Assembly (NCBI GenBank): GCA_021736785.1 | Contig: JAIPFF010000001.1 | Span: 124,001 to 188,000, forward strand | Length of the DNA: 64,000 nucleotides | DNA from: Thiohalocapsa sp. | GTDB taxonomy: Bacteria; Pseudomonadota; Gammaproteobacteria; Chromatiales; Chromatiaceae | Reading direction: 5' to 3' | In this document: positions 1 through 64,000 of the stretch, in pieces | Layout of the letters: every line of letters begins with the position of its first letter | Numbering within the stretch: the stretch's first letter is position 1 | Translations under genes and position numbers: made by a program | Notes under the pieces: model-generated | Seen by the model: the letters and a program-made list of their open reading frames with translations, nothing else | The model's database searches: none | What the model was told of the DNA's origin: nothing

Positions 1-232
1 CGATGCGATCCGGCTGCGGCGGCTGATCGAAAAGCATCTGCGCTATACCGATTCCGACGTCGCGCGCCGCATCCTCGAAGACTGGCCGGCGATGCTGAGC
101 CGGTTCGTCAAGGTGATGCCGGTGGATTACCGCCGCGCGCTGGAGCAGATGCAATCCAGCCAGAGCCGGCCGCCGAGTGTCTCTAAACCGCACCCGTCGA
201 CGTTGAAAGGCGAGGTCGTCCAACATGGGTAA
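1..232 (+). CDS. gltB: Glutamate synthase large subunit, C-terminal end (partial)
   Basis: Only the last 76 or so codons are in the window. The frame ends with TAA at 230-232. The residues read as a charged helical tail with the stretch [16 protein letters not shown], as expected at the extreme C-terminus of the NADPH-GOGAT alpha subunit. The stop overlaps the ATG of gltD by 8 bp (ATGGGTAA), the usual translational coupling of gltBD. The catalytic glutaminase and synthase domains lie outside the window, so the assignment rests mostly on the neighbour. Confidence 0.85.
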
Positions 233-1691
233 GCCAACCGGATTCATGGAATACGAGCGGGCGGAGATGAGCTACGAGCCCGTCTCCGACCGCGTCGTGC
301 ATTACGAAGAGTTCATCGTGCCGATGACGGATGCCGAGATCGGCACCCAGGGTGCACGCTGTATGGACTGCGGCATTCCCTATTGCCACCAGGGCTGCCC
401 GGTCAACAACATCATTCCGGACTGGAACGACCTGGTCTACCACCAGGACTGGCAGGCCGCGATCGATGTCCTGCACTCCACCAACAACTTTCCGGAATTC
501 ACGGGTCGCATCTGTCCCGCGCCCTGCGAGGCCTCCTGCACGCTGAACATCGACGACGAGCCGGTCGCGATCAAGGCGATCGAGCGCGCCATTGCCGATA
601 AGGCCTGGGAAGAGGGCTGGATCAAGCCGCAGGTGCCGATGCACCGCACCGGTAAGCGCGTTGCCGTGATCGGCTCGGGGCCGGCGGGTCTGGCCTGCGC
701 GCAGCAGTTGGCCCGTGCCGGTCATGCGGTATCGCTGTACGAAAAGGAAGACCGCATCGGCGGCTTGCTGCGCTACGGCATTCCCGACTTCAAGCTCAGC
801 AAGACGCTGATCGACCGGCGCATGAGCCAGATGCGTGCGGAAGGCGTGGAGTTTCATACCCACTGCCATATCGGTGTCGATATTCCGGTCCAGACGCTGG
901 TCGACGACTATGACGCCGTGGTGCTCGCAGGCGGCTCCGAGAAGCCCCGCGACCTCGACGTGCCCGGACGCAGCTTCAACGGCATCCACTTCGCGATGGA
1001 CTTCCTGCGCGCCAACTCCAAGCGCGTGCAAGGGGTCTATGTCTCCGACGACGACTTCATCAGCGCCCACGGCAAGCATGTCATCGTCATCGGCGGCGGC
1101 GATACCGGCTCCGACTGCATCGGCACGTCCAACCGCCATGGCGCTCGCTCGATCACCCAGATCGAGATCCTCGACAAGCCGCCCGAGAAGGAAGACAAGG
1201 GGCTGACCTGGCCCGACTGGCCCAATAAGCTACGCACTTCCACCTCTCAGGAGGAAGGCTGCCAGCGGATGTGGAACGTGCTGACGAAGGGTTTCGTCGA
1301 CGACGGCGACGGTAACGTCAAGGCGTTGCAGTACGTGCTGGTGCGTTGGGACAAGGACGAGAACGGCCGCTGGCAGATGTCGGAGGTGCCCGACAGCGAG
1401 GGCGAGCTGAAGGCCGATTTGGTGCTCCTCGCCATGGGCTTCGTGCATCCGGTGCACGAGGGCATGATCGAGGCGCTGACCTCCGCCAAGGGCCTGGAGC
1501 TCGATCCGCGCGGCAACGTCAAGGGCAGCACCGAAGGCTCCGAGGCCTACTTCACCAACGTGAACGGCGTGTTTGCTGCAGGCGACATGCGCCGCGGCCA
1601 ATCGCTGGTGGTGTGGGCGATTCGCGAAGGCCGCCAGTGCGCCCGCGCCGTCGATGAATGGCTGATGGGCAAGACCGACCTGCCGCGCTAG
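225..1691 (+). CDS. gltD: Glutamate synthase (NADPH) small subunit GltD
   Basis: This 488-residue protein is the beta subunit of glutamate synthase. It takes electrons from NADPH through FAD to the large subunit, which makes two glutamates from glutamine and 2-oxoglutarate in the cytoplasm. The N-terminal region (about 45-110) carries the cysteine clusters for two 4Fe-4S centres, seen as [14 protein letters not shown] and later [10 protein letters not shown] dinucleotide-binding fold follows ([20 protein letters not shown], near residue 150), then a second one around [13 protein letters not shown]. The end contains the FAD motif [19 protein letters not shown]. Length matches the family (about 470-490). 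The start codon overlaps the gltB stop, so the two subunits are co-translated. Confidence 0.97.
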
Positions 1692-1720
1692 GCCGGCGAT
1701 CGCCCTCGGCGACAGCCTGC

Positions 1721-1750
1721 CCGTTGCCGGCCTGGCCCGGCCGGCAACGG
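1721..1750 (+). terminator. Strong hairpin after gltD
   Basis: Perfect 12-bp stem (1721-1732 with 1739-1750) and a 6-nt loop, 30 bp after the gltD stop. No T-tract follows, so it may end transcription with help from Rho or act as a 3'-stabilising structure. It separates gltBD from the acetyltransferase gene. Confidence 0.55.
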
Positions 1751-1793
1751 CGCTACCCGCAAACCGCTGGCTGCCAGACGCATCCGCGACGCC

Positions 1794-2390
1794 ATGACAG
1801 ATTCGATCCGGATCATCCCGGTCACCGGCCCCGCCCTCGGGAGCTATATCCCCGAGCTGGCGCGCCTGCGCATCGCCGTGTTCAGCGACTATCCCTACCT
1901 CTACGACGGGGACCCGGACTACGAGGCCCGGTACCTGCGCACCTATCAGCAGGCCGAGGGCAGCGTCGCGGTGCTGGCCTTCGACGGCGAGCGTGTCGTC
2001 GGCGCGTCGACGGCCTTACCCCTCGGGCAGGAGACCGCAGAGGTCAGGGCCCCATTCATCGATCAAGGCTACGACCCGGCCGAGGTCTACTACCTTGGCG
2101 AGTCCGTGCTGTTGCCTGAATACCGGGGCCGCGGTATCGGTGTGCGATTCTTCGAACAGCGCGAAGCGCACGGGCGAGTTGTCGCCGACCCTCGCTGGTT
2201 TGCGTTTTGCGCGGTCGAGCGCGCTGCCGACGATACGCGGCGACCGGCCGGCTATGTCCCCCTCGATGGTTTCTGGCAGCGTCGCGGCTACACCCGGCAT
2301 CCGCAGCTGCGCACCCGGTTTTCGTGGCGCGAAATCGGCGAGGCGGCGGAGACGCCGAAGCCGATGATCTTTTGGCTGAAGCCCGCCTAG
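1794..2390 (+). CDS. GNAT-family N-acetyltransferase
   Basis: A 198-residue single-domain acetyltransferase. The acetyl-CoA pyrophosphate-binding motif A is visible as LPEYRGRGIGVRFFEQRE (about residues 107-124), preceded by the beta strand YYLGESVLL. The substrate is not evident. The family acetylates amines of small molecules, peptides or proteins in the cytoplasm. It follows gltD by 102 bp with a hairpin in between, so it is probably a separate unit. Its TAG stop shares bases with the stop of the convergent glycosylase gene (CTAG at 2387-2390). Confidence 0.85.
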   Translation: MTDSIRIIPVTGPALGSYIPELARLRIAVFSDYPYLYDGDPDYEARYLRTYQQAEGSVAVLAFDGERVVGASTALPLGQETAEVRAPFIDQGYDPAEVYYLGESVLLPEYRGRGIGVRFFEQREAHGRVVADPRWFAFCAVERAADDTRRPAGYVPLDGFWQRRGYTRHPQLRTRFSWREIGEAAETPKPMIFWLKPA

Positions 2391-3586
2391 CGCGCTGCGC
2401 CGGTTGCCGGGCCGGTTGCCGCGCGGGCCTCGCGAAGCAGGGCGACGATACGCTGCAGGTCTTGCCACCCCTTGGCCTTCTCGGCCGGGCTGCGTAGGTA
2501 GTACGACGGATGATAAGTCACCACTAAGGCTGTCCCGTTTGCGCCGTAGCTGTGGATCTTGTTCCGCAGGCGCCCCACCGACTCTTCGTTGCCCAGCAGG
2601 TTGGTGGCCGAGACGCCTCCGAGGCTGACCAAGAGCTTGGGCGCCACTAATTCGATCTGCCGCATCAGATAGGCACGGCAAGCGGCCGCCTCCTCCGGCT
2701 GCGGGTTGCGGTTGTTGGGCGGGCGGCACTTCACCACGTTGGCGATGTAAACCTCCGAGCGAGTCATGTCGACCGCTGCAAGCATGCGGTCGAGCAACTG
2801 TCCGGCGCGGCCGACGAAGGGCTCCCCCTTCAGGTCCTCGTCGTGGCCGGGTGCCTCGCCGACGAACATCAGCTCGGCGTTGCGGTCGCCGACACCGAAG
2901 ACGGTATTGGTGCGTCGCTCGCAGAGCCCGCAGGCGCGGCAGCCTGCGACGGCCTGCTCCAGCGCATCCCAGTCCATGGCCGCGACCGGGCTCGGCGCAT
3001 CGCGATCGGCCGGCGCGTCGCCGTCCGGCGCCGCGCCGAAGTCGTCGATCTCGTAGTCCGCGTCGATCCAGGGCGGAATGTCGTCGTAGGGCGGCGGCGC
3101 GTCGTCGGCAGCAGGACGAGCGCGGCCGACGGGGACGGCGGTGGTTGCCGATGCCGCCGCGCCGGTGGCGGGCGCAGGCGCCGAAGGAGTGGATCGCGGC
3201 GCGCCGCCGCCGGCAGCGTCGGGGGTCGATGCCGCGGCAGCGGTGCTTGCGGGGGGCGGCTCACGGCCTGCGGTCGGGCTAGGCGCGGGCCGGGGCCGCG
3301 TGCGTTGCGTCGGTGCGTCACCGCCGGCGCGTGGGCTCGCGTCAGCCGCCTCGGTGCGAGGGGGGAGCGACGGGTTGCGATGCGCGTCGGAGCTTTCGGA
3401 GGGCGCCGACGACGTGCTTGTGGGCGCGCCGCCGCCGGACGCCGCGAGGGCATCTCCCGACTCGCTCCGCCGGAGTCCCGCGCGCCCGGCATCGCCAGCC
3501 TCGCCCGTGCCGTCGCGGGCGGACCTGGGGCGCCATAGCGGGATGCCGATGGCGGCCAAATATCGACGGCTGCGGGCGCGGTCCAT
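2387..3586 (-). CDS. Family 4 (Fe-S) uracil-DNA glycosylase with long disordered linker
   Basis: Removes uracil from DNA at the start of base-excision repair. The catalytic core occupies about residues 205-390: GEAPG at 243-247 (motif 1), HPS at 359-361 (motif 2), and cysteines 216, 219, 287 and 303 spaced as the 4Fe-4S ligands of family 4. The first 20 residues ([15 protein letters not shown]) resemble the short N-terminal motif seen in gammaproteobacterial relatives. Between them lies an unusually long linker (about 22-205) rich in Ala, Pro, Ser, Thr and Arg, ending in [10 protein letters not shown] and an acidic stretch. At 399 residues it is much longer than the core enzyme (about 200). 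It begins 4 bp after the leuA stop, so it is probably co-transcribed with leuA. Confidence 0.92.
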
Positions 3587-3590
3587 GGTC

Positions 3591-5141
3591 TCAGACGTCG
3601 CCGGTCTGGGGATGCGCGCGCTCGCGCGGCTGCAGAATCTTGTTCACGGCGTTGATGTAGGACTTGGCCGACGCGATGACGATATCCGTGTCGGCGCCGG
3701 CGCCATTGACGATATGTCCGGCCTTCTCCAGACGCACCGTCACTTCGCCTTGGGCATCGGTACCGCTGGTGATGGCATTGACGGAATAGAGCTTCAGCGT
3801 GGTACCGCTGTCGACGATGGACTCGATGGCGCGGAAGGTCGCGTCCACCGGCCCGCCGCCGGTCGCGCTGCCGGAGCGCTCCTCGCCGTCGAGCGCAAGC
3901 ACGATCGTCGCGAGAGGCGTCTCGCCGGTCTCCGAGCATACCCGCAGCGAAACCAGCTTCACGCGCTCGTTGGCGGCGTCGAGGATGGCGTCGGTGACTA
4001 GCGCCTGCAGATCTTCGTCGAAGATCTCATGCTTCTTGTCCGCCAGATCCTTGAACCGGCTGAAGGCCGCGTTGACCTCCTCTTCGCTGTCGAAGTTGAC
4101 GCCGAGCTCCTGCAGCCGGACCCGAAACGCGTTGCGCCCCGAATGCTTGCCGAGCACCATCCGGTTGTGGCTCCAGCCCACATCCTGGGCACGCATGATC
4201 TCGTAGGTCTCGCGGTGTTTGAGCACGCCATCCTGGTGGATGCCGGACTCGTGGGCGAAGGCGTTGGCACCGACAATGGCCTTGTTCGGCTGCACCGGGA
4301 AACCGGTGATGCCCGAGACCAGCCGCGAGCAATTGACGATCTGCGTCGTATCGAGTCGGGTATCGCACTCGAAGAGATCCTGGCGTACGCGCACCGTCAT
4401 CGCGATCTCTTCCAGCGCCGCGTTGCCGGCCCGCTCGCCGAGGCCGTTGATGGTGCACTCCACCTGGCGCGCACCGTTGCGCACCGCCGCCAGCGAGTTG
4501 GCGACGGCCAGGCCCAGGTCGTTATGGCAATGCACGGAGAAGACGGCCTTGTCGGCATTGGGTATGCGCTCGCGAAGCTGCGCGATCAGGTTGCCGAACT
4601 GGTGCGGCACCGCATAGCCGACGGTATCGGGGATGTTCAGCGTGCGCGCGCCGGCGTCGATGACGGCCTCGAGCACGCGGCAAAGAAAATCGATCTCGGA
4701 GCGTCCCGCGTCCTCCGGTGAAAATTCGACGTCGTCGGTATATTGCCGGGCACGGCGCACCGCATGGACCGCTTGCTCGACGACTTGGTCCGGCGACATC
4801 CGCAACTTCTTCTCCATGTGAATCGGGGAGGTTGCGATGAAGGTGTGAATGCGCCCGGCATTGGCGTTGCGCAGTGCTTCGCCGGCGCGATCGATGTCCT
4901 TGTCCAGGGCCCTTGCCAAGCCGCAGACAATGCTGTCCTTGACCGCCTCGGCGACCGCCTTCACCGCGTCGAAGTCGCCGGGGCTCGCGATCGGAAAGCC
5001 GGCCTCGATGACATCCACGCGAAGCTTCTCGAGCGCCTTGGCGATGCGGACCTTTTCGTCTCGCGTCATCGAGGCACCGGGACTCTGCTCGCCGTCGCGC
5101 AGCGTGGTGTCGAAGATGATTAGGGGTTCTTTTGCGCTCAT
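3591..5141 (-). CDS. leuA: 2-isopropylmalate synthase
   Basis: Catalyses the first committed step of leucine synthesis: acetyl-CoA plus 2-oxoisovalerate to 2-isopropylmalate. The N-terminal TIM barrel opens with [16 protein letters not shown]. The metal-binding histidines are in the segment [19 protein letters not shown] and the family signature is [14 protein letters not shown]. The C-terminal third is the leucine-sensing regulatory domain, with the GGGPVDA motif. Two in-frame ATGs occur (5147 and 5141); I chose 5141 because a GAGA element sits 6 nt upstream, giving 516 residues. The frame also extends upstream to 5180. The udg gene follows after 4 bp. Confidence 0.97.
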
Positions 5142-5331
5142 GCTCATTCTCGGCTGGCAATCTGTGGGGCCGCGGCGCACGACTCGGGCGGCGCGGCATC
5201 GTGGCTATTATCCGTCCCGATTGTCCATACTCGGCCGGCATTTGTCGCGTTGCGTTGTGACGCGCGTCGGCCTTTTGCGGGCGCCGCCCGTGCTAGATTC
5301 GACGTCGTTCCAATGGCCGCGGCGACCGGCG

Positions 5332-6801
5332 ATGACCGACCTGCACGATCTCGACCTGATGCTGCGCTCGGAGACACCGATCCTGCTGATCGAGTCTCTG
5401 GAGGAGCAGCGCATCCTGGAACTATTCACCCGGCTCGCAGTGAAGCTCGGTGACCCGTTGTTCTCGTGGACGCTGACCGACGGTCTGCGGCGCGCCGAAT
5501 ACGCGGCGACCGCGCAGAAGCACCTGTCCGAGCCCCCCGAGGCGTTGCGCCACATCAAGGCAACCTCGCAGCCGGGCATCTACGTCCTGCTGGATTTCCA
5601 CCCCTTTCTTGATCATCCGTTGCACGTGCGCCTGCTGAAGGAGATCGCACAGCAGTTCGGCGCAGTGCCTCGCCGACTGGTGCTGGTGAGCTATGCGCTG
5701 CAGACGCCCGCGGAGCTGAAGCATCTGAGCGCCCGGTTCAGCCTGCGCCTGCCGGACCGCAACCGCCTGCTGGCACTGATCCGCGAGGAAGCGCAGCAGT
5801 GGCAGCACGGCGCACCGAACCGAAGCTTTCGCGCCAATCGCGACGCCGTCGACCGGCTCTCGCGCAATCTGCTCGGCGTCACCGAGTCGGATGCGCGCCG
5901 GTTGATCCGCAACGCGATTCGCCACGACGGGGCGATTACGGACAGCGATGTCGTCGATGTCACCCGCGCCAAGCACGAGCTGCTGAGCCCGGAGGGCGCT
6001 GTCTCGTTCGAATACGATACGGCCAATTTCGGCGACGTGGCGGGGCTCGGCAACCTGAAGGGATGGATCGACCGCCGTCGCGGTGCGTTCCTCGACGCCG
6101 AGGCCGCGCACGACCGCCCGAAGGGCATCATGCTGCTCGGCGTGCAGGGCGGGGGCAAGAGCTTGGCCGCAAAGGCCGTCGCCGGGCGTCTCGGCGTGCC
6201 GCTGCTGCGGCTCGACTTCGGCGCGCTATACAACAAGTATATCGGCGAGACCGAGCGTAATCTGCGCGAGGCGCTGAAGACCGCCGACGTCATGGCCCCC
6301 TGCGTCCTTTGGCTGGACGAGATCGAAAAGGGGCTTGCCGTCGGCAGCGGCGACGAAGGACCCGCCCGGCGCATTATCGGCACGATGCTGACCTGGATGG
6401 CGGAGCGCAAGAGCCGCGTGTTCATCGTCGCGACCTCCAACGACATCAAGCAGCTGCCGCCGGAACTGGTGCGCAAGGGCCGGCTGGACGAGATCTTCTT
6501 CGTCGACTTGCCCGATGCCGAGGTGCGAGGGGAAATCTTCCGCATCCATTTGGCCAAGCGCGGCCTCGATCCGACGCGATACGACTTGGCGCGGCTCGCG
6601 GAAATCAGCGTCGGCTTCTCCGGCGCCGGGATCGAGCAGGCCGTGGTATCCGCGCTGTACGCCTCCGAAGCGGCCGACGGCGGTCCGACCACCGACACCA
6701 TCGTCGCCGAGCTGGAAGGCACCCAACCCCTGTCGGTGGTCATGGACCGCCAAATCGGCGAGTTGCGCCATTGGGCGCAGGGACGCACTGTCCCGGCCTG
6801 A
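5332..6801 (+). CDS. Ycf46-like AAA ATPase
   Basis: A 489-residue protein of the Ycf46 group of AAA ATPases, known from plastids, cyanobacteria and scattered proteobacteria. The N-terminal domain (about 1-230) begins LRSETPILLIESLEEQRI, typical of the group. The AAA module (about 235-480) has Walker A GVQGGGKS at 270-277, Walker B CVLWLDE at 324-330, a sensor segment IVATSND, and the arginine-finger segment RKGRLDE near 381-387. I took the start at 5332 because family similarity begins there; no good ribosome-binding site is visible. The role is unproven; a protein-remodelling role is inferred from the family. It is divergent from leuA and precedes cbpA. Confidence 0.85.
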   Translation: MTDLHDLDLMLRSETPILLIESLEEQRILELFTRLAVKLGDPLFSWTLTDGLRRAEYAATAQKHLSEPPEALRHIKATSQPGIYVLLDFHPFLDHPLHVRLLKEIAQQFGAVPRRLVLVSYALQTPAELKHLSARFSLRLPDRNRLLALIREEAQQWQHGAPNRSFRANRDAVDRLSRNLLGVTESDARRLIRNAIRHDGAITDSDVVDVTRAKHELLSPEGAVSFEYDTANFGDVAGLGNLKGWIDRRRGAFLDAEAAHDRPKGIMLLGVQGGGKSLAAKAVAGRLGVPLLRLDFGALYNKYIGETERNLREALKTADVMAPCVLWLDEIEKGLAVGSGDEGPARRIIGTMLTWMAERKSRVFIVATSNDIKQLPPELVRKGRLDEIFFVDLPDAEVRGEIFRIHLAKRGLDPTRYDLARLAEISVGFSGAGIEQAVVSALYASEAADGGPTTDTIVAELEGTQPLSVVMDRQIGELRHWAQGRTVPA

Positions 6802-7071
6802 GCGCGACGCCTCTAGCGCGGGCGCCGGTGCGGCTGCAACTCCCCGATCGGGCTTTGGCTCGATTTCCCGGCCAGGCCGATGACGCGGCTCATCGTCTCG
6901 GATACGCCGGCACCGAGCCCGGGGCGCCGGACCGTGCTGCGCTGTCCCGTCCCGCGCTGCAGCGACAGTCCCTCGCGTCAATTACAATGAAAGTCCGGCG
7001 GGCGCCGCGGCCGACACATCCGGCTCCGCCGCCCAGGTCCAGAGCCGAGCCCACCCGATCCGAGATTCGCT

Positions 7072-8061
7072 ATGGAATACAAGGACTACTACAAAATCCT
7101 CGGCGTCAGTCGCGATGCGAGTCAGGATGAGATCAAGCGCGCCTACCGCAAGCTCGCGCGCAAGTTTCACCCGGACGTCAGTAAGGAACCGGATGCCGAG
7201 GTCCGCTTCAAAGAGGTCAACGAGGCCAACGAGGTCCTGAAAGACCCGGAGAAGCGTGCGCAATACGACGCGCTCGGCAGCGGCTGGAGCGCCGGCGACG
7301 AGTTCCGCCCGCCGCCCGGTGCCGGCGCGCATCGCCGCGAGTACGACTTCTCGCCCGAGGATGCCGCCCGCTTCAGTGATTTCTTCTCCAGTATCTTCGG
7401 CGGAATGGGGGGCGGAATGGGGGGCGGAATGGGAGGCGGCATGGGAGGAAAATCCGGATTCCGCGGCGCGGGCATGGACGAGGGAATGTTTCGCCAGCGC
7501 GGTGCGGATCAGACCGCGCGCATTCAAATCTCGCTGGAAGATGCCTACCACGGTGCGTCGCGGCAGCTGAAGCTGGACGTGCCGGAGATCGATCGGGACG
7601 GGCGCGTCACCATGCGCACCCGCACACTGAAGGTCCGCATTCCCGCCGGTGTCGTCGAGGGGCAGCAGATCCGCTTGGCGGGGCAGGGCGGTCCCGGACG
7701 CGGCGGCGACAACGGAGACCTCTACCTTCAGATCGAGCTTCTTCCGCACCCGCTCTACCGGGCAGAGGGCCGGGATCTGCACCTGAATTTACCGGTTGCG
7801 CCTTGGGAGGCCGCCCTCGGCGCAACCGTGCCGGTGCCGACCCTCGGCGGCACGGTGACGCTGAAGATCCCGGCCGGCTCCCAAAGCACTCAGCGCCTGC
7901 GTCTGCGCGGACGCGGGCTGCCGGGAAAGACGCCGGGCGATGCTTACGTGCAGCTGCAGATCGTCAATCCGCCGGCCGACAGCGACGACGCCAAGGCCGC
8001 CTATCGCGAGCTCTCGCAGCGCTTCGACCACTTCAATCCACGCTCGAAGCTGGGAGTGTGA
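7072..8061 (+). CDS. cbpA: CbpA-type DnaJ co-chaperone (curved-DNA-binding protein)
   Basis: A type II J-domain protein that stimulates DnaK ATPase and, in E. coli, also binds curved DNA. The J domain (1-70) contains the HPD tripeptide at 33-35. A Gly/Met-rich flexible segment (about 110-128, GGM/GGGM repeats) follows. Two beta-barrel C-terminal domains come next, with no cysteine-rich zinc region, which separates it from DnaJ. Its 329 residues are close to E. coli CbpA (306) plus the longer Gly stretch. The downstream neighbour, 3 bp away, is the CbpM-like modulator, which strongly supports the name. TACAAT about 80 bp upstream is a possible -10. Confidence 0.93.
7399..7446 (+). repeat. 12-bp tandem repeat, four copies, inside cbpA
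   Basis: Unit GGCGGAATGGGG, two perfect copies followed by two with one or two changes. It encodes the GGMG repeats of the flexible linker. Because the unit is a multiple of three, copy-number change would alter linker length without breaking the frame. Confidence 0.9.
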
Positions 8062-8064
8062 CAG

Positions 8065-8409
8065 ATGCCCACAAGCAACAACGGAATCGAAGGCGTGGTG
8101 TTGGACGAGCGCATGGCGGTCAGCATCACCGAAATGACCAGCGTCTGCGGCATCGAGGTCGAGGTCGTGCGAATGATGGTCAGCGAGGGTGTGCTGCATC
8201 CCCGCGGCGCAGCGCCCGAGCAATGGTCTTTCTCCGGTACCGAGGTGCAGCGAGCGCGCCGGGCGCTGCGGCTGCAGCGCGACCTCGAGCTGAACCTGGC
8301 CGGCGCCGCCCTGGCATTGGATCTGCTCGAGGAAATCGACAGACTGCGCAGCCGCGTGCGCTGCCTGGAGCAGCATCTCGGCAGCGTCCGCGACGCCGAC
8401 GGCAGCTGA
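8065..8409 (+). CDS. cbpM: CbpM-like chaperone modulator
   Basis: A 114-residue MerR-like protein. The N-terminal half resembles a degenerate winged-helix (VSITEMTSVCGIEVEVVRMM). The C-terminal half is a long charged helix (LDLLEEIDRLRSRVRCLEQHL). In E. coli CbpM binds the J domain of CbpA and inhibits it, and it is encoded right after cbpA, as here (3-bp gap). Sequence is divergent, so position and size carry much of the identification. The gene converges with gatA across 110 bp that contain a 12-bp GC palindrome (8493-8504). Confidence 0.85.
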   Translation: MPTSNNGIEGVVLDERMAVSITEMTSVCGIEVEVVRMMVSEGVLHPRGAAPEQWSFSGTEVQRARRALRLQRDLELNLAGAALALDLLEEIDRLRSRVRCLEQHLGSVRDADGS

Positions 8410-8519
8410 TCCGCGGCGGATCCCGATCACGTCGGCTCGATGACCGGCTCCGCGTGCCGCGCCGCACCACAGGGTGCGCGCGGTCCGTGCTGCGCCGGCC
8501 GGCGGCCGGGGCTCCTTGC

Positions 8520-9974
8520 TCAGGCGGTCGCGGGCGGTGCGGCGCGATGCCAGTCGGTGGCCTGCTGCAGTCGGTGCGCGACGTTCAGCAGTTGCCCTTC
8601 ACGGAAATAGTTGCCGATGATCTGCAGTCCGACGGGAAGACCGCGTGCCGGCGCCACCGGGATCGACAGGCCGGGCAGGCCGGCCAAGTTGGTCGCGATG
8701 GTGTAGATGTCGTTGAGGTACATCGCCACCGGGTCCGCCGTCTTGGCGCCGAGGGTGAAGGCGGTGCTCGGCGTCGTCGGTCCCATGATGACGTCCACTT
8801 GCTCGAAGGCGCGGCGGAAGTCGTCGCTGATCAGATGGCGGATCTGCTGGGCCTTCAAGTAGTAGGCGTCGTAGTAACCGGCAGAGAGGGCGTAGGTCCC
8901 GATCATGATGCGGCGCTTCACCTCGGCCCCGAAGCCCTCGGCGCGGCTGCGCTTGTACAGGTCTTCGAGATCCCGCGGCTCCTCGCAGCGGTGTCCGTAG
9001 CGCACGCCGTCGAAGCGGGCCAGGTTCGACGAGCATTCCGCGGGGGCGACGACGTAGTAGACCGGCACCGACAGCGGGCTGTTGGCGAGGCTGATTTGCT
9101 GCACGCTGGCGCCGAGGCGCTCGTATTCCTTGACGGCCGCCTCGACCGCTGCAGCCACCTCCGCATCCAGTCCCTCGCCGAAATACTCCTTCGGCAGTCC
9201 GATGCGCAGTCCCGCGATGTCGTCGTCGAGGGCGGCGCTGTAGTCGGGCACGGGCTCATCGGCGCTGGTGGAATCGCGCCGATCGAAGCCCGACATGGCC
9301 GTCATCACAGCGGCCGCGTCGGCCGCCGACCTGGCCATGACACCGGCCTGATCCAGGCTCGACGCGAATGCGATCATGCCCCAGCGCGAGCAGCGCCCAT
9401 AGGTGGGCTTGATGCCGGTGATGCCGCAAAAGGCGGCGGGCTGACGGATCGAGCCGCCGGTATCGGTGCCGGTGGCGGCGGCGCACAACCGTGCCGCGAC
9501 GGCGGCCGCGGAGCCGCCGGAGGAGCCGCCCGGCACCCGCGTCTCGTCCCAGGGATTGCGCACCGGGCCATACCAGCTGGTCTCGTTGGACGAGCCCATG
9601 GCGAACTCGTCCATGTTGGTCTTGCCGAGCATGACGCAGCCGGCCGCGGCCAGCTTTTCGACCACGGTTGCATCGTAGGGCGCGATGAAGGTATCGAGCA
9701 TCCGCGAGCCGCAGCTCGTCTTGATGCCGTCGGTGCAGAAAATGTCCTTGTGGGCGATCGGAATGCCCGTCAGCGGACCGGCCTCGCCGGCGGCGAGCGC
9801 GCGGTCGGCCGCGCCCGCCGCGTCGAGCGCATGGTCCGCTGCCACCGTGATGAATGCGTTCAGCCCGGGGTCGACGGCGTCGATGCGCTGCAGATAGTGC
9901 TGCGTCAGCTCGCGGCTCGAGAACTGCTTCGCCCGCAGCCCCGCTGCAAGCTCGGCGATGGTCATATCATGCAT
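8520..9974 (-). CDS. gatA: Asp-tRNA(Asn)/Glu-tRNA(Gln) amidotransferase subunit A
   Basis: The amidase subunit of GatCAB. It releases ammonia from glutamine for conversion of Glu-tRNA(Gln) or Asp-tRNA(Asn) on the GatB subunit. The amidase-signature catalytic triad is visible: the lysine in [12 protein letters not shown], the serine in [15 protein letters not shown] and the serine in [13 protein letters not shown]. Length (484) is normal. ATGs at 9974 and 9965 are both possible starts. gatC precedes it by 100 bp. gatB, which normally follows, is not present; the next gene is the convergent cbpM. Confidence 0.97.
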
Positions 9975-10074
9975 GATGTCTGGATTCCGGAGGCGAATGT
10001 CGGCTGGTCGCGATACGCTCGCGGCGTCTGCGCAATGCGCGCTCGCGTGCGCGGCGATGTGCGCCGAGGCGGCG

Positions 10075-10362
10075 TCACTCGATGACTTTGGGCACCAGGT
10101 AGAGACCGTCTTCGGTCAGCGGCGCGATGCGCTGGAACCGCTCGCGCCGATTCGGCTCGTCGGCTTGATCCGGGCGCAGCCGCTGCGCCACGTGCAGCGG
10201 ATGGGCCATCGGCTCCACCCCTGCCGTGTCGACGGCGCTCATTTGCTCCACCAAGTCGAGGATGCGGGTCAGCTCCGCGCTGTAGTGGTCGAGGTCTTGT
10301 GGCTCGACCGCGAGCCGGGCCAGGTGCGCGATATCGGCGACATCTTTGTTGTCGAGTGCCAT
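10075..10362 (-). CDS. gatC: Asp-tRNA(Asn)/Glu-tRNA(Gln) amidotransferase subunit C
   Basis: The 95-residue GatC subunit wraps around GatA and GatB and stabilises the transamidosome. Family features are visible: the start [18 protein letters not shown], a central [13 protein letters not shown], and the segment [20 protein letters not shown]. It is the first gene of a gatC-gatA unit and is divergent from mreB, an arrangement also known from Pseudomonas and relatives, where gatB completes the operon. Confidence 0.95.
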
Positions 10363-11899
<1,537 letters not shown>

Positions 11900-11901
11900 T
11901 C

Positions 11902-11924
11902 CCGCGTCGGGGCGACGCGGTTTT
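11902..11924 (+). terminator. Intrinsic terminator directly after mreB
   Basis: CCGCGTC (11902-11908) pairs with GACGCGG (11914-11920) around a 5-nt loop, followed by TTTT. It starts 2 nt after the mreB stop and 214 bp before mreC, so it may lower mreCD expression relative to mreB. Confidence 0.65.
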
Positions 11925-12137
11925 GCGTTCCGGTGCTGCGGGCTGGCGTTCGCACGCGCCGGTCTTGGCGGGCGCCGGCATTGACTGCCCGTGAGACCTC
12001 GCCGCCGCGCGGCGGCGCCTCGGCACCCCGCGCCGAGCTTCGGTTGCCATGAGCGGTTCGGCGCCCGCGCAAGCAGCACGGCGTACCGCGCGTCGGCCGC
12101 ATGCCGCCGACCCGGTCGAGTGGTAAGGTGAGCCCCC

Positions 12138-13034
12138 ATGAAGCCGCTGTTCGTCACCGGATCATCGCCCGCCCTGCGCTTGACCGTCGCTCTGCTGCTG
12201 TCGCTGACGCTGATCTTTGTCGACAGCCGTTACCGCCACCTCGACTTCGTCCGCTCGACGCTTTCCGTGGCGTTTTATCCGATTCACTATCTTGCGGCGC
12301 TGCCGCCCCGTCTTGCACGCGCCGTCGACGGCAGGCTCGCGAGTGAGGCGGATCTGCGCGAGCGCAATTCGCTGCTGGAGCGCGAGAACCTGGAGCTGAA
12401 GAGTCTGATGCAGACCCACCAGGCGCTGCAGGCGGAAAACCGGCGCCTGCGCGATCTGCTCGGCTCGTCGTTCAAGCTGCGCGATCGGGTCATGGTGGCC
12501 GAGCTACTGGAGGTCGATCTCGATCCGTACCGCCAGCAAGTGCTGGTGGACAAGGGTGCCTCGTCCGGCATCTTCGTCGGCCAGCCGGTGCTCGACGCCA
12601 ACGCGGTGATGGGGCAGGTCATTCGCACCAGCCCGCTGACGGCGACGGTGCTGCTGATCACCGACGCCGCCCACTCGCTTCCGGTCCAGGTCAACCGCAA
12701 CGGCCTGCGTACGGTGGCCTCCGGCAGCGGCCTCATCAACCGGCTGACGTTGCTGCACCTGGCCAAGAATGCGGACGTGCGTGTCGGCGATCTGCTGGTC
12801 ACCTCCGGGCTCGGCGGCGTGTTCCCGCCGGGCTATCCGGTGGCGCGAATCACCGAGGTTCGCGACGATCCGGGCAGCCATTTCGCCAGCGTCATCGCGC
12901 AGCCGACGGCGCGCCTCGACCGCAGCCACGAGGTATTGCTGGTGTGGACGCTGCCGGCGCTGTCCCGCGCCGGAGAGCTCGATGAGCGTCCTCTCGACGC
13001 CGCTCCGCCGGCCGGCATGGACACTTCGCGATGA
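12138..13034 (+). CDS. mreC: Rod shape-determining protein MreC
   Basis: A 298-residue bitopic protein that links MreB to PBP2/RodA. One N-terminal membrane helix (about 10-28, LRLTVALLLSLTLIFVDS) is followed by a long coiled coil (about 70-115, with ERNSLLERENLELKSLMQ) and the beta-rich periplasmic domains, seen in ASSGIFVGQPVLDANAVMGQ and TSGLGGVFPPGYPVARI. The tail after residue 275 is short and low-complexity. Its TGA overlaps the mreD ATG (ATGA). AAGGTGAG upstream serves as the ribosome-binding site. Confidence 0.97.
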   Translation: MKPLFVTGSSPALRLTVALLLSLTLIFVDSRYRHLDFVRSTLSVAFYPIHYLAALPPRLARAVDGRLASEADLRERNSLLERENLELKSLMQTHQALQAENRRLRDLLGSSFKLRDRVMVAELLEVDLDPYRQQVLVDKGASSGIFVGQPVLDANAVMGQVIRTSPLTATVLLITDAAHSLPVQVNRNGLRTVASGSGLINRLTLLHLAKNADVRVGDLLVTSGLGGVFPPGYPVARITEVRDDPGSHFASVIAQPTARLDRSHEVLLVWTLPALSRAGELDERPLDAAPPAGMDTSR

Positions 13035-13519
13035 CGGCCTCCGAGCGGCGGGGCACGGCTTTGATCCTGGCCAGTTTCGGTCTCGGGCTGCTGTTGACGC
13101 TGCTGCCGCTGCCTCACTGGGCCGCGGAGTACCGGCCGCAGTGGGTGACGCTGGTACTGATTTTCTGGGTGCTGAGCGTCCCGCGGCGGGTCGGTGTCTT
13201 CGCGGCATTCGCGGCCGGACTGGTGCTCGACGTGGTCACGGGTACGGTGCTCGGCCAGCATGCGCTGACGTTGTCGGTGGTCGGCTTCCTGGCGGTCGAG
13301 CTGCGCCAGCGGATACTGCCTTTTCCGGCCTGGCAGCAGGCCCTGTCGGTCTGGGTGCTGTTGTTGGTGGAGCGACTGTTGTCGCTATGGATCCTCGGCG
13401 CGACCGGGCAACCGACGCCGTCCCTCGACTACTGGGTGCCGACCGTGATCGGCATGCTGCTATGGCCTTGGCTGCTCGCGTCGCTGGAGTCGCTGCGCGA
13501 GCGCTTCGGTCCGGCCTGA
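13031..13519 (+). CDS. mreD: Rod shape-determining protein MreD
   Basis: A 162-residue hydrophobic inner-membrane protein with about five predicted transmembrane segments (for example TALILASFGLGLLLTLLPLP). The MreD hallmark is visible at WVTLVLIFWVLSVPRRVG and the loop GLVLDVVTGTVLGQHAL. It works with MreC in the elongasome. Translational coupling to mreC by ATGA overlap and a 9-bp gap to the PBP2 gene make mreC-mreD-mrdA-mrdB one unit. Confidence 0.95.
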   Translation: MTASERRGTALILASFGLGLLLTLLPLPHWAAEYRPQWVTLVLIFWVLSVPRRVGVFAAFAAGLVLDVVTGTVLGQHALTLSVVGFLAVELRQRILPFPAWQQALSVWVLLLVERLLSLWILGATGQPTPSLDYWVPTVIGMLLWPWLLASLESLRERFGPA

Positions 13520-13528
13520 GAAGCAACC

Positions 13529-15505
13529 ATGCCCCTTGATCTTGGATTTCAGGACAATCGCGGCGAAAACGCACTGTTCGGACGCCGCGTGCTGCTGTTG
13601 GTCTTGTTGGTCGTCATTTGCCTGTCCCTATTGGTGGTGCGGTTGGCGAAGCTGCAGATCGCCCGGCACGAGCATTACTCGACGCTATCGGAAGACAACC
13701 GCATCAAGATTCAGCCGCTGCCGCCGAGCCGCGGCCTGATCTACGACGCCAACGCTGTCCTGCTCGCGGACAACCTGCCGTCCTATGCATTGGAGATAAC
13801 GCCCGAGAAGGTGGACGATCTCGATGCCACCATCGACGCGTTGGCGCGTATCGTCGCCATCGAAGACCATGACCGCGAGCGTTTCGCGCGCATGCTGCCC
13901 AAGCGCCGGCGCTTCGAGGGTGTGCCGATCCGCCTGAACCTCGACGAGGTGGAGCGCGCGCGCATTGCCGTGCACGGACACCGGTTTTCCGGCGTCGACA
14001 TCCAAGTCGAACTGCTGCGCCATTATCCGCACGGGCGCGCGACGGCCCACGTGTTGGGCTACGTCGGCCGCATCAACGAAGAGGAGATGGCCCGCATCGA
14101 CGTCTCCGACTACACCGGCACCACCCATATCGGGAAATTGGGCGTCGAGAAGGCACACGAGGAGTGGCTGCATGGCCACGTGGGTTACGAGCACGCGGTC
14201 GTCAACGCCCGCGGCCGGGTCTTGGAACGCCGCGAGGAAAAAGCGCCGGTGCCGGGGCGTGACCTGCACCTGTTCCTGGATATCGACCTGCAGAAGGATG
14301 CGATCGCCGCACTCGGGGATTATCGGGGCGCGCTGGTCGCGATGGATCCGCAGACGGGCGGTGTGCTGGCGCTGGCGAGCACGCCCACGTACGATCCGAA
14401 CCCGTTTGTCGGCGGTATCGGGCATGCGCAATACGCGGCGCTGCGCGACGACATCGACATTCCCCTCTACAACCGCGCCATTCGCGGTCAGTATCCGCCC
14501 GGCTCCACGATCAAGCAATTCGTTGCACTCGGCGGCCTTTCGCTCGGCGCCGTCAGCCGCTTCGAGGGTAAGTACTGCGGCGGTTACTACCAGCTACCGG
14601 GTCATACGCACCGCTACCGGTGCTGGCGGCGCGGCGGCCACGGTACGCTGGCGATGGAAGGCGCCATCGTGCAGTCCTGCGATGTGTATTTTTACCGTCT
14701 CGCCAATGAATTGGGCATCGAGCGCATGACCGGTTTTCTGGCCGAGTTCGGCTTTGGCGAGCGGACCGGGGCCGATATCTCCGGCGAGCTCGGCGGGTTG
14801 CTGCCGTCGCCTGCCTGGAAGGAACGGGTACGCAACCAGATCTGGTATCCGGGCGAGACGCTGATCGTCGGTATCGGGCAAGGATCGTTTCTGGCCACAC
14901 CGCTGCAGTTGGCGGCGGCAACGGCGGCAACGGCCAACCGCGGCGTGTATATCGTGCCGCGGATGGTGCAGGCGACCCGCGCCGGCGTGGGCAAGCCGCT
15001 GGTGCCCACGGAGCCGGTCACGCGCCGCATCGGCGTTGATGATCCGGCACAATGGCAGGCCATCGTCGACGCGATGACCGAGGTCGTAGAAGGCCGCCGC
15101 GGCACGGCCAAGCGCATTTTGAGCGACGATTACCGGATCGCGGGCAAGACCGGCACCTCGCAGGTGTTTACGGTGGGCCAGAACGAGACCTACAACGAGG
15201 CGGAGGTGGCGGAGCGCATGCGCGACCATGCCCTGTTCGTCGCCTTCGCGCCGGTAGAGTCGCCGCGTATCGCCGTTGCCGTTATTGTCGAGAACGGCGG
15301 TCACGGAGGCTCGGTCGCGGCACCGATCGCCCGCGCCGTGATGGACAGCTACCTACTCGGAAAACGTGTCACGCTCGAGCGCAACGGCGCGGGCGACAAT
15401 GAGGTCGGCCTTGATCCCGAAGCCGACGCTGTAACCGATCCCGATCCCGATCCCGATCCCGATCCCGATCCCGATCCCGATGCGGAGGCGAACGGTGCCG
15501 GCTGA
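13529..15505 (+). CDS. mrdA: Penicillin-binding protein 2 (elongasome transpeptidase)
   Basis: Class B PBP that cross-links peptidoglycan during cell elongation with RodA. One N-terminal membrane helix (about 22-42) precedes the pedestal domain and the transpeptidase domain. Active-site motifs are complete: STIK with nucleophile Ser326, SCD as the SxN-type motif, and KTGTSQ. At 658 residues it slightly exceeds E. coli PBP2 (633). The extra residues are a C-terminal tail of alternating Asp-Pro, about 15 residues, encoded by a hexanucleotide repeat. That acidic tail would sit in the periplasm. The gene lies between mreD and mrdB. Confidence 0.97.
   Translation: MPLDLGFQDNRGENALFGRRVLLLVLLVVICLSLLVVRLAKLQIARHEHYSTLSEDNRIKIQPLPPSRGLIYDANAVLLADNLPSYALEITPEKVDDLDATIDALARIVAIEDHDRERFARMLPKRRRFEGVPIRLNLDEVERARIAVHGHRFSGVDIQVELLRHYPHGRATAHVLGYVGRINEEEMARIDVSDYTGTTHIGKLGVEKAHEEWLHGHVGYEHAVVNARGRVLERREEKAPVPGRDLHLFLDIDLQKDAIAALGDYRGALVAMDPQTGGVLALASTPTYDPNPFVGGIGHAQYAALRDDIDIPLYNRAIRGQYPPGSTIKQFVALGGLSLGAVSRFEGKYCGGYYQLPGHTHRYRCWRRGGHGTLAMEGAIVQSCDVYFYRLANELGIERMTGFLAEFGFGERTGADISGELGGLLPSPAWKERVRNQIWYPGETLIVGIGQGSFLATPLQLAAATAATANRGVYIVPRMVQATRAGVGKPLVPTEPVTRRIGVDDPAQWQAIVDAMTEVVEGRRGTAKRILSDDYRIAGKTGTSQVFTVGQNETYNEAEVAERMRDHALFVAFAPVESPRIAVAVIVENGGHGGSVAAPIARAVMDSYLLGKRVTLERNGAGDNEVGLDPEADAVTDPDPDPDPDPDPDPDAEANGAG
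15435..15481 (+). repeat. CCGATC hexanucleotide tandem repeat in mrdA
   Basis: Seven perfect CCGATC units plus CCGAT (47 bp). It encodes the Asp-Pro tail of PBP2 and places seven GATC sites 6 bp apart. The opposite strand is also open and would read alternating Gly-Ile, with no sign that it is used. In-frame slippage would change tail length. Confidence 0.97.
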
Positions 15506-15574
15506 CTCGGTGCCCGCGCGTTCGCAGGTAACGGCGTCTCGACCGGCGGTGCAACGCCCGGGGGGACTGCCGGC

Positions 15575-16693
15575 GTGAAAGGTATCCTGCTGCACGGCGA
15601 GCGTGACGGAGAGTCTCGGGGGCTGATGGCACGAGCGCACATCGACCCGCTGCTTCTGGTCGGTCTGCTCGTGCTCTGCGGCATCGGGCTCGCCGTTTTG
15701 TTCAGCGCCTCGGACCAGTCGGCCGGGCAGGTGCAGCGCCAAGTCATCCGCCTGGTGCTCGCATTCGGCGTCATGTTTGCGGTTGCACAGGTGCCCCCGA
15801 CCGTGTTGCGGCGCTGGTCCCTGCCGCTGTTCGCGGTGGGCGTGCTGCTGCTGGTGGCGGTGTTGCTGTTCGGCGACATCGGCAAGGGCGCGCAGCGCTG
15901 GCTGGATCTCGGCTTCGTGCGCTTTCAGCCGTCCGAGTTGCTGAAGCTGGCCGTGCCGATGATGCTGGCCTGGTTTCTGTCCGGCTACTCGCTGCCGCCG
16001 AGCGCGCTGCGGGTTTTCTTCGCGGCGCTGCTGATCGCCCTGCCGGTGCTGCTCATCGCCGAGCAGCCGGACCTCGGTACCTCGCTGCTGGTGGCGAGTG
16101 CCGGCGCGATGGTGCTGTTTTTGGCCGGCATGAGCTGGGGGCTGATTGCGCTGCTGGGTCTTTTGGCGGCGGCCGCGGCGCCCGTGGTCTGGCACCTGAT
16201 GCACGACTACCAGCGCCAGCGCGTGCTGACCTTCCTCGATCCGACCTCCGACCCGCTCGGCGCCGGCTATCACACCATTCAGTCGCAGATCGCCATCGGC
16301 TCCGGCGGCCTCTACGGCAAGGGCTGGCTGCGGGGCACGCAGTCTCATCTGGAATTTCTCCCCGAGCGCTCGACGGACTTCATTTTCGCCGTCATCGGCG
16401 AGGAGCTCGGCCTGCTCGGCATTCTGTTGCTGCTGGTCGTCTATCTCTGGATCATCCTGCGCGGGCTGTATATCGCCGCCCACGCAAAAGACAGTTACGG
16501 GCGCCTGTTGGCCGGCTCGCTGACCATGGTGTTCTTCGTCTACCTGTTCGTGAACACGGGCATGGTCGTCGGGCTGCTGCCGGTGGTGGGCGTCCCGCTG
16601 CCGCTGGTCAGCTACGGCGGCACGTCGCTGGTCACCATCATGGCCGGCTTCGGCATCGTCATGTCGATCCACACGCATCGGAAAATACTGTAA
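15575..16693 (+). CDS. mrdB: Peptidoglycan glycosyltransferase RodA
   Basis: SEDS-family polymerase that makes glycan strands from lipid II together with PBP2. About ten transmembrane segments are evident. Family landmarks are the loop YQRQRVLTFLDPTSDPLGAG, GYHTIQSQIAIGSGGLYGKG, FLPERSTDFIFAVIGEELG and the C-terminal SYGGTSLVTIMAGFGIVM. The frame begins with GTG at 15575; an ATG 17 codons later (15626) is an equally good start and gives a length closer to the family. It follows mrdA by about 70 bp. Confidence 0.96.
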   Translation: MKGILLHGERDGESRGLMARAHIDPLLLVGLLVLCGIGLAVLFSASDQSAGQVQRQVIRLVLAFGVMFAVAQVPPTVLRRWSLPLFAVGVLLLVAVLLFGDIGKGAQRWLDLGFVRFQPSELLKLAVPMMLAWFLSGYSLPPSALRVFFAALLIALPVLLIAEQPDLGTSLLVASAGAMVLFLAGMSWGLIALLGLLAAAAAPVVWHLMHDYQRQRVLTFLDPTSDPLGAGYHTIQSQIAIGSGGLYGKGWLRGTQSHLEFLPERSTDFIFAVIGEELGLLGILLLLVVYLWIILRGLYIAAHAKDSYGRLLAGSLTMVFFVYLFVNTGMVVGLLPVVGVPLPLVSYGGTSLVTIMAGFGIVMSIHTHRKIL

Positions 16694-16760
16694 GTTTAGA
16701 GGGTTCTGCCTTATACTGCAGGTATTGCTTTAGGCGTGCGGGGCCGCTACTTTGGCGCCC

Positions 16761-17765
16761 ATGAATACAATCTTGCGCTTTCGGATGCTTGCCGTCGCCG
16801 GCCTTCTCGCGGTTCCGGCCGCCACCGTCGCCGCCGAGCCCCTATCCTACGTAGACGGCGCCCGCGCGTTCGCTGCCGAGATGGCCGGCAAGCACGGCTT
16901 TGCCGAGACCGATGTCGCCGCGCTGCTGGCGGAGGCCCGCTACAGCCAATCCATCGTCGACGCGATGAACCGCCCCTACGAGGCCAAGCCTTGGCGGGAC
17001 TACCGCAAGCTGTTCCTGACCCCCGAGCGGATCGCCGGCGGCGTCGCGTTCCTGAGCGAGAACGCCGCGCTGCTGAAGAAGGCCGAGGCGGCCTACGGCG
17101 TTCCGGCCGAAGTCATCGCCGCCATTATCGGCATCGAGACCAACTACGGCAGCAATCTCGGCAGCCACCGTGTGATCGATGCGCTGAGCACGCTCGGATT
17201 CTCCTACCCGCGGCGCGCCGGTTTCTTCCGCAAAGAGCTCGAAGAATTCCTGCTGCTGACGCGCGACGAGGACGTCGATGCCCGCACCGTGGTGGGCTCC
17301 TATGCCGGCGCCGTCGGCAAGCCGCAGTTCATTCCCTCCAGCTATCGTGCTTATGCCATCGATTTCGATGCCGACGGTCGCCGCGACCTCTGGAACAGCA
17401 ATGCCGACGTGGTGGGTAGCGTGGCCAATTACTTGTCGCGCCACGGCTGGCGCCGGGGTGAGCCCGTCGCGCTGGCGGCGCGTCTCGCCGCCGGCAAGCC
17501 GGCGGGCGTGACCATCGCCGAGAAGCGTCCGCTTGCCCCGGAGGCAAAGCTCGCAACGCTCGCCGCGGCGGGTGTCGAGCCGGTGGCGGATGCGGGTACT
17601 CCGATACCGGATAGCGACGCCCGTGTCGTGCTGATCGAACTGGATGGAGAAGGCCCCGAATACTGGCTCGGCTTCGGCAATTTCTATGCGATCACGCGTT
17701 ATAACCACAGCAACCTCTACGCCATGGCTGTTCACCAGCTGAGCCAAGAGATCGCGCGCCGCTAG
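16761..17765 (+). CDS. mltB: Lytic murein transglycosylase B
   Basis: Cleaves glycan strands to 1,6-anhydro-MurNAc ends during wall turnover. A signal peptide (about 1-24, FRMLAVAGLLAVPAATVAAE) is present but no lipobox cysteine, so it is probably soluble in the periplasm. The catalytic glutamate is in IIGIETNYGS (Glu126). Other family motifs are VGSYAGAVGKPQFIPSSYR, DFDADGRRDLW and YWLGFGNFYAITRYN near the end. I chose the ATG at 16761; a TTG three codons upstream is also in frame. It lies 67 bp after rodA in the cell-wall cluster. Confidence 0.95.
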   Translation: MNTILRFRMLAVAGLLAVPAATVAAEPLSYVDGARAFAAEMAGKHGFAETDVAALLAEARYSQSIVDAMNRPYEAKPWRDYRKLFLTPERIAGGVAFLSENAALLKKAEAAYGVPAEVIAAIIGIETNYGSNLGSHRVIDALSTLGFSYPRRAGFFRKELEEFLLLTRDEDVDARTVVGSYAGAVGKPQFIPSSYRAYAIDFDADGRRDLWNSNADVVGSVANYLSRHGWRRGEPVALAARLAAGKPAGVTIAEKRPLAPEAKLATLAAAGVEPVADAGTPIPDSDARVVLIELDGEGPEYWLGFGNFYAITRYNHSNLYAMAVHQLSQEIARR

Positions 17766-17783
17766 CGCGCCACGGGGGATGAC

Positions 17784-18929
17784 ATGCTTGCCTCGATTCG
17801 ATTCGGCGGCGCGGCGCCCGCCGCCGCGTTGCGCGCCCGCAATGGCTTGCTGCCGGCGCTGCCCTCCGCTGCACTGGCTGCTCTGCTGATCGTAGGCTGC
17901 GCCGGTCCGCAGAAGAAGAACGAGGCGGACTTCGGCGGGCCGCCGGATCCGGTGCCGAAGGTCGAGCCGAAGGCCAAATACGGCAATATGGAAAGCTATG
18001 TGGTCTTCGGGCAGCGTTACTATCCCAAGCCCACCAGCCGGGATCACGTCGAGCGCGGAATCGCGTCCTGGTACGGGCCGAAGTTCCACGGCCGCAAGAC
18101 TTCCAGCGGCGAGATCTACGACATGCACCAGATGACGGCGGCGCATAAGACGCTGCCGTTGCCCACCTATGCCCGCGTCACGAACTTGGAAAACGGCCGC
18201 AGTGCGGTGGTGCGCATCAACGACCGCGGCCCCTTCGTCGGTGACAGGGTCATCGACCTGTCGCTTGCCGCCGCCGAAAAGCTCGATGTGGTGAAAAACG
18301 GCACCGCGGAGGTCGAGGTCGTCTCCATCGATCCGCGCGACCACGGCGGCAAGGTGCCGCGGCGCCATCGCGTGGCATCGGCCGCGCCCGTGTCCGCGCC
18401 CGCCGCTGCGCCGAAGCATGCGGCCGCGGCCTCGGCCGATCACGACCCGTTCGGCGAACTGCGGGCACGGCCGGCCGGTGCGGAGCCGGTGGTTACGGCT
18501 CGCGTCGCGTCTCCTGAACTGGCCGCCGCCGGCGGTGCATCGACTGCAGTCCCGTCGTTTGCAACGCCGCCGTCGGCGACTGCTGCGAGGGTAGTCGGCG
18601 TCGAAGGCGCGCCGGGCGCGCTCGGGCCGAGCAGTTCCTTCCCGGCTGCCCAACCGGCGGTGGCCGCCGGCGATTCCGGGCCGCTATATCTGCAGGTCGG
18701 CGCCTTCGGCACCAGGGACAACGCCGAGCAGTTGCGCGGCCAGTTGCTGGGGTTGCTGCAGGATCCGGGCGTGCAGGTCAGCGAGCCGGCCGGCGCAACC
18801 GGCGATGCGCAGCCGGGCCTATATCGCGTTCGCATCGGACCGGTGGCGACACAGGCGGACGCCAGCGATCTCACCCGTAAGCTCGACGCACTCGGCATCG
18901 GCCGCCCGATTCTGGTCGCGGCGGAGTGA
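17784..18929 (+). CDS. rlpA: Septal ring lytic transglycosylase RlpA (lipoprotein)
   Basis: An outer-membrane lipoprotein that cleaves naked (peptide-free) glycan strands. The signal sequence ends in a lipobox with acylated Cys39 (LLIVGC). The double-psi beta-barrel domain (about 88-185) has GIASWYGPKFHGRKTSSGE, the catalytic-loop asparagine/aspartate in INDRGPFVGDRVIDLS, and the conserved ARVTNLENG. A low-complexity Ala/Pro linker (about 190-290) leads to a C-terminal SPOR domain (about 295-380, LYLQVGAFGTRDNAEQLR) that binds denuded septal glycans. A GGGGGA ribosome-binding site precedes the ATG. Confidence 0.95.
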   Translation: MLASIRFGGAAPAAALRARNGLLPALPSAALAALLIVGCAGPQKKNEADFGGPPDPVPKVEPKAKYGNMESYVVFGQRYYPKPTSRDHVERGIASWYGPKFHGRKTSSGEIYDMHQMTAAHKTLPLPTYARVTNLENGRSAVVRINDRGPFVGDRVIDLSLAAAEKLDVVKNGTAEVEVVSIDPRDHGGKVPRRHRVASAAPVSAPAAAPKHAAAASADHDPFGELRARPAGAEPVVTARVASPELAAAGGASTAVPSFATPPSATAARVVGVEGAPGALGPSSSFPAAQPAVAAGDSGPLYLQVGAFGTRDNAEQLRGQLLGLLQDPGVQVSEPAGATGDAQPGLYRVRIGPVATQADASDLTRKLDALGIGRPILVAAE

Positions 18930-19121
18930 CGCCGAGGCGCCGACGCCGCGTGCGGCTCGCGCTTCTCCCGTCCCGTGCCGTCTCGCCGGCCGGTCGCGCG
19001 GATGCCCGGCCGTCAGCCAACCCTTGGCGGTCATCGTCCGCGGCCCGTTTCGGGCCGGGCGTTCTGGGTTAAAATGCCGGATACGGTCCCGCTCGGGACG
19101 ACCAGCCTGCGCCCACTTTGC

Positions 19122-20267
19122 ATGTCCATGATGCTTCCGCTGCACCTCCTGCTGTCAGTCTCTTTGCTCGCCTGCTCGCTCGTGGTCCAGGCTCAGGAGG
19201 TGCCGATCCCGGACCCGCCGCAGATCGGCGCCCGCGGCTACCTGCTGATCGACCACGACAGCGGCCGCATCCTGGCCGAAAGCAATGCCGACGAACCTCT
19301 GGAGCCGGCCAGCCTGACCAAAATCATGACGGTCTACGTAGCCTTGCGTGAACTGGCGGAGGGCAATATTTCCCTGGACGATCAGGTCCTGATCAGCGAG
19401 AAGGCATGGCGCACCGGCGGCTCGAAGATGTTTATCGAGGTGGGTGATCGGGTCTCGCTCGAGGCGCTGCTGAAGGGCGTCATCGTGCAGTCGGGCAACG
19501 ATGCGAGCGTCGCCGTGGCAGAGCATGTGGCCGGGGCCGAGTCGTCGTTCGCGGGGCTGATGAACAGCCATGCGCAGCGCCTGGGCATGCGCAACAGCAA
19601 CTTCCTCAACTCCACCGGCCTGCCGCATCCGGATCACACCGTGACGGCGCGCGACATCGCCACGCTGACGTCCGCGGTTATCCGCGAGTTTCCCGAATAC
19701 TATGCCTGGTATTCGATTCCCGAATACACCTACAACGGAATCACGCAGTCCAACCGCAACCGGTTGCTGCGCCAAGACCCAAGCGTCGACGGCGTCAAAA
19801 CGGGACATACCGAGGCCGCCGGCTACTGCCTGGTGGCGTCGGCCGTGCGCGATGGCCAGCGCTTGACGTCGGTGGTCATGGGCACCGCCAGCGAGTCGGC
19901 CCGCGCACGCGAAAGCCAGGCCCTGTTGAACTATGGCTATCGTTTCTTCGAGACGCACAATGCCTTCGCCGGCGGCAAGCCGGTCGAGGTCTTGCGCATA
20001 TGGGCCGGCGATACCACCGAGCTGCCCGTGGGGCCGGTGCGCGACCTTTACGTCACGATCCCGCGCGGCAAATACGCCGAGCTGTCGGCCCGGCTCGAGC
20101 CCGCCGGCACCATCAACGCACCGGTCACCTGGGGCGACACTGTCGGCGAGATCGTCTTCTCGCTCGGCGAGACGGACATCAAGCGCGAGCCGGCGGCTGC
20201 CCTCGCGGATGTCGGCGAGGGTGGATTCATGCGCCGCGCCGTCGACTCGGTGCTGCGCCTGTTCTGA
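19122..20267 (+). CDS. dacA: D-alanyl-D-alanine carboxypeptidase (PBP5/6 type)
   Basis: Low-molecular-weight PBP that trims the terminal D-Ala from pentapeptides. Catalytic motifs: SLTK with Ser64, SGND, and KTGHTEAAGYC. The C-terminal beta-sandwich and a last amphipathic helix (GFMRRAVDSVLRLF) for membrane attachment are present. The signal peptide is LPLHLLLSVSLLACSLVVQA. The start at 19122 is chosen because it opens the signal peptide. An ATG at 19074, preceded by GGTTAAA, would add a positive residue to the n-region and is a real alternative. The aminotransferase gene follows after 11 bp. Confidence 0.95.
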   Translation: MSMMLPLHLLLSVSLLACSLVVQAQEVPIPDPPQIGARGYLLIDHDSGRILAESNADEPLEPASLTKIMTVYVALRELAEGNISLDDQVLISEKAWRTGGSKMFIEVGDRVSLEALLKGVIVQSGNDASVAVAEHVAGAESSFAGLMNSHAQRLGMRNSNFLNSTGLPHPDHTVTARDIATLTSAVIREFPEYYAWYSIPEYTYNGITQSNRNRLLRQDPSVDGVKTGHTEAAGYCLVASAVRDGQRLTSVVMGTASESARARESQALLNYGYRFFETHNAFAGGKPVEVLRIWAGDTTELPVGPVRDLYVTIPRGKYAELSARLEPAGTINAPVTWGDTVGEIVFSLGETDIKREPAAALADVGEGGFMRRAVDSVLRLF

Positions 20268-20278
20268 CCGCGGGCCGC

Positions 20279-21142
20279 ATGATGGCCGAGATCTACCTCA
20301 ACGGAGCCTATGTCGCCGCCGAGCAGGCAACAGTCTCGGTCATGGACCGGGGCTTTTTGTTCGCCGACGGCGTCTACGAAGTGATCCCGTGCTACGGCGG
20401 CCGTCCGCTCGGCGTCGATCGACATCTGGAGCGGCTCGGCCGCAGCCTCGCCGGCATCGGCATGCGCGATCCGCTGGGCCGCGACGCCTGGCAGGCGGTG
20501 TTTGCGCGGTTGCTCGCGGCCGCGCCGGATACCGACCAAGCCATTTATCTGCAGATCACCCGCGGCGCCGCCCCCGTGCGCGACCATCGCTTTCCGGCGG
20601 CAAGTACCCCCACCGTCGTCGCCATGAGCAAGCCGCTGCCGCCCCGCGCGCCGTCCATTGCCGAGCACGGTGTCCGCGCCATCCTGTGCGAGGATATCCG
20701 CTGGAGCCGCTGCGACATCAAGGCCATCGGCTTGCTGGCCGCGGTCCTGCTGCGCCAGCAGGCGGCGGAAGCGGGGGCCGAGGAGGCGATCCTGTATCGC
20801 GACGGGCAGGTGACCGAGGGCTCTACCAGCAATGTATTCGTCGTCGCGGGGGATTGCGTGATGACGCCCCCGACGAGCCCTCGGCTACTCTCGGGCATCA
20901 CCCGCGATTTGCTTGCGGAACTGCTCCGGGCGGCCGGCATCGAATGCATGGAGCAGGCCGTGTCGGTCCCGGTGCTGCAACAGGCCGACGAGGTCTGGAT
21001 CACCAGTTCCACGCGCGAAGTGGCGCCGGTGACAGCCATCGGCGGGCAGCCGGTCGGCACGGGTGTGCCGGGACCGCTTTGGCGCGAGGCGGACCGCCTT
21101 TATCAAGACTACAAGATGCGGCTTCGGAGCGGGCATGTCTGA
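20279..21142 (+). CDS. dat: D-amino acid (D-alanine) aminotransferase, class IV
   Basis: A PLP enzyme of fold type IV that interconverts D-alanine and D-glutamate with their 2-oxo acids, supplying D-amino acids for peptidoglycan. Visible features are DRGFLFADGVYEVIPCYGG at the N-terminus, the PLP lysine in SRCDIKAIGLLAAVL (Lys148), EAILYRDGQVTEGSTSNVF, and the phosphate-binding SGITRDLL. The length of 287 residues is typical. Tandem ATGs at 20279 and 20282 are both usable. Its position directly after dacA supports a wall-precursor role over branched-chain amino acid or 4-amino-4-deoxychorismate activity, which the same fold can have. Confidence 0.88.
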   Translation: MMAEIYLNGAYVAAEQATVSVMDRGFLFADGVYEVIPCYGGRPLGVDRHLERLGRSLAGIGMRDPLGRDAWQAVFARLLAAAPDTDQAIYLQITRGAAPVRDHRFPAASTPTVVAMSKPLPPRAPSIAEHGVRAILCEDIRWSRCDIKAIGLLAAVLLRQQAAEAGAEEAILYRDGQVTEGSTSNVFVVAGDCVMTPPTSPRLLSGITRDLLAELLRAAGIECMEQAVSVPVLQQADEVWITSSTREVAPVTAIGGQPVGTGVPGPLWREADRLYQDYKMRLRSGHV

Positions 21143-21422
21143 TTCTGACGGTCAATCCAACAACGATGAGACGCTGCTCGAATTTCCGTGCAGATTCCCG
21201 ATCAAGGCCATGGGGCGTGCAGGCACGCGGGTCGAGGCCGTGGTGGTCGACATTGTCCGCCGCCATGCCCCGGGGTTCCACGCGGAGGCCATCACGACGC
21301 GGGCGAGCAGCGGAGGCAAGTGGCTCGCTGTCACGATCATCATCGACGCCACCAGCAAGCGGCAGCTCGACGCGATCTACCGAGAGCTGACTGCCCACGA
21401 ATTGGTCGTCTACGCGCTCTGA
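21135..21422 (+). CDS. ybeD: YbeD/DUF493 family protein
   Basis: A 95-residue small regulatory-type domain of the YbeD family (UPF0250), with LEFPCRFPIKAMGR near the start and the C-terminal RQLDAIYRELTAHELVVYAL. The fold is ACT-like in E. coli YbeD, and the molecular role is not known. The start ATG (21135) lies inside the end of dat and overlaps it by 8 bp. It sits between dacA/dat and lipB, as ybeD does between dacA and lipB in E. coli. Confidence 0.93.
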   Translation: MSDSDGQSNNDETLLEFPCRFPIKAMGRAGTRVEAVVVDIVRRHAPGFHAEAITTRASSGGKWLAVTIIIDATSKRQLDAIYRELTAHELVVYAL

Positions 21423-21513
21423 GTGCGGCGCTCCGCTCGGCGGGCGGGTCACGGCGCGCCGATGCGAATCCCGGCCCGGGCCACCCGAACAGAGTCTCCG
21501 AGGGATCCCGACC

Positions 21514-22179
21514 ATGTCCCGTTCAACCCTCACCGTGCGTCGCCTCGGCCTGCGCGATTACCGGGCCACCTGGTCGGCCATGCGGCGGCTCACCGATCTC
21601 CGCGATGCCGACAGCGACGACGAGCTCTGGCTGCTGCAGCATCCGCGCATCTTCACCCTCGGCCAGGCGGGCCGCCCGGAGCATCTGCTGGCACCTGGCG
21701 AGATCCCGGTGCTGCAGACCGACCGCGGGGGCCAGGTCACTTACCATGGGCCGGGGCAACTGGTCGCTTACCTGATGCTCGATCTGCGCCGCGCGGGCAT
21801 CGGCGTGAAGCGCCTCGTGAACCTGCTGGAGAGCTCGGTCATCGCCCTGCTGGCGGACCGCGGCATCGAATCCGCGGCCCGTGCGGATGCGCCCGGGGTA
21901 TATGTAGACGGGGCGAAGATCGCCGCAGTCGGCCTGCGCGTGCGTCGCGGCTGCAGTTACCACGGAATCGCGCTGAACCTGGATCTGGACCTGGAGCCGT
22001 TCGGGCGCATCAACCCCTGCGGCTACAGCGGGCTCGCCGTCACCCGGCTCGCGGATCTGGTGCCGCTGCCGCCGGCCGATCGAATCGAGTGGCGGCTTGC
22101 CGCACTGATCGCCGAAGCGCTCGGCCGTGAGCCGATCGAAGGCGCGGCCGAGATCGACGGCGCGGCGCCGGGCGTCTGA
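21514..22179 (+). CDS. lipB: Octanoyltransferase (lipoate synthesis)
   Basis: Transfers octanoyl from acyl-carrier protein to the lipoyl domains of 2-oxoacid dehydrogenases and GcvH. The catalytic dyad is Cys169 (RINPCGYSG) and Lys135 (DGAKIAAVGLRV), the same numbers as in E. coli LipB. Other motifs are QTDRGGQVTYHGPGQLVAY and the SYHGIALNLDLDL block. Length 221. lipA, the usual partner downstream, is not here; the next gene is convergent. Confidence 0.96.
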   Translation: MSRSTLTVRRLGLRDYRATWSAMRRLTDLRDADSDDELWLLQHPRIFTLGQAGRPEHLLAPGEIPVLQTDRGGQVTYHGPGQLVAYLMLDLRRAGIGVKRLVNLLESSVIALLADRGIESAARADAPGVYVDGAKIAAVGLRVRRGCSYHGIALNLDLDLEPFGRINPCGYSGLAVTRLADLVPLPPADRIEWRLAALIAEALGREPIEGAAEIDGAAPGV

Positions 22180-22262
22180 ACACCGGTCGGTCGCGCCAGT
22201 CCGCGTGCCGCAGCGCCGGTGATGGCGCCACTGATCCTGCTTCGGTCGCCTCCCCGTATCGG

Positions 22263-23570
22263 CTACAGTAATCCAGCCCTTTTGATTTCGGTGTATTGGT
22301 CGACCAGCGCCACCGGCAACTGGCTCGGCAGCAAGTCCAGCACCCGGACACCCAGGTGCTGCAGACGCTCCTGCCGGCGCCGTCGCTCGGCCAGGTAGGC
22401 CTCGACGCCGAGAAAGCGCTGCGCCGACACGACATCGGTAACCGGCGAGTCGGCGACGTCGTCGAGTATCGACTCCCGCAAGTCCGCAACCACCACCAGA
22501 TGGCGTCGGCACAGCATATCGACGGCGCGCTCGAGATCCTCGTCATCCTCGTCGCGGCTGTTGGTGACGATGACGATCATGGCGCGCCGTGGCTGGCACT
22601 GCAGCACGTCGGCGGCGGCCGAGATCGGGTCTGCTGCGTCCAAGCCCGCCTCGAGGTCGAAGACCGCTTCTGCAAGCCTAGCCGGTGTTCCAGCCTCCTT
22701 TTGCGGCGCAAAGCGGCGGCGCACTCCGCCGTAGGTCATTAGCCCGATGGCATCTCCCTGGCGGACCGCGACCCGGGACAACAGCAGCAGTGCATTCAGG
22801 GCCTCGTCCAGATGGCCGCGTCCGCGGCTGTCCACATGCCGCATGCGGCGGCTGCAATCGAGCAGGAACAATAGGCGCTGGTCGCGCTCGTCTTCATACT
22901 CGCGGGCGATGGGCCGGCGCACGCGGGCCGTCGCCTTCCAGTCGATCTGGCGCAGCGTGTCGCCGCGTCGGTAGTCGCGCAGCTGGTGCAACTCGCTGCC
23001 GCTGCCGCGGCGCGGATGGCGCCGGATGCCGAACTGCGCCAGCCGGTCGCTGTCGGCGAGCAACGGATAGCCTTCGGCGGCTCCGAGTCGCGGATACACC
23101 TTGATGCTGTCGGCGGCTTCGCCGCGGCGGCGCCGGCTCCAGAGTCCGAGCGGCGAATGCAGTCGCAGGTCGCAGCCGGCGAAACGGAACCGGCCGCGGC
23201 GCGGGGCGCACACTTCATAGCGCAGCGCCGTGCGGGTGCGCGGCGCGAGTGTCAGCGTCCGTGGTTGGCCGCGGACGGCGAAGTCGCCCGGGTGCAGATC
23301 GTGGCAGTCGAGGCGCAGCGCTCGCCCGTGCGGGTGCGAGAGCGTCAGCTCCACCGGTTGCCAGAGTGCCTGCGGCAGCATCGCCCCGATCTTACGGTGC
23401 ACCGAGGGCGTGCGACTGCGCAGCAGCAGCACCACGTCACCGGCCGCGATGCCCGCCAGCAGCGCGGCGGCACCGAGCCACCACGGCGACAGCGCCGGGA
23501 GCCAGGCCGCCGCCAGCCCCAACCCGGTCCAGCCGGCGAGCGCCGCAAGCAGTGGGCGGCGAGGTCTCAC
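22263..23570 (-). CDS. DUF58 domain protein (MoxR-associated)
   Basis: A 435-residue membrane-anchored protein with two N-terminal hydrophobic stretches (about 5-50), a central beta-rich region, the DUF58 signature RRGDTLRQIDWKATARVRRP, and a von Willebrand-like segment beginning LLFLLDCSRRM with a MIDAS-type Asp-x-Ser. Proteins of this type are encoded beside MoxR ATPases and are thought to be their partners. It is the last gene of the six-gene operon, 9 bp after the ATPase. The start is GTG at 23570. Confidence 0.9.
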   Translation of the reverse strand: MRPRRPLLAALAGWTGLGLAAAWLPALSPWWLGAAALLAGIAAGDVVLLLRSRTPSVHRKIGAMLPQALWQPVELTLSHPHGRALRLDCHDLHPGDFAVRGQPRTLTLAPRTRTALRYEVCAPRRGRFRFAGCDLRLHSPLGLWSRRRRGEAADSIKVYPRLGAAEGYPLLADSDRLAQFGIRRHPRRGSGSELHQLRDYRRGDTLRQIDWKATARVRRPIAREYEDERDQRLLFLLDCSRRMRHVDSRGRGHLDEALNALLLLSRVAVRQGDAIGLMTYGGVRRRFAPQKEAGTPARLAEAVFDLEAGLDAADPISAAADVLQCQPRRAMIVIVTNSRDEDDEDLERAVDMLCRRHLVVVADLRESILDDVADSPVTDVVSAQRFLGVEAYLAERRRRQERLQHLGVRVLDLLPSQLPVALVDQYTEIKRAGLL

Positions 23571-23579
23571 CGCGGGTGC

Positions 23580-24566
23580 TCAAACACGCGGCGCCGGGAC
23601 GTCGGCCAGCAGCCCGGCCAACAGTTGGTCGGGATCGAAGCCCTCGATCTCGACATCGGCGGTTGGCTTGATCCGGTGGCGCAGCACGGCGGCCGCGACG
23701 CGCTTGACATCGTCCGGTATCACGTAGCCGTTGCCGGCGAGCAGCGCATGCCCGCGCGCGGCACGGATCAGCGCGATGCCCGCCCGCGGTCCGGCGCCGT
23801 GCTCGATGCCGGGCCAGTCGCGCGTCGCGCGCACCAGGCGCACCGCATAGTCGAGCACGCTGTCGTCGACGGTGAGTGCGGCGGCAGCGGTCTGGATAGC
23901 GAGCAGATCGTCGGGTCCCATGATCGGCTGCACCCGGCTCAGGTCAAGCCGGTCGCCGACCGCCCCGGCTGTGATCTGGCGCACGATTGCGGATTCCTCC
24001 GCGCCGTCCGGATAGCCCATGACCGACTTGATCAGAAAACGATCGAGTTGCGCGCGGGGCAGCGGATAGGTGCCCTCGTGCTCGATCGGGTTTTGAGTCG
24101 CGAGCACGAGAAACGGAGGCTCGAGCGCCAGCGCCTCGCCTTCGATGGTGACCTGCTGCTCCTGCATGGCCTCGAGCATGGCCGACTGCGTCTTGGCCGG
24201 CGCCCGGTTGATCTCGTCGCCGAGCAAGATGTTGCAGAAGATCGGTCCGCGGCGAATATGAAACTGCTCGCTGCGCAGGTCGAAGACCGCGTGACCGGTG
24301 ACGTCGCCGGGCATCAGGTCGGGTGTGAACTGGATGCGGGCGTAGTGTCCGCCCACGGCCTTTGCCATTGCCCGGACCAGCAGCGTCTTGCCGACGCCGG
24401 GCAGGCCTTCGAGCAGCACATGCCCCGCCGCCGCTGCCGCCGCTATCAGCTCTCGGATGACCTGCCCCTGTCCGAGCACTGCGCCGGCAATCTGTCGTTC
24501 CAGCGCCTGCAACCGCGCGGCGGCGGCTTCGATGATGTCCGGGGACGGCGGCGGTGGGCTGGTCAT
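23580..24566 (-). CDS. MoxR-family AAA+ ATPase
   Basis: A 328-residue AAA+ chaperone-like ATPase. Walker A GLPGVGKT at 54-61, Walker B LLGDEINRA, MoxR-specific QFTPDLMPGDVTG, sensor 1 ATQNPIEHEGTYPLPRAQLD, and the C-terminal lid domain with RAGIALIRAARGHALLAG. MoxR ATPases act with vWA/DUF58 partners in maturation of metalloenzymes or envelope complexes; the substrate here is unknown. The start is at 24566, where GGAG lies 8 nt upstream, although the frame is open further. It lies 59 bp after the DUF4350 gene. Confidence 0.94.
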   Translation of the reverse strand: MTSPPPPSPDIIEAAAARLQALERQIAGAVLGQGQVIRELIAAAAAAGHVLLEGLPGVGKTLLVRAMAKAVGGHYARIQFTPDLMPGDVTGHAVFDLRSEQFHIRRGPIFCNILLGDEINRAPAKTQSAMLEAMQEQQVTIEGEALALEPPFLVLATQNPIEHEGTYPLPRAQLDRFLIKSVMGYPDGAEESAIVRQITAGAVGDRLDLSRVQPIMGPDDLLAIQTAAAALTVDDSVLDYAVRLVRATRDWPGIEHGAGPRAGIALIRAARGHALLAGNGYVIPDDVKRVAAAVLRHRIKPTADVEIEGFDPDQLLAGLLADVPAPRV

Positions 24567-24625
24567 GGATCGGGCTCCGGTCGGGGCACCGCCGGGGTGG
24601 CGGGCAGTCGGGATAAGCCGCGCCG

Positions 24626-25771
24626 TCAGCGCGGGCGACGCAATTGCTGGAGTATCCGCGCGCGGGCAAGGAGATCCTGCTCGCGGCGGGCCGGGGCGGC
24701 GCCGAGCGCGGCGGCGACGTCTTCCGGCGGCAGGCCGGCGCGCTCTGCGATCCATGCCGCCCGCGCGGGCGGATCGCGTGTCGCCAGCGCGGGATGACGG
24801 ACGATCCAGGCGTGCTCGATACGCCGGCGGGCAGCGGCAAGCTGGTCCGGGCCGCCGCCGAGCCGCCAAATCAGGGCCGGGGCGGCCTGCAAATGCACGA
24901 GCAAATCCCGCCGGCCGCGTGCCGGCGAAGGCAGCAGCGGCCCCAAGCGCCCGCCCATGTGCCAGAGCAGTGCCGCGAGCAGTACCGCCGAGGCGATCAT
25001 GGCCTCCGGAGCCGCGCGGTACAGCAGCACGGGCAGCGACGGCAGGGCTTGGTCGTGGAGCAGCCGGACCTGCTCCGCATCGGCCACCAGTCGGCCCAGG
25101 AACAGCGCGTGGTCGTGCTCGGCGATCGCCTCGTTGGTGAGGAAAATGAGATCGCTCGTCACCGTCAGCAGGCCTTCGCCGATGCGGTACTGCAGGAGGC
25201 GCGGGCGGCCGTCGGCGAGCACGGCGGTGACCTGTCTCTCATCCCGGGCGCGCAGCGACCACCGGGCCAGAAAAGCCACGCGCATCGGGCGCGCCAGCCC
25301 CGCGCTTTCGATCTCGGCGATCACCCGGCTGCCCGCGGGGAGAGAGGTGTCAACGGCCAGCGTGATGCCGAGCCCGGCCAGAAAATCATCGCGGCGGGCG
25401 GCTTCGTCGCCTTCGTCGGTGCGCATCGCCTCGACCACCAGGTGTCCGCCGCGCTGCAGCCAATCGGTGAGCGCGGCTTGCCGCGCGGCGTTCAGCGGCC
25501 CCGGGCCTCGGACGATCAGCGCCTGTGTCGGAGGCGGCAGCGCCAGCAGCAACTCGCGGCCGGCACGGCCGCGGGCGTCGACGCCGATCCGCTGCAGGTA
25601 GCGCTCCGCCGCGAGGAAGGCGTTGCGTCTGGCTGCGGGGGAGGGACCCGTCTCGATATGCTGCACACGGCGCTCGAAGTTGTTGTCGAGCCAGAGCCAG
25701 CCGCGCCAGGCGAAGAGCACGGCGAGCGCGGCTGCGAGCAGCCACCAGGGGCTGAGCCCGAGCACCTTCAT
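24626..25771 (-). CDS. DUF4350 membrane protein
   Basis: A 381-residue protein with an N-terminal membrane helix (about 7-24), a periplasmic domain resembling the glutamine-amidotransferase-like DUF4350 fold (ALIVRGPGPLNAARQAALTD and GGHLVVEAM), a second hydrophobic stretch (about 245-265), and a charged cytoplasmic tail. Such proteins are regular members of MoxR-DUF58 operons. Its ATG overlaps the stop of the DUF4129 gene by 4 bp. The function is unknown. Confidence 0.8.
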   Translation of the reverse strand: MKVLGLSPWWLLAAALAVLFAWRGWLWLDNNFERRVQHIETGPSPAARRNAFLAAERYLQRIGVDARGRAGRELLLALPPPTQALIVRGPGPLNAARQAALTDWLQRGGHLVVEAMRTDEGDEAARRDDFLAGLGITLAVDTSLPAGSRVIAEIESAGLARPMRVAFLARWSLRARDERQVTAVLADGRPRLLQYRIGEGLLTVTSDLIFLTNEAIAEHDHALFLGRLVADAEQVRLLHDQALPSLPVLLYRAAPEAMIASAVLLAALLWHMGGRLGPLLPSPARGRRDLLVHLQAAPALIWRLGGGPDQLAAARRRIEHAWIVRHPALATRDPPARAAWIAERAGLPPEDVAAALGAAPARREQDLLARARILQQLRRPR

Positions 25772-27324
25772 GCCGCCGGCCCTTTCGACAGTACAACCGG
25801 TTCCTGCGGGAGTGTCGTGGCGGTGGCGATGAGTGCTTCGACGGCGGTGCGCTCCACCGGGGCGTGCGCGTAAGCCACCGCCTGGCGGAGCGCGACGACG
25901 CGTGCGAGCCAGTCATGCTCCGCGGGCTGCGCCAGCGCCGCGGCGGCTGCCAGGCATTCGGCTTCGGTGGCGGACGGGCGCAGCGGCAGGCCGGCAGCGT
26001 GGAGGGACTCGATCCGGGTCCGGTACATCAGGGCCAGCGCGCCGCGGGTATCGCCCGCGGCGAGCAGCCGCGCCGCCGCGGCGGGCATCGGCTCGCAATG
26101 CGATTGCGGCGGCGACGTCACCGTCCTGGTCGGCGTCTCGGTGCAGAGGCCGGCACCGGAGCGCTTGCCGCGGCCGAGCCGCGGCAGCGCGGCTCGGCCT
26201 TGCCGGAGTCCTTGCAGCAGGATCAGCATCACCGCGGCGGCACCGGCCGCGAGGGACCATTTGAGTGCGGTGGCAATGGCGACGATCCAGTCCGAGGGAA
26301 GCCGCGGCGGCGCCGTGTCGTCGGGCTGCTCCCCGTCCTCGTTGTCGCCGCCGACATAGACCCAAACGCTCTCGGTCCGCGTGGCGCCGAAGTCACCGTG
26401 TGCCAGTACTTCGGTGATGATCGCACGCGCCTCGTCCGGGGCGGTCGGGTCGGTCGGGGCGCCGCCGTCGGCAGATGCCGTATCGCCGCTTGCGCCGAGT
26501 CCGATCGCGCAGGCGAGTACCAAGACCGGCGTCCGCGAGCCGCGTGCCGCGCGACGCGGTGCTGTCGGCGCGGCACGCTCCGCGGATGCGACGCGGCGGA
26601 ACACGAGCTCCAGATCCCAGGCCTCCAACTCGGTACGCCGTCCGAGATAGAGCGCAAAGCCCGCCGCGACATAAAACGGTGCGATGACGGACATCGCGAG
26701 CAGCATGACGGCGATTCCCAGCCAAACGCCCGGCGCCTCTCCGGCGTCGGGACCGAACTGCTCGAGCAGCAGTTCTCCGGCATCGAATCCCGGAAGGGCT
26801 CCGGGAATCAGCAGCACGAGCGTCAGCGGAGCGCCGATCCAAAGCACCGCTTCCAAGTGTGCGCAGATCAGCGTCAGCCAGCTGGCCAGGCCCTGTCCTT
26901 CGAGGACCGCCAGGCGCCGGCGCCTGGCGCTGCCGTGCAGGTTCTCCAGCAGCGTGGCCGGCATGCTCAGGCAGCGGGTAAATCCGATGCGTCGCCACAG
27001 GATCTGAGGCCAGAGACGCCGCGGGAAGGCGCGGCCGAACTGCTCGAGGGCTCGGCTCGGCGACAAGCACTCGCCGAACAGCGCGCGGCTGAGCCAGAAC
27101 AGAAGCGTCGCCTCGAACATCGGCTTCAGCCACCAGATCAGCAGCAGCCACAGAAAAGCGTGGTCGTGCAGCCAGATCAGCGCGGCGATGCCGGTCGGTG
27201 CCGCGGTGATCCACCAGAGAGCCCATAGGGGCAAGAACCATCGGCGCGCCAGCGCGAAGCCCAGGTCGATGCTCTCCCAACCGGTGCGCGGGCGCAGTTT
27301 GGCCGCGATCCGCTCAAGCTCCAT
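25768..27324 (-). CDS. DUF4129-containing multi-pass membrane protein
   Basis: A 518-residue protein. The N-terminal half has several transmembrane segments (for example HAFLWLLLIWWLKPMFEATL). A periplasmic stretch rich in Asp, Thr and Pro follows (about 280-330), then another membrane helix and a C-terminal DUF4129 domain (about 410-500, ALMYRTRIESLHAAGLPLRP with the SATEAECL motif). The start is ATG 27324; a TTG seven codons upstream is also in frame. It overlaps the SpoIIM gene by 11 bp. Role unknown; it may be the membrane scaffold of the MoxR module. Confidence 0.8.
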   Translation of the reverse strand: MELERIAAKLRPRTGWESIDLGFALARRWFLPLWALWWITAAPTGIAALIWLHDHAFLWLLLIWWLKPMFEATLLFWLSRALFGECLSPSRALEQFGRAFPRRLWPQILWRRIGFTRCLSMPATLLENLHGSARRRRLAVLEGQGLASWLTLICAHLEAVLWIGAPLTLVLLIPGALPGFDAGELLLEQFGPDAGEAPGVWLGIAVMLLAMSVIAPFYVAAGFALYLGRRTELEAWDLELVFRRVASAERAAPTAPRRAARGSRTPVLVLACAIGLGASGDTASADGGAPTDPTAPDEARAIITEVLAHGDFGATRTESVWVYVGGDNEDGEQPDDTAPPRLPSDWIVAIATALKWSLAAGAAAVMLILLQGLRQGRAALPRLGRGKRSGAGLCTETPTRTVTSPPQSHCEPMPAAAARLLAAGDTRGALALMYRTRIESLHAAGLPLRPSATEAECLAAAAALAQPAEHDWLARVVALRQAVAYAHAPVERTAVEALIATATTLPQEPVVLSKGPAA

Positions 27325-28300
27325 CCGCTGCCTCTCGCCCGGCAAGTGTCAGGTAGGCACCCAGCAGCAGCCAACCGGTGAATCCTACGGCGTACTTGAC
27401 GGCCGGCGCCGGCGCCGGGCTCGACGACCAGAAGGCCTCGACTGCCGCCGCCAGCAGCAGCAGGCACATGGCGCCGACGATCAATGGCAGGGCCTCGGCC
27501 GCGTTCGCCCGCAGGGCCGCCGCGCGTGTGCGCCGGCCCGGCGCCAGCAGCGCCTTCGCGAGCAGCAGGCCCGCGCTGCCGGCAACGGCAATGGCTGTCA
27601 ACTCCAGGCTGCTGTGGCCGCTGACGAAAGACCAAAACGGCTCGCCGTAGCCGAGCTGCGTCAAGTGTCCCGCGGCGGCGCCGGTGACCAAGCCGTTGAA
27701 GCCCAGGATGAAGACCGATCCCACCCCGAACAGTAAGCCGAGCGCAAAGGTGCGAAAGGCGATACCCACATTGTTGCGCACGTAGTAGCCGAACATCATC
27801 ATATCGCCGTCGGCCTGGCGTTGCGCCGGGCGGCCGAGCTTGCGGTTGGTCGGGTCGTACATGGACTCCAGCGACGCGATGTCGTCGGCGTCGAGTAAGC
27901 TGTGGATCAGCGTGCCGTCGGCGGCGCACGCGAGCCCCATGACCGTCATCGGGCCGAAGAACAGCGCGCAGGCGAGCCAGAACAGCGCGGCGTTGCGGCG
28001 CAGCGCGCGCGGGAAGCCGGTGGCCAGAAATGCGAATACCCGGCGCGGCCAGCGCGGCCGCGGCCGGTACAACAGCCGGTATCCGGCCTCCGCGAGCAGT
28101 TGCAGGTCCGACACCAGGCCCGGACTGTAGCCGCGGCTGCGCGCCAGCGCGCAATGACCGCTGACAACGCGCAGCAGACGCGGCAGCTCGGCGGCGGCGG
28201 CACCGGCCATCGGTGCGGTACCTCGATCGAGCACCCGGAGCAGTGTCCGAAGGCGCTGCCACTGGGCCGCGTGGGCCTGCTCGAATTGCTGTTGCTTCAT
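27314..28300 (-). CDS. Stage II sporulation protein M (SpoIIM)-family membrane protein
   Basis: A 328-residue protein of the SpoIIM/DUF95 family with an N-terminal cytoplasmic helical region (about 1-95) and several transmembrane helices, including FWLACALFFGPMTVMGLACA. Family landmarks are MMFGYYVRNNVGIAFRTFAL and the conserved GHSSLELTAIAVAGSAGLLL. In Bacillus SpoIIM is part of an engulfment peptidoglycan hydrolase complex. This organism shows no sporulation genes, so the role is envelope-related by inference. The ATG overlaps the RDD gene stop (ATGA). Confidence 0.88.
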   Translation of the reverse strand: MKQQQFEQAHAAQWQRLRTLLRVLDRGTAPMAGAAAAELPRLLRVVSGHCALARSRGYSPGLVSDLQLLAEAGYRLLYRPRPRWPRRVFAFLATGFPRALRRNAALFWLACALFFGPMTVMGLACAADGTLIHSLLDADDIASLESMYDPTNRKLGRPAQRQADGDMMMFGYYVRNNVGIAFRTFALGLLFGVGSVFILGFNGLVTGAAAGHLTQLGYGEPFWSFVSGHSSLELTAIAVAGSAGLLLAKALLAPGRRTRAAALRANAAEALPLIVGAMCLLLLAAAVEAFWSSSPAPAPAVKYAVGFTGWLLLGAYLTLAGREAADGA

Positions 28301-29007
28301 CGCCCGCGCGCCGCCCAGTTGGCCATGCCGAGCACCTGTTCGAGCGCCGCCCCGCCGCCGGCGTGCGGATCATCGGCGATCAGTTCCGCGAGCTCGGCGC
28401 TGCGTTGCGGGCCGAGCCGGTTGCTGCGCTCCGCGAAATCGAGGATCGCCCGCTGCGTCTCGGCGTCCAGCGGCCGCGGTGGTCTGCGCGGCGGACGTTG
28501 CGGGATGGACGCTCGGCGTGGCGGCGGGTCTGCGTAGACGACGAGGGTGCCGGCCGCGAGGTCGCCGAGGCGACGAAAGTCCCGATCGATCAGCGTGCAT
28601 ACCAGACCAGCCGCATAAAACAGCGGCAGGAAGTCCACAACCCGCAGCAAGTTGCGCAGCAGCGAGGCGGGGCCCGCGACCGGGGTGGCGTCGTCGTGGA
28701 CGACACGCAGCCCCAAGGCAAGCTTGCCGGGCGTCGCGCCCCTGCTGATCTCGAACAGCACCGGATAGAGCCATTCGATTGCGAACAGCATCAACAGCAG
28801 CAGACCCAAGCCGAGCTCGCTGGCCGCGATCAAAGGCGTCAGCAGCAGATAGGCCCCGAGTCTGAGTAGCGCATCGAGGGCGAAGGCCGCGGCCCGGGGT
28901 ACCGGGCCTGCCAAGCGCAGGGCGATATCCGCGCCCTCGGGGGTCTCGATCCGGCGCAGGGTGTCGATGGCCGTGCGGGCAGCGATCGGTGTCGCGGGGA
29001 GGCTCAT
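28297..29007 (-). CDS. RDD-family membrane protein
   Basis: A 236-residue protein, first gene of the MoxR-type operon. It contains the RDD domain (about 25-165) with membrane helices around LLLTPLIAASELGLGLLLLM, the conserved ISRGATPGKLALGLRVV, and the family-naming acidic/basic motif IDRDFRRLGDLAAGTLVVY. The C-terminal 70 residues are hydrophilic. RDD proteins are poorly understood; some have been linked to ion transport. No clear promoter was found in the 112 bp upstream, so cotranscription with the preceding chorismate-lyase-like gene is possible. Confidence 0.88.
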   Translation of the reverse strand: MSLPATPIAARTAIDTLRRIETPEGADIALRLAGPVPRAAAFALDALLRLGAYLLLTPLIAASELGLGLLLLMLFAIEWLYPVLFEISRGATPGKLALGLRVVHDDATPVAGPASLLRNLLRVVDFLPLFYAAGLVCTLIDRDFRRLGDLAAGTLVVYADPPPRRASIPQRPPRRPPRPLDAETQRAILDFAERSNRLGPQRSAELAELIADDPHAGGGAALEQVLGMANWAARGR

Positions 29008-29119
29008 GCCGGACGCCGGTTCCGCCGCGGAGACAACGGCGGAGCCGGACTCGCTGGCGGCACTGTCGCCCGGCCAGTGCGGCGCAATTTCGCCGAATGA
29101 TCGATCGAAGCGTGCCGAT

Positions 29120-29710
29120 TCAACGGTAGAGAGGCAGCGGGAAGGTTTCCGTAATCAGGATCACCGGCTCGCTGCCGATGATGATCCGGTAAGTGCGAAA
29201 GACGCCGCCGGAGTCGACCTCGCCGGTCGACGGCTCGACGCCCACTTCCATGACCTCCCGATAACTCTCGAGACCGCTGTCGCGGATCAGCGCACCGATG
29301 CCGATCTCTCGGTCGATCAGGCGCTGGCGAAAATGGGCGGGGATGAGCTCGGTGCGGATCAAAGAGACCGCGAAAGCGTAGTGATTGGCGCTGTCGGCGC
29401 CGCGCAGACAGGCCCTGCGCACCATGATGCGGTCGCCGCGGCGGACGTCGATCCAGCGGATCTCGGCCTCCGCGGTCACGAATTCCTGACTCAGCGTGTC
29501 CACCGCCACCGGTTCCCAAAAATAGGCCTCGAGGATCTTGGTGACCGTGCCGTCGGTGACCAGCAGCGCGCGCAGGAACGGCGGCAGCGTCTCGATGGGG
29601 ATCGGCTCGCAACCGGCGCCGGCAATCGTGCCGTTGCGCACGAAACCTTCGCAGCGGAACGGGTTCGGCCCGCTGTCGGGCGCAGGCTTGTGGTAATAAC
29701 GATCAACCAT
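29120..29710 (-). CDS. Chorismate lyase-like (DUF98) protein
   Basis: A 196-residue protein of the UbiC-like DUF98 family. The characteristic run is FLRALLVTDGTVTKILEAYF, then IMVRRACLRGADSANHYAFA, then IGALIRDSGLESYREVMEVG, ending FRTYRIIIGSEPVILITETF. Some family members release 4-hydroxybenzoate from chorismate, others bind ligands without that reaction; which applies here cannot be read from sequence. It is divergent from the SpoU methyltransferase gene. Confidence 0.8.
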   Translation of the reverse strand: MVDRYYHKPAPDSGPNPFRCEGFVRNGTIAGAGCEPIPIETLPPFLRALLVTDGTVTKILEAYFWEPVAVDTLSQEFVTAEAEIRWIDVRRGDRIMVRRACLRGADSANHYAFAVSLIRTELIPAHFRQRLIDREIGIGALIRDSGLESYREVMEVGVEPSTGEVDSGGVFRTYRIIIGSEPVILITETFPLPLYR

Positions 29711-29806
29711 GGCGGATGCCGCGCTCCGTGGCGATGTGTAGGTCGCTGCGGCGGCGGCCGCGATCGAAAAGAGGTCTCATCCGGTCTCCGATGGCAAAAT
29801 AGGGGA

Positions 29807-30346
29807 ATGAACGCAAAGCGCCCCGGAAAGTTCGCCCGCGCCAATGCCCTGGCTCGCTACGAGCGTCATCGCCGGGCGAATCTGCTCGCCCGGCCCGGGG
29901 TGCACGGGCTCGTGATCGTCCTCGATCATCTCAAGGCCGGATTCAACGTCGCAAAGATTTTCCGCAGCGCCGAGGCGTTCGGCGCACGGGGCGTGCATCT
30001 GATCGGAATACCGCCCTTCGATCCGGCGCCGGCGAAAGGCGGCTTCAAAGCAGTGCCGGCACGCTGGTTCGATAGCTTCGCCGAGAGCCATCGGTCGCTT
30101 ATGAGTGCCGATTATCGGATCTACCGCTTCTCCGCGGATGCCGAGAACGACCTTGCCGACGAGCGGTTTGCGGATCGCAGCGCCTTCGTGCTCGGGCATG
30201 AGGAGCTCGGCTGCAGCTTCGCCGCACACGACTACCCAGGCATGACGGCATTGCGAATTCCCCAGTTCGGACACATCCAGAGCCTGAATGTCAGTGTGGC
30301 CGCGGCCATCGCGATGTACGAGTACGTCCGGCAGCGGCGCGAATGA
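29807..30346 (+). CDS. SpoU/TrmH-family RNA 2'-O-methyltransferase
   Basis: A 179-residue SPOUT methyltransferase without the usual N-terminal substrate-binding extension. The trefoil-knot motifs are visible: motif 1 LDHLKAGFNVAKIFRSAEAF, motif 2 FVLGHEELG, motif 3 FGHIQSLNVSVAAAIAMYEY. The family methylates a ribose in tRNA or rRNA using S-adenosylmethionine. The exact RNA target is not evident. The start ATG at 29807 follows AGGGGA very closely. It is monocistronic, with 253 bp before the lipoprotein gene. Confidence 0.9.
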   Translation: MNAKRPGKFARANALARYERHRRANLLARPGVHGLVIVLDHLKAGFNVAKIFRSAEAFGARGVHLIGIPPFDPAPAKGGFKAVPARWFDSFAESHRSLMSADYRIYRFSADAENDLADERFADRSAFVLGHEELGCSFAAHDYPGMTALRIPQFGHIQSLNVSVAAAIAMYEYVRQRRE

Positions 30347-30526
30347 CGCCTGTCTGCTTGTTGCAACGTTGTGTTGCTGCATTACCATTTTCGGCTTTGT
30401 CAAGTCGGTGAAAATACGGCTTGAATTTGCCTTAACCACGCGCAAATAGCCGCATGGCAGTTGGTTCCGGTGCCGCTGCCGTGGTTGCGGCACGACGCTG
30501 TCCCATTCTGCTAACATTCAGAGCCG

Positions 30527-30544
30527 AGGGTTCGGAAAAACCCT
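30527..30544 (+). other. Small hairpin in the leader of the OprI-like gene
   Basis: AGGGTT (30527-30532) pairs with AACCCT (30539-30544) around a 6-nt loop, about 55 bp before the start codon. TATAAA at 30555-30560 lies just downstream and could be a -10 element. The surrounding 253-bp gap is clearly more AT-rich than its neighbours, as expected for the promoter of an abundant lipoprotein. It is not resolvable by eye whether the hairpin is a transcript leader structure or an operator. Confidence 0.35.
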
Positions 30545-30599
30545 AGACGTGTGTTATAAACCGAGTGCCGATCGGCAAACTCAAAATGGAGAAACCGCT

Positions 30600-30797
30600 A
30601 TGACCAAGAAAGTGAAGCTCGCTTCCCTGTCCGCCGCTGCTCTGCTGAGCGCTTCCCTGCTCGGCGGCTGCGCCACCGATCAGGAAGCTCGTGACATGGC
30701 CCAGGCCGCTATGGACGCCGCCAACGCGTCCCAGGCTTGCTGCGAGGCCAACGAGGAGCGCATCAACCGCATGTATCAGAAGATCATGTCCAAGTGA
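30600..30797 (+). CDS. OprI/Lpp-like alanine-zipper outer-membrane lipoprotein
   Basis: A 65-residue precursor. The signal peptide (MTKKVKLASLS onward) ends at lipobox LLGGC, making Cys24 the acylated residue. The 42-residue mature protein has an Ala-rich heptad-like region (EARDMAQAAMDAANASQA) and ends ANEERINRMYQKIMSK, closely like Pseudomonas OprI. The C-terminal lysine is where such lipoproteins are joined to peptidoglycan. It has two adjacent cysteines (47-48) not typical of Lpp/OprI. GGAGA lies about 8 nt before the ATG. The gene converges with, and overlaps, an L,D-transpeptidase gene of the kind that makes this linkage. It is much shorter than OprI (83). Confidence 0.85.
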   Translation: MTKKVKLASLSAAALLSASLLGGCATDQEARDMAQAAMDAANASQACCEANEERINRMYQKIMSK

Positions 30798-31738
30798 TGC
30801 CAGCTCATTGAGCCGCGCCGGCCTCCCACGAGTCGTGGCAGGCCGGCGTTCTCCTCGCGGGCCCGTTTCACTTCCTCCCAATTCACCACCACGCCATCGG
30901 CGTTGGCGATCTCCGCCGGGATGATGTCCCGGACCGGCTTGTTCAATGCCTCGTCCGTGTGCGCATTGACCTCTATGAAGAGCTGATCCCCGAGCCAACC
31001 GACCTTAAAGGGCTGATCGAGGATTCTCACCGACGTTCCCTTCTCCACCTTGCCGAACAGGCGCTCGATGTCTTCCGGGTACATCCGCGTGCAGCCGTGG
31101 CTGACCTGCATACCGACGCCCCAGGGCTTGTTGGTGCCGTGGATCAGATAGCTGGGGTTGCTGAGCCTGAGTGCGAACTGGCCCAGCGGATTGTCGGGAC
31201 CGGCCGGAACCACTGCCGGCAGAATCTCTCCCTTCGCCGCATGCTCGCGTCGGATCGATTCGGGCGGCGTCCAGGTCGGATCCTTGATCTTTTCGATAAT
31301 CTTGTAGGTGCCGACCGGCGTCTCCCAGCCCTCGCGGCCGGTGCCCACCGAGAACGTTTCGATCTCGGTGGGCGAGCGGAAATGGTACATGCGCTTTTCC
31401 GCCAGGTTCATCACCAGCCCCTCGCGCGGCGCATCCGGCAGCACGTGCTGCGCCGGCACCAGTACGTCCGATCCATCGCCGGGCACCCACATGTCCACGG
31501 TCGGATTGGCCTGTTTCATCTCGTCGTAACCGAGACCATGGTGGCGGCCGATGTCGAGCAGGGTATGCTCGGCCTTCGCCTTTACATAGAACGGCGTGCC
31601 GATAACACTGTCGTTCGGGTCGGCAAGGCGGTAGACCTCGGCCGCGGCGAGGGTCGGGGTCAGCACTGCGGCGAATGCACACAGGACCGTGCGGTGCAGG
31701 AAACGGGCTCGTGTCGTGCGCCGATCGTCAGAGTTCAT
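30776..31738 (-). CDS. L,D-transpeptidase (ErfK/YbiS/YcfS type)
   Basis: A 320-residue periplasmic YkuD-domain enzyme. A signal peptide is present (VLCAFAAVLTPTLAAA). A LysM-like segment (about 55-98) is followed by the catalytic domain with HGT at 200-202 and SHGCTRM with nucleophile Cys216. Enzymes of this group attach Lpp to meso-diaminopimelate or make 3-3 cross-links. The adjacent OprI-like gene favours the first. GGGGGAG precedes the start. The last 22 bp overlap the convergent lipoprotein gene, and the 3' end contains a terminator-like hairpin. Confidence 0.94.
   Translation of the reverse strand: MNSDDRRTTRARFLHRTVLCAFAAVLTPTLAAAEVYRLADPNDSVIGTPFYVKAKAEHTLLDIGRHHGLGYDEMKQANPTVDMWVPGDGSDVLVPAQHVLPDAPREGLVMNLAEKRMYHFRSPTEIETFSVGTGREGWETPVGTYKIIEKIKDPTWTPPESIRREHAAKGEILPAVVPAGPDNPLGQFALRLSNPSYLIHGTNKPWGVGMQVSHGCTRMYPEDIERLFGKVEKGTSVRILDQPFKVGWLGDQLFIEVNAHTDEALNKPVRDIIPAEIANADGVVVNWEEVKRAREENAGLPRLVGGRRGSMSWHHLDMIF
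30816..30848 (+). terminator. Long hairpin after the lipoprotein gene, inside the L,D-transpeptidase 3' end
   Basis: CGCCGGCCT (30816-30824) pairs with AGGCCGGCG (30840-30848); one C/C mismatch, then CCAC/GTGG, leaves a 5-nt loop. It starts 19 bp after the lipoprotein stop and is followed by TTCTCCTC rather than a pure T-tract. It lies within codons for the C-terminal tail of the transpeptidase on the other strand. Confidence 0.7.
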
Positions 31739-31805
31739 GTCGTTATCTCCCCCAAAAAAAACACATCACCACACCCAGTAATAGGCAGCCAAGAATATTC
31801 CGTCG

Positions 31806-33878
31806 ATGAGTCATTCAACCAAGCCCGCGAAGCCGCAAGCGAAGCTTTCCCATATTCGCAACATCGGCATTGCCGCCCATGTGGACGCCGGCAAGACGAC
31901 GCTGACCGAGCGCATCCTGTTCTATACCGGCGCCTGGCACAAGATCGGCGAAGTCCACGACGGTGCCGCGCACATGGACTGGATGGCGGAAGAGCAAGAG
32001 CACGGCATCACCATCACCGCCGCCGTCACGCGCGCGCCCTGGCGCGGGCACGTGCTGCAGGTGGTCGACACGCCCGGGCACGTGGACTTTACCATCGAAG
32101 TGGAACGCTCGATGCGCGTGCTCGACGGCGTGATCCTGGTGCTCGACGGTGTGCGCGGCGTCGAGCCCCAAACCGAGACGGTATGGCGGCAGCGTAACCG
32201 TTTCGGCTTGCCGGTGCTGTTCTTCATCAACAAGATGGACCGCCCCGGCGCCGATTTTCTCCGTAGCTTGAGCGATATTCGCGAGCGTCTCGGCGTCGAG
32301 CCCGTGGCGATCACCGTTCCGCTTGGCGAGCAGGGCGCCGTGATCGATCTGCTGCACAAGCGTCTGCTGCGCTTTGCCGGCGAGCAGGGCGAAGAGGTCA
32401 TCAGCGAAGCCTGCCCCGAGCCGCTCTGGGCGCAGGTCGCGGCCCTGCACGAAGCATTGCTGCTGGCGGTCGCCGAGGAGGACGACAGCCTCGCCGACGG
32501 CATCCTTGCCGGCGAGGAGCCCGACACCGAGCTGTTGCTGGCGGCGCTGCGAAGGGGCACCCTCGCCGGGCGGCTGTTTCCTTGCTATGGCGGCAGCGCA
32601 CTGCGCAACCTCGGCGTGCAGCCGATCATCGACGCCGCGGTCGACCTGCTCCCGGCGCCGCTCGATCGCCCGCCGGGGCGTGCCGAGCGACCGGACGGCG
32701 AGACCGAGGAAGTCGTGCTCGGCAACGACGGGCCGCTTGTTGCGCTGGTGTTCAAGGTGCAGATGTGGGACGGGCGCCGTCACTGTTTCACCCGCGTCTA
32801 TCGCAACCGCCTCAAGCCCGGCGATAAGGTCGCCTTCATCGGCGCCGACGGGCGCAGCGTCAGCGAGCACGTGGCGCGCATCTTCGACATCGATGCCGGA
32901 CGCAAGACCAAGCTCGAGCAGGCCGACCCGGGGCAAATCGTGCTGTTGGCCGGTCTGCGCCACGCCTCCACCGGCGACACGCTGTGCGCCGTGGATCATC
33001 CGCTGAGCTTGGAGCGCATCGAGACGCGCAAGCCGGTGCTGAGCCTCGCGATCGAGCCCGCCGCCGGCACCGACGAAGAGAAGCTGCTGGAGGCGTTGGA
33101 CAAGATCGAGCAGGAGGACCCGACCCTCCAGGTCGTCGAGGATCCGGAGACCGGTCAGCGCCTGCTGCGCGGCATGGGCGAGCTGCACCTGCAGATCGTG
33201 CTCGAGCGTCTCGAGCGCGAGTTCCAGCAGCGTGTGCGCAGCGGCCGCCCGGCGGTCGCCGTGCGCGAGACCGTCACCGCCAGCGCCTCGGCGCAGATAC
33301 ACTACACGCGCCCGCCGTCGCCGGACGGCAAGCAGCCGGAGGCCACCGCGTGGGTGGCGCTGTCGGTTGCCCCGCGCCCGCGCGGCGAAGGCTCGGTGGT
33401 GTCCGTTGCGCCGGAGGTACGCCCGGAAGGCGCGGAACTGACGCCGGAGCAGCGCACGGCGCTGGAGCAGGGGCTGGGGCTCGGCCTGACGGCGGGACCG
33501 CAACAGGGCGCACCGGTCGAAGATGTCAGCGTAAAGCTGACGGCGGTAGAACTGTTCGGCCCGGCCTCGACGCCGGACGCGCTTGCCGCCGCTGCCGCGC
33601 GCGCCCTCGGCAAGGCCCTCGCCGAGGCCGGTGCGGCGCTGCTGCATCCGGTGATGCGGGTGGAGGTCGTCGTGCCCGAGGACAACCTCGGCACCGTGCT
33701 CGGCGACCTGCAGCAGCGGCGCGCGGAGATCCAGTCGACCGCGATCCGCGACGACAGCGCAAGTATCGGCTGCGAGGTCGCACTGAAGGCGCTGCTCGGC
33801 TATGCCACCGAACTGCGCAGTCTGACCCAGGGCCGCGGCCAGTTCACGATGCAGTTCGAGCGCTTCGATCTGGTATAG
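31806..33878 (+). CDS. Elongation factor G paralog (EF-G2-like translational GTPase)
   Basis: A 690-residue five-domain EF-G. G motifs: AAHVDAGKTTLTERI (G1), EHGITITAA (switch I, with His where EF-G1 usually has Arg), DTPGHVDFTIEVERSMRVLD (G3), NKMDRPGADF (G4). Domain III motif MGELHLQIVLERL and domain V RSLTQGRGQFTMQF are present. It stands alone, not with rpsL-rpsG-tufA, so the housekeeping fusA is expected elsewhere. Domain IV (about 480-600) is divergent, with an acidic/Gly-rich insert. Paralogs of this type act in ribosome recycling, stress or unknown roles. Divergent from the L,D-transpeptidase by 67 bp. Confidence 0.9.
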   Translation: MSHSTKPAKPQAKLSHIRNIGIAAHVDAGKTTLTERILFYTGAWHKIGEVHDGAAHMDWMAEEQEHGITITAAVTRAPWRGHVLQVVDTPGHVDFTIEVERSMRVLDGVILVLDGVRGVEPQTETVWRQRNRFGLPVLFFINKMDRPGADFLRSLSDIRERLGVEPVAITVPLGEQGAVIDLLHKRLLRFAGEQGEEVISEACPEPLWAQVAALHEALLLAVAEEDDSLADGILAGEEPDTELLLAALRRGTLAGRLFPCYGGSALRNLGVQPIIDAAVDLLPAPLDRPPGRAERPDGETEEVVLGNDGPLVALVFKVQMWDGRRHCFTRVYRNRLKPGDKVAFIGADGRSVSEHVARIFDIDAGRKTKLEQADPGQIVLLAGLRHASTGDTLCAVDHPLSLERIETRKPVLSLAIEPAAGTDEEKLLEALDKIEQEDPTLQVVEDPETGQRLLRGMGELHLQIVLERLEREFQQRVRSGRPAVAVRETVTASASAQIHYTRPPSPDGKQPEATAWVALSVAPRPRGEGSVVSVAPEVRPEGAELTPEQRTALEQGLGLGLTAGPQQGAPVEDVSVKLTAVELFGPASTPDALAAAAARALGKALAEAGAALLHPVMRVEVVVPEDNLGTVLGDLQQRRAEIQSTAIRDDSASIGCEVALKALLGYATELRSLTQGRGQFTMQFERFDLV

Positions 33879-33901
33879 GAAGCGCCGGGTGCGGCGGTTC
33901 C

Positions 33902-36900
33902 TCAGCAACCCGGCCGGTAGCGCAAGTCCAGCGTGTGTGGGTGCTCGCCTGCCGGCTCTTCGGGCGGCGCGTCGATATCCCCGGGCGTGTGGCCGATCAG
34001 GCGGAAGCGAGCGATTCTGCGCCCCTCGGCCTCGTAGCTGTTGACCGGAAAGGTCTCGTGGCTGCGCCCGCCGGGATGCGCGACATAGTAGGTGCAGCCG
34101 CCGAGACTGGCGCGGTTCCAGGTATCGACGACGTCGAACACCAGCGGGCTGTGGGACGGGATGGTCGGATGAAGCCCGGATGGCGGGCTCCAGGCCTTGA
34201 ATCGGATGCCGGCGACGAACTCCCCCTTGCGTCCGGTCGGTCGCAGCGGCACACGGCGGCCGTTGCAGGCCAGTACATGGCGCTCGCCGACCATGCCGTC
34301 GACGCGCACCTGCATGCGCTCCACCGCGCTGTCGACGAACCGCGACGTGCCGAGCGCGGTGACCTCTTCGCCCAGCACATGCCATGGCTCGATGGCGCCG
34401 CGCAATTCCATACGAATGCCGTTTGCGGTGATCAGGTCGCCGTAGTGCGGGAAGCGGAACTCGAAGAACGGCTCGAACCAGGCCGGGTCGAACGGGTAGC
34501 CGGCCCGCTGCAGGTCGCAGATCACGTCGCCGAAGTCCTGGCGTACGAAATGCGGCAGCAGGAAGCGATCGTGCAGCGCCGTGCCCCAGCGCACTGGCTT
34601 GCGGGTATAGGGCGTCTCCCAAAAGCGGGCCACAAGCGCGCGCAGCAACAGCATCTGCGCCAGGCTCATGCGCGGGTGCGGTGGCATCTCGAAGCCGCGG
34701 AACTCCACCAGGCCTTGGCGGCCCGACGCGGAATCCGGCGAGTACAGTTTGTCGATACAGAACTCGGTGCGGTGGGTGTTGCCGGTCACGTCCACCAGCA
34801 AGTTTCGCAGCACGCGGTCGACGATCCAGGGCTGCGGCACCTGCCCCGCGGGCATCTGACTGAATGCGATTTCCAACTCGTAGAGGCTGTCGTCGCGTGC
34901 CTCGTCGACACGCGGCGCCTGGCTGGTTGGACCGATGAAGGTGCCCGAGAACAGGTAGGACAGGCTCGGGTGATGCTGCCAGTAGGTGATCAGGCTCTGC
35001 AGCAGGTCCGGTTTGCGCAGCAGCGGGCTGTCGGCGGGCGTCGGGCCGCCCAGCGTGACGTGATTGCCGCCGCCGGTGCCGGTGTGGCGGCCGTCGAGCA
35101 TGAATTTTTCGGTGCCGAGTCGCGCCAGACGCGCTTCCTCGTAAAGAACGTGCGTGACGTTGACCAGATCGTCCCAGGCCTCGGCCGGGTGCACGTTGAC
35201 CTCGATGACGCCGGGGTCGGGCGTGACCGCGAGCTTGTGCAGGCGGAAATCCCGCGGCGGCTCGTATCCCTCGAGGATAATCTTCAGACCCGTTTCCGCC
35301 GCGGCCGCCTCGATGCACGAGACCAAATCCAGCCAGTGCTCCAGGTGGGTAAGCGGCGGCATGAAGCAATACAGCCTGCCGTCGCGTGGCTCGATGCAGA
35401 GCGCCGTGCGTACCTGTGTCGATGGATAATCGCCGGGCAGAGGCGACTGCTCCGAGAGCGGTTGGCCGCGCTCGTGCTCGCCGGGCGCGCCTGCGTAGCG
35501 GCGCCCGGTAGCGGCAGGATCCGAGCCCTGCGCGCCGAGTGCGCGGTGCGGGATGGACGACGCTGCGGCGCTCCCCGTGCGGACGCCGCCCGGCGCGGGC
35601 GAGGCGTGGCGTTGCGACGCGGTGTGCAGCGCGGCGACCGGCTCGAACGGATCACGCTCTGGATGGGTGTCCAGGTTTTTGTCCGGGACATAGGGCAGCG
35701 CGTCGAGCGGCAACCGGAAGCCCATGGGCGAGTCGCCGGGGATAAGGAACAGGTTGCCGTCGCGCAGGGCCCACTTGCCGCTGACCCAGCCGCCGCCGCC
35801 GTCGACGGTGAGGCCGGCCCAGCGCAGCGGCAGCGCGTGGCCGGCCACGCGATCGAGGCCCTGGCTGAACAGGCGGGCGATGCGCGCGCGCTCGATCGGA
35901 TCCTTTAGCTTGCTGTCCAGCGGATCGACATTGACCGGCAGCCGGGCCTCACGCCACAGATAATAAAACACGTCCTCGTGTGCCGGCTGCGCGTGGCTTG
36001 GATCGACGCCCAGCTTGACGGCCAGCGTCTCGACGAATCGGGCCGACTCTTCGGGGCCATGGTCGTAGCCCTCGCGCTCGCTGCCGAGCAGTGACTCGTC
36101 GCGCCAGATCGCCTCGCCGTCTTTGCGCCAGTAGCAGGCCAGCGCCCAGCGCGGAAGCTGCTCGCCGGGATACCACTTGCCCTGGCCGATATGCAGGACT
36201 CCGCCGGCCGCGAAGCGCTCCTTCAGCCGTAATAGCAGATCTTCGGCGAGGGGTTTCTTGGTCGGGCCGAGCGCGTCGATATTCCATTCCGCGCCGTCCA
36301 TATCGTCGATGGAGACGAAGGTCGGCTCTCCGCCCATGGTCAGGCGCACGTCATTGCGCCCGAGGGTGTCATCGACGGCGTGACCGAGCGCCTCGATGGC
36401 GCGCCACTGGTCTTCGGTGTAGGGCTTGGTGACGCGCGGGTCTTCGTGGATGCGCTTGACCCGATTGTGGAAGTAGAACGTCACGTCGCATGGGTCCGTG
36501 GCGCCGGTGATCGGCGCGGCGGAGACCGGGTCCGGCGTGCAGGCGAGCGGGATGTGACCCTCGCCGGCAAACAATCCGGAAGTGGGATCGAGGCCGATCC
36601 AGCCGGCGCCGGGCACATAGACCTCGGCCCAGGCGTGTAGATCGGTGAAATCGCGCTCGGGACCACTCGGGCCGTCGAGGGATTTGACGTCGGCGGTCAG
36701 CTGAACCAGGTAACCCGAGACGAAGCGTGCGGCGAGTCCGAGGTGGCGCAGGATCTGCACGAGCAGCCAGCCCGTGTCGCGGCAGGAGCCTTTGCCGAGG
36801 CGCAGCGTCTCTTCGCTGGTCTGAACGCCGGGCTGCATGCGGATGACATAGCCGATGTCCTGCTGCAGCTTGCGATTCAGGTCGACCAAAAAGTAGACCA

Positions 36901-37321
36901 CCTCGCGCGGGCTTCGGTCGATCTCGGCCAGCCACTCGCGCAGCAGCGGGCCGTCGTCGCGACGCACCAGGTAGGGCGACAGTTCCTTGGTCAGTTGGTG
37001 CTCGTACTCGAACGGAAATTGGTAGGCATAGTCGTCGACGAAGAAGTCGAACGGATTGATGGTCACCATCTCGGCGATGACGTCGACCTCGACGGTCAGC
37101 GCCCGCGCCTCTTCGTTGAAGACCAGTCGGGCCAGATAGTTGCCGAACGGGTCTTGCTGCCAGTTGATGAAGTGCGCTTCGGGCTCGATGCGCAGCGAGT
37201 AGGAGCGAATCGGCGTGCGGCAGTGCGGCGCCGGGCGCAAGCGCACGGTGTGCGGCGCCAGCGAGACGGACCGGTCGAACCGATATTCGGTTTTGTGATT
37301 GATGGCAACGAGAATCGACAT
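33902..37321 (-). CDS. Transglutaminase-DUF2126 (putative amidoligase) fusion protein
   Basis: An 1139-residue two-part protein. The N-terminal part (1-295) is a bacterial transglutaminase-like module: beta N-domain from residue 3, then the Cys180 (GKGSCRDTGWLL), His229 (LHAWAEVYVPG) and Asp245 triad. The remainder is DUF2126 (about 305-1130), described in Pfam as a putative amidoligase, with conserved RLTMGGEPTFVSIDDMDGAE, FMLDGRHTGTGGGNHVTLGG and VEFRGFEMPPHPRM. A disordered insert (about 560-640) interrupts it. The transglutaminase half could hydrolyse or transfer isopeptide bonds and the amidoligase half could make them. It is divergent from the ATP-grasp gene, which belongs to the same predicted system. 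Substrate unknown; no signal peptide. Confidence 0.92.
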   Translation of the reverse strand: MSILVAINHKTEYRFDRSVSLAPHTVRLRPAPHCRTPIRSYSLRIEPEAHFINWQQDPFGNYLARLVFNEEARALTVEVDVIAEMVTINPFDFFVDDYAYQFPFEYEHQLTKELSPYLVRRDDGPLLREWLAEIDRSPREVVYFLVDLNRKLQQDIGYVIRMQPGVQTSEETLRLGKGSCRDTGWLLVQILRHLGLAARFVSGYLVQLTADVKSLDGPSGPERDFTDLHAWAEVYVPGAGWIGLDPTSGLFAGEGHIPLACTPDPVSAAPITGATDPCDVTFYFHNRVKRIHEDPRVTKPYTEDQWRAIEALGHAVDDTLGRNDVRLTMGGEPTFVSIDDMDGAEWNIDALGPTKKPLAEDLLLRLKERFAAGGVLHIGQGKWYPGEQLPRWALACYWRKDGEAIWRDESLLGSEREGYDHGPEESARFVETLAVKLGVDPSHAQPAHEDVFYYLWREARLPVNVDPLDSKLKDPIERARIARLFSQGLDRVAGHALPLRWAGLTVDGGGGWVSGKWALRDGNLFLIPGDSPMGFRLPLDALPYVPDKNLDTHPERDPFEPVAALHTASQRHASPAPGGVRTGSAAASSIPHRALGAQGSDPAATGRRYAGAPGEHERGQPLSEQSPLPGDYPSTQVRTALCIEPRDGRLYCFMPPLTHLEHWLDLVSCIEAAAAETGLKIILEGYEPPRDFRLHKLAVTPDPGVIEVNVHPAEAWDDLVNVTHVLYEEARLARLGTEKFMLDGRHTGTGGGNHVTLGGPTPADSPLLRKPDLLQSLITYWQHHPSLSYLFSGTFIGPTSQAPRVDEARDDSLYELEIAFSQMPAGQVPQPWIVDRVLRNLLVDVTGNTHRTEFCIDKLYSPDSASGRQGLVEFRGFEMPPHPRMSLAQMLLLRALVARFWETPYTRKPVRWGTALHDRFLLPHFVRQDFGDVICDLQRAGYPFDPAWFEPFFEFRFPHYGDLITANGIRMELRGAIEPWHVLGEEVTALGTSRFVDSAVERMQVRVDGMVGERHVLACNGRRVPLRPTGRKGEFVAGIRFKAWSPPSGLHPTIPSHSPLVFDVVDTWNRASLGGCTYYVAHPGGRSHETFPVNSYEAEGRRIARFRLIGHTPGDIDAPPEEPAGEHPHTLDLRYRPGC

Positions 37322-37762
37322 GCCTGTGTACTGCTGTACTGAAGGGGAGGAAGGGGTTGATCAGCCGCTGGCAAGAATCATTCCTGCTGGGTCGCCGGGG
37401 CTGCAGGTCGGCGCCGGTGCCGTCCGCGGCCGTGGATTGCGTGGACGTTTGCACCGAATTGGACCGCCCGCTGTCGGCGCTTGCGCGAATTCAGGGCGCG
37501 CGCCGGGTCTGCGATGAGCCGAAGCCGATGCGTTGCGCGGCCTGCGCACGCTCGTGGCCCTCCTGCTGCCGCATGCCGCGGCCCAGAGCACGTCGGCACG
37601 CCGGCGCGCGGACCTCGCCGCGACCGCGCCTGCTCTCGACACCGCGTGTCCCTGTGTTCGTAACTTTGGCGCGTATTCTGCATAGGGCCTGTTTCGGTAG
37701 CGTCTCGTTCCGCAGGCGAACGACCTAGCGGCGCGAAGTTTCCTCGGGGGGCCGAGCGAGTC
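37322..37762. other. 441-bp divergent intergenic region
   Basis: Separates the DUF2126 gene (minus) and the ATP-grasp gene (plus). I see no credible coding sequence; open frames here have biased composition and no ribosome-binding site. It should contain the promoters for both arms of the amidoligase locus. A short inverted repeat GTAC-TGCT-GTAC lies close to the minus-strand gene. No consensus sigma-70 or sigma-54 element could be placed with confidence. Confidence 0.6.
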
Positions 37763-39277
37763 ATGCGGATGTCCACGAATCAATTTCAGTCTTTCACCGG
37801 TCAGTTCCAGAGCATGCGGGGCCCTACGCAGACACCGGCCGGGCCCGGCCGCGGCGCAGGCCAGAGCATGGCCTTTCATGAGTTCTACCGCGACGACTTT
37901 CGCCCGCGCGAGCATTATCTGCCGATGTGGGAGCACATCCAGCGCACCGGCCAGCACCTGCTCGGCGACAAGGCGCGCGAGGCCCATCTGACGCTGCACA
38001 CCGAAGGCGTGACCTTCACCGTCTACTCCAACCAAGACGAGGGCATCGAGCGCGTCTGGCCCTTCGACATTCTGCCGCGCATCATCACGGCCGGGGAATG
38101 GGCCCATATCGAGGCCGGCCTGAAACAGCGGATCCGGGCGCTCAATCTGTTCCTGAAAGATCTCTATCACGGTCAGCGCATCTTGAAAGACGGCGTGATT
38201 CCGGCGCAGCTGATCTACAACGGCAAGGACTTTCGCCGCGAGATCATGGATATCGACGCGCCGCACGACATCTACACCCATATCAGCGGCGTCGATCTGA
38301 TCCGCGACGAGGACGGGCGCTACCTGGTGCTCGAGGATAACCTGCGCACGCCGTCGGGGGTCTCGTACATGATCGAGAACCGGGTGGTGGAGCGGCGCAT
38401 TCTGCCGGAGTTCTTCGCCCGTTACCGGGTGCGCCGCGTCGAGCACTATCCGGCGCTGCTGCTGCAGGCGCTGCGCCACCTTTCGCCACGCGGCAAGGAC
38501 CGGGCGAACATCGTGGTACTAACACCGGGCATCTATAACTCCGCCTATTTCGAGCACACCTTCCTGGCCAAGGAAATGGGCGTCGAGCTCGCCGAGGGCC
38601 GGGACTTGGTCTGCAAGAACGATAAGGTCTATCTCAAGACCACGCACGGCCTCGAGCGGGTGGACGTCGTCTACCGCCGGGTCGACGACGACTTTCTGGA
38701 CCCTCTTGTCTTCCGCGCCGATTCCGTGCTCGGCGTTGCCGGCGTCATCAACGCTTGGCGCGCGGGGAACGTCGCACTGGTCAACGCGCCGGGTGCCGGG
38801 ATCGCCGATGATAAGGCCGTCTACGCCTACGTGCCCGAGATTATTCGCTACTACCTGGGCGAGTCGCCGATTCTGCAGAACGTGCCCACCTACCAGATGA
38901 CCAACCCGGAGGATCGCGCCTACGTGCTCGATAATCTGGAGCGTATGGTGGTCAAGGCGGTCGCCGAATCCGGCGGCTACGGCATGTTGATGGGGCCGAG
39001 CTCGACCACGGCGCAGCGGGCCGAGTTCGCGCGCAAGATCGAAGATGATCCGCGCAATTATATCGCCCAGCCGGTGGTCCAGCTGTCGCGACATATTTGC
39101 TATTTGGACGGCGAGTTGGAATCACGCCACTTGGACCTGCGTCCGTTCATTATCTACGGAGACGGCATCGACGTCGTGCCGGGCGGTCTGACCCGCGTGG
39201 CGATGACCAAGGGCTCCCTGGTGGTCAACTCTTCACAGGGCGGCGGAAGCAAGGACACCTGGGTGTTGGCGGACTGA
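37763..39277 (+). CDS. Circularly permuted ATP-grasp protein (COG2308)
   Basis: A 504-residue protein of the circularly permuted type 2 ATP-grasp family (DUF404/DUF407). Landmarks: FHEFYRDDFRPREHY, GVTFTVYSNQDEGIERVWPF, DIDAPHDIYTHISGVDLIRD, YLVLEDNLRTPSGVSYMIEN, and GGYGMLMGPSST with the late catalytic region RHLDLRPFIIYGDGI. ATP-grasp enzymes activate a carboxylate as acyl-phosphate and join it to an amine, so a peptide-like ligase is the family-based prediction. The N-terminal 35 residues hold a Gln/Phe-rich repeat (QFQSFTGQFQSM) not part of the domain; ATGs at 37763 and 37769 are possible starts. The alpha-E gene follows in the same direction. Confidence 0.92.
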   Translation: MRMSTNQFQSFTGQFQSMRGPTQTPAGPGRGAGQSMAFHEFYRDDFRPREHYLPMWEHIQRTGQHLLGDKAREAHLTLHTEGVTFTVYSNQDEGIERVWPFDILPRIITAGEWAHIEAGLKQRIRALNLFLKDLYHGQRILKDGVIPAQLIYNGKDFRREIMDIDAPHDIYTHISGVDLIRDEDGRYLVLEDNLRTPSGVSYMIENRVVERRILPEFFARYRVRRVEHYPALLLQALRHLSPRGKDRANIVVLTPGIYNSAYFEHTFLAKEMGVELAEGRDLVCKNDKVYLKTTHGLERVDVVYRRVDDDFLDPLVFRADSVLGVAGVINAWRAGNVALVNAPGAGIADDKAVYAYVPEIIRYYLGESPILQNVPTYQMTNPEDRAYVLDNLERMVVKAVAESGGYGMLMGPSSTTAQRAEFARKIEDDPRNYIAQPVVQLSRHICYLDGELESRHLDLRPFIIYGDGIDVVPGGLTRVAMTKGSLVVNSSQGGGSKDTWVLAD

Positions 39278-39549
39278 GCCCCCGTCTTCGTTCGATGCAC
39301 GATCATGACGCAAACGGATGCGAGGCATGCGAACGGGAGGAAGCTCGGGTCTGCGAGCCGTTGCCGTTTCGTGCCGCTGCCCGGTCGGGCGCGGCGATCA
39401 TCGCTCGATGAGCGATTTCGCTTCACGCCCGGCGCAAGCACCTCCCGCGGCCGATGCCGCCGGGCGGCGCGTTTGCGGCGTGCTCGCGCACCGAGGTTGC
39501 CGGGCCGCGTCTCCCCGTGTCTCTCAAGCCAATTCCCGGTCAGGCATCC

Positions 39550-40545
39550 ATGCTGAGTAGAATCGCCGAATCCCTCTATTGGATGGCGCGAAATCTGGAG
39601 CGCGCCGATGACACGGCGCGTATTCTCGATATCAACGTCGTCTTCATGCTCGAGGCCGACGAGGGCGCGACGGAGGAGATGCAATGGACGCCGCTCTTGT
39701 CCATTGTCGGCGCCGACGAGGCCTATCTTGCGCGCCATCCCGACGGCAAGGTGACAGTCCAACGCGTGATTCATCTGCTGACTCAGGACAAGGATTACGG
39801 CGGCTCGCTGTACAACAGCCTGCGCACGGGGCGCGAGAACGCCCGTGTCGTGCGCGACCGCATCTCTCAGGAAATGTGGGAGGCGATCAACGAGTTCTGG
39901 TTGTCCACCGACCGCCACCTCAAGGCCAAACTGCAGCCCTGGCGCGCGGCCGAGTTCTACGCCTACGTGCACCGCGAGGTGGCGCTGTTTTTCGGGCTTG
40001 CGCAGAGCACCATGATGCGCGGCGAGGCTTACGGATTTACGGTGCTCGGCAGCCTGCAGGAGCGCGCCGATATGACGGCGCGAATCCTCGATGTCCGCTA
40101 CCATCTATTGTTGCCGGATCTGACGTTGGTCGGCTCGCCGTTGGACTATTATCAGTGGGGCGCGTTGTTGAAGTCGCTGTCGGGCTTCGAGGCCTACCGC
40201 CGGAAATACCATAGCGGTATTCGGCCCATCGACGTCGTCGAGTTCGTCTTGCTCGATCCGGATTTCCCGCGCTCGCTGCGTTATTGCGTAGACGGGCTCG
40301 ATCGGGCGATCGAGCGCATCGGACTGGTGCGCGGAGGCTTGGTCGCGGAGCGCCTGGCGGCGCTGCGCGCGCATCTCGACGCCACCTCGCCGCGAGCCGT
40401 GCTGGATCAAGGACTGCACGAGTACTTGGACGACTTCCTTGCACTGCTGGCGGCGTTGACCGCCGCCCTGCAAGCGGATTATTTCGAAGCGCACATGGGC
40501 GAGCCCGAGTTGTCGGAGCCGCATCCGCAAGGAGAGGCCGGGTGA
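39550..40545 (+). CDS. Alpha-E domain protein (COG2307)
   Basis: A 331-residue, mostly helical protein that starts MLSRIAESLYWMARNLERAD, the invariant opening of the alpha-E (DUF403) family. Other conserved segments are RENARVVRDRISQEMWEAIN and FLLDPDFPRSLRYC-like VLLDPDFPRSLRYCVDGLD. It is always encoded with COG2308 ATP-grasp and transglutaminase genes and is predicted to be a partner or scaffold of the ligase. The ATG at 39550 matches the family start. A 272-bp gap without coding evidence separates it from the ATP-grasp gene. Its stop overlaps the next gene (GTGA). Confidence 0.93.
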   Translation: MLSRIAESLYWMARNLERADDTARILDINVVFMLEADEGATEEMQWTPLLSIVGADEAYLARHPDGKVTVQRVIHLLTQDKDYGGSLYNSLRTGRENARVVRDRISQEMWEAINEFWLSTDRHLKAKLQPWRAAEFYAYVHREVALFFGLAQSTMMRGEAYGFTVLGSLQERADMTARILDVRYHLLLPDLTLVGSPLDYYQWGALLKSLSGFEAYRRKYHSGIRPIDVVEFVLLDPDFPRSLRYCVDGLDRAIERIGLVRGGLVAERLAALRAHLDATSPRAVLDQGLHEYLDDFLALLAALTAALQADYFEAHMGEPELSEPHPQGEAG

Positions 40546-41450
40546 ATTACCGTATCGAGCGTATCGACCGTTTGCATTTCAGCGCGGCGGTGCGCGAGCA
40601 CCATTTCGAATGCCGCGTCGCGCCCTGGGACGATGCTACCCAGCGGCTCAAGCGATTCGAGGTGCTGTCCGAGCCGACCGCGGACTTTGCATCCCATCGC
40701 GATGGCTTCGGCAACCAGGTGCATCGCTCGGCGCTGCTCGGCGCCCATGATGCCTTGGCGGTGCGCGTGCGCGCCGACGTCGAGACGCTGCTGCCGAATC
40801 CCTTCGATTTCGAACCGGTGGCGCCGGCGCGCGAGGGTGCCTGGATCGCCGACAGCCTGCGCCAGGCCCCGAGATTATGGGACTTCGTGCTGTATCGCAG
40901 TGCGCTGACGCCGGTGCTGACGCCGGCCACGGCGACCGAGTTGCTGGGCGAGGGCGACTGCTGGCCGGGGCCCGGCGAGCAAGTCCCGATGCTCGAGCGC
41001 ATCCAGCAGGCCCTGCAGTGGATCGGGGACCGGTTTGAGCACGACCCGGCACAACGGGAGCCGGCGCAGACGCTTGCGGAAGTCGTCGGCCGAGATGCTT
41101 GCCATGCCGCGGATCTGGCCCATCTGGCGATTGCTATCGTGCGTGCCTGGGGCATGCCCGCGCGTTTTGCAGCAGGTTATGTCGACGCCGACTGCTTCGA
41201 GTCGGACGATGACCCGCCGCGGACATCCGAGCCGCTGCCGCAGACGTTGCACTATTGGATGGAAGCGCTGGTGCCGGGCGCCGGTTGGCGCGGCTTCGAT
41301 GCGGCCCGAGGGCTATTGGCCGATGATTCCTACGTCCGTCTTGCGGTCGGCCGGGATCGGCACGACGTGCGCGGCTTTCGGCACAGCTACAAGGGCGACG
41401 GCGAGTACGCCGGCGTCGAAACCGAGATCGACGTCCAGCGTCTGGACTGA
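40542..41450 (+). CDS. Transglutaminase-like cysteine peptidase/transferase
   Basis: A 302-residue protein starting with GTG at 40542, overlapping the alpha-E stop and preceded by AAGGAGA. Transglutaminase N-domain (about 1-90) and core with catalytic Cys187 (GRDACHAADLAHLA), His237 (LHYWMEALVPGAGW) and Asp253. No signal peptide is seen, so it should work in the cytoplasm. In the predicted amidoligase system it would trim, transfer or proofread the isopeptide or peptide product of the ATP-grasp enzyme. It is the second transglutaminase of the locus; the first is fused to DUF2126. Confidence 0.92.
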   Translation: MNYRIERIDRLHFSAAVREHHFECRVAPWDDATQRLKRFEVLSEPTADFASHRDGFGNQVHRSALLGAHDALAVRVRADVETLLPNPFDFEPVAPAREGAWIADSLRQAPRLWDFVLYRSALTPVLTPATATELLGEGDCWPGPGEQVPMLERIQQALQWIGDRFEHDPAQREPAQTLAEVVGRDACHAADLAHLAIAIVRAWGMPARFAAGYVDADCFESDDDPPRTSEPLPQTLHYWMEALVPGAGWRGFDAARGLLADDSYVRLAVGRDRHDVRGFRHSYKGDGEYAGVETEIDVQRLD

Positions 41451-41466
41451 GCGTCCCGCACAACGA

Positions 41467-41495
41467 CGAAGCCCCGCCTGCGGGGCGGGGCTTCG
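41467..41495. terminator. Bidirectional terminator-type hairpin
   Basis: A 12-bp perfect stem (41467-41478 with 41484-41495) and 5-nt loop, 16 bp after the transglutaminase stop and 88 bp beyond the end of the convergent small gene. There is no T-tract on either side. Confidence 0.7.
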
Positions 41496-41582
41496 CGAAG
41501 AAGACACGGGGACAAAGCAGCCCCCGCAGCCGTACCTGGCGCCTTCCCCGACGTGGTCCTTGGCCAAGCGGCCTTTCGGCCC

Positions 41583-41738
41583 TTAATCTTCGATAAACGG
41601 ATTGGCCGTTTCGATGGTCTGAACTTCGACCACCGGCGCACGGTCTTTCTGTGCGTTCACGGCCTGATCGTCGTTGACGACGACTGCCGTCGACACGCTG
41701 CCGATCAAAAGTGCGGCTACGGCGAGAGGTGCAAGCAT
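41583..41738 (-). CDS. Small secreted or membrane-anchored peptide (51 aa), unknown function
   Basis: A 51-residue product that I read directly: start MLAPLAVAALLIGSVSTAVV, end VQTIETANPFIED. The first 20 residues are hydrophobic, like a signal peptide or single membrane anchor; the remaining 31 are acidic and polar with one conserved-looking NPF. Support for a real gene is strong: GGAGG 6 nt before the ATG, and TTGAAA-16-TATAAT upstream with a 35-base leader. It is convergent with the amidoligase cluster and divergent from the response regulator. No relative is recognised. A substrate or sensor peptide for the neighbouring enzymes is one speculative option. Confidence 0.8.
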   Translation of the reverse strand: MLAPLAVAALLIGSVSTAVVVNDDQAVNAQKDRAPVVEVQTIETANPFIED

Positions 41739-41779
41739 ATCGAGCCTCCGAAAAGAGTGACTTGGTTAAGATGGGAATC

Positions 41780-41807
41780 ATTATATAAGCATTTTCTAAT
41801 GTTTCAA
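41780..41807 (-). promoter_or_regulatory. Near-consensus sigma-70 promoter of the 51-aa peptide gene
   Basis: On the minus strand TTGAAA (41802-41807), 16-bp spacer, perfect TATAAT (41780-41785). The expected start of transcription is near 41773, 35 bases before the ATG. The surrounding 60 bp are the most AT-rich stretch nearby. Confidence 0.8.
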
Positions 41808-41925
41808 CCCTTGGCCAATAGACGTCCTCGCAACTCGTGATGTGTGTCAATATTTTCCGCGCCGTCAATCCCGGTGATCCGGCATGCCGGCGCGCACATC
41901 CGCACGCGGACCGTGAGATGCAACG

Positions 41926-43299
41926 ATGGGACAACGACTCCTGATCATCGAAGACGACGCGGCACTCGGGCAGATGCTGGCGCTGCATTTCGAGGACGAA
42001 GGCTTTGAAGTCCGCCTCGTGGAGCGCTGCGCGGCTGCTCTCGAGGCCGTCGCCGCGGACGATTTCGACTTGGCGCTGCTCGACCAGCAGTTGCCGGACG
42101 GCATGGGCAGCGCACTGCTGCCGCGTCTGCTGAAAGCCGCGCCGGAGCTGGCCGTCATCATGATGACGGGGCAGCACGATCTCGAGCTAGCCATCGAGGC
42201 GATTCAGCATGGTGCCGCGGACTTCGTGCACAAGCCCGTGCGCACCGACGATCTCCAGAACACGGTCGAGCGCCTGCTCGATAATCGGCGCATGGCGCGC
42301 GAGACCGTCAAGCCCGCCTCGATCGGCGCGCCCGTGGTTCAGCGCGACCTGATCGGTCGCAGCGATGCGATGCTGGTCGTCAGCAAGGCCATCGCGCTCG
42401 GCGCCCGGGGTTCGGCCACGGTGCTGATCACCGGCGAATCGGGCACCGGCAAGGAGGTCGCCGCACGCTTGATCCACCAGCACAGCGGTGTTTCCGGTCC
42501 GTTCGTCGCCCTCAACTGCGCGGCCATCGTCGATACGCTGCTCGAGAGCGAGCTGTTCGGCCACGAGCGCGGTGCGTTCACCGGCGCTCAGGCCCGCAAG
42601 CCGGGCAAGCTCGAACTGGCGAGCGACGGTACGCTGTTCTTGGACGAAGCCGGAGAGCTGGCGCCGCACCTGCAGGCCAAACTGCTGCGGGTGCTGCAGG
42701 AGCGGGTTTACGAGCGTGTCGGCGGCACCGAAACGCTGACCAGCAACGCGCGCATCATCGCCGCCACCAACCGCGACCTGATGGCGGAGGCGGCCGTCGG
42801 GCGCTTTCGCGAGGATCTCGCCTTCCGGCTACGGGTGATCGAGATCCGCATGCCGGCGCTGCGCGAGCGTAAAGAAGACATTCCGCTGCTGGTGGAAGGC
42901 TTGGCGGCGCGCATTGCGACGCGGCTGGAGCGTCCCGTGCCCGGCTTCGCGGAGTCGGCGCTCGCCGCGCTGCAGGCCTATGATTGGCCGGGCAACGTGC
43001 GCGAATTGGAAAACCTGTTGACCCGCGCGCTGGTGAATGCGCGCGACGGCGTCATCACTCCGGACCTGTTGGATCTGCCGGCAGGCGGCAAGGCGTCGGG
43101 CGCAACAGCGGCAGCGCCGGCCGAGACCGCGGCGGCGCTGCGCACCCTCGATGAGGTCGAGGCGGAGCATATCGGGCGCGTCCTTGCGCACACCGAAGGG
43201 CACAAGGGCCGCAGCGCCGAGATCCTCGGCATCTCGCGGCCTGCACTGGACCGCAAGATCGTCAAATACGGTCTACAGGTACAAAGGCGCCGCTCGTGA
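41926..43299 (+). CDS. NtrC-family sigma-54-dependent response regulator
   Basis: A 457-residue three-domain activator. Receiver (1-118) with Asp10/Asp11, phospho-acceptor Asp53 and Lys103 in VHKPVR. The AAA+ domain (about 140-375) has Walker A GESGTGKE, the sigma-54 contact loop GAFTGA, Walker B TLFLDEAGEL and WPGNVRELENLLTRALVNAR. The C-terminal Fis-type helix-turn-helix is GRSAEILGISRPALDRKIVK. All catalytic motifs are intact. No histidine kinase is encoded next to it, so it is an orphan in this window. Target genes unknown; the adjacent amidoligase locus is a candidate on position only. Confidence 0.93.
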   Translation: MGQRLLIIEDDAALGQMLALHFEDEGFEVRLVERCAAALEAVAADDFDLALLDQQLPDGMGSALLPRLLKAAPELAVIMMTGQHDLELAIEAIQHGAADFVHKPVRTDDLQNTVERLLDNRRMARETVKPASIGAPVVQRDLIGRSDAMLVVSKAIALGARGSATVLITGESGTGKEVAARLIHQHSGVSGPFVALNCAAIVDTLLESELFGHERGAFTGAQARKPGKLELASDGTLFLDEAGELAPHLQAKLLRVLQERVYERVGGTETLTSNARIIAATNRDLMAEAAVGRFREDLAFRLRVIEIRMPALRERKEDIPLLVEGLAARIATRLERPVPGFAESALAALQAYDWPGNVRELENLLTRALVNARDGVITPDLLDLPAGGKASGATAAAPAETAAALRTLDEVEAEHIGRVLAHTEGHKGRSAEILGISRPALDRKIVKYGLQVQRRRS

Positions 43300-43372
43300 C
43301 CGGCGCCGCGCGCGCTACCGGAGCCGCGCTCCGTTTGCCGGGCGATAGCGCAGCGCGAGCGCTTGCCGCCGG

Positions 43373-43705
43373 TCACTGCGCGGTTTTCGCAAGCGCCTTC
43401 TCCGCGCGCTTGCGGAAGACCTGCATTTCCTTCGATGCCTGTACATCGCCCTTTTCGGCGGCGGCGTCGATACCCCGGTCGAAGACCTCGACGGCCTCGC
43501 GGTGCCGGCCGGCGGCGTCGAGCGCCTTGCCGTAAAGTTTCCAGGCCGCCGAGTAGCCGGGATCCAGGCGCACGGCCTCGGCCAGGTGTGCGATGGCCGC
43601 ATCGGTGTCGTCGCGCTTGAGGTATTCGTTGCCCAAGCTGTAGCGCAGCAGCGCCGAGTCCTGACCGCGTGCGCGCATGGCTTCGAGGTTCTCGATCATG
43701 CCCAT
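43373..43705 (-). CDS. Tetratricopeptide repeat protein
   Basis: A 110-residue protein made of about two TPR units (YSLGNEYLKRDDTDAAIAHL, then AWKLYGKALDAAGRHREAVE) and a charged helical C-terminus. No signal peptide. GGAG lies 8 nt upstream of the ATG. TPRs mediate protein-protein contacts; the partner is unknown. It is convergent with the response regulator gene (73 bp apart) and divergent from the small gene at 43939. Confidence 0.88.
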   Translation of the reverse strand: MGMIENLEAMRARGQDSALLRYSLGNEYLKRDDTDAAIAHLAEAVRLDPGYSAAWKLYGKALDAAGRHREAVEVFDRGIDAAAEKGDVQASKEMQVFRKRAEKALAKTAQ

Positions 43706-43938
43706 TTCCGCTGCTCCAACTGGTTATGTGCCCGCCCCGGGGCCGCGGCGGGATCGTTCTACGTTGCCCGCGGAGGCCGTGCCGGCGTCGTCGCGCAGCG
43801 CCTTTGGGCTATTATCCGAGGGCGGATTCGCCGACAAGGACCGCTTGTCCGCGGTTCGTTCCCGTCGCCCTGCGCCGCCTCCGCGTCGATCGGTAGGAGA
43901 CGCAGTGCGTCGACTCATTCCCCGCCGAGGTACCCGCC

Positions 43939-44157
43939 ATGCAAGCCGTCATCGATCGCGCGTATTGTCTGCGGCATCCGGGCCGCATCGTTCGTCTGTT
44001 CGGGCTCGATGTTTACATGGGGCTGTTGCTGAACAAGCGGAAGACCCTGCTCGAGCGGGTGACCGAGAAGTACCGGACCAACGCCGTCGCCGTGCCCGGC
44101 GCCGTCGGCAACGCCTACAGCACAGCGAATCGGTGCCGCGGCGCATCCGCGAGCTGA
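43939..44157 (+). CDS. Small hypothetical protein, possibly frameshifted near its end
   Basis: A 72-residue reading with a well-composed start (MQAVIDRAYCLRHPGRIVRL, then LFGLDVYMGLLLNKRKTLLE) and GAGG 9 nt upstream. After about residue 60 the frame becomes Arg/Ser/Cys-rich and stops. In the overlapping frame the DNA from about 44118 to a TGA at 44187-44189 reads SESVPRRIRELKTTLAPAHV, which looks like a genuine C-terminus. One missing base, or two extra, near 44117 would join them into a protein of about 83 residues. No known family is recognised. Confidence 0.5.
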   Translation: MQAVIDRAYCLRHPGRIVRLFGLDVYMGLLLNKRKTLLERVTEKYRTNAVAVPGAVGNAYSTANRCRGASAS

Positions 44158-44199
44158 AGACGACGCTCGCGCCGGCGCACGTCGCCTGACGCGCCTTGC

Positions 44200-45678
44200 T
44201 CAGCGCCGCCAGAAAGCCGGTGTCAGCAGCACCAGGAGCGTGAAGATCTCCAGGCGCCCGAGCAACATCGCGAAGCACAGGATCCAGATGCCGGGGTCGT
44301 GCATGTCGAAATAGTGAGCGCCGACAGTGGAGAGACCGGGTCCCAGGTTGTTCATGCAGGCGGCAACGGCCGAAAACGACGTCATCAGATCGAGCCCGGT
44401 GGCCGCCAGTGCCAAATACATCACCGTGAACGTGGCGACATAGAGCGAAAAGAAGCCCCACACCGCGTCCACGACGCGGTGGCTCACGACCTTGTTTCCG
44501 ACACGCACCGGCATCTGGGCGCTGGGGTGGATAAGGCGGCCGATCTCGCGCAGTCCCTGCTTGATCAGCAACAGGAAACGGATCACCTTGATGCCGCCGC
44601 CCGTGGACCCCGCACAGCCCCCGACGAAGGCCATGAACAAGAGCAGGATCCCGGTGAACGGCGGCCAGTAATAGAACTCGGCGGTGGTGAAGCCCGTGGT
44701 GGTGCCGATGGAGACGACTTGGAACAGTCCCTTGGTAAAGGACTCCTCCCAGTCGATGTAGGTGTTGGTGTAGTACAGCGCGACGGTGACGATGACCGTC
44801 GCCACGGCCAGCAGCAGCAGATAGAAGCGAAACTCGCTGTCGCGGACATAGGTCATCGGGTCCAGCCTGCGCACGGCGACGAAGTGCAGCGCGAAGTTGA
44901 CCCCGGACAGCAGCATGAATACCACCGCGATCATCTCGATGGCGGTGCTGTCGAAGTAGCCGATGCTGGCGTCGTGGGTAGAGAAACCGCCGATCGCGAC
45001 CGTGGAGAATGCGTGTCCGATGGCGTCGAAGCCGGACATGCCGGCAAGCCAATAGGCCAGCGCGCAGGCAATCGTCAGCCAAAGGTAGATGTACCAAAGT
45101 GCCTTCGCCGTCTCGGTGATGCGCGGCGTCAGCTTGGTATCCTTCATCGGCCCCGGCGTCTCGGCTCGGTAGAGCTGCATGCCGCCGACGCCGAGCATGG
45201 GGAGCACTGCGACGGCGAGCACGATGATGCCCATGCCGCCGAGCCACTGCAGTTGTTGGCGATACCAGAGCATCGCGTGCGGCAGTTCGTCGATGCCCAA
45301 AATCACGGTCGCGCCGGTCGTCGTCAGCCCCGATAAAGACTCGAAGACCGCGTCGGTCGGCGAGAGGTCCGGTTCCTCGGACAAGAGAAACGGGATGGCG
45401 CCGGCGAGTCCCAGCGCCACCCAGAACAGCACCACGACCAGAAAGCCATCGCGCAGGCGCAGTTCCTGGCGCAGCCGCGCCACCGGCGCCCAGATCACCA
45501 CCCCGACCACCAGGATCACAAGGAACGCGTAGACGAACGGCATCCCCGCACCGTCGCCGTAGACCAGCGATACCGCCGCCGGCGGCAGCATCGTGACGCT
45601 GAAGACCATCAGCAACAGGCCGAGCACCTTCTGTACGGTCGCGAAGCGCCAGACGGCGCGGGCAGGCTGCATGACCAT
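44200..45678 (-). CDS. trkH: Trk potassium uptake channel subunit TrkH
   Basis: A 492-residue inner-membrane K+ translocation subunit with about ten to twelve helices in four MPM repeats. Selectivity-filter loops are visible as [41 protein letters not shown] and [15 protein letters not shown]. The cytoplasmic loop [23 protein letters not shown] is a strong TrkH signature (shown in part: GSTGGGIKV). The start is ATG 45678 with GGAG 9 nt upstream; a TTG (45693) and an ATG (45672) are alternatives. It works with TrkA, encoded 20 bp upstream. Confidence 0.96.
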
Positions 45679-45698
45679 CCGTGCTTGCTCCAAGCGGC

Positions 45699-47072
45699 TC
45701 AGAAAAAGGTGATGCCGACCTGGAACAGCTTTTCGACCTCGGGAACCCGGAGCCTGTCCTGGAGGAACAGAATGACGTGGTCTTCCGAGGCGATGACCGC
45801 ATCGTGATGGGCGATAATCACTTCGTCGCCGCGCACGATGGCACCGATACTGGCGCCCTTCGGCAAGCGGATATCTTCGATGGCGCGGCCAACGACCTTG
45901 CTCGAGCTCTCGTCGCCGTGGGCGATGGCCTCGATGGCCTCGGCGGCACCGCGGCGCAGGGAATGTACGACCACGACATCGCCGCGGCGCACATGCTTGA
46001 GCAGGCTGCCGATGGTGGCCTGCTGCGGCGAGATCGCGATATCGATGGGGCCGCTCTGAACCAAGTCCACATAGGCGGTGCGGTTGATCAGTGCCATGAC
46101 CTTCCGCGCGCCCAGGCGCTTGGCCAGCATCGCCGACAGAATATTGGCCTCGTCGTCGTTGGTGACGGCGCAGAAGACGTCGGTGTCCTCGACGTTCTCC
46201 TCCAGCAGCAGCTCTTCATCGGCGGCGTCGCCGTGCAGCACGATGGTCCGCTCCAAGGCCTCGGCGATGTGCTTGCACCGGTCCAGGTCGCGCTCGATCA
46301 CTTTGACGCGGTAGTTGCGCTCGGTGGCCCGCGCGAGCCGTGTACCGATGTTGCCGCCGCCCGCGAACAGCAAGCGCTTGTAGGGCTTCTCCAGGCGTCT
46401 CAGCTCGCTCATGACCGAGCGGATATGCTTCGGTGCGGCGACAAAGAAGACCTCGTCGTCGGCTTCGATGACGGTGTCGCCGCTGGGGTGGATCGCGCGG
46501 TCCTGGCGGTAGATGGCCGCGACCCGCGCGTCCACATGCGGCATATGCTCGTAGAGGGTGCGCAACTCGTGGCCCACCAACGGTCCGCCGTAATAGGCGC
46601 GCACCGCCACCAGTCGCACGCGCCCGCCGGCGAAGTCGGTCACCTGCAGTGTCCCGGGGTTCTCGATCAGCCGCAGGATGTAGTCGGTAACGAGCTGCTC
46701 CGGGCTGATGCGCACGTCGATCGGCAACGCATCCGTGCCGAAGAGTTTGTCTTGCTCCAGAAACGTCGGCGCGCGCACTCTGGCGATTTTGGTCGGCGTG
46801 TGGAACAGGGTATACGCGACTTGGCAGGCGACCATGTTGGTCTCGTCGCTGTTGGTCACGGCGATGATCATGTCCGCGTCTTCGGCGCCCGCGCGCAGCA
46901 GCACGTCGGGATGGGCGCCGTGTCCCTGCAGCGTGCGCAGGTCGAAGCGGTCCGCGAGCTCCCGCAGCCTGGCCGCTTCGGTGTCGACCACGGTGATGTC
47001 GTTGGCCTCGCTGACCAGGTTGGCGGCGACGGATGTCCCCACCTGGCCGGCGCCGAGGATGATGATTTTCAT
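45699..47072 (-). CDS. trkA: Trk system NAD(H)-binding regulatory protein TrkA
   Basis: A 457-residue peripheral membrane protein that gates TrkH. It has two RCK units, each with an NAD-binding Rossmann domain and a TrkA-C domain. The first begins [20 protein letters not shown]; the second begins [18 protein letters not shown] near residue 233. Length equals E. coli TrkA (458). The frame is open 11 codons further upstream, but [12 protein letters not shown] is the family start, so I placed it at 47072. It lies 118 bp downstream of ntrX. Confidence 0.97.
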
Positions 47073-47190
47073 AGGCGGGGCGGACCGCCGCGCGGGTCGC
47101 GGCATGGAGGGGCAAGCGCCGGGGCCCGCCGTTCGACGATCAACGGCAGACGCGCGCCGCAGGTCATCCGCGCGGCGATAGGGGATATGC

Positions 47191-48558
47191 TCATCGGCGC
47201 TCTTTGATCTCGATGCCCAGCGAGCGCAGCTTGCGGTAGAGGTGCGTGCGCTCCATGCCCGCTTCCTTCGCCATCTTGCTGACGTTGCCGGCGTGCTTGT
47301 CGAGCTGATACTCCAGATAGGCCTTCTCGAACTGCTCGCGGGCCTGGCGCAGGGGCTGGTCGAACGAGACCATCCCCTCCAGCGGCTGCGTCGGCACCGG
47401 CGGCGCGGAGCCCAGCGCCGACTCGACCTCGGTCTGCGTGATCTCGTCGCCGGCGCCGAGGATCAGCACCCGCTGCACCAAATTCTTCAGCTCGCGGATG
47501 TTGCCCGGCCAGCTGTAGTTGCGCAGGAAGTTCTGCGCGCCGACGCTGAAGCGCCGATACGGCAGTTTTTCATGCGTCGCGAAATAGTCGACGTAGTAGC
47601 TCAGCAGGTCCGGGATGTCTTCGGCGTGCTCGCGCAGGGGCGGGATGTGTAGCGGCACCACGTTCAAGTGGTAGAACAAGTCTTCGCGGAACTTGCCGGC
47701 ACGGACCTCTTCTTTCAGGTCGCGCTGGGTCGCGGCGATGATGCGAACGTCGATGGCCACCGGCTCGCTGCCGCCGACGCGCAGGAATGAGCCGGTGTCG
47801 AGCGCGCCAAGCAATTGGCCTTGGGCCTCCAGGTCCATATCGGCGACCTCGTCGAGCAGCAGCGTGCCGCCGGCGGCCTGCTCGAGGCTGCCGTAGTGCA
47901 CATGGCCGCCTTCCTCGGTGCCGAACAGCTCCACCGCTGCATTGCCGCGGGCGATGGCGGAAACGCCGAGATCGACGAACGGGCGCTCGCGCCGCGCGCT
48001 CTGGGAGTGCAGGAAGCGGGCGAAGGTCTCGCGTCCGGCGCCGGCCTCCCCGGTGATCAGCACCCAGGTATCGTGCTGGGCGATGCGCTTGACCTGCTCG
48101 CGCAGGCGCTGCATCGCGGCGGAGCGGCCGGCGGGCTCGTGCACCAGCGGCGCCCGCCGGCGCAGCCCCACGTTCTCGCGTGCGAGCTTGTCCGCCTCCA
48201 GTGCGCGCTCCACCGTCAGCAGCAGCTTCGCCATCGACAGCGGTTTCTCGAGGAAGTCGTAGGCGCCGAGTCGGGTCGCCTCCACCGCCGTCTCCACGTT
48301 GCCGTGGCCGGACATCATGATGACCGGGCAAGGCAGCCCCTCGTCCTCGGCCCACTCCTTCAGCAGGCTGATGCCGTCGAGATCCGGCATCCAGATGTCT
48401 AGCAGCATGAGATCCGGCCGTCGCTCGCGCAGCGCATGGCGGGCGGCCTCGCCGTTCTCCGCATTGGTGACGGCGTAACCCTCGTCTTCGAGGATGTCCT
48501 GCACCGTCTCGCGGATGTCGGGCTCGTCGTCCACGACGAGGATGTGGGTCGCGCTCAT
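47191..48558 (-). CDS. ntrX: NtrX-type response regulator with degenerate AAA+ domain
   Basis: A 455-residue NtrC-like regulator. The receiver domain is intact (Asp10, Asp11, phospho-acceptor Asp54, Lys105). In the AAA+ domain the Walker A reads GEAGAGRE at 170-177, with Arg176 replacing the invariant lysine. The sigma-54 loop GAFTGA is absent: [14 protein letters not shown] stands in its place. Walker B ([10 protein letters not shown]) and [15 protein letters not shown] are kept, and the C-terminal Fis-type helix-turn-helix is [20 protein letters not shown]. It is unlikely to drive sigma-54 open-complex formation; a repressor or sigma-70-type activator is more probable. Coupled to ntrY by ATGA. 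Confidence 0.92.
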
Positions 48559-50795
48559 GTTTCTCCTGCTTGCCTGATAGCAGTCGGTGACGCGGCCGGG
48601 TCTTCGCGCCAGATTGGCAGTCGGGCGGTGAAGCGGGCTCCGTTGTCCGCGTTCTCCGCCGAGATGATACCGCCGTGCTCTTCAATAATCTTCTTGACGA
48701 TGGCCAGTCCGAGCCCCGTCCCCTTCGCTTTCGATGTCACATAGGGCTCGAACAGCCGGTCCATCATGTCCGGATCGAGGCCGCCGCCGTTATCCTCGAT
48801 GCTGAGCTCTGCCGCCGGTACCTCCTCGCCGCGGATGACCCGCGAACGAACGGTGATGCAGCCTTCGCTGCGCTGCTCCAATGCCTCTATCGCGTTCTTG
48901 AGCAGATTGTGCATGACTTGGCGCAATCGTTTCGAATCGCCGCGCACGAACGTATGCTCGGCATCGAGCTCGGTCACGATGCGCGCGGTTCCGCCGCGGT
49001 AAAGCTCGGTCACCTCGGCGATCAGCGCGTCCAGCGCGAACGGTTCTTCCTGCATCTGCGGCGTGCGCGCATAGCTCGCAAAGTCGTTGACCATGGCCTT
49101 CATGGCCTCGACCTGCTGAACGATCGTGTGCGTGGCGCGGTCGACGACGCGGGCGTCGTCGTCCGGCAGCTTGGTCAGCAATTTGTGGCGCAGGGGCTCC
49201 GCCGACAGCGGGATCGGCGCCAACGGGTTCTTGATTCCGTGCGCGAGCCGGCGAGCGCCCTCGCCCCACGCGGCGTCGCGCTGCGCGCGGATCAGCGTCG
49301 TGATGTCGTCGAATACGACGACATGGCCCGCGCTCGGCCCGCTGGTGCTCGGCAGCGGGCTGCCGCGGCACATCAGCACTTGTCTGCCGTCGTTGCCGAA
49401 CAGCGTGATCTCCTCGCGCCACTCCTGTCCCGCGGCGATGTGCCGGCGCACGGCCTCGCCCCAGTGGGTGAGGCGCGGGTAGGCTTGCTCGAGCGTCTGC
49501 AGCGTGAGCGCCGGCGGCTCCCGGGGCTGTGCAGGCTCGGGCTCGCCGAGGCGTAGGATCTGGCGCGCGGCGCGATTCATCGTGCCCAGCTGCAGTGACT
49601 CGTCGAAGGCGATGACGCCGCTCGACAGCCGCCCGAGCACGGTCTCCAGATAAGCCCGCTGTTCCTCGACCGCGCGCTGGCTGCGGGCGGCCTGGTCGCG
49701 GGCCTGGGCGATGCGCTTGGTCATCGCGTTGAAGGAGGCGACCAGGAAAGCCAGCTCGTCGTCGTGGGAGGGCAACGGCAACTGCTGCTCGTAGTCTCCC
49801 GCGGCCACCGCGCGGGTGCCGCGGGCAATGTCGGCCACCGGCGCGGCGAGCCGCTGAGCGGTGCGAAATGCCGCCAGCAGCGCGGCCATGAGGCCGAAAA
49901 CCAGCACCAGGGACAACGTCAACGAGAAGCTGAACTTCAGCGACCGGCGCAAGTACGAGAGCTCGGTGTAGCGGTTGTAGGCGTCCTCCAACCGCGCGGC
50001 CAATTCGCTGATGCGCGCCGAGGTCGGAAAGATGGCCTGCAGCAGCAGCGGGCGGGAGCGGGGGTCGTTGACCAGCACCCGCACGATCAGTTCGTCGTCG
50101 GGGCCTGTCTCCAGTCCCACATAGTCCACGCCCATGCGCACGCCCTGCATGATTTCCCGCTCCGGATGGTCGGGCACCAACTGGGTCGGATCGTCGTTGG
50201 CAGTTCCGAGCACCTGTCCGCTCGGCTCGTAGACGGTGAGCTCGAGTGCGCCGGCCTGGCGGCGCAGATCGTCGAGCGTCAGCGTCAGTGCCGTGGCCGA
50301 GCGATCCTCGATACCGTCGAGCAACTGGGCGGCGTACTTCATCATGACCCGTTGGTTCAGATCCAACGACGCCTGGTTCAGCGTCAGCGCATCCTGCATG
50401 GCGCTGTCGATTTCCACGTCGAACCAGCTGTCGATGCCGCGCAGCAGGAAGCCGAGGGAGAAGTAGTAGACGACACCCACCGGCAGCAGCGAGATCAGCG
50501 CGAACAAGAGCACGACGCGGGCGGTCAGTCGGGAGCCGGCGGCCTGCCGGCGATAGCTCGAGACCAGCCGGAAGACATTGAAGCCTACCATCAGCGCGAG
50601 CAGGAAAAGCCCCAGCAAAACCAGGAACAGCAGCGGCACGAAGATCCGGCTCAGCGTCTCGGAGTTCTGCACCGCGTCGCTCATCAGGTGCAGTGCAACC
50701 AGCAGCGCGATCAGCAAAATGCCGACACCCACGGTGCCGGGGTGGCGCAGGCGATGCTTGAGACTGTCTAGGGTTTCAGCGGCCACTTGGTCCAC
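48555..50795 (-). CDS. ntrY: NtrY-type membrane histidine kinase with altered H-box
   Basis: About 746 residues. Order: two N-terminal helices, a third helix at about 90-115, a periplasmic sensor region, a further helix, HAMP (ADIARGTRAVAAGDYEQQLP), PAS, HisKA and HATPase. ATP-lid motifs are normal (HNLLKNAIEA, EDNGGGLDP, GTGLGLAIVKKI). The H-box reads RRLAHGIKNPLAPI, with Gly in place of the glutamate that normally follows the phospho-accepting His519. No ATG exists at the N-terminus; GTG at 50795 or 50786 is the likely start, inside the end of the DUF4390 gene. It senses an unknown envelope or nitrogen/redox signal and signals to NtrX. Confidence 0.92.
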   Translation of the reverse strand: MDQVAAETLDSLKHRLRHPGTVGVGILLIALLVALHLMSDAVQNSETLSRIFVPLLFLVLLGLFLLALMVGFNVFRLVSSYRRQAAGSRLTARVVLLFALISLLPVGVVYYFSLGFLLRGIDSWFDVEIDSAMQDALTLNQASLDLNQRVMMKYAAQLLDGIEDRSATALTLTLDDLRRQAGALELTVYEPSGQVLGTANDDPTQLVPDHPEREIMQGVRMGVDYVGLETGPDDELIVRVLVNDPRSRPLLLQAIFPTSARISELAARLEDAYNRYTELSYLRRSLKFSFSLTLSLVLVFGLMAALLAAFRTAQRLAAPVADIARGTRAVAAGDYEQQLPLPSHDDELAFLVASFNAMTKRIAQARDQAARSQRAVEEQRAYLETVLGRLSSGVIAFDESLQLGTMNRAARQILRLGEPEPAQPREPPALTLQTLEQAYPRLTHWGEAVRRHIAAGQEWREEITLFGNDGRQVLMCRGSPLPSTSGPSAGHVVVFDDITTLIRAQRDAAWGEGARRLAHGIKNPLAPIPLSAEPLRHKLLTKLPDDDARVVDRATHTIVQQVEAMKAMVNDFASYARTPQMQEEPFALDALIAEVTELYRGGTARIVTELDAEHTFVRGDSKRLRQVMHNLLKNAIEALEQRSEGCITVRSRVIRGEEVPAAELSIEDNGGGLDPDMMDRLFEPYVTSKAKGTGLGLAIVKKIIEEHGGIISAENADNGARFTARLPIWREDPAASPTAIRQAGET

Positions 50796-51361
50796 TTGCT
50801 GGATTGCTTCCAGGAGGGATAAAGGTAGGCCATCGGTCGCAGCGGAAGCGGCAATTCCTCGATGTCCAGGGAAACCCGCAGATGCACTTCGTAGTCTTGA
50901 TCCGGATCGAGGCGTTCCTTGCCGAGCAATTGCAAGGCGCGGATATCTCCGAGAGCGGCGACGGCCGCATCGCGTGTCACGAAGGTACGCCCGGCCTCGC
51001 CCGGAAGTTGCGCGACCAGGTAGCTCTCGGACAGGGGTTTGTAGCGTATGCGGTAGCGCAGGCGCTGATCCACCAGGCTGGCTTCCCAAATCCAGTCGTC
51101 CTCGGGGCGCACCTGGACGTGGACTTCCAGCGTCAGCGGCACGCCGTTGTCGAGGGCTTCGAGGGCCCGCTCGCTGAAGTTGAAATCGATACGTGCGTCG
51201 AGCATGTAGGTATCGCCGTCGAGGCGTGTCTCGACGCTGACGATCTCGAAGTCGGCGCCGCCGACCGGCAGGCAGACCAGTAGCAGCACGGCGGCGAGAA
51301 AAAGGCGCTGCAGTCGCCGAATATCGCGATTGCGGGCGCGCGGCGCGTGTCGGACCGTCAT
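50768..51361 (-). CDS. DUF4390 exported protein
   Basis: A 197-residue protein with an N-terminal hydrophobic signal or anchor (about 20-37, LFLAAVLLLVCLPVGGA), then a beta-rich domain with DGDTYMLDARIDFNFSERAL and WEASLVDQRLRYRIRYKPLS. DUF4390 proteins are found between rsmB and ntrY in many gamma- and betaproteobacteria. The function is not known; periplasmic location and invariant linkage suggest a role with the NtrY sensor. The ATG overlaps the rsmB stop (ATGA), and its own end overlaps the ntrY start by about 28 bp. Confidence 0.9.
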   Translation of the reverse strand: MTVRHAPRARNRDIRRLQRLFLAAVLLLVCLPVGGADFEIVSVETRLDGDTYMLDARIDFNFSERALEALDNGVPLTLEVHVQVRPEDDWIWEASLVDQRLRYRIRYKPLSESYLVAQLPGEAGRTFVTRDAAVAALGDIRALQLLGKERLDPDQDYEVHLRVSLDIEELPLPLRPMAYLYPSWKQSSKWTKWPLKP

Positions 51362-52698
51362 GCGGCCTTCTCCAGCAGCGCGTAGTAGAAACCGTCGCCG
51401 CCATCGGGCTGCGGGAAGAGTTGGCGTCCGGGCGCTCGCGCTTCGCTGCCTTCGATGGCCAGCGGGACTTCGCGGGCGTCGGCGTGGCGCTGCAGGAAGG
51501 CGCGCACTTGTGCCTCGTTTTCTTCCGGCAGCAACGAGCAGGTTGCGTAGAGCAGGTACCCGCCGGGGAGCAGATGGGGCCACAGATTGTCCAGCATGGC
51601 GCGCTGGGTTGCGGCGAGTGCGTCGATATCGGCGTCGCGGCGCAGCCATTTGATATCCGGATGGCGGCGAATGACGCCGGTGGCGGAGCACGGCGCATCC
51701 AGCAGAATGCGCCGATAGGGGCCGTCTTGCCAATGGTCGCCGGCGGCATCGCCGACAACGGTCTCGGCGTGGAGCCCGAGTCGCTCCAGGTTGCGGCGCA
51801 GGGTCTGCATGCGCTCGGGGTCGGCATCGAGCGCGGTCACTTGCGCCGCGCCCCCGGTGCGCTCGATGAGATGCGCGGTCTTGCCGCCGGGGGCCGCGCA
51901 GGCGTCGAGGATTCGCTCCCCCGGAGCGGCGCCCAGCAATTGCGCGGCGAACTGGGCCGAAGCGTCCTGTACCGAGACTTTGCCTTCGGCGAAGCCCGGC
52001 AAGCGCTCCGTCGGCAGCGGATGATCGAGCTGCAGCGCCGCCTCGAGCTGCGCTAGTGGTCGTGCCGCGATGCCGGCATCGGCGAGTGCCGCGGCGTAGT
52101 CGGCGCGGGTGCCGCGCAGCAGATTGACGCGCAGTGTCATCGGTGCGCGCGAATTTCCGGCATCGACGATGGCCTGCCAGTGCCGCGGCCAAGCTTGCCG
52201 TAGCCGCGCCAGCAGCCAGTGGGGTAGCAGCCAGCGGGCGCTTTCGTCGTCGGCGACCTGCGCCAGCAGGGCGTCGCTCTCGCGCTGGAAGCGGCGCAGC
52301 GTCGCATTCAGCAAGCCTGCCGCGTGCGGCCGCTCGAGCACGCGCACCGCGCCGACGGTGGCGGCCACCGCCGCATGTGCCGGGATGCGCATGGCTGTCA
52401 GCTGGTAGAGCCCGATCGCCATCAGGTCCTGCAGGATCGCGTCGGCGGGTTTCAAGGGGCGCTTCAAGAGCAGCCCGGTCAGCGCTTGCAGCCGCGGCAG
52501 CAGGCGCAGCGTGCCGAAGCAAAGCTCGTGCAACAGGGCGCGGTCTCGCGCATCGACCGATGCCGCCGCTTCGGCCAGGGCATCGGTCAGCGAGCGGCCG
52601 CCGGCGTGCACGGCGTTAACCGTGCGGGCGGCCTGCGCACGAACGCCGGCACCGCTGTCGCTGCGCCTGCGGGGCGGCTCATGACGGGCTTCAGGCAA
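51358..52698 (-). CDS. rsmB: 16S rRNA (cytosine-967-C5)-methyltransferase RsmB
   Basis: Methylates C967 of 16S rRNA. An N-terminal NusB-like RNA-binding domain (about 15-150, ARDRALLHELCFGTLRLLPR) is followed by a Rossmann methyltransferase domain with LDACAAPGGKTAHLIE, the motif IV LDAPCSATGVIRRHPDIKW and the catalytic YATCSLLPEENE. No in-frame ATG exists upstream of the conserved region; TTG at 52698, overlapping the fmt stop by 8 bp (TTGCCTGA), gives 446 residues against 429 in E. coli. An ATG nearby at the fmt end is out of frame. Confidence 0.94.
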   Translation of the reverse strand: MPEARHEPPRRRSDSGAGVRAQAARTVNAVHAGGRSLTDALAEAAASVDARDRALLHELCFGTLRLLPRLQALTGLLLKRPLKPADAILQDLMAIGLYQLTAMRIPAHAAVAATVGAVRVLERPHAAGLLNATLRRFQRESDALLAQVADDESARWLLPHWLLARLRQAWPRHWQAIVDAGNSRAPMTLRVNLLRGTRADYAAALADAGIAARPLAQLEAALQLDHPLPTERLPGFAEGKVSVQDASAQFAAQLLGAAPGERILDACAAPGGKTAHLIERTGGAAQVTALDADPERMQTLRRNLERLGLHAETVVGDAAGDHWQDGPYRRILLDAPCSATGVIRRHPDIKWLRRDADIDALAATQRAMLDNLWPHLLPGGYLLYATCSLLPEENEAQVRAFLQRHADAREVPLAIEGSEARAPGRQLFPQPDGGDGFYYALLEKAA

Positions 52699-53626
52699 GC
52701 AGGGCGCCTTCCAAGCTGCGGGCATTGAGAAAATCCGAGGCGGACATCGCGCGCTTGCCGGGCGGCTGCAGGCGGGTGACGCGCAGGCGCCCGCTGCCGG
52801 CGGCGACATCGATGCCCTCGCGGCCGACGGCGACAACGCGGCCCGGCTCCGCGCCCGGCTCACTGTCGAGTGCGTGAGCGGCCCAGATGCGCAGCACGAT
52901 GTCGTCGAGACGCGTCTGTGCCACCGGCCACGGGTTGAACGCGCGGACACGGCGCTCGATCTCGGGCGCGGTCCCGGACCAGTCGATCAGCGCCTCTTCC
53001 TTGCTTAGCTTGCGGGCATAGGTAGCCGCCGTGTCGTCCTGGGCGAGCGGCGCAAGCGTCCCGTCGATAATGCCGGGCAGCGCCGCCATCAGCGCATCGG
53101 CGCCGAGTGCGGCGAGCCGGTCGTGCAGAGAGCCGCCGGTCTCGTCCGGTGCGATGTCGAGTCGGTCCACGCGGTAGACGGGGCCGGTGTCGAGGCCTTC
53201 TGCCATGCGCATGATGGAGATGCCGGATTCGCGGTCGCCGGCAAGGATCGCCCGCTGGATCGGAGCCGCGCCGCGCCAGCGCGGCAGGATCGAGGCGTGG
53301 ATATTCACGCAGCCGAGCCGCGGCGCATCGAGCGCTGCGCGGGGCAGCAGCAGGCCGTAGGCGGCGACGATCATCAGGTCGGCATCGAGCGCTTGGAGTT
53401 GCGCGAGCGCGTCCGCGTCCTTCAGCGTTTCCGGCTGATGCACGGTCACGCCCGCCGCCAGCGCCGTCGTCTTCACCGGTGATGGCGCCAACTTGCGCCC
53501 GCGACCGGCCGGACGGTCGGGTTGGGTATAGACGGCGACGACATCGCAGTCGCTCGCGAGCAATGCCGTCAGTGCCGGCACCGCGAAATCGGGGGTACCG
53601 GCAAAGATGATACGGGCAGTGGACAT
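52691..53626 (-). CDS. fmt: Methionyl-tRNA formyltransferase
   Basis: Formylates initiator Met-tRNA with 10-formyl-tetrahydrofolate. N-terminal formyltransferase fold starting RIIFAGTPDFAVPALTALL; catalytic region VNIHASILPRWRGAAPIQRA; then SIMRMAEGLDTGPVYRVDRL and a C-terminal OB-fold domain for tRNA. The start at 53626 gives 311 residues (E. coli 315); the frame is open 12 codons further. It stands between def (100 bp upstream) and rsmB (8-bp overlap). Confidence 0.97.
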   Translation of the reverse strand: MSTARIIFAGTPDFAVPALTALLASDCDVVAVYTQPDRPAGRGRKLAPSPVKTTALAAGVTVHQPETLKDADALAQLQALDADLMIVAAYGLLLPRAALDAPRLGCVNIHASILPRWRGAAPIQRAILAGDRESGISIMRMAEGLDTGPVYRVDRLDIAPDETGGSLHDRLAALGADALMAALPGIIDGTLAPLAQDDTAATYARKLSKEEALIDWSGTAPEIERRVRAFNPWPVAQTRLDDIVLRIWAAHALDSEPGAEPGRVVAVGREGIDVAAGSGRLRVTRLQPPGKRAMSASDFLNARSLEGALLA

Positions 53627-53726
53627 GGGTGCAGCAGTAGATGCGCCGAAGGCAGTGATCAACGGTTGCTCGGCGTCCCGCGGGCCGCAGGCCGGCGAGA
53701 CGTCCGAGAGGAGACGCCCGAGTGGA

Positions 53727-54266
53727 CTAGATCGCGCGCCTCCGGCCGCTGTCCGTGGAGCTCGGCGCCGCCTGACGCTGGTCTTTCTCGAGCTTCTTGC
53801 GGATGCGTTGGCGCTTGAGCGCCGAGATATGATCCACGAACAGCCGTCCGTCGAGGTGATCGATCTCGTGCTGGATGCAGACCGCGAGCAGACCGTCGGT
53901 ATCGAGCTCGAACGGTTCCCCGTTGCGGTCGAGCGCGCGCATGCGGATCCGATCGGCGCGGGTGACCGTCTCGTAAAAACCGGGAACCGACAGGCAGCCT
54001 TCGTCCATCTGCTCTTCGCCGCTGCGCTCCAGGATCTCCGGATTGATCAGGCACAGGGGGGCGTTCTTTTCATCCGAGATATCGATAACCACGACCCGCT
54101 TGGGCACATTGACCTGGATCGCGGCGAGGCCGATGCCGGGCGCCGCGTACATGGTCTCGAGCATGTCGTCCACGAGCTGACGGGTTTTGTCGTCAACTTT
54201 TTCGACCGGTTCTGCACTGCGCCGGAGCCGGGCGTCCGGAAAGGTGAGGATTTCGAGTTTTGCCAT
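53727..54266 (-). CDS. def: Peptide deformylase
   Basis: Removes the N-formyl group from new polypeptides. All three metal-site motifs are present: GIGLAAIQV (44-52), EGCLSVPG with Cys91, and QHEIDHLDG with His133 and His137. Length 179. It heads the def-fmt-rsmB run and is divergent from the LysM protein gene across 223 bp. Confidence 0.98.
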
Positions 54267-54489
54267 AGTCTTGCGGAATATTGCTCAAACTGTGGTGTCA
54301 TGCCGACACGTTGCGCTAATATCCAGATCATACAACATGATGCAAGCTACTTTCGCGTTCGCCGTGCGCTGGCAACGAGCCGGGCGCGATTGACTGTCTC
54401 GCGTCCCGGCGCACGCGAGACCCGTGCCGCATCCTCGGCCCGCAATGGCGCCCGGGCAACGCGCGGCGGTTCAGCACCAAGGAGTCGAT

Positions 54490-55731
54490 ATGAAGGCCTT
54501 CCCCGTGTCCGCAGCCCCGCGATTGCGCCGTCGAGCCGCCTGCCGCCACGGGTCTTGGCTCGGGGCATTTCTGATCGTCGCGATGCTCGGCTCGGTCGCG
54601 CCGGCGGCAGCGCAGGTTGCGCTGAATCCGGATTATCCCCGGACCTACGTCGTGCAGCCCGGCGACACATTGTGGGACATCGCCGGGCGCTTCCTGCGCC
54701 AGCCCTGGCGCTGGCGCGACGTGTGGGAGGCCAACCCGGGGGTCGATAACCCGAATCTCATCTATCCCGGCGACGTGCTGGAGCTCACGTTCCGCGAAGG
54801 GCGTCCGCGTATCCGCCGAGCGGGCGCCTCGGGCGGGATGCGCACCGTGAAGTTGTCGCCGCGTGTTCGGGTTACCGAGCTCGAGCGGGCCATACCCGCG
54901 ATTCCGATCAACGCCGTCGCTCCGTTCCTGTCGCGGCCGCTGGTGGCCGATGCCGATGAGATCGACGCGCTCGACTATGTCGTCGGCTTCCCCGAGGGCC
55001 AGCTTGTCGCGAGCAGCGGCGACGAGATTTACGTGCGAACAATCCTCACCGCGGAAGAAGACCGCTACGAAATTCTGCGGCCCGGGCAGGAGTACCGCGA
55101 TCCCGCCAGCGGTGAGTTGCTCGGCTTCCAGGCCACCTATGTCGGCGCGGCGCGACTCGAGCGCTTCGGCGACCCGGCCACGCTGCGCGTCTCCAGTACG
55201 GAGCGGGAGGTGGCCATCGGCGATCGGGTACGCTCGGCTCGGGACGAGGAGCCGATTCGAAGCTTTTTCCCCGAGGCGGCACCGGCCGGGATGATCGGGC
55301 AGATCATCGCGGTGCTGAACGGCGTGTCGCAGATCGGACAGTTCGATGTCGTCGTGCTGAACAAGGGCTCCGAGGACCGTGTGCAGGTCGGGCACGTCTT
55401 CGAGGCCTACAGCGGCGGCGGCGTTCGCCGCGACGAGGTGCGCACGCGGCGTGCCGACTGGAACTGGCGCAACGAGACCCCGCTCGATTCGAGCTTTTGG
55501 CTCGGCGAGTGGGAATACGACGGCTGGAACCGGAACCGACCCTCCGAGAATGCGCCGTTGCCGCTGCATCGCCGCGCCGTCAGGCCCTACAGCGAGTACA
55601 TCGAGCCAGACTCGCGCTCGGGTATCGTCATGGTGTTCAAGGTGTTCTCGCGCGTCAGTTTCGGTCTGGTCATGCATGCCACACGCGCCATGCATATCGG
55701 CGAGACGATCTCGGCGCCGAGAGCGCTCTAG
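54490..55731 (+). CDS. Exported LysM-domain protein
   Basis: A 413-residue protein with a signal peptide (about 20-45, LGAFLIVAMLGSVAPAAAQ) and one LysM domain (about 55-105, TYVVQPGDTLWDIAGRFLRQ, ending NLIYPGDVLEL) that binds peptidoglycan. The remaining 300 residues form an uncharacterised conserved region with FKVFSRVSFGLVMHATRAMH near the end. This architecture is regularly found divergent from def and upstream of dprA. AAGGAG lies 6 nt before the ATG. The role is unknown; a wall-bound structural or outer-surface function is inferred. Confidence 0.9.
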   Translation: MKAFPVSAAPRLRRRAACRHGSWLGAFLIVAMLGSVAPAAAQVALNPDYPRTYVVQPGDTLWDIAGRFLRQPWRWRDVWEANPGVDNPNLIYPGDVLELTFREGRPRIRRAGASGGMRTVKLSPRVRVTELERAIPAIPINAVAPFLSRPLVADADEIDALDYVVGFPEGQLVASSGDEIYVRTILTAEEDRYEILRPGQEYRDPASGELLGFQATYVGAARLERFGDPATLRVSSTEREVAIGDRVRSARDEEPIRSFFPEAAPAGMIGQIIAVLNGVSQIGQFDVVVLNKGSEDRVQVGHVFEAYSGGGVRRDEVRTRRADWNWRNETPLDSSFWLGEWEYDGWNRNRPSENAPLPLHRRAVRPYSEYIEPDSRSGIVMVFKVFSRVSFGLVMHATRAMHIGETISAPRAL

Positions 55732-55764
55732 TCTCGATGCGTCGTACGGCACGGCTCGGCTGCC

Positions 55765-56886
55765 TTGTCCGGTAACGCGCCCCCCGCGCGAACGGAGGAC
55801 TGGCTCGCCCTGTGTCTAGCGCCGGGCGTCGGCTCGCGCACCGCGGCGCGTTTGCTCGAGCGTTTCGGCAGCGTCGCCGCCGTGCTTGCGGCCGACGCCG
55901 AGGCCCTCTCGCAGGCTGGCTTGTCGGCGCAGTCGGTGCGGGGGTTGCGCGCGCCCGAGGAGGCCGCGATCGATGCGGCCTTGGCTTGGGCCGCACACGA
56001 TAGCGCCTGCATCCTGGCCCTCGACGACCCGCGCTATCCGCCGCAGGTGGCGTCCATCGACGCGCCGCCGCCGCTGCTGTTCGTGCGCGGCGATCCGCTG
56101 CTGCTGAGCGACCCGCAATTGGCGGTCGTCGGCAGCCGCAACCCGACCCGCGGCGGCCTCGATACCAGCCGCGCCTTCGCCGCCCACCTGGCGGGTATCG
56201 GTTTGTGTATCGGCAGCGGTCTCGCGCTCGGTATCGACGCTGCCGCCCACCACGGTGCGCTTCAGACCGGACGTACCATCGCCGTGCTCGGGACGGGGCC
56301 GGACCGAGTCTATCCCGCGGCGCACCGCGAGCTGGCCCGTCGGATCGCCGAAAACGGTGCGCTGGTGACGGAGTTCCCGCCGGGAACCGGCCCCAGGCCC
56401 GGCCATTTTCCTCGCCGCAACCGGCTGATCAGTGCGCTGGCCCTGGGTACGCTCGTGGTCGAGGCGGCGCCCGGCAGCGGATCCTTGATTACGGCCCGCT
56501 ATGCCGCCGAGCAGGGCCGCGAGGTATTCGCGATTCCCGGATCGATCCACAATCCGCTGGCGCGCGGCTGTCATATCCTGATCCGCCAGGGAGCGAAGCT
56601 GGTCGACAGTGCCGACCAGATCCTGGAGGAGCTGGTGCCGCAGTTGGCGCGCTTCACCATGCCGCCTGCAGCCGACGCCCCGCCCGACGGCGACCCGCCC
56701 GAGTTGGATGCGGACTATCGCCAACTCCTTGATTGCATGGGGCACGATCCCGCCGCCCCCGACGAACTGATCGCGCGCTCGGGCCTGTCGGCCCAGAGCG
56801 TCTCGTCCATGCTGCTGTTGCTGGAACTGCAGGGGCATGTATCATCACACCCTGGTGGACGCTACAGCTTACGCGGCCGTTCCTAA
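55765..56886 (+). CDS. dprA: DNA processing protein DprA
   Basis: Binds incoming single-stranded DNA and loads RecA during natural transformation. A SAM-like N-terminal domain (about 10-80) is followed by the Rossmann-like core with VVGSRNPTRGGLDTSRAFA, GSGLALGIDAAAHHGAL, GTGPDRVYPAAHRELARR, PRRNRLISALALGTLVVEA and a C-terminal winged helix (about 310-373). The start codon appears to be TTG at 55765; no ATG fits the N-terminus. It follows the LysM gene by 33 bp. Confidence 0.95.
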   Translation: MSGNAPPARTEDWLALCLAPGVGSRTAARLLERFGSVAAVLAADAEALSQAGLSAQSVRGLRAPEEAAIDAALAWAAHDSACILALDDPRYPPQVASIDAPPPLLFVRGDPLLLSDPQLAVVGSRNPTRGGLDTSRAFAAHLAGIGLCIGSGLALGIDAAAHHGALQTGRTIAVLGTGPDRVYPAAHRELARRIAENGALVTEFPPGTGPRPGHFPRRNRLISALALGTLVVEAAPGSGSLITARYAAEQGREVFAIPGSIHNPLARGCHILIRQGAKLVDSADQILEELVPQLARFTMPPAADAPPDGDPPELDADYRQLLDCMGHDPAAPDELIARSGLSAQSVSSMLLLLELQGHVSSHPGGRYSLRGRS

Positions 56887-56967
56887 GGCGGGACGGATCG
56901 GGCGTGTGCCGGGCAGTCGCGGCCTTTCGGCCGTCAATGCGGCAGACAGCCGCTTCGAGGTTGGTGC

Positions 56968-57444
56968 ATGTACGAAAACATGGTCGATGTCCTGATCTAT
57001 CTGTACGAAAACTACATGGACGGCGAGTCGCGCGCGCCCGTCGATCAGGACGAGCTCGAAACCGAGTTGGCGGAAGCGGGCTTTTCCACCGGCGAGATCG
57101 CGCAGGCGCTGACCTGGCTCGATGAACTGGCCAGCCGGATGGACGTGGCCGATTACGCGCCGCGCCTCAACGGTGCCATGCGCGTCTACACGGCTACCGA
57201 GTGCGCCAAACTGGACCTGGACGCGCGCGGACTCCTGCTGTTCCTGGAGCAGAGCGGCATTCTCGACCCGCTCTCGCGCGAGCTGGTGGTCGATCGGGCC
57301 CTCGCTATCGAGCAATCGGCCGTCAGCGTCGACGAACTGAAATGGATCGTCCTGCTCGTGCTGATGAACCGCCCCGGACGCGAATCGGCGTTCAGTCAGA
57401 TGGAAGACCTCGTCTACGGGCAAACGCCCGTCTACATCCACTGA
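56968..57444 (+). CDS. smg: Smg family protein (DUF494)
   Basis: A 158-residue acidic helical protein that begins MYENMVDVLIYLYENYMDGE and ends WIVLLVLMNRPGRESAFSQM, both hallmarks of Smg. Length equals E. coli Smg (157). Its function is not established. The order dprA-smg-topA is conserved in gammaproteobacteria. The 266 bp before topA hold a small inverted repeat at 57512-57529 and no gene. Confidence 0.95.
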   Translation: MYENMVDVLIYLYENYMDGESRAPVDQDELETELAEAGFSTGEIAQALTWLDELASRMDVADYAPRLNGAMRVYTATECAKLDLDARGLLLFLEQSGILDPLSRELVVDRALAIEQSAVSVDELKWIVLLVLMNRPGRESAFSQMEDLVYGQTPVYIH

Positions 57445-57710
57445 TTTTTCCGCACGCTGCCGGCCACTCGGTCGGCGTCCGGTCGCACCGCGCCGACCGC
57501 TCGGCGCGTTTGCGTTGCCGCCGCAACGCCCTCACCGTCCTCTCCGAAGCCAGGCCGCGCCGAGCCCGCGCTCGCCGAAGCCTGCCGCGCCGGCGTCGAA
57601 TCTTGCCGCCGGCCTCATCCGCGGCCGCGCCACACTCCGGCAGTGCAACTTGACGCCGGCCGGCCGCATCGTTTTTCCTAAGCGCCCACACAGCCTCGGT
57701 CGTTATCGCC

Positions 57711-60014
57711 ATGAATCTCGTCGTCGTCGAATCCCCTGCCAAGGCCAAGACCATCAAGAAATACCTCGGACCCGAGTTCGAGGTGGTCGCCTCCTATGGC
57801 CATGTGCGCGACCTGGTGCCCAAGGAGGGCGCGGTCGATCCGGAGCACGGCTTCGAAATGAAATATCAGATCATCGACCGCAACGAGAAGCACGTTCAGA
57901 CGATCTCGAAGCTACTGAAGAAGGCGGATGCCCTCTACCTCGCGACTGACCCCGACCGCGAAGGCGAGGCCATCTCATGGCATCTCTACGAGCTGTTGTA
58001 CAAGCGCAACCAGATCGGCGAGCGATCCGTCTACCGGGTCGTATTCAACGAGATCACCAAGCGCGCCGTGCAGGAGGCCATCGCCAATCCGCGAGAGCTT
58101 TCGCAGGATCTCGTCAACGCTCAGCAGGCGCGGCGCGCCCTCGACTATCTGGTCGGGTTCAACTTATCGCCGCTGCTGTGGAAGAAGGTGCGCCGCGGCT
58201 TGTCCGCCGGACGCGTCCAGAGTCCCGCGCTTCGGCTCATCGTCGAGCGCGAGCTGGAGATCGAGGCCTTCCAGCGCCGCGAGTACTGGACCGTACTGGC
58301 CGATGCAACGACGCCGGAGAAGGCCTTCGAGTCGCGGTTGGTCGAATTCCAAGGCGAGAAAATCGAGCAGTTTACGATCACCGACGGCGAGCGTGCTCAG
58401 GCCGTCGAGCAGGCGCTGATTCGTGCCGCCGGCGGCAAGCTGCGCGTGGAGAAGGTCGAGCGCAAGCAGCGCAAGCGCAATCCGGCACCGCCGTTCATCA
58501 CCTCGACGCTGCAGCAGGAGGCGGCGCGTAAGCTGGGGTTCACCGCCCAGCGCACCATGCGCACCGCCCAGCAGCTATACGAAGGCGTGGACATCGGCGC
58601 CGGGGCGGTCGGCCTGATCACCTACATGCGTACGGACTCCGTCAACCTCGCGCAAGAGGCCCTGACGGAGATGCGCGAGTACATCGCGGAGCGCTACGGC
58701 AGCGATAACCTGCCGCCGCAGGCCCGCCAGTACAAGACCAAGTCCAAGAATGCCCAAGAGGCGCACGAGGCCGTGCGTCCCACGTCCATTCGCAATGCGC
58801 CGCCTGACCTGAAAGCGCATTTGAGCCAGGATCAGTTCCGCCTGTACGAGTTGATCTGGAAGCGCACCATTGCCTGTCAGATGGCCCACGCGGTCATCAA
58901 CCAGGTGGCCGTCGACTTGTCGGCCGGGCCGGGCAACCGCTTCCGCGCCAATGGCTCGATGGTGTCGGAGCCCGGATTCATGCGCGTGTACCTGGAGGGC
59001 CGCGACGACGCCACGTCCGCCGACGACGACGAAGAGCGCATGCTGCCGCAGCTCGAGGAGGGCGAGGTCGTCGACCTGCTCGCGATCCGGCCCGAGCAGC
59101 ACTTCACCGAGCCGCCGCCGCGCTACAGCGAAGCTTCGCTGGTCAAGGCCCTGGAAGAGTTCGGCATCGGACGCCCGTCCACCTATGCGTCCATCATCTC
59201 GACGCTGCAGGAGCGCGAGTATGTCGTCCTCGACAAGAAGCGTTTCATGCCCACCGACGTCGGGCGCGTCGTCAACAAGTTCCTGACCGAGTACTTCACG
59301 TCCTATGTCGACTACGACTTCACCGCCCGGCTCGAAGACGAGCTCGACGCGGTATCGCGCGGAGAGGAGGACTGGATCCCGCTGCTCGAGCAATTCTGGC
59401 GGCCCTTCAAGGACCGAATCGAGCACACCCAGGAGAACGTCCAGCGCAGCGATGTGACCCAGGAGCCCATCGACGAGCAGTGCCCGAAGTGTGCCGGACA
59501 GCTCGCCAAGCGGCTCGGGCGCAACGGCCTGTTCATCGGCTGCACCAACTACCCGGAGTGCGACTACACGCGGGATCTGCATGCCGACAAGGCCGAGCAG
59601 GACGAGCCCGAGATCGTCGAAGGACGCAGTTGCCCCGAGTGCGGTTCCGACCTGTCCGTCAAGCGCGGTCGTTACGGCAAATTCATCGGCTGCACCGCCT
59701 ACCCGAAGTGTCGTCACATCGAGCCGCTGGAGAAGCCCGAAGATACGGGCGTGGCCTGTCCAAAATGCAAGGCGGGCACGCTGCAGAAGAAGAAGTCCCG
59801 GCGCGGCAAGATATTCTATTCCTGCTCGACCTATCCGAAGTGCGATTACGCGGTCTGGAACGAGCCACTCGACGAGCCCTGTCCGCAGTGCGGCTGGCCG
59901 GTGCTGACATTGAAGGTCACCAAGAGCAAAGGCGCGCAAAAGGTCTGCCCGCAAAAGGAATGTGGCTACGCCGCCCCGGCCGAGGAAGCGGCGGAAGTGG
60001 AGTCCACTTCCTAA
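57711..60014 (+). CDS. topA: DNA topoisomerase I
   Basis: Type IA topoisomerase that relaxes negative supercoils. The TOPRIM domain (1-140) has VVVESPAKAKTIKKYL and YLATDPDREGEAISWHL. The catalytic tyrosine is Tyr305 in GLITYMRTDSVNL. The C-terminal part carries zinc-ribbon units starting with CPKCAGQLAKRLGRNGLFIG, CPECGSDLSVKRGRYGKFIG and CPKCKAG, plus a final ribbon-like segment with paired cysteines. Its 767 residues are shorter than E. coli (865) because of the C-terminal end. tsaC follows after 3 bp. Confidence 0.98.
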   Translation: MNLVVVESPAKAKTIKKYLGPEFEVVASYGHVRDLVPKEGAVDPEHGFEMKYQIIDRNEKHVQTISKLLKKADALYLATDPDREGEAISWHLYELLYKRNQIGERSVYRVVFNEITKRAVQEAIANPRELSQDLVNAQQARRALDYLVGFNLSPLLWKKVRRGLSAGRVQSPALRLIVERELEIEAFQRREYWTVLADATTPEKAFESRLVEFQGEKIEQFTITDGERAQAVEQALIRAAGGKLRVEKVERKQRKRNPAPPFITSTLQQEAARKLGFTAQRTMRTAQQLYEGVDIGAGAVGLITYMRTDSVNLAQEALTEMREYIAERYGSDNLPPQARQYKTKSKNAQEAHEAVRPTSIRNAPPDLKAHLSQDQFRLYELIWKRTIACQMAHAVINQVAVDLSAGPGNRFRANGSMVSEPGFMRVYLEGRDDATSADDDEERMLPQLEEGEVVDLLAIRPEQHFTEPPPRYSEASLVKALEEFGIGRPSTYASIISTLQEREYVVLDKKRFMPTDVGRVVNKFLTEYFTSYVDYDFTARLEDELDAVSRGEEDWIPLLEQFWRPFKDRIEHTQENVQRSDVTQEPIDEQCPKCAGQLAKRLGRNGLFIGCTNYPECDYTRDLHADKAEQDEPEIVEGRSCPECGSDLSVKRGRYGKFIGCTAYPKCRHIEPLEKPEDTGVACPKCKAGTLQKKKSRRGKIFYSCSTYPKCDYAVWNEPLDEPCPQCGWPVLTLKVTKSKGAQKVCPQKECGYAAPAEEAAEVESTS

Positions 60015-60017
60015 GCC

Positions 60018-60596
60018 ATGCGCTCGGTCGGCAGTTCGCCATCGGCTATGCGCGCGGCAGCACGGGCAGTCGCGCGCGGCGGCGTGGTCGCCTATCCCAC
60101 CGAGGCGGTTTACGGTCTCGGCTGCGATCCCATGAACGCCGCGTCCGTGCGCCGCATCCTCGCTATCAAGGGACGCGACGAGGACAAGGGGTTGATCCTG
60201 ATCGCCGCGGACTTCGATGCGCTCGCGCGCTATGTCGAGCTTGTGCGCCTCCCGTCCGAGCGCATGGCGGAGATCAACGCGAGCTGGCCGGGGCCGAGCA
60301 CCTGGCTTCTGCCCGCGCACGATGAGACGCCGCGCTGGCTGACCGGCCGTCACGACACCCTCGCGGTGCGCGTCACCGCCCACCCCGTTGCGGCCGCTCT
60401 GTGCCGAGCCGTCGGCGGCGCCTTGGTCTCCACCAGCGCCAACCGAAGCAACCGGCCGCCGACGCGCGATGCGCTGCAGGTGCGGCGTCAACTGGCCCAT
60501 GCCCCGGACATGCTGCTGGTCACCGGCCGCTGCGGCGGGGCATCGCGGCCGTCGACGATTCGAGACGCCCGCACCGGGCGCGTCCTGCGCGCCTGA
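60018..60596 (+). CDS. tsaC: L-threonylcarbamoyladenylate synthase
   Basis: A 192-residue YrdC/Sua5-type enzyme that makes threonylcarbamoyl-AMP from threonine, bicarbonate and ATP for t6A modification of tRNAs reading ANN codons. Signature: GGVVAYPTEAVYGLGCDP near residue 20 and KGRDEDKGLILIAAD after it, then GPSTWLLPA and TSANRSNRPPTRDALQVR. The 3-bp spacing from topA indicates one transcript. Confidence 0.95.
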   Translation: MRSVGSSPSAMRAAARAVARGGVVAYPTEAVYGLGCDPMNAASVRRILAIKGRDEDKGLILIAADFDALARYVELVRLPSERMAEINASWPGPSTWLLPAHDETPRWLTGRHDTLAVRVTAHPVAAALCRAVGGALVSTSANRSNRPPTRDALQVRRQLAHAPDMLLVTGRCGGASRPSTIRDARTGRVLRA

Positions 60597-60776
60597 CGGC
60601 TTGCTCCGCGCCGGCGCTCGGCAGTCGGTGCCTCCGGCGCGCGGTGCCCCCTGGTTGTGCCCCGGAGCGTGCAGGGCGCCGCGCGCGGAGATCTCCCGTC
60701 CGACAGGCCGCTTGCATTCCCGTCGGGTGGACAATACCTGTTCATCGCCATCAAGATTTGCCGACGGGAGACAGCT

Positions 60777-61826
60777 ATGCCTTTTGCAGAGGCCGCCATC
60801 ATTGACTGGGTCGAGCGCGGCCGCGTGCCGGACAGCGTGATCCGCGCCGGCATCCGCCAGCGACTGCGCAAGACGCTTGACGGACTGCCGCAAGACGACT
60901 GCGAGGCCGCCGCCGCGCACAAGAAGGCCTTCATCGCGATGATGGATGCCTCGCCGGTGGCCGATGTGCCGGAGCGCGCCAACGAGCAGCACTACGAGGT
61001 GCCGGCGGCCTTCTTCGACATCGTGCTGGGGCCGCGGCGCAAATACAGCTGCTGCTATTGGCCGAAGGGGACCGATAGCCTCGCGCAGGCCGAAGACGCG
61101 TCGCTGGCGGCGACCACCGAGCGCGCCGGCATCGCCGACGGCATGGACGTGCTCGAGCTTGGCTGCGGATGGGGCTCGTTCAGCCTGTGGGCCGCGGAGC
61201 GGTTTCCGGCCGGTCGGTTTACCGCGGTGTCCAATTCCTCATCCCAGCGCGCCTTCATCGAAGCCGAGGCCGCGCGCCGCGGCATCCACAATCTGACCGT
61301 CATCACCGCGGATATGAACGTGTTCGCGGCGCCAGGACAGTTCGACCGCATCGTCTCGCTGGAAATGTTCGAGCACATGCGCAACTGGCGCATGCTGTTC
61401 GCCCGCGTGCACGATTGGCTCAAGCCGGGCGGGCGCTTTTTCATGCACGTGTTCTGCCACCGCGAGCATGCCTACCCCTACGAAGACACCGGCCCCGAGG
61501 ACTGGATGAGCCACTATTTCTTCGCCGGCGGCATCATGCCGAGCGATGACCTGCCGCTGTATTTTCAGGACCGGCTCAAACTCGTCGACCGCTGGCGCTG
61601 GAGCGGGCGCCACTACGAGCGCACGCTCAATGCCTGGCTGGCGAAGATGGATAGCGCCCGCGATCGTGTCTGGCCCATTCTCGAGCAGACTTACGGCGCC
61701 GATCAAGCCGGCATCTGGTGGATGCGCTGGCGCCTGTTCTTCATGGCCTGTGCCGAACTGTTCGGCCTGCACGACGGCGAAGAGTGGCGCGTCGGACATT
61801 ACTTGCTCGAGCGTCCCGGCGGCTGA
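60777..61826 (+). CDS. Cyclopropane-fatty-acid-synthase-like methyltransferase
   Basis: A 349-residue class I SAM-dependent methyltransferase. SAM motif VLELGCGWGSFSLWAAERF at about 123-141, preceded by the CFA-family YSCCYWPKGTDSLAQAEDAS and followed by SLEMFEHMRNWR and LKPGGRFFMHVFCHREHAYP. The C-terminal WSGRHYERTLNAWLAKMD is also CFA-like. It is closer in layout to the CFA-like group that includes plant N-methyltransferases than to E. coli Cfa, so lipid or small-amine substrates are both possible. GGGAGA lies upstream of the ATG. Separated from tsaC by 180 bp. Confidence 0.85.
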   Translation: MPFAEAAIIDWVERGRVPDSVIRAGIRQRLRKTLDGLPQDDCEAAAAHKKAFIAMMDASPVADVPERANEQHYEVPAAFFDIVLGPRRKYSCCYWPKGTDSLAQAEDASLAATTERAGIADGMDVLELGCGWGSFSLWAAERFPAGRFTAVSNSSSQRAFIEAEAARRGIHNLTVITADMNVFAAPGQFDRIVSLEMFEHMRNWRMLFARVHDWLKPGGRFFMHVFCHREHAYPYEDTGPEDWMSHYFFAGGIMPSDDLPLYFQDRLKLVDRWRWSGRHYERTLNAWLAKMDSARDRVWPILEQTYGADQAGIWWMRWRLFFMACAELFGLHDGEEWRVGHYLLERPGG

Positions 61827-61944
61827 GCATCGCGCATGGGTAGAATGTCGATCGACTCACCGATAGGGCTGAAGCGCAAGGCCGCGCTATAGTACGGAGA
61901 TCGGCGCTGTTTTCGGGGCGCCGAAGCATCGGCCCGGAGGGAAT

Positions 61945-62493
61945 ATGAGGAATTTCGATGCCGTCGCCCGCCTGCTTCTCGTCGCCGGCGCCTTCGCGGC
62001 GGTCGGGTGCACAGGCAGTCGCAACCTTGCCGACGTCGACTACGACCTGGTATTCACCGACGTTCAGCCCATCGAGTACGCCCGCATTCTGTGCCGCGGT
62101 ATCCCCATGGAAGATCGCCACACCTGCATGACATCGGTGATTCAGCACCACCATATCGCAAGCCGTCGCGATGGGGATGAGCAAGATGTCGCGGAGGGAC
62201 CGTTCGTCGTCGTTCTCGAGGAAGACGTATATCGGGGCAGTTACGTCTCCCAGCCGCTGGCCGCCGCGTTCACCGTGAGCAACGGTTACAACATCTGCCG
62301 CGGGCGCTACAGTGCGCTGGCCGGCGACACGGAGGCGATCTTCCGGGTCCGATGCGACGACGGATCCCGCGGCGATGCCAACATCATTCTGGACCGCTCC
62401 GGCCGCAACGGCATCGGCAAGCTGCAACTGACTGACGGCACCCGCGGCGATATCGTCTTCGGTCGTGCCGCGGTCGGCGGCGCCTTCCTCTAG
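61945..62493 (+). CDS. Putative lipoprotein, unknown function
   Basis: A 182-residue protein with a signal peptide ending in lipobox AAVGC, making the Cys at position 22 the lipidation site. The mature part is polar with scattered cysteines (LCRGIPMEDRHTC, ICRGRYSALAGDTEAIFRVRC) and a glycine-rich end. GGAGG precedes the ATG by about 4 nt. No domain is recognised. Sorting signal: Thr at +2, so probably outer membrane. A TATAGT at about 61890 may be a -10. Convergent with the SLC13 gene across 149 bp that show nothing. Confidence 0.8.
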   Translation: MRNFDAVARLLLVAGAFAAVGCTGSRNLADVDYDLVFTDVQPIEYARILCRGIPMEDRHTCMTSVIQHHHIASRRDGDEQDVAEGPFVVVLEEDVYRGSYVSQPLAAAFTVSNGYNICRGRYSALAGDTEAIFRVRCDDGSRGDANIILDRSGRNGIGKLQLTDGTRGDIVFGRAAVGGAFL

Positions 62494-62642
62494 CCGAAGC
62501 CGATCGCGAGCGCCCGCTACCGTGGCGCTGCCGGTTGGCAACAGCGCGTGAGCTCCGCCTCCGAGCCGGCAGCGTCTCGGGTATCGGTCATCCTTCCGCG
62601 CAGCCTGCGCCTCCGCGACGCCCGAGCAACCTGCTTCCGACG

Positions 62643-64000
62643 TCAGAACACCAGATTCAGCATCGTCAGCGAGACCACCAAAAACAGGATCGTCATGATG
62701 CCGCCGGCGCGCATGTAATCCGGAACCCGGTAACCGCCCGGCCCCATGATCAGCGCGTTGACCTGATGGGTCGGGATCAGGAAGGAATTGGACGTGGCGA
62801 TGGCCACGGTCAGGGCGAATACGGCGGGATCTGCGCCGGCGCCGAGGGCCATATTGACCGCCAGCGGCACCAGCAGCACCGTGGCGCCGACATTCGACAT
62901 CACCAGGGTGAAGAACGTCGCCAGTACCGCCAGCGCCGCCTGAATGACCCAGATCGGCACGTCGCCCAAGGCCTGCAGGGTCTGGCTGGCGATCCAGGCC
63001 GCGGTGCCGCTGCTCTCGACCGCCAGTCCCAGCGGGATCAGAGAGGCCAGCAGAAACACGGTCTTCCAACTCACCGCCTCGTAGGCTTCGTCCATGGACA
63101 GTACGCCTGTCAGAATCATGCCGACCGCTCCGGTCAGCAGGGCCACCGAAAGCATCAGATCCGAGAACAGCACGAGGCCGAGGGTGATGGCGAAGAACAG
63201 AATCGCCATCGGCACCTTGTGCGGGCGCAGTTCTTCGTGGGGATATTCCGTGGTGACGACGACGAAGTTACGGTCCTTCTCCAGCCGAGACAGGTCTGCC
63301 CAGGTGGTGTGCACGACCAGCGTATCGCCGGGCTTGAACGGGAGGTCGCGGACGCCGCCCGTCTCGAATGTCAGGGTCTCGTCGCCGCGGCGGATCGCCA
63401 GCACCGACAAGCCGTAAACCTTACGCATCCAGAGGTCCCGTGCGGATTTGCCGAGCAGGGCCGAGCCGGGCGGGATCACGATTTCGGCGACACCGGCCTT
63501 GCTCGCGGACAGCGCCTCGGCAAAGATCTCCATGTCGGGCTGCACTTCGACGCCGGTATCCTCGACGAAGCTGTCGAACTTCTCCTGCGCCCCCATCAGC
63601 GCCAGGCGGCTGCCGGCCTCGATACCGAGGCTGCGGTCGACGCCGGACGAGCCCAGGCGCACGCCGTCTCCCTTATCGACAGCGACCACTCTGACTCGCC
63701 AGCGGTGCTCCATGTCGTCCACGTTCACGCCCACCAGCGGACTTGTGCTCGGTACCCGGACTTCGTGCACGCCGAAGTCGGCGTAGCCGTAGGTTTCGGC
63801 GTAGTAGATCATCGGGTCCTGGGCTTCGATCTTGTCGGTGCCGCGAGAAGGCAGTACCAGCCGGCCCGCTAGCACGAAGTAGGCGATACCGCTGAGCAGC
63901 AATGCGATCCCGATCGGCGTGACGTCGAACAAATCGAAGGTCTGCATCGGCTCGACGGCTTCCGGCAGCGCCTTGTTCGACGTCAGGATGAGGTCATTGA
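62643..64000 (-). CDS. SLC13-type permease with RCK_C (TrkA-C) domains, 5' end missing
   Basis: The frame continues past the window edge: the 17 codons before the ATG at 63947 read NDLILTSNKALPEAVEP, matching the middle of a longer protein, so that ATG is internal. The visible order is a membrane helix near 63900, two cytoplasmic RCK_C domains (around GVHEVRVPSTSPLVGVNVDD and VIPPGSALLGKSARDLWMRK), then about six transmembrane helices with FTLVMSNVGATVLLVPLAVN and TSNSFLIPTHQVNALIMGPG. The family (SLC13/DASS-related) carries sulfate, dicarboxylates or other anions with Na+. The substrate cannot be told here. TrkA-C domains suggest ligand gating. Confidence 0.88.
   Translation of the reverse strand, partial: NDLILTSNKALPEAVEPMQTFDLFDVTPIGIALLLSGIAYFVLAGRLVLPSRGTDKIEAQDPMIYYAETYGYADFGVHEVRVPSTSPLVGVNVDDMEHRWRVRVVAVDKGDGVRLGSSGVDRSLGIEAGSRLALMGAQEKFDSFVEDTGVEVQPDMEIFAEALSASKAGVAEIVIPPGSALLGKSARDLWMRKVYGLSVLAIRRGDETLTFETGGVRDLPFKPGDTLVVHTTWADLSRLEKDRNFVVVTTEYPHEELRPHKVPMAILFFAITLGLVLFSDLMLSVALLTGAVGMILTGVLSMDEAYEAVSWKTVFLLASLIPLGLAVESSGTAAWIASQTLQALGDVPIWVIQAALAVLATFFTLVMSNVGATVLLVPLAVNMALGAGADPAVFALTVAIATSNSFLIPTHQVNALIMGPGGYRVPDYMRAGGIMTILFLVVSLTMLNLVF

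Follow-up and report, generated by a model that had tools for sequence, protein, structure and literature searches.

A short, cysteine-paired Lpp/OprI-like lipoprotein and its convergently encoded L,D-transpeptidase in Thiohalocapsa: a likely anchoring pair

A 64,000-nucleotide stretch from the 5.2-Mb genome of Thiohalocapsa sp. (the window, lying within contig C50) carries a small lipoprotein gene, lpp, and an L,D-transpeptidase gene that face each other tail to tail. The features, in window coordinates, are the following:

30600 to 30797, forward strand: lipoprotein gene of the Lpp/OprI-like alanine-zipper kind (open reading frame, 65 amino acids), with its signal peptide at 30600-30668, mature part at 30669-30794 and stop codon at 30795-30797
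30738 to 30743, forward strand: codons of Cys47 and Cys48, at positions -19 and -18 from the C-terminus, read from the sequence
30792 to 30794, forward strand: codon of the C-terminal Lys65, the expected attachment residue by analogy with E. coli Lpp and P. aeruginosa OprI
30776 to 30797: convergent overlap of 22 bp, encoding the last six residues and the stop codon of the transpeptidase
30815 to 30849, forward strand: GC-rich hairpin of 15 pairs, 17 bases past the lpp stop codon and within the codons of the transpeptidase
30776 to 31738, reverse strand: L,D-transpeptidase gene of the YkuD family (open reading frame, 320 amino acids; PF03734, 86.5 bits)
31022 to 31417, reverse strand: YkuD catalytic domain, residues 108-239 (PF03734, E 3e-24)

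The lipoprotein starts at an ATG at 30600 (forward strand), and its lipobox LGGC was placed by inspection at residues 21-24, with Cys24 as the lipid-bearing residue. The mature protein, CATDQEARDMAQAAMDAANASQACCEANEERINRMYQKIMSK, has 42 residues and ends in QKIMSK. The original prediction of a 42-residue mature alanine-zipper lipoprotein ending in lysine and carrying Cys47-Cys48 is thus borne out by the open reading frame and its sequence; its estimate of about half the length of OprI or Lpp was too low, as 42 residues amount to approximately 72% of E. coli Lpp (58) and 66% of the Pseudomonas OprI type (64). Core positions -4, -8, -11, -15, -18, -22, -25, -29, -32 and -36, counted from the C-terminus, are occupied by I, M, I, N, C, S, A, A, A and A, respectively, and the protein has the small residues at a and d that characterise a heptad zipper, of which the oligomer is predicted. 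Against PF11839 it scores 21.2 bits, below the cut-off of 23.1, with a match that covers only profile positions 30-69 of 69, i.e. the C-terminal half, and against NF040598 it scores 24.4 bits, also below the cut-off (43). The Allochromatium orthologue reaches 30.7 bits with PF11839, above the Pfam cut-off. A 12-row profile found no second Lpp-like gene in the genome, the other four matches scoring 12.8-18 bits. No promoter was called at lpp by the promoter scan; TGTTATAAA, upstream of the gene at 30552-30560 (forward strand), resembles what we take to be an extended -10 box.

The length of the zipper was compared across 157 distinct Lpp-like precursors (138, plus 19 added later). The 27 shortest, with 41-43 mature residues, all come from one group of Chromatiaceae, while the others have 52-104; sister genera of the same family carry a long form of 63-80 residues (12 loci). 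Among the mature lengths above 43, 62 of 130 equal 3 modulo 7 (chi-square 128, uncorrected for kinship, so that a p value would not be meaningful), and such steps of seven are as expected if whole heptads have been gained and lost. A C-terminal lysine is present in 156 of the 157 sequences. The sole sequence lacking it, L174 (G119), ends in Arg after Lys-Gly, and short C-terminal insertions or extensions are seen in L229 (G029), L174, L130 and L132 (...MADAMAK, ...MRKGR, ...SSK, ...MKSK). Among the matches listed from open PMC papers, none ties Chromatiaceae to Lpp.

On the reverse strand the transpeptidase reads from an ATG at 31738 to a stop codon at 30776-30778, and begins with what, judged by eye, is a signal-like sequence. 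Its active site consists of His200 and Ser213-His-Gly-Cys216-Thr-Arg218 (SHGCTR), i.e. the His and SxGCx(R/N) arrangement of YkuD domains, with H200, S213, G215, C216 and R218 invariant across 11 aligned enzymes. The Thr of this motif (31085-31102, reverse strand) occupies a position described as hydrophobic in (S/T)xGCh(R/N); it is shared with L015, L018, L022 and L023, and absent from the other aligned enzymes. An AlphaFold2 model built from 24 sequences has a pLDDT of 87.3 and, among longer stretches, falls below 50 only in the signal region and in residues 314-320. The solved fold closest to it is 4lzh, a K. pneumoniae L,D-transpeptidase (TM 0.74, over most of its length); by sequence, the top solved structure is 9tyw_A (E 4e-74), followed by 4lzh. 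The best NCBIfam match is the LdtE model NF047955, at 196.6 bits against a cut-off of 480; assignment to LdtE proper was rejected on this score, and the sequence marks the enzyme as a relative of LdtE, not LdtE itself. LysM was not found in the window enzyme at E up to 1, whereas E. coli LdtE shows it.

The last residue of the motif separates two activities, Arg being typical of transpeptidases and Ala of DpaA-type hydrolases, according to excerpts of PMC10434034. The window enzyme ends its motif in Arg instead of following the SxGChA pattern of DpaA/LdtF hydrolases, and NF040599 is not among its matches; assignment to that class was accordingly rejected. YkuD enzymes that release the lipoprotein do exist, and the genome holds two candidates for the role, but with SHGCTR in place we give hardly any credence to the idea that the window enzyme is one of them. 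The candidates are L005 (G000:C40, TDGCIA) and L008 (G000:C95, TEGCIA), which match the DpaA model below its cut-off and have motifs ending in Ala. By sequence these could be releasing enzymes, which suggests that attachment and release enzymes may stand side by side in this genome.

As had been predicted, the genes converge and share 22 bp, positions 30776-30797 being common to both open reading frames. An identical spacing of -22 occurs in 22 of 31 distinct short-form loci; in the remaining nine, eight of which are from the same genus, the genes lie 209-965 bp apart, and the spacing in long-form loci is always 0 bp or more. Most relatives of the genus have such a spacer (loci with spacers: L013-L017, L019-L021, L028), in which no gene was recognised, and most of these loci also have strong hairpins 3' of lpp. 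The enzymes of spacer-bearing loci end in -WHRLDSVF or similar, close to the -WHHLDMIF that the overlap dictates, and because non-overlapping enzymes still end in this manner the overlap is probably the older state, later undone. A search of these spacers for the remnant of another lpp copy found none. Since the tail is disordered in the model, the overlap may cost the enzyme little.

The hairpin downstream of lpp has a z of -3.55 against dinucleotide shuffles. Over 15 overlapping species 84.9% of its pair cells are kept, as against 36-51% for slid versions, and double-sided changes number 12, compared with 4.4 in shuffles, of which 0 of 500 were as high. It may act as the lpp terminator, or mark the end of lpp mRNA or protect it; this is suggestive only, because the codons of the enzyme also constrain the hairpin, its T-run is weak and the best fold of L073 differs from it. 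The terminator scan did not call it, as it lacks a T-run.

The overlap physically fixes the two genes together in the 22 loci that have it, and one could therefore suppose that the lipoprotein is free, not attached, and that the gene order is a frozen accident which the overlap, together with the hairpin that the genes share, has perhaps maintained. However, the pair persists where overlap is absent, in the nine spacer-bearing short-form loci and in the long forms alike, and the near-universal terminal lysine also speaks for attachment. We regard a free lipoprotein as very improbable.

The distribution of the pair was followed from both of its members. Among 56 relatives searched (E up to 0.01), the lipoprotein is present in 20, every one of which has a YkuD gene convergent with it at the best locus. 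A second search of the family, which leaves out one weak match (G011), covered 38 genomes, 29 of them with a match; nine of these were already in the set, and all 19 new loci that were examined have the convergent enzyme. A class-wide search of 276 genomes with NF040598 matched 154, 71 of them above cut-off, and was sampled as 74 loci from 72 genomes. Here the convergent enzyme was found in 58 of the 72 genomes (57 by script, plus L188 by coordinates), or 58 of 68 once four loci cut within 300 bases are excluded. Among the 14 genomes without it, the other ten loci (L175 from coordinates) do not end within 300 bases, and so there are real exceptions to the pairing. Starting from the enzyme, 59 of the best 80 named loci have a convergent lipoprotein gene, among them that of Pseudomonas oryzagri (L144, OprI-type gene, 157 bp apart). 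A few contigs are common to more than one of these samples. In E. coli MG1655 lpp and ldtE are likewise convergent, 63 bp apart. Because both families are conserved, and the convergent order holds in every one of the 20 relatives with the lipoprotein, the pair is more than chance. It is widespread in the samples and is therefore an old arrangement of Gammaproteobacteria, not a peculiarity of the Thiohalocapsa genome.

Does the neighbouring enzyme fasten the lipoprotein to the cell wall? We infer that it does from synteny and from the precedent of LdtPae2. In P. aeruginosa, deletion of ldtPae2 alone abolished OprI anchoring, as reported in excerpts of PMC10434034, and since LdtPae2 has been published as the OprI-anchoring enzyme, and the window enzyme is likely to be its counterpart by position and family, an anchoring pair is the likely interpretation. 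The retained catalytic residues, the motif-final Arg, the finding of a single Lpp-like gene in the genome and the fold match of the model to a solved L,D-transpeptidase are all in favour. The genome also has nine YkuD matches, one of which, the paralogue L003 (G000:C33), is 49% identical to the window enzyme over the enzyme part. L003 is LdtE-like, with a lipobox and SHGCVR of its own, has no neighbouring lipoprotein gene, and groups in the tree with other enzymes that have none. E. coli LdtE adjoins lpp and is described as a cross-linking enzyme, anchoring in that species being credited to LdtA, LdtB and LdtC, not LdtE (excerpts of PMC12729407), so that position does not guarantee activity. 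This, together with L003, holds down the strength of the anchoring claim, as do the scores of the lipoprotein below the curated cut-offs and the fact that our literature search found no biochemical evidence from any Chromatiaceae. Of the dedicated enzyme-substrate pair originally proposed, the pairing is well supported, by the conserved convergent order and by published OprI anchoring by LdtPae2; the word dedicated does not fit so well with L003 and with the cross-linking described for LdtE.

These same facts suggest an alternative, in which the neighbour mainly makes 3-3 cross-links in the manner of LdtE, and L003, or both enzymes, would anchor the lipoprotein. The NCBIfam result given above, with LdtE as the best match, fits this, as do the cross-linking described for an lpp neighbour in E. 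coli and the lipobox, SHGCVR and 49% identity of L003. However, the sole OprI-anchoring enzyme of P. aeruginosa, LdtPae2, belongs to the lineage of ErfK, YbiS, YcfS and YnhG (excerpts of PMC10434034), and the Pseudomonas enzyme of our set (L144) adjoins oprI. In a tree of 126 enzymes, which is weakly resolved at depth and has the Chromatiaceae enzymes as one starred clade, LdtA, B, C and E of E. coli form a single clade (SH-aLRT 100), and the E. coli division of labour may for this reason be a late enterobacterial split after duplication. The label of being lipoprotein-adjacent needs 14 changes on the same tree, against 23.1 in shuffles. We consider a mainly cross-linking neighbour unlikely, and anchoring by the window enzyme the better account. 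Excerpts of PMC10434034 state that anchoring and cross-linking enzymes are indistinguishable by lineage; where lineage alone is insufficient, the conserved gene pair offers a simple means of guessing the anchoring enzyme among many L,D-transpeptidases.

The second distinctive trait of the lipoprotein is its cysteine pair. Besides the lipid-bearing residue, exactly two cysteines are present in 97 of the 157 sequences and none in 60; not one of the 157 has one or three. The 19 sequences added after this rule had been noticed conform without exception, 17 having a pair and 2 having no extra Cys. The pair lies at -19,-18 in 71 sequences, and is shifted by one or two tail residues in 3; a CxxxC at -15,-11 occurs in 16, and shifted by four in 1; -15,-14 is found in 5, and -4,-3 in 1. 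All 27 distinct short forms have conserved it. The core register (-18, -15, -11, -8, -4) was derived from the 3-4 spacing seen in the window protein, aligned with E. coli Lpp; by this register Cys at -18 would occupy the a/d core of the zipper, and every class of pair puts at least one Cys in the presumed core. In 58 Cys-free proteins position -18 is mostly Ala (35) or Ser (14). Presence and absence of the pair require at least 8 changes on the enzyme tree, counted before the last 19 sequences joined. It appears from this distribution that a lone thiol is avoided and that pairs arose at several sites.

All-or-none pairs at several sites, with no lone thiol, fit what interchain disulfides would require, and suggest such bonds or else a metal site. 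The proposal that the pair could form disulfide-linked oligomers has gained strong comparative support, since all 97 Cys-bearing sequences have two and none of the 157 has one; the bond itself was not seen. With two adjacent cysteines per chain, a bundle of three chains could be closed by three bonds that run from chain to chain in a ring, an arrangement found in some bundles of collagen and matrilin. A Crick model of a parallel trimer, too crude to decide on disulfides, puts a-a and d-e CB atoms 4-6 Å apart and g-a 6-8 Å. A rival to this one step is that the pair serves instead as a binding site, within the core of the zipper, for a metal or a redox cofactor. Cysteines at a/d of three-stranded coils can bind metals, and three chains would bring six thiols together, but the periplasm oxidises thiols, and the occurrence of pairs at several spacings (CC, CxxxC) fits disulfides at least as well; we think a metal site somewhat unlikely. 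No literature on Cys pairs in Lpp or OprI was found among open PMC papers. From the all-or-none rule it would seem that disulfides link many tethers into oligomers, something that could not have come to light in E. coli or Pseudomonas, where the pair is missing. As a separate observation, a 181-aa open reading frame in a relative of the same genus (L032; G009:C23:62730-65849, match 1501-1620) has at its end a sequence almost identical to the Lpp zipper, Cys-Cys included; it has no recognised lipobox and its last residue is Arg, and it is either a fusion of a zipper with some other protein or the remnant of a gene.

Taken together, we have good though not full confidence in a reading in which the neighbouring L,D-transpeptidase anchors a short tether at Lys65, the zipper narrows the gap between outer membrane and wall, and the Cys pair is probably disulfide-bonded. 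The convergent YkuD enzyme, acting in the periplasm, would remove D-Ala4 from a tetrapeptide stem and couple its meso-diaminopimelate to the Lys65 side chain, thereby creating a covalent tie between outer membrane and peptidoglycan, and in the oxidising periplasm Cys47-Cys48 would most likely disulfide-bond the zipper chains. With a helix rise of 1.5 Å per residue, a zipper of 42 residues is about 2.4 nm shorter than the 58 of Lpp, and the outer membrane would stand approximately 2-3 nm nearer the wall than with E. coli Lpp if the gap is spanned likewise. The linker of Pal, taken from the lipid Cys to the OmpA-like domain and read in 46 of 46 loci, gives no sign of a narrower gap (median 53 in 18 short-Lpp genomes and 55.5 in 10 long-Lpp genomes of the family, p 0.16). 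Lpp length is used as a ruler for this gap, and a natural tether of 41-43 residues beside longer-tethered sister genera is a ready-made experiment. More tentatively, as a possibility that we do not yet call probable, a large class of gammaproteobacterial Braun-type lipoproteins may be disulfide-stapled through at least one core Cys, from pairs that arose at four or more sites, with the Chromatiaceae tether cut to about six heptads and an exceptionally tight spacing. If stapling is true, each tether between outer membrane and wall would be a disulfide-closed bundle.

Among known systems, OprI/LdtPae2 of Pseudomonas aeruginosa shares the alanine-zipper lipoprotein with terminal Lys and the YkuD enzyme. 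In P. oryzagri, from whose genome (not that of P. aeruginosa) the gene order is taken, the enzyme is 44% identical to that of the window, but OprI has 64 mature residues, no extra Cys and no gene overlap, as against 42 residues, a Cys pair and a 22-bp overlap. Lpp/LdtE (YnhG) of E. coli is likewise a convergent pair, with Lpp as the model tether, also ending in Lys; unlike the window protein, Lpp (L035) is 58 residues long in its mature form and lacks the Cys pair. The long Cys-paired lipoproteins of Gammaproteobacteria (NF040598/PF11839; L074, L086, L223) resemble it in the C-terminal block, the Cys pair and the convergent YkuD gene, and differ in mature length (57-91 versus 41-43 in short forms). 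One long Cys-paired Lpp, L090 (CAMCBY010000080.1), is on a contig titled Klebsiella pneumoniae; in the tree its enzyme groups with unnamed Gammaproteobacteria, and the title of this MAG is probably wrong. The laboratory constructs Lpp delta 21 and Lpp +21 show that a zipper can be made shorter or longer in steps of entire heptads (excerpts of PMC12274547 and PMC8824477). For IPR016367, a set different from the 157 sequences used here, excerpts of PMC8824477 report that natural lengths vary little, the precursor having 78 residues in most species; that of the window, with 65, is shorter. The system is thus of a known kind, a likely anchoring pair in the manner of OprI/LdtPae2, whose zipper is the shortest in the set and whose Cys pair is conserved; the pairing itself is ordinary, and it is the short tether and the all-or-none Cys rule that look new.

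Follow-up and report, generated by a model that had tools for sequence, protein, structure and literature searches.

Does an open reading frame of 51 codons, lying on the minus strand beside an amidoligase gene cluster in Thiohalocapsa sp., represent a genuine gene, and if so, how may it be controlled and where may its product act? The window, i.e., the whole stretch of 64,000 nucleotides that was analyzed, sits within contig C50 of a 5.2 Mb genome which encodes photosynthetic reaction-centre subunits, and the organism is therefore counted among the purple sulfur bacteria of the family Chromatiaceae. The ways in which such bacteria perceive reduced sulfur and assemble sulfur globules are poorly understood. 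The features of the coding region are as follows:

41583..41738, minus strand: gene encoding a 51-amino-acid microprotein (MLAPLAVAALLIGSVSTAVVVNDDQAVNAQKDRAPVVEVQTIETANPFIED), read from ATG at 41738 to TAA at 41583; homologs in 50 of 210 Chromatiaceae genomes, pN/pS 0.21-0.43
41673..41738, minus strand: codons 1-22, hydrophobic (19-residue Kyte-Doolittle mean as high as 2.19) and predicted to form a membrane anchor that is not cleaved
41583..41672, minus strand: codons 23-51 and the stop codon, acidic tail that carries a VVEVQ motif and ends, in Thiohalocapsa, with PF
41745..41749, minus strand: GGAGG ribosome-binding site, 6 nt ahead of the ATG
41505..41528, minus strand: terminator-like hairpin with a T-rich tail, 3' of the reading frame
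about 41468-41495: GC-rich hairpin separating the reading frame from the convergent ligase cluster

It is essentially certain that this reading frame is a genuine gene, because homologs occur in congeners, a profile HMM matches in 50 of the 210 genomes, and the frame is under purifying selection. A first-pass annotation, made from the sequence alone, had proposed an unlisted 51-residue gene at this position, with GGAGG at good spacing and a strong hairpin toward the ligase cluster, all of which were found as described; among the checks it had named, the search of relatives and the conservation of the reading frame came out in its favor. Searching relatives with the 51-residue product (tblastn) revealed homologs in eight of nine congeners (49-63% identity, E 2e-5 to 4e-12), and the within-genus pN/pS given above compares with 1.1 and 3.4 in the shifted frames. 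The HMM matches, with E-values down to 9e-26, are spread over 18 of 61 genera, and some genomes hold two copies; the order-level search took in the same 210 genomes, and the distribution outside Chromatiaceae is judged from the few genomes covered by the tblastn search. Carriers include Thiohalocapsa halophila DSM 6210, T. marina DSM 19078, T. sp. ML1, and several Thiohalocapsa MAGs, and 45 of the 50 microprotein-bearing genomes belong to phototrophs, a count that ignores kinship. The homologs are short frames of 46-61 residues, with a VVEVQ-like motif central in most of them. The microprotein is thus one of a family of very small, probably membrane-anchored proteins that had no name before and that occurs in about 50 Chromatiaceae genomes. 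It showed no Pfam match and an NCBIfam match at chance level only (E 0.06), and the best match among 15 homologs scanned against both collections, DUF7263 (E 2.3e-4, in 4 of the 15), is not convincing; neither an Rfam nor a plasmid match was obtained. One contig (L072; G018:C135) carries tandem duplicates of the gene (2342-2510 and 2877-3039), each with its own promoter-like element.

The region upstream of the gene contains the following elements:

41802..41807, minus strand: -35 box TTGAAA, its TTG conserved in 40-47 of 49 homologs
41785..41800, minus strand: operator-like element ATTAGAAAATGCTTAT, within the -35/-10 spacer, of the class of ATTAG-N6-CTAAT found before sgp genes
41780..41785, minus strand: -10 box TATAAT; CTTATATAnT is nearly invariant in 49 homologs
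41773, minus strand: predicted transcription start, placed from the -10 position, with a 35-nt leader

The near-perfect promoter noted in the first-pass annotation holds: TTGAAA, a 16-nt spacer, and TATAAT match 11 of 12 consensus positions, the 35-base leader agrees with the predicted start, and this is the sole sigma-70-like site in 41400-41930, where 0.1 would be expected in shuffled sequences. The promoter, TTGAyA-aATTAGaatttGCTTATATAAT, is kept in nearly all of the 49 homologs, and the 49 aligned upstream regions give the consensus TTGAyA-aATTAGaawwtGCTTATATAaT between nearly random flanks, the motif block averaging 1.33 bits per position versus 0.17 upstream of it. At least seven positions of TTAG/CTTATATAnT are present at all 49 loci, and the element [A/T]TTAG-N6-CT[T/A]AT sits between the -35 and -10 boxes in nearly all of them. 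We regard the TTAG as operator-like because it is located in the spacer, outside any sigma-70 element. Ten of the 49 microprotein promoters, the window's own not among them, carry a second copy of the operator exactly 15 bp upstream, overlapping the -35 box, and one sgp promoter has a second copy at the same spacing. In most microprotein promoters the right half reads CTTAT where the palindrome has CTAAT, and we therefore only infer that it is bound by the same regulator as the palindrome. A 22-mer search allowing up to three mismatches returned 65 sites in 55 of the 210 genomes, versus one for the reversed pattern. In most Thiohalocapsa copies (L057, L059, L061-L063), a block TGTTACGATTTGTTACTT or a close variant overlaps or replaces the -35 region; it is absent from the promoter in the window and may be the site of another regulator.

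Elements of the same class stand before genes of sulfur metabolism. Exact ATTAG-N6-CTAAT occurs at 53 sites in 23 genomes, versus nine for the reversed pattern, and 11 of 23 sgp-like matches, coming from several genera, have an element matching at 11-12 of 12 positions at a distance of 75-108 nt upstream, which none of the 60 shuffles made for each reproduced. The 22-mer sites that lack a microprotein precede genes encoding sulfur-globule-like, SgpD-like, thioredoxin-like, cytochrome, and other small proteins, and in some cases nothing obvious. Further genes downstream of the element include one for an RND membrane-fusion protein, seen in at least eight genomes (in A. vinosum at C1:2131 kb), and one for a DUF302 lipoprotein, seen in the genome under study, on an A. 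vinosum plasmid, and in genome G152. A rhodanese gene follows the element in A. vinosum (C1:1010 kb), and another recurrent gene encodes a protein that was labeled DUF2892-like by eye. In the genome under study, the sites precede the microprotein, an RND gene (C8), a DUF302 lipoprotein gene (C93), and a gene encoding a small membrane protein (C37). The targets therefore include handlers of sulfide and sulfane sulfur (sgp, SgpD-like, rhodanese, DUF2892-like), together with DUF302 and RND proteins of putative sulfur role, and it is highly probable that the microprotein gene shares a sulfur-regulon promoter, a link which the first-pass annotation had not noticed.

The sgpA-D genes of A. vinosum and other Chromatiaceae resemble the microprotein gene in promoter architecture. 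The region upstream of sgpD in A. vinosum DSM 180 reads TTGATATTTCACAATTTTCTTATATACT and equals the published promoter, TTGATA-N13-TTATATACT, of a gene that is 28-fold up on sulfide (PMC10386293). Its spacer is TTTCACAATTTTC, lacking a full ATTAG half-site; therefore, the architecture and the CTTATATA half are common to both promoters, but the full ATTAG is not. A. vinosum sgpB has a weak element match only, SgpA-C have been called constitutively synthesized (PMC3368242), and in the genome under study the single sgp-like match carries no element and no SgpD was found. The published sgp promoters were predicted by software, with no regulator found named for them in the literature, and our literature search for an ATTAG/CTAAT operator connected with sulfide returned nothing relevant. 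The same operator class also precedes genes for small proteins such as MISCTTLRSTVVLSAGLLLSGVLLL..., for acidic, cysteine-containing 40-44-mers, and for a 64-amino-acid membrane protein (L135-L138, L146, L147, L150, L188, and C37:41853 of the genome under study). In addition, the palindrome lies before a gene that seems to encode the small subunit of a NiFe hydrogenase and before divergent genes for multihaem cytochromes (L260, L261, L262; G204, G205), which suggests a wider regulon.

The candidate regulator comes from comparison with the SqrR, BigR, YgaV, and sHdrR regulons, in which, as here, an element with the 16-bp geometry of an ATTn-N8-nAAT palindrome overlaps the promoter, a dithiol ArsR protein is encoded in the genome, and a rhodanese gene is found among those downstream of the element. 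The site of SqrR and YgaV is ATTC-N8-GAAT (PMC9774250). Our element has equal 16-bp geometry but reads ATTA(G-N6-C)TAAT, i.e., its fourth base is A (ATTAG..CTAAT) and not C (ATTC..GAAT), and the right half in microprotein promoters is CTTAT; the Hyphomicrobium SoxR and sHdrR papers give no motif. An ArsR protein of the genome under study (C23:1773) finds BigR as its best PDB match (3pqj, E 1.3e-17), with both cysteines aligned, and a second dithiol paralog is encoded at C56:27936; two highly conserved ArsR paralogs with the two class-typical cysteines are encoded across Chromatiaceae. On these sequence comparisons, an ArsR protein of the SqrR/BigR type may be the repressor of the element, with the chances for and against about evenly balanced. 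Autoregulation of an ArsR gene through the element was looked for and not found: no palindrome lies within 900 nt of any ArsR gene. With a defined operator and a candidate repressor identified by name, the question of how purple sulfur bacteria perceive reduced sulfur and assemble globules becomes directly testable.

Taken together, our best reading, to which we assign a probability of about 0.55, is that the gene encodes a single-pass membrane microprotein that is controlled by sulfane sulfur and is part of the sulfur-globule regulon. Its gene would be transcribed alone from the sigma-70 promoter, with an operator of the ATTAG-N6-CT[A/T]AT class in the -35/-10 spacer, where a bound repressor would block polymerase. 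The likely repressor would be a member of the ArsR family resembling SqrR, BigR, and YgaV; during sulfide or thiosulfate oxidation, sulfane sulfur would bridge its two cysteines, so that the DNA would be released and the gene induced. The product would be held in the inner membrane by its approximately 20 N-terminal residues, acting as an uncleaved anchor, with the acidic tail of about 30 residues most likely periplasmic, and would work on the periplasmic side of the cytoplasmic membrane, the periplasm being the compartment in which sulfur globules arise. Among these steps, we infer the repression by ArsR, the induction by sulfide, the topology, and the role in globule formation or polysulfide handling. 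The last of these is tentative, with the odds clearly against it. Equally tentative is the fuller proposal that the microprotein is made together with the globule coat under a sulfane-sulfur repressor and organizes or tethers nascent globules, or the delivery of polysulfide, at the cytoplasmic membrane, the undescribed operator defining a Chromatiaceae sulfur-globule regulon. A. vinosum forms globules and has no detectable copy of the microprotein; therefore, globules as such can form without the protein, and any role there would be accessory. A family of proteins some 50 residues long, unnamed so far and placed under this operator, is a new candidate player in about 50 genomes.

Whether the product is anchored or released bears directly on this reading. 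The first-pass annotation had described a hydrophobic N-terminus and an acidic tail, both of which are present and conserved in relatives: in the 50 homologs, some 20 hydrophobic residues, among them an invariant glycine, precede an acidic tail with a mean net charge of -4.5. It had also called the peptide secreted, and on this point the data do not support it. If that were so, a Sec signal would be cut off behind VSTA, and the acidic tail of 31 residues would be set free in the periplasm to serve as a sensor, a chaperone, or a peptide of the globule coat, in line with the hydrophobic N-terminus, with the STA|A-like site in Thiohalocapsa, and with the extracytoplasmic location of the supposedly co-regulated Sgp proteins, of which SgpD has a cleavable Sec signal (PMC10386293). 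However, none of the 50 homologs has lysine or arginine within its first eight residues, the N-terminal segment is conserved better than the tail, unlike a disposable signal peptide, and many homologs outside Thiohalocapsa read VQTT at the would-be cleavage site, placing threonine at -1 and leaving no good signal-peptidase site. For these reasons, the N-terminus is likely to be an uncleaved membrane anchor, with a probable N-in/C-out topology, and release of the tail appears unlikely; AlphaFold models of nine microprotein sequences were uninformative (pLDDT 58, pTM 0.14). The protein, which lacks cysteine in all 50 homologs, is not an Sgp protein itself: unlike Sgp proteins, which are released into the periplasm, it is predicted to be anchored, has neither a charged n-region nor an evident cleavage site, carries an acidic tail, and is neither rich in glycine, tyrosine, and asparagine nor similar to SgpD.

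The preferred reading, a membrane microprotein under a sulfur-responsive promoter, also has to be weighed against explanations that place the gene outside sulfur metabolism or attach its product to a partner. The shared element could be a strong housekeeping promoter and not an operator, leaving the microprotein with no link to sulfur: it overlaps the -35 and -10 boxes and contains a good -10, and its operator status is a prediction from sequence. Sites are nevertheless few per genome (0-2 for the 22-mer, 1-7 for the palindrome), many of them lie before sulfur genes, the invariant TTAG falls outside sigma-70 contacts, and true palindromes and tandem copies exist, which makes this explanation improbable. 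Slightly less improbable is that the microprotein joins a membrane complex as a small partner, working on the co-regulated RND exporter in the way AcrZ works on AcrB. AcrZ-type proteins are small inner-membrane partners of RND pumps, about 50 amino acids long with one hydrophobic helix; the microprotein is likewise single-pass and of this size, and many genomes carry the same operator at an RND membrane-fusion protein gene. Unlike AcrZ-type proteins, it has no family match, and its phyletic profile does not track the pump: the membrane-fusion protein occurs in 167 of the 210 genomes versus 50 for the microprotein, and tight co-occurrence of the two was accordingly rejected. Least probable of all, to the point of being remote, is the suggestion, raised in part by the first-pass annotation, that the microprotein is a substrate, modified on its tail, or a regulator of the adjacent enzymes. 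The window holds at 33902-41450 a normal COG2307/2308 cluster with genes for a DUF2126 amidoligase, a circularly permuted ATP-grasp protein, an Alpha-E protein, and a transglutaminase, and among the 50 microprotein loci, whose neighbors were assigned by tblastn, COG2308 lies near 15, in several genera, as does Alpha-E near 15. Adjacency is however missing from most loci, several in Thiohalocapsa among them (COG2308/Alpha-E within about 6 kb in only four of nine), so the expected conserved position next to COG2307/2308 did not emerge. Moreover, the commonest neighbor is NikR (20 of 50 loci), the C-terminus of the tail is not conserved beyond Thiohalocapsa, and the gene is served by a separate promoter, whose class also occurs ahead of sulfur genes. 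The position of the gene is in part an ancestral trait, but the functional signal lies in the promoter.

A divergent NtrC-type regulator gene lies near 9 of the 50 microprotein loci. In many genera, the microprotein gene is flanked on one side by a divergent gene for a HerA-like ATPase and on the other by a co-directional nikR, and in other genera, a CbiM-type transporter gene and nikR are found a few kb away (L067, L073, L075, L078, L080-L082, L093, L097, L101, and L102).
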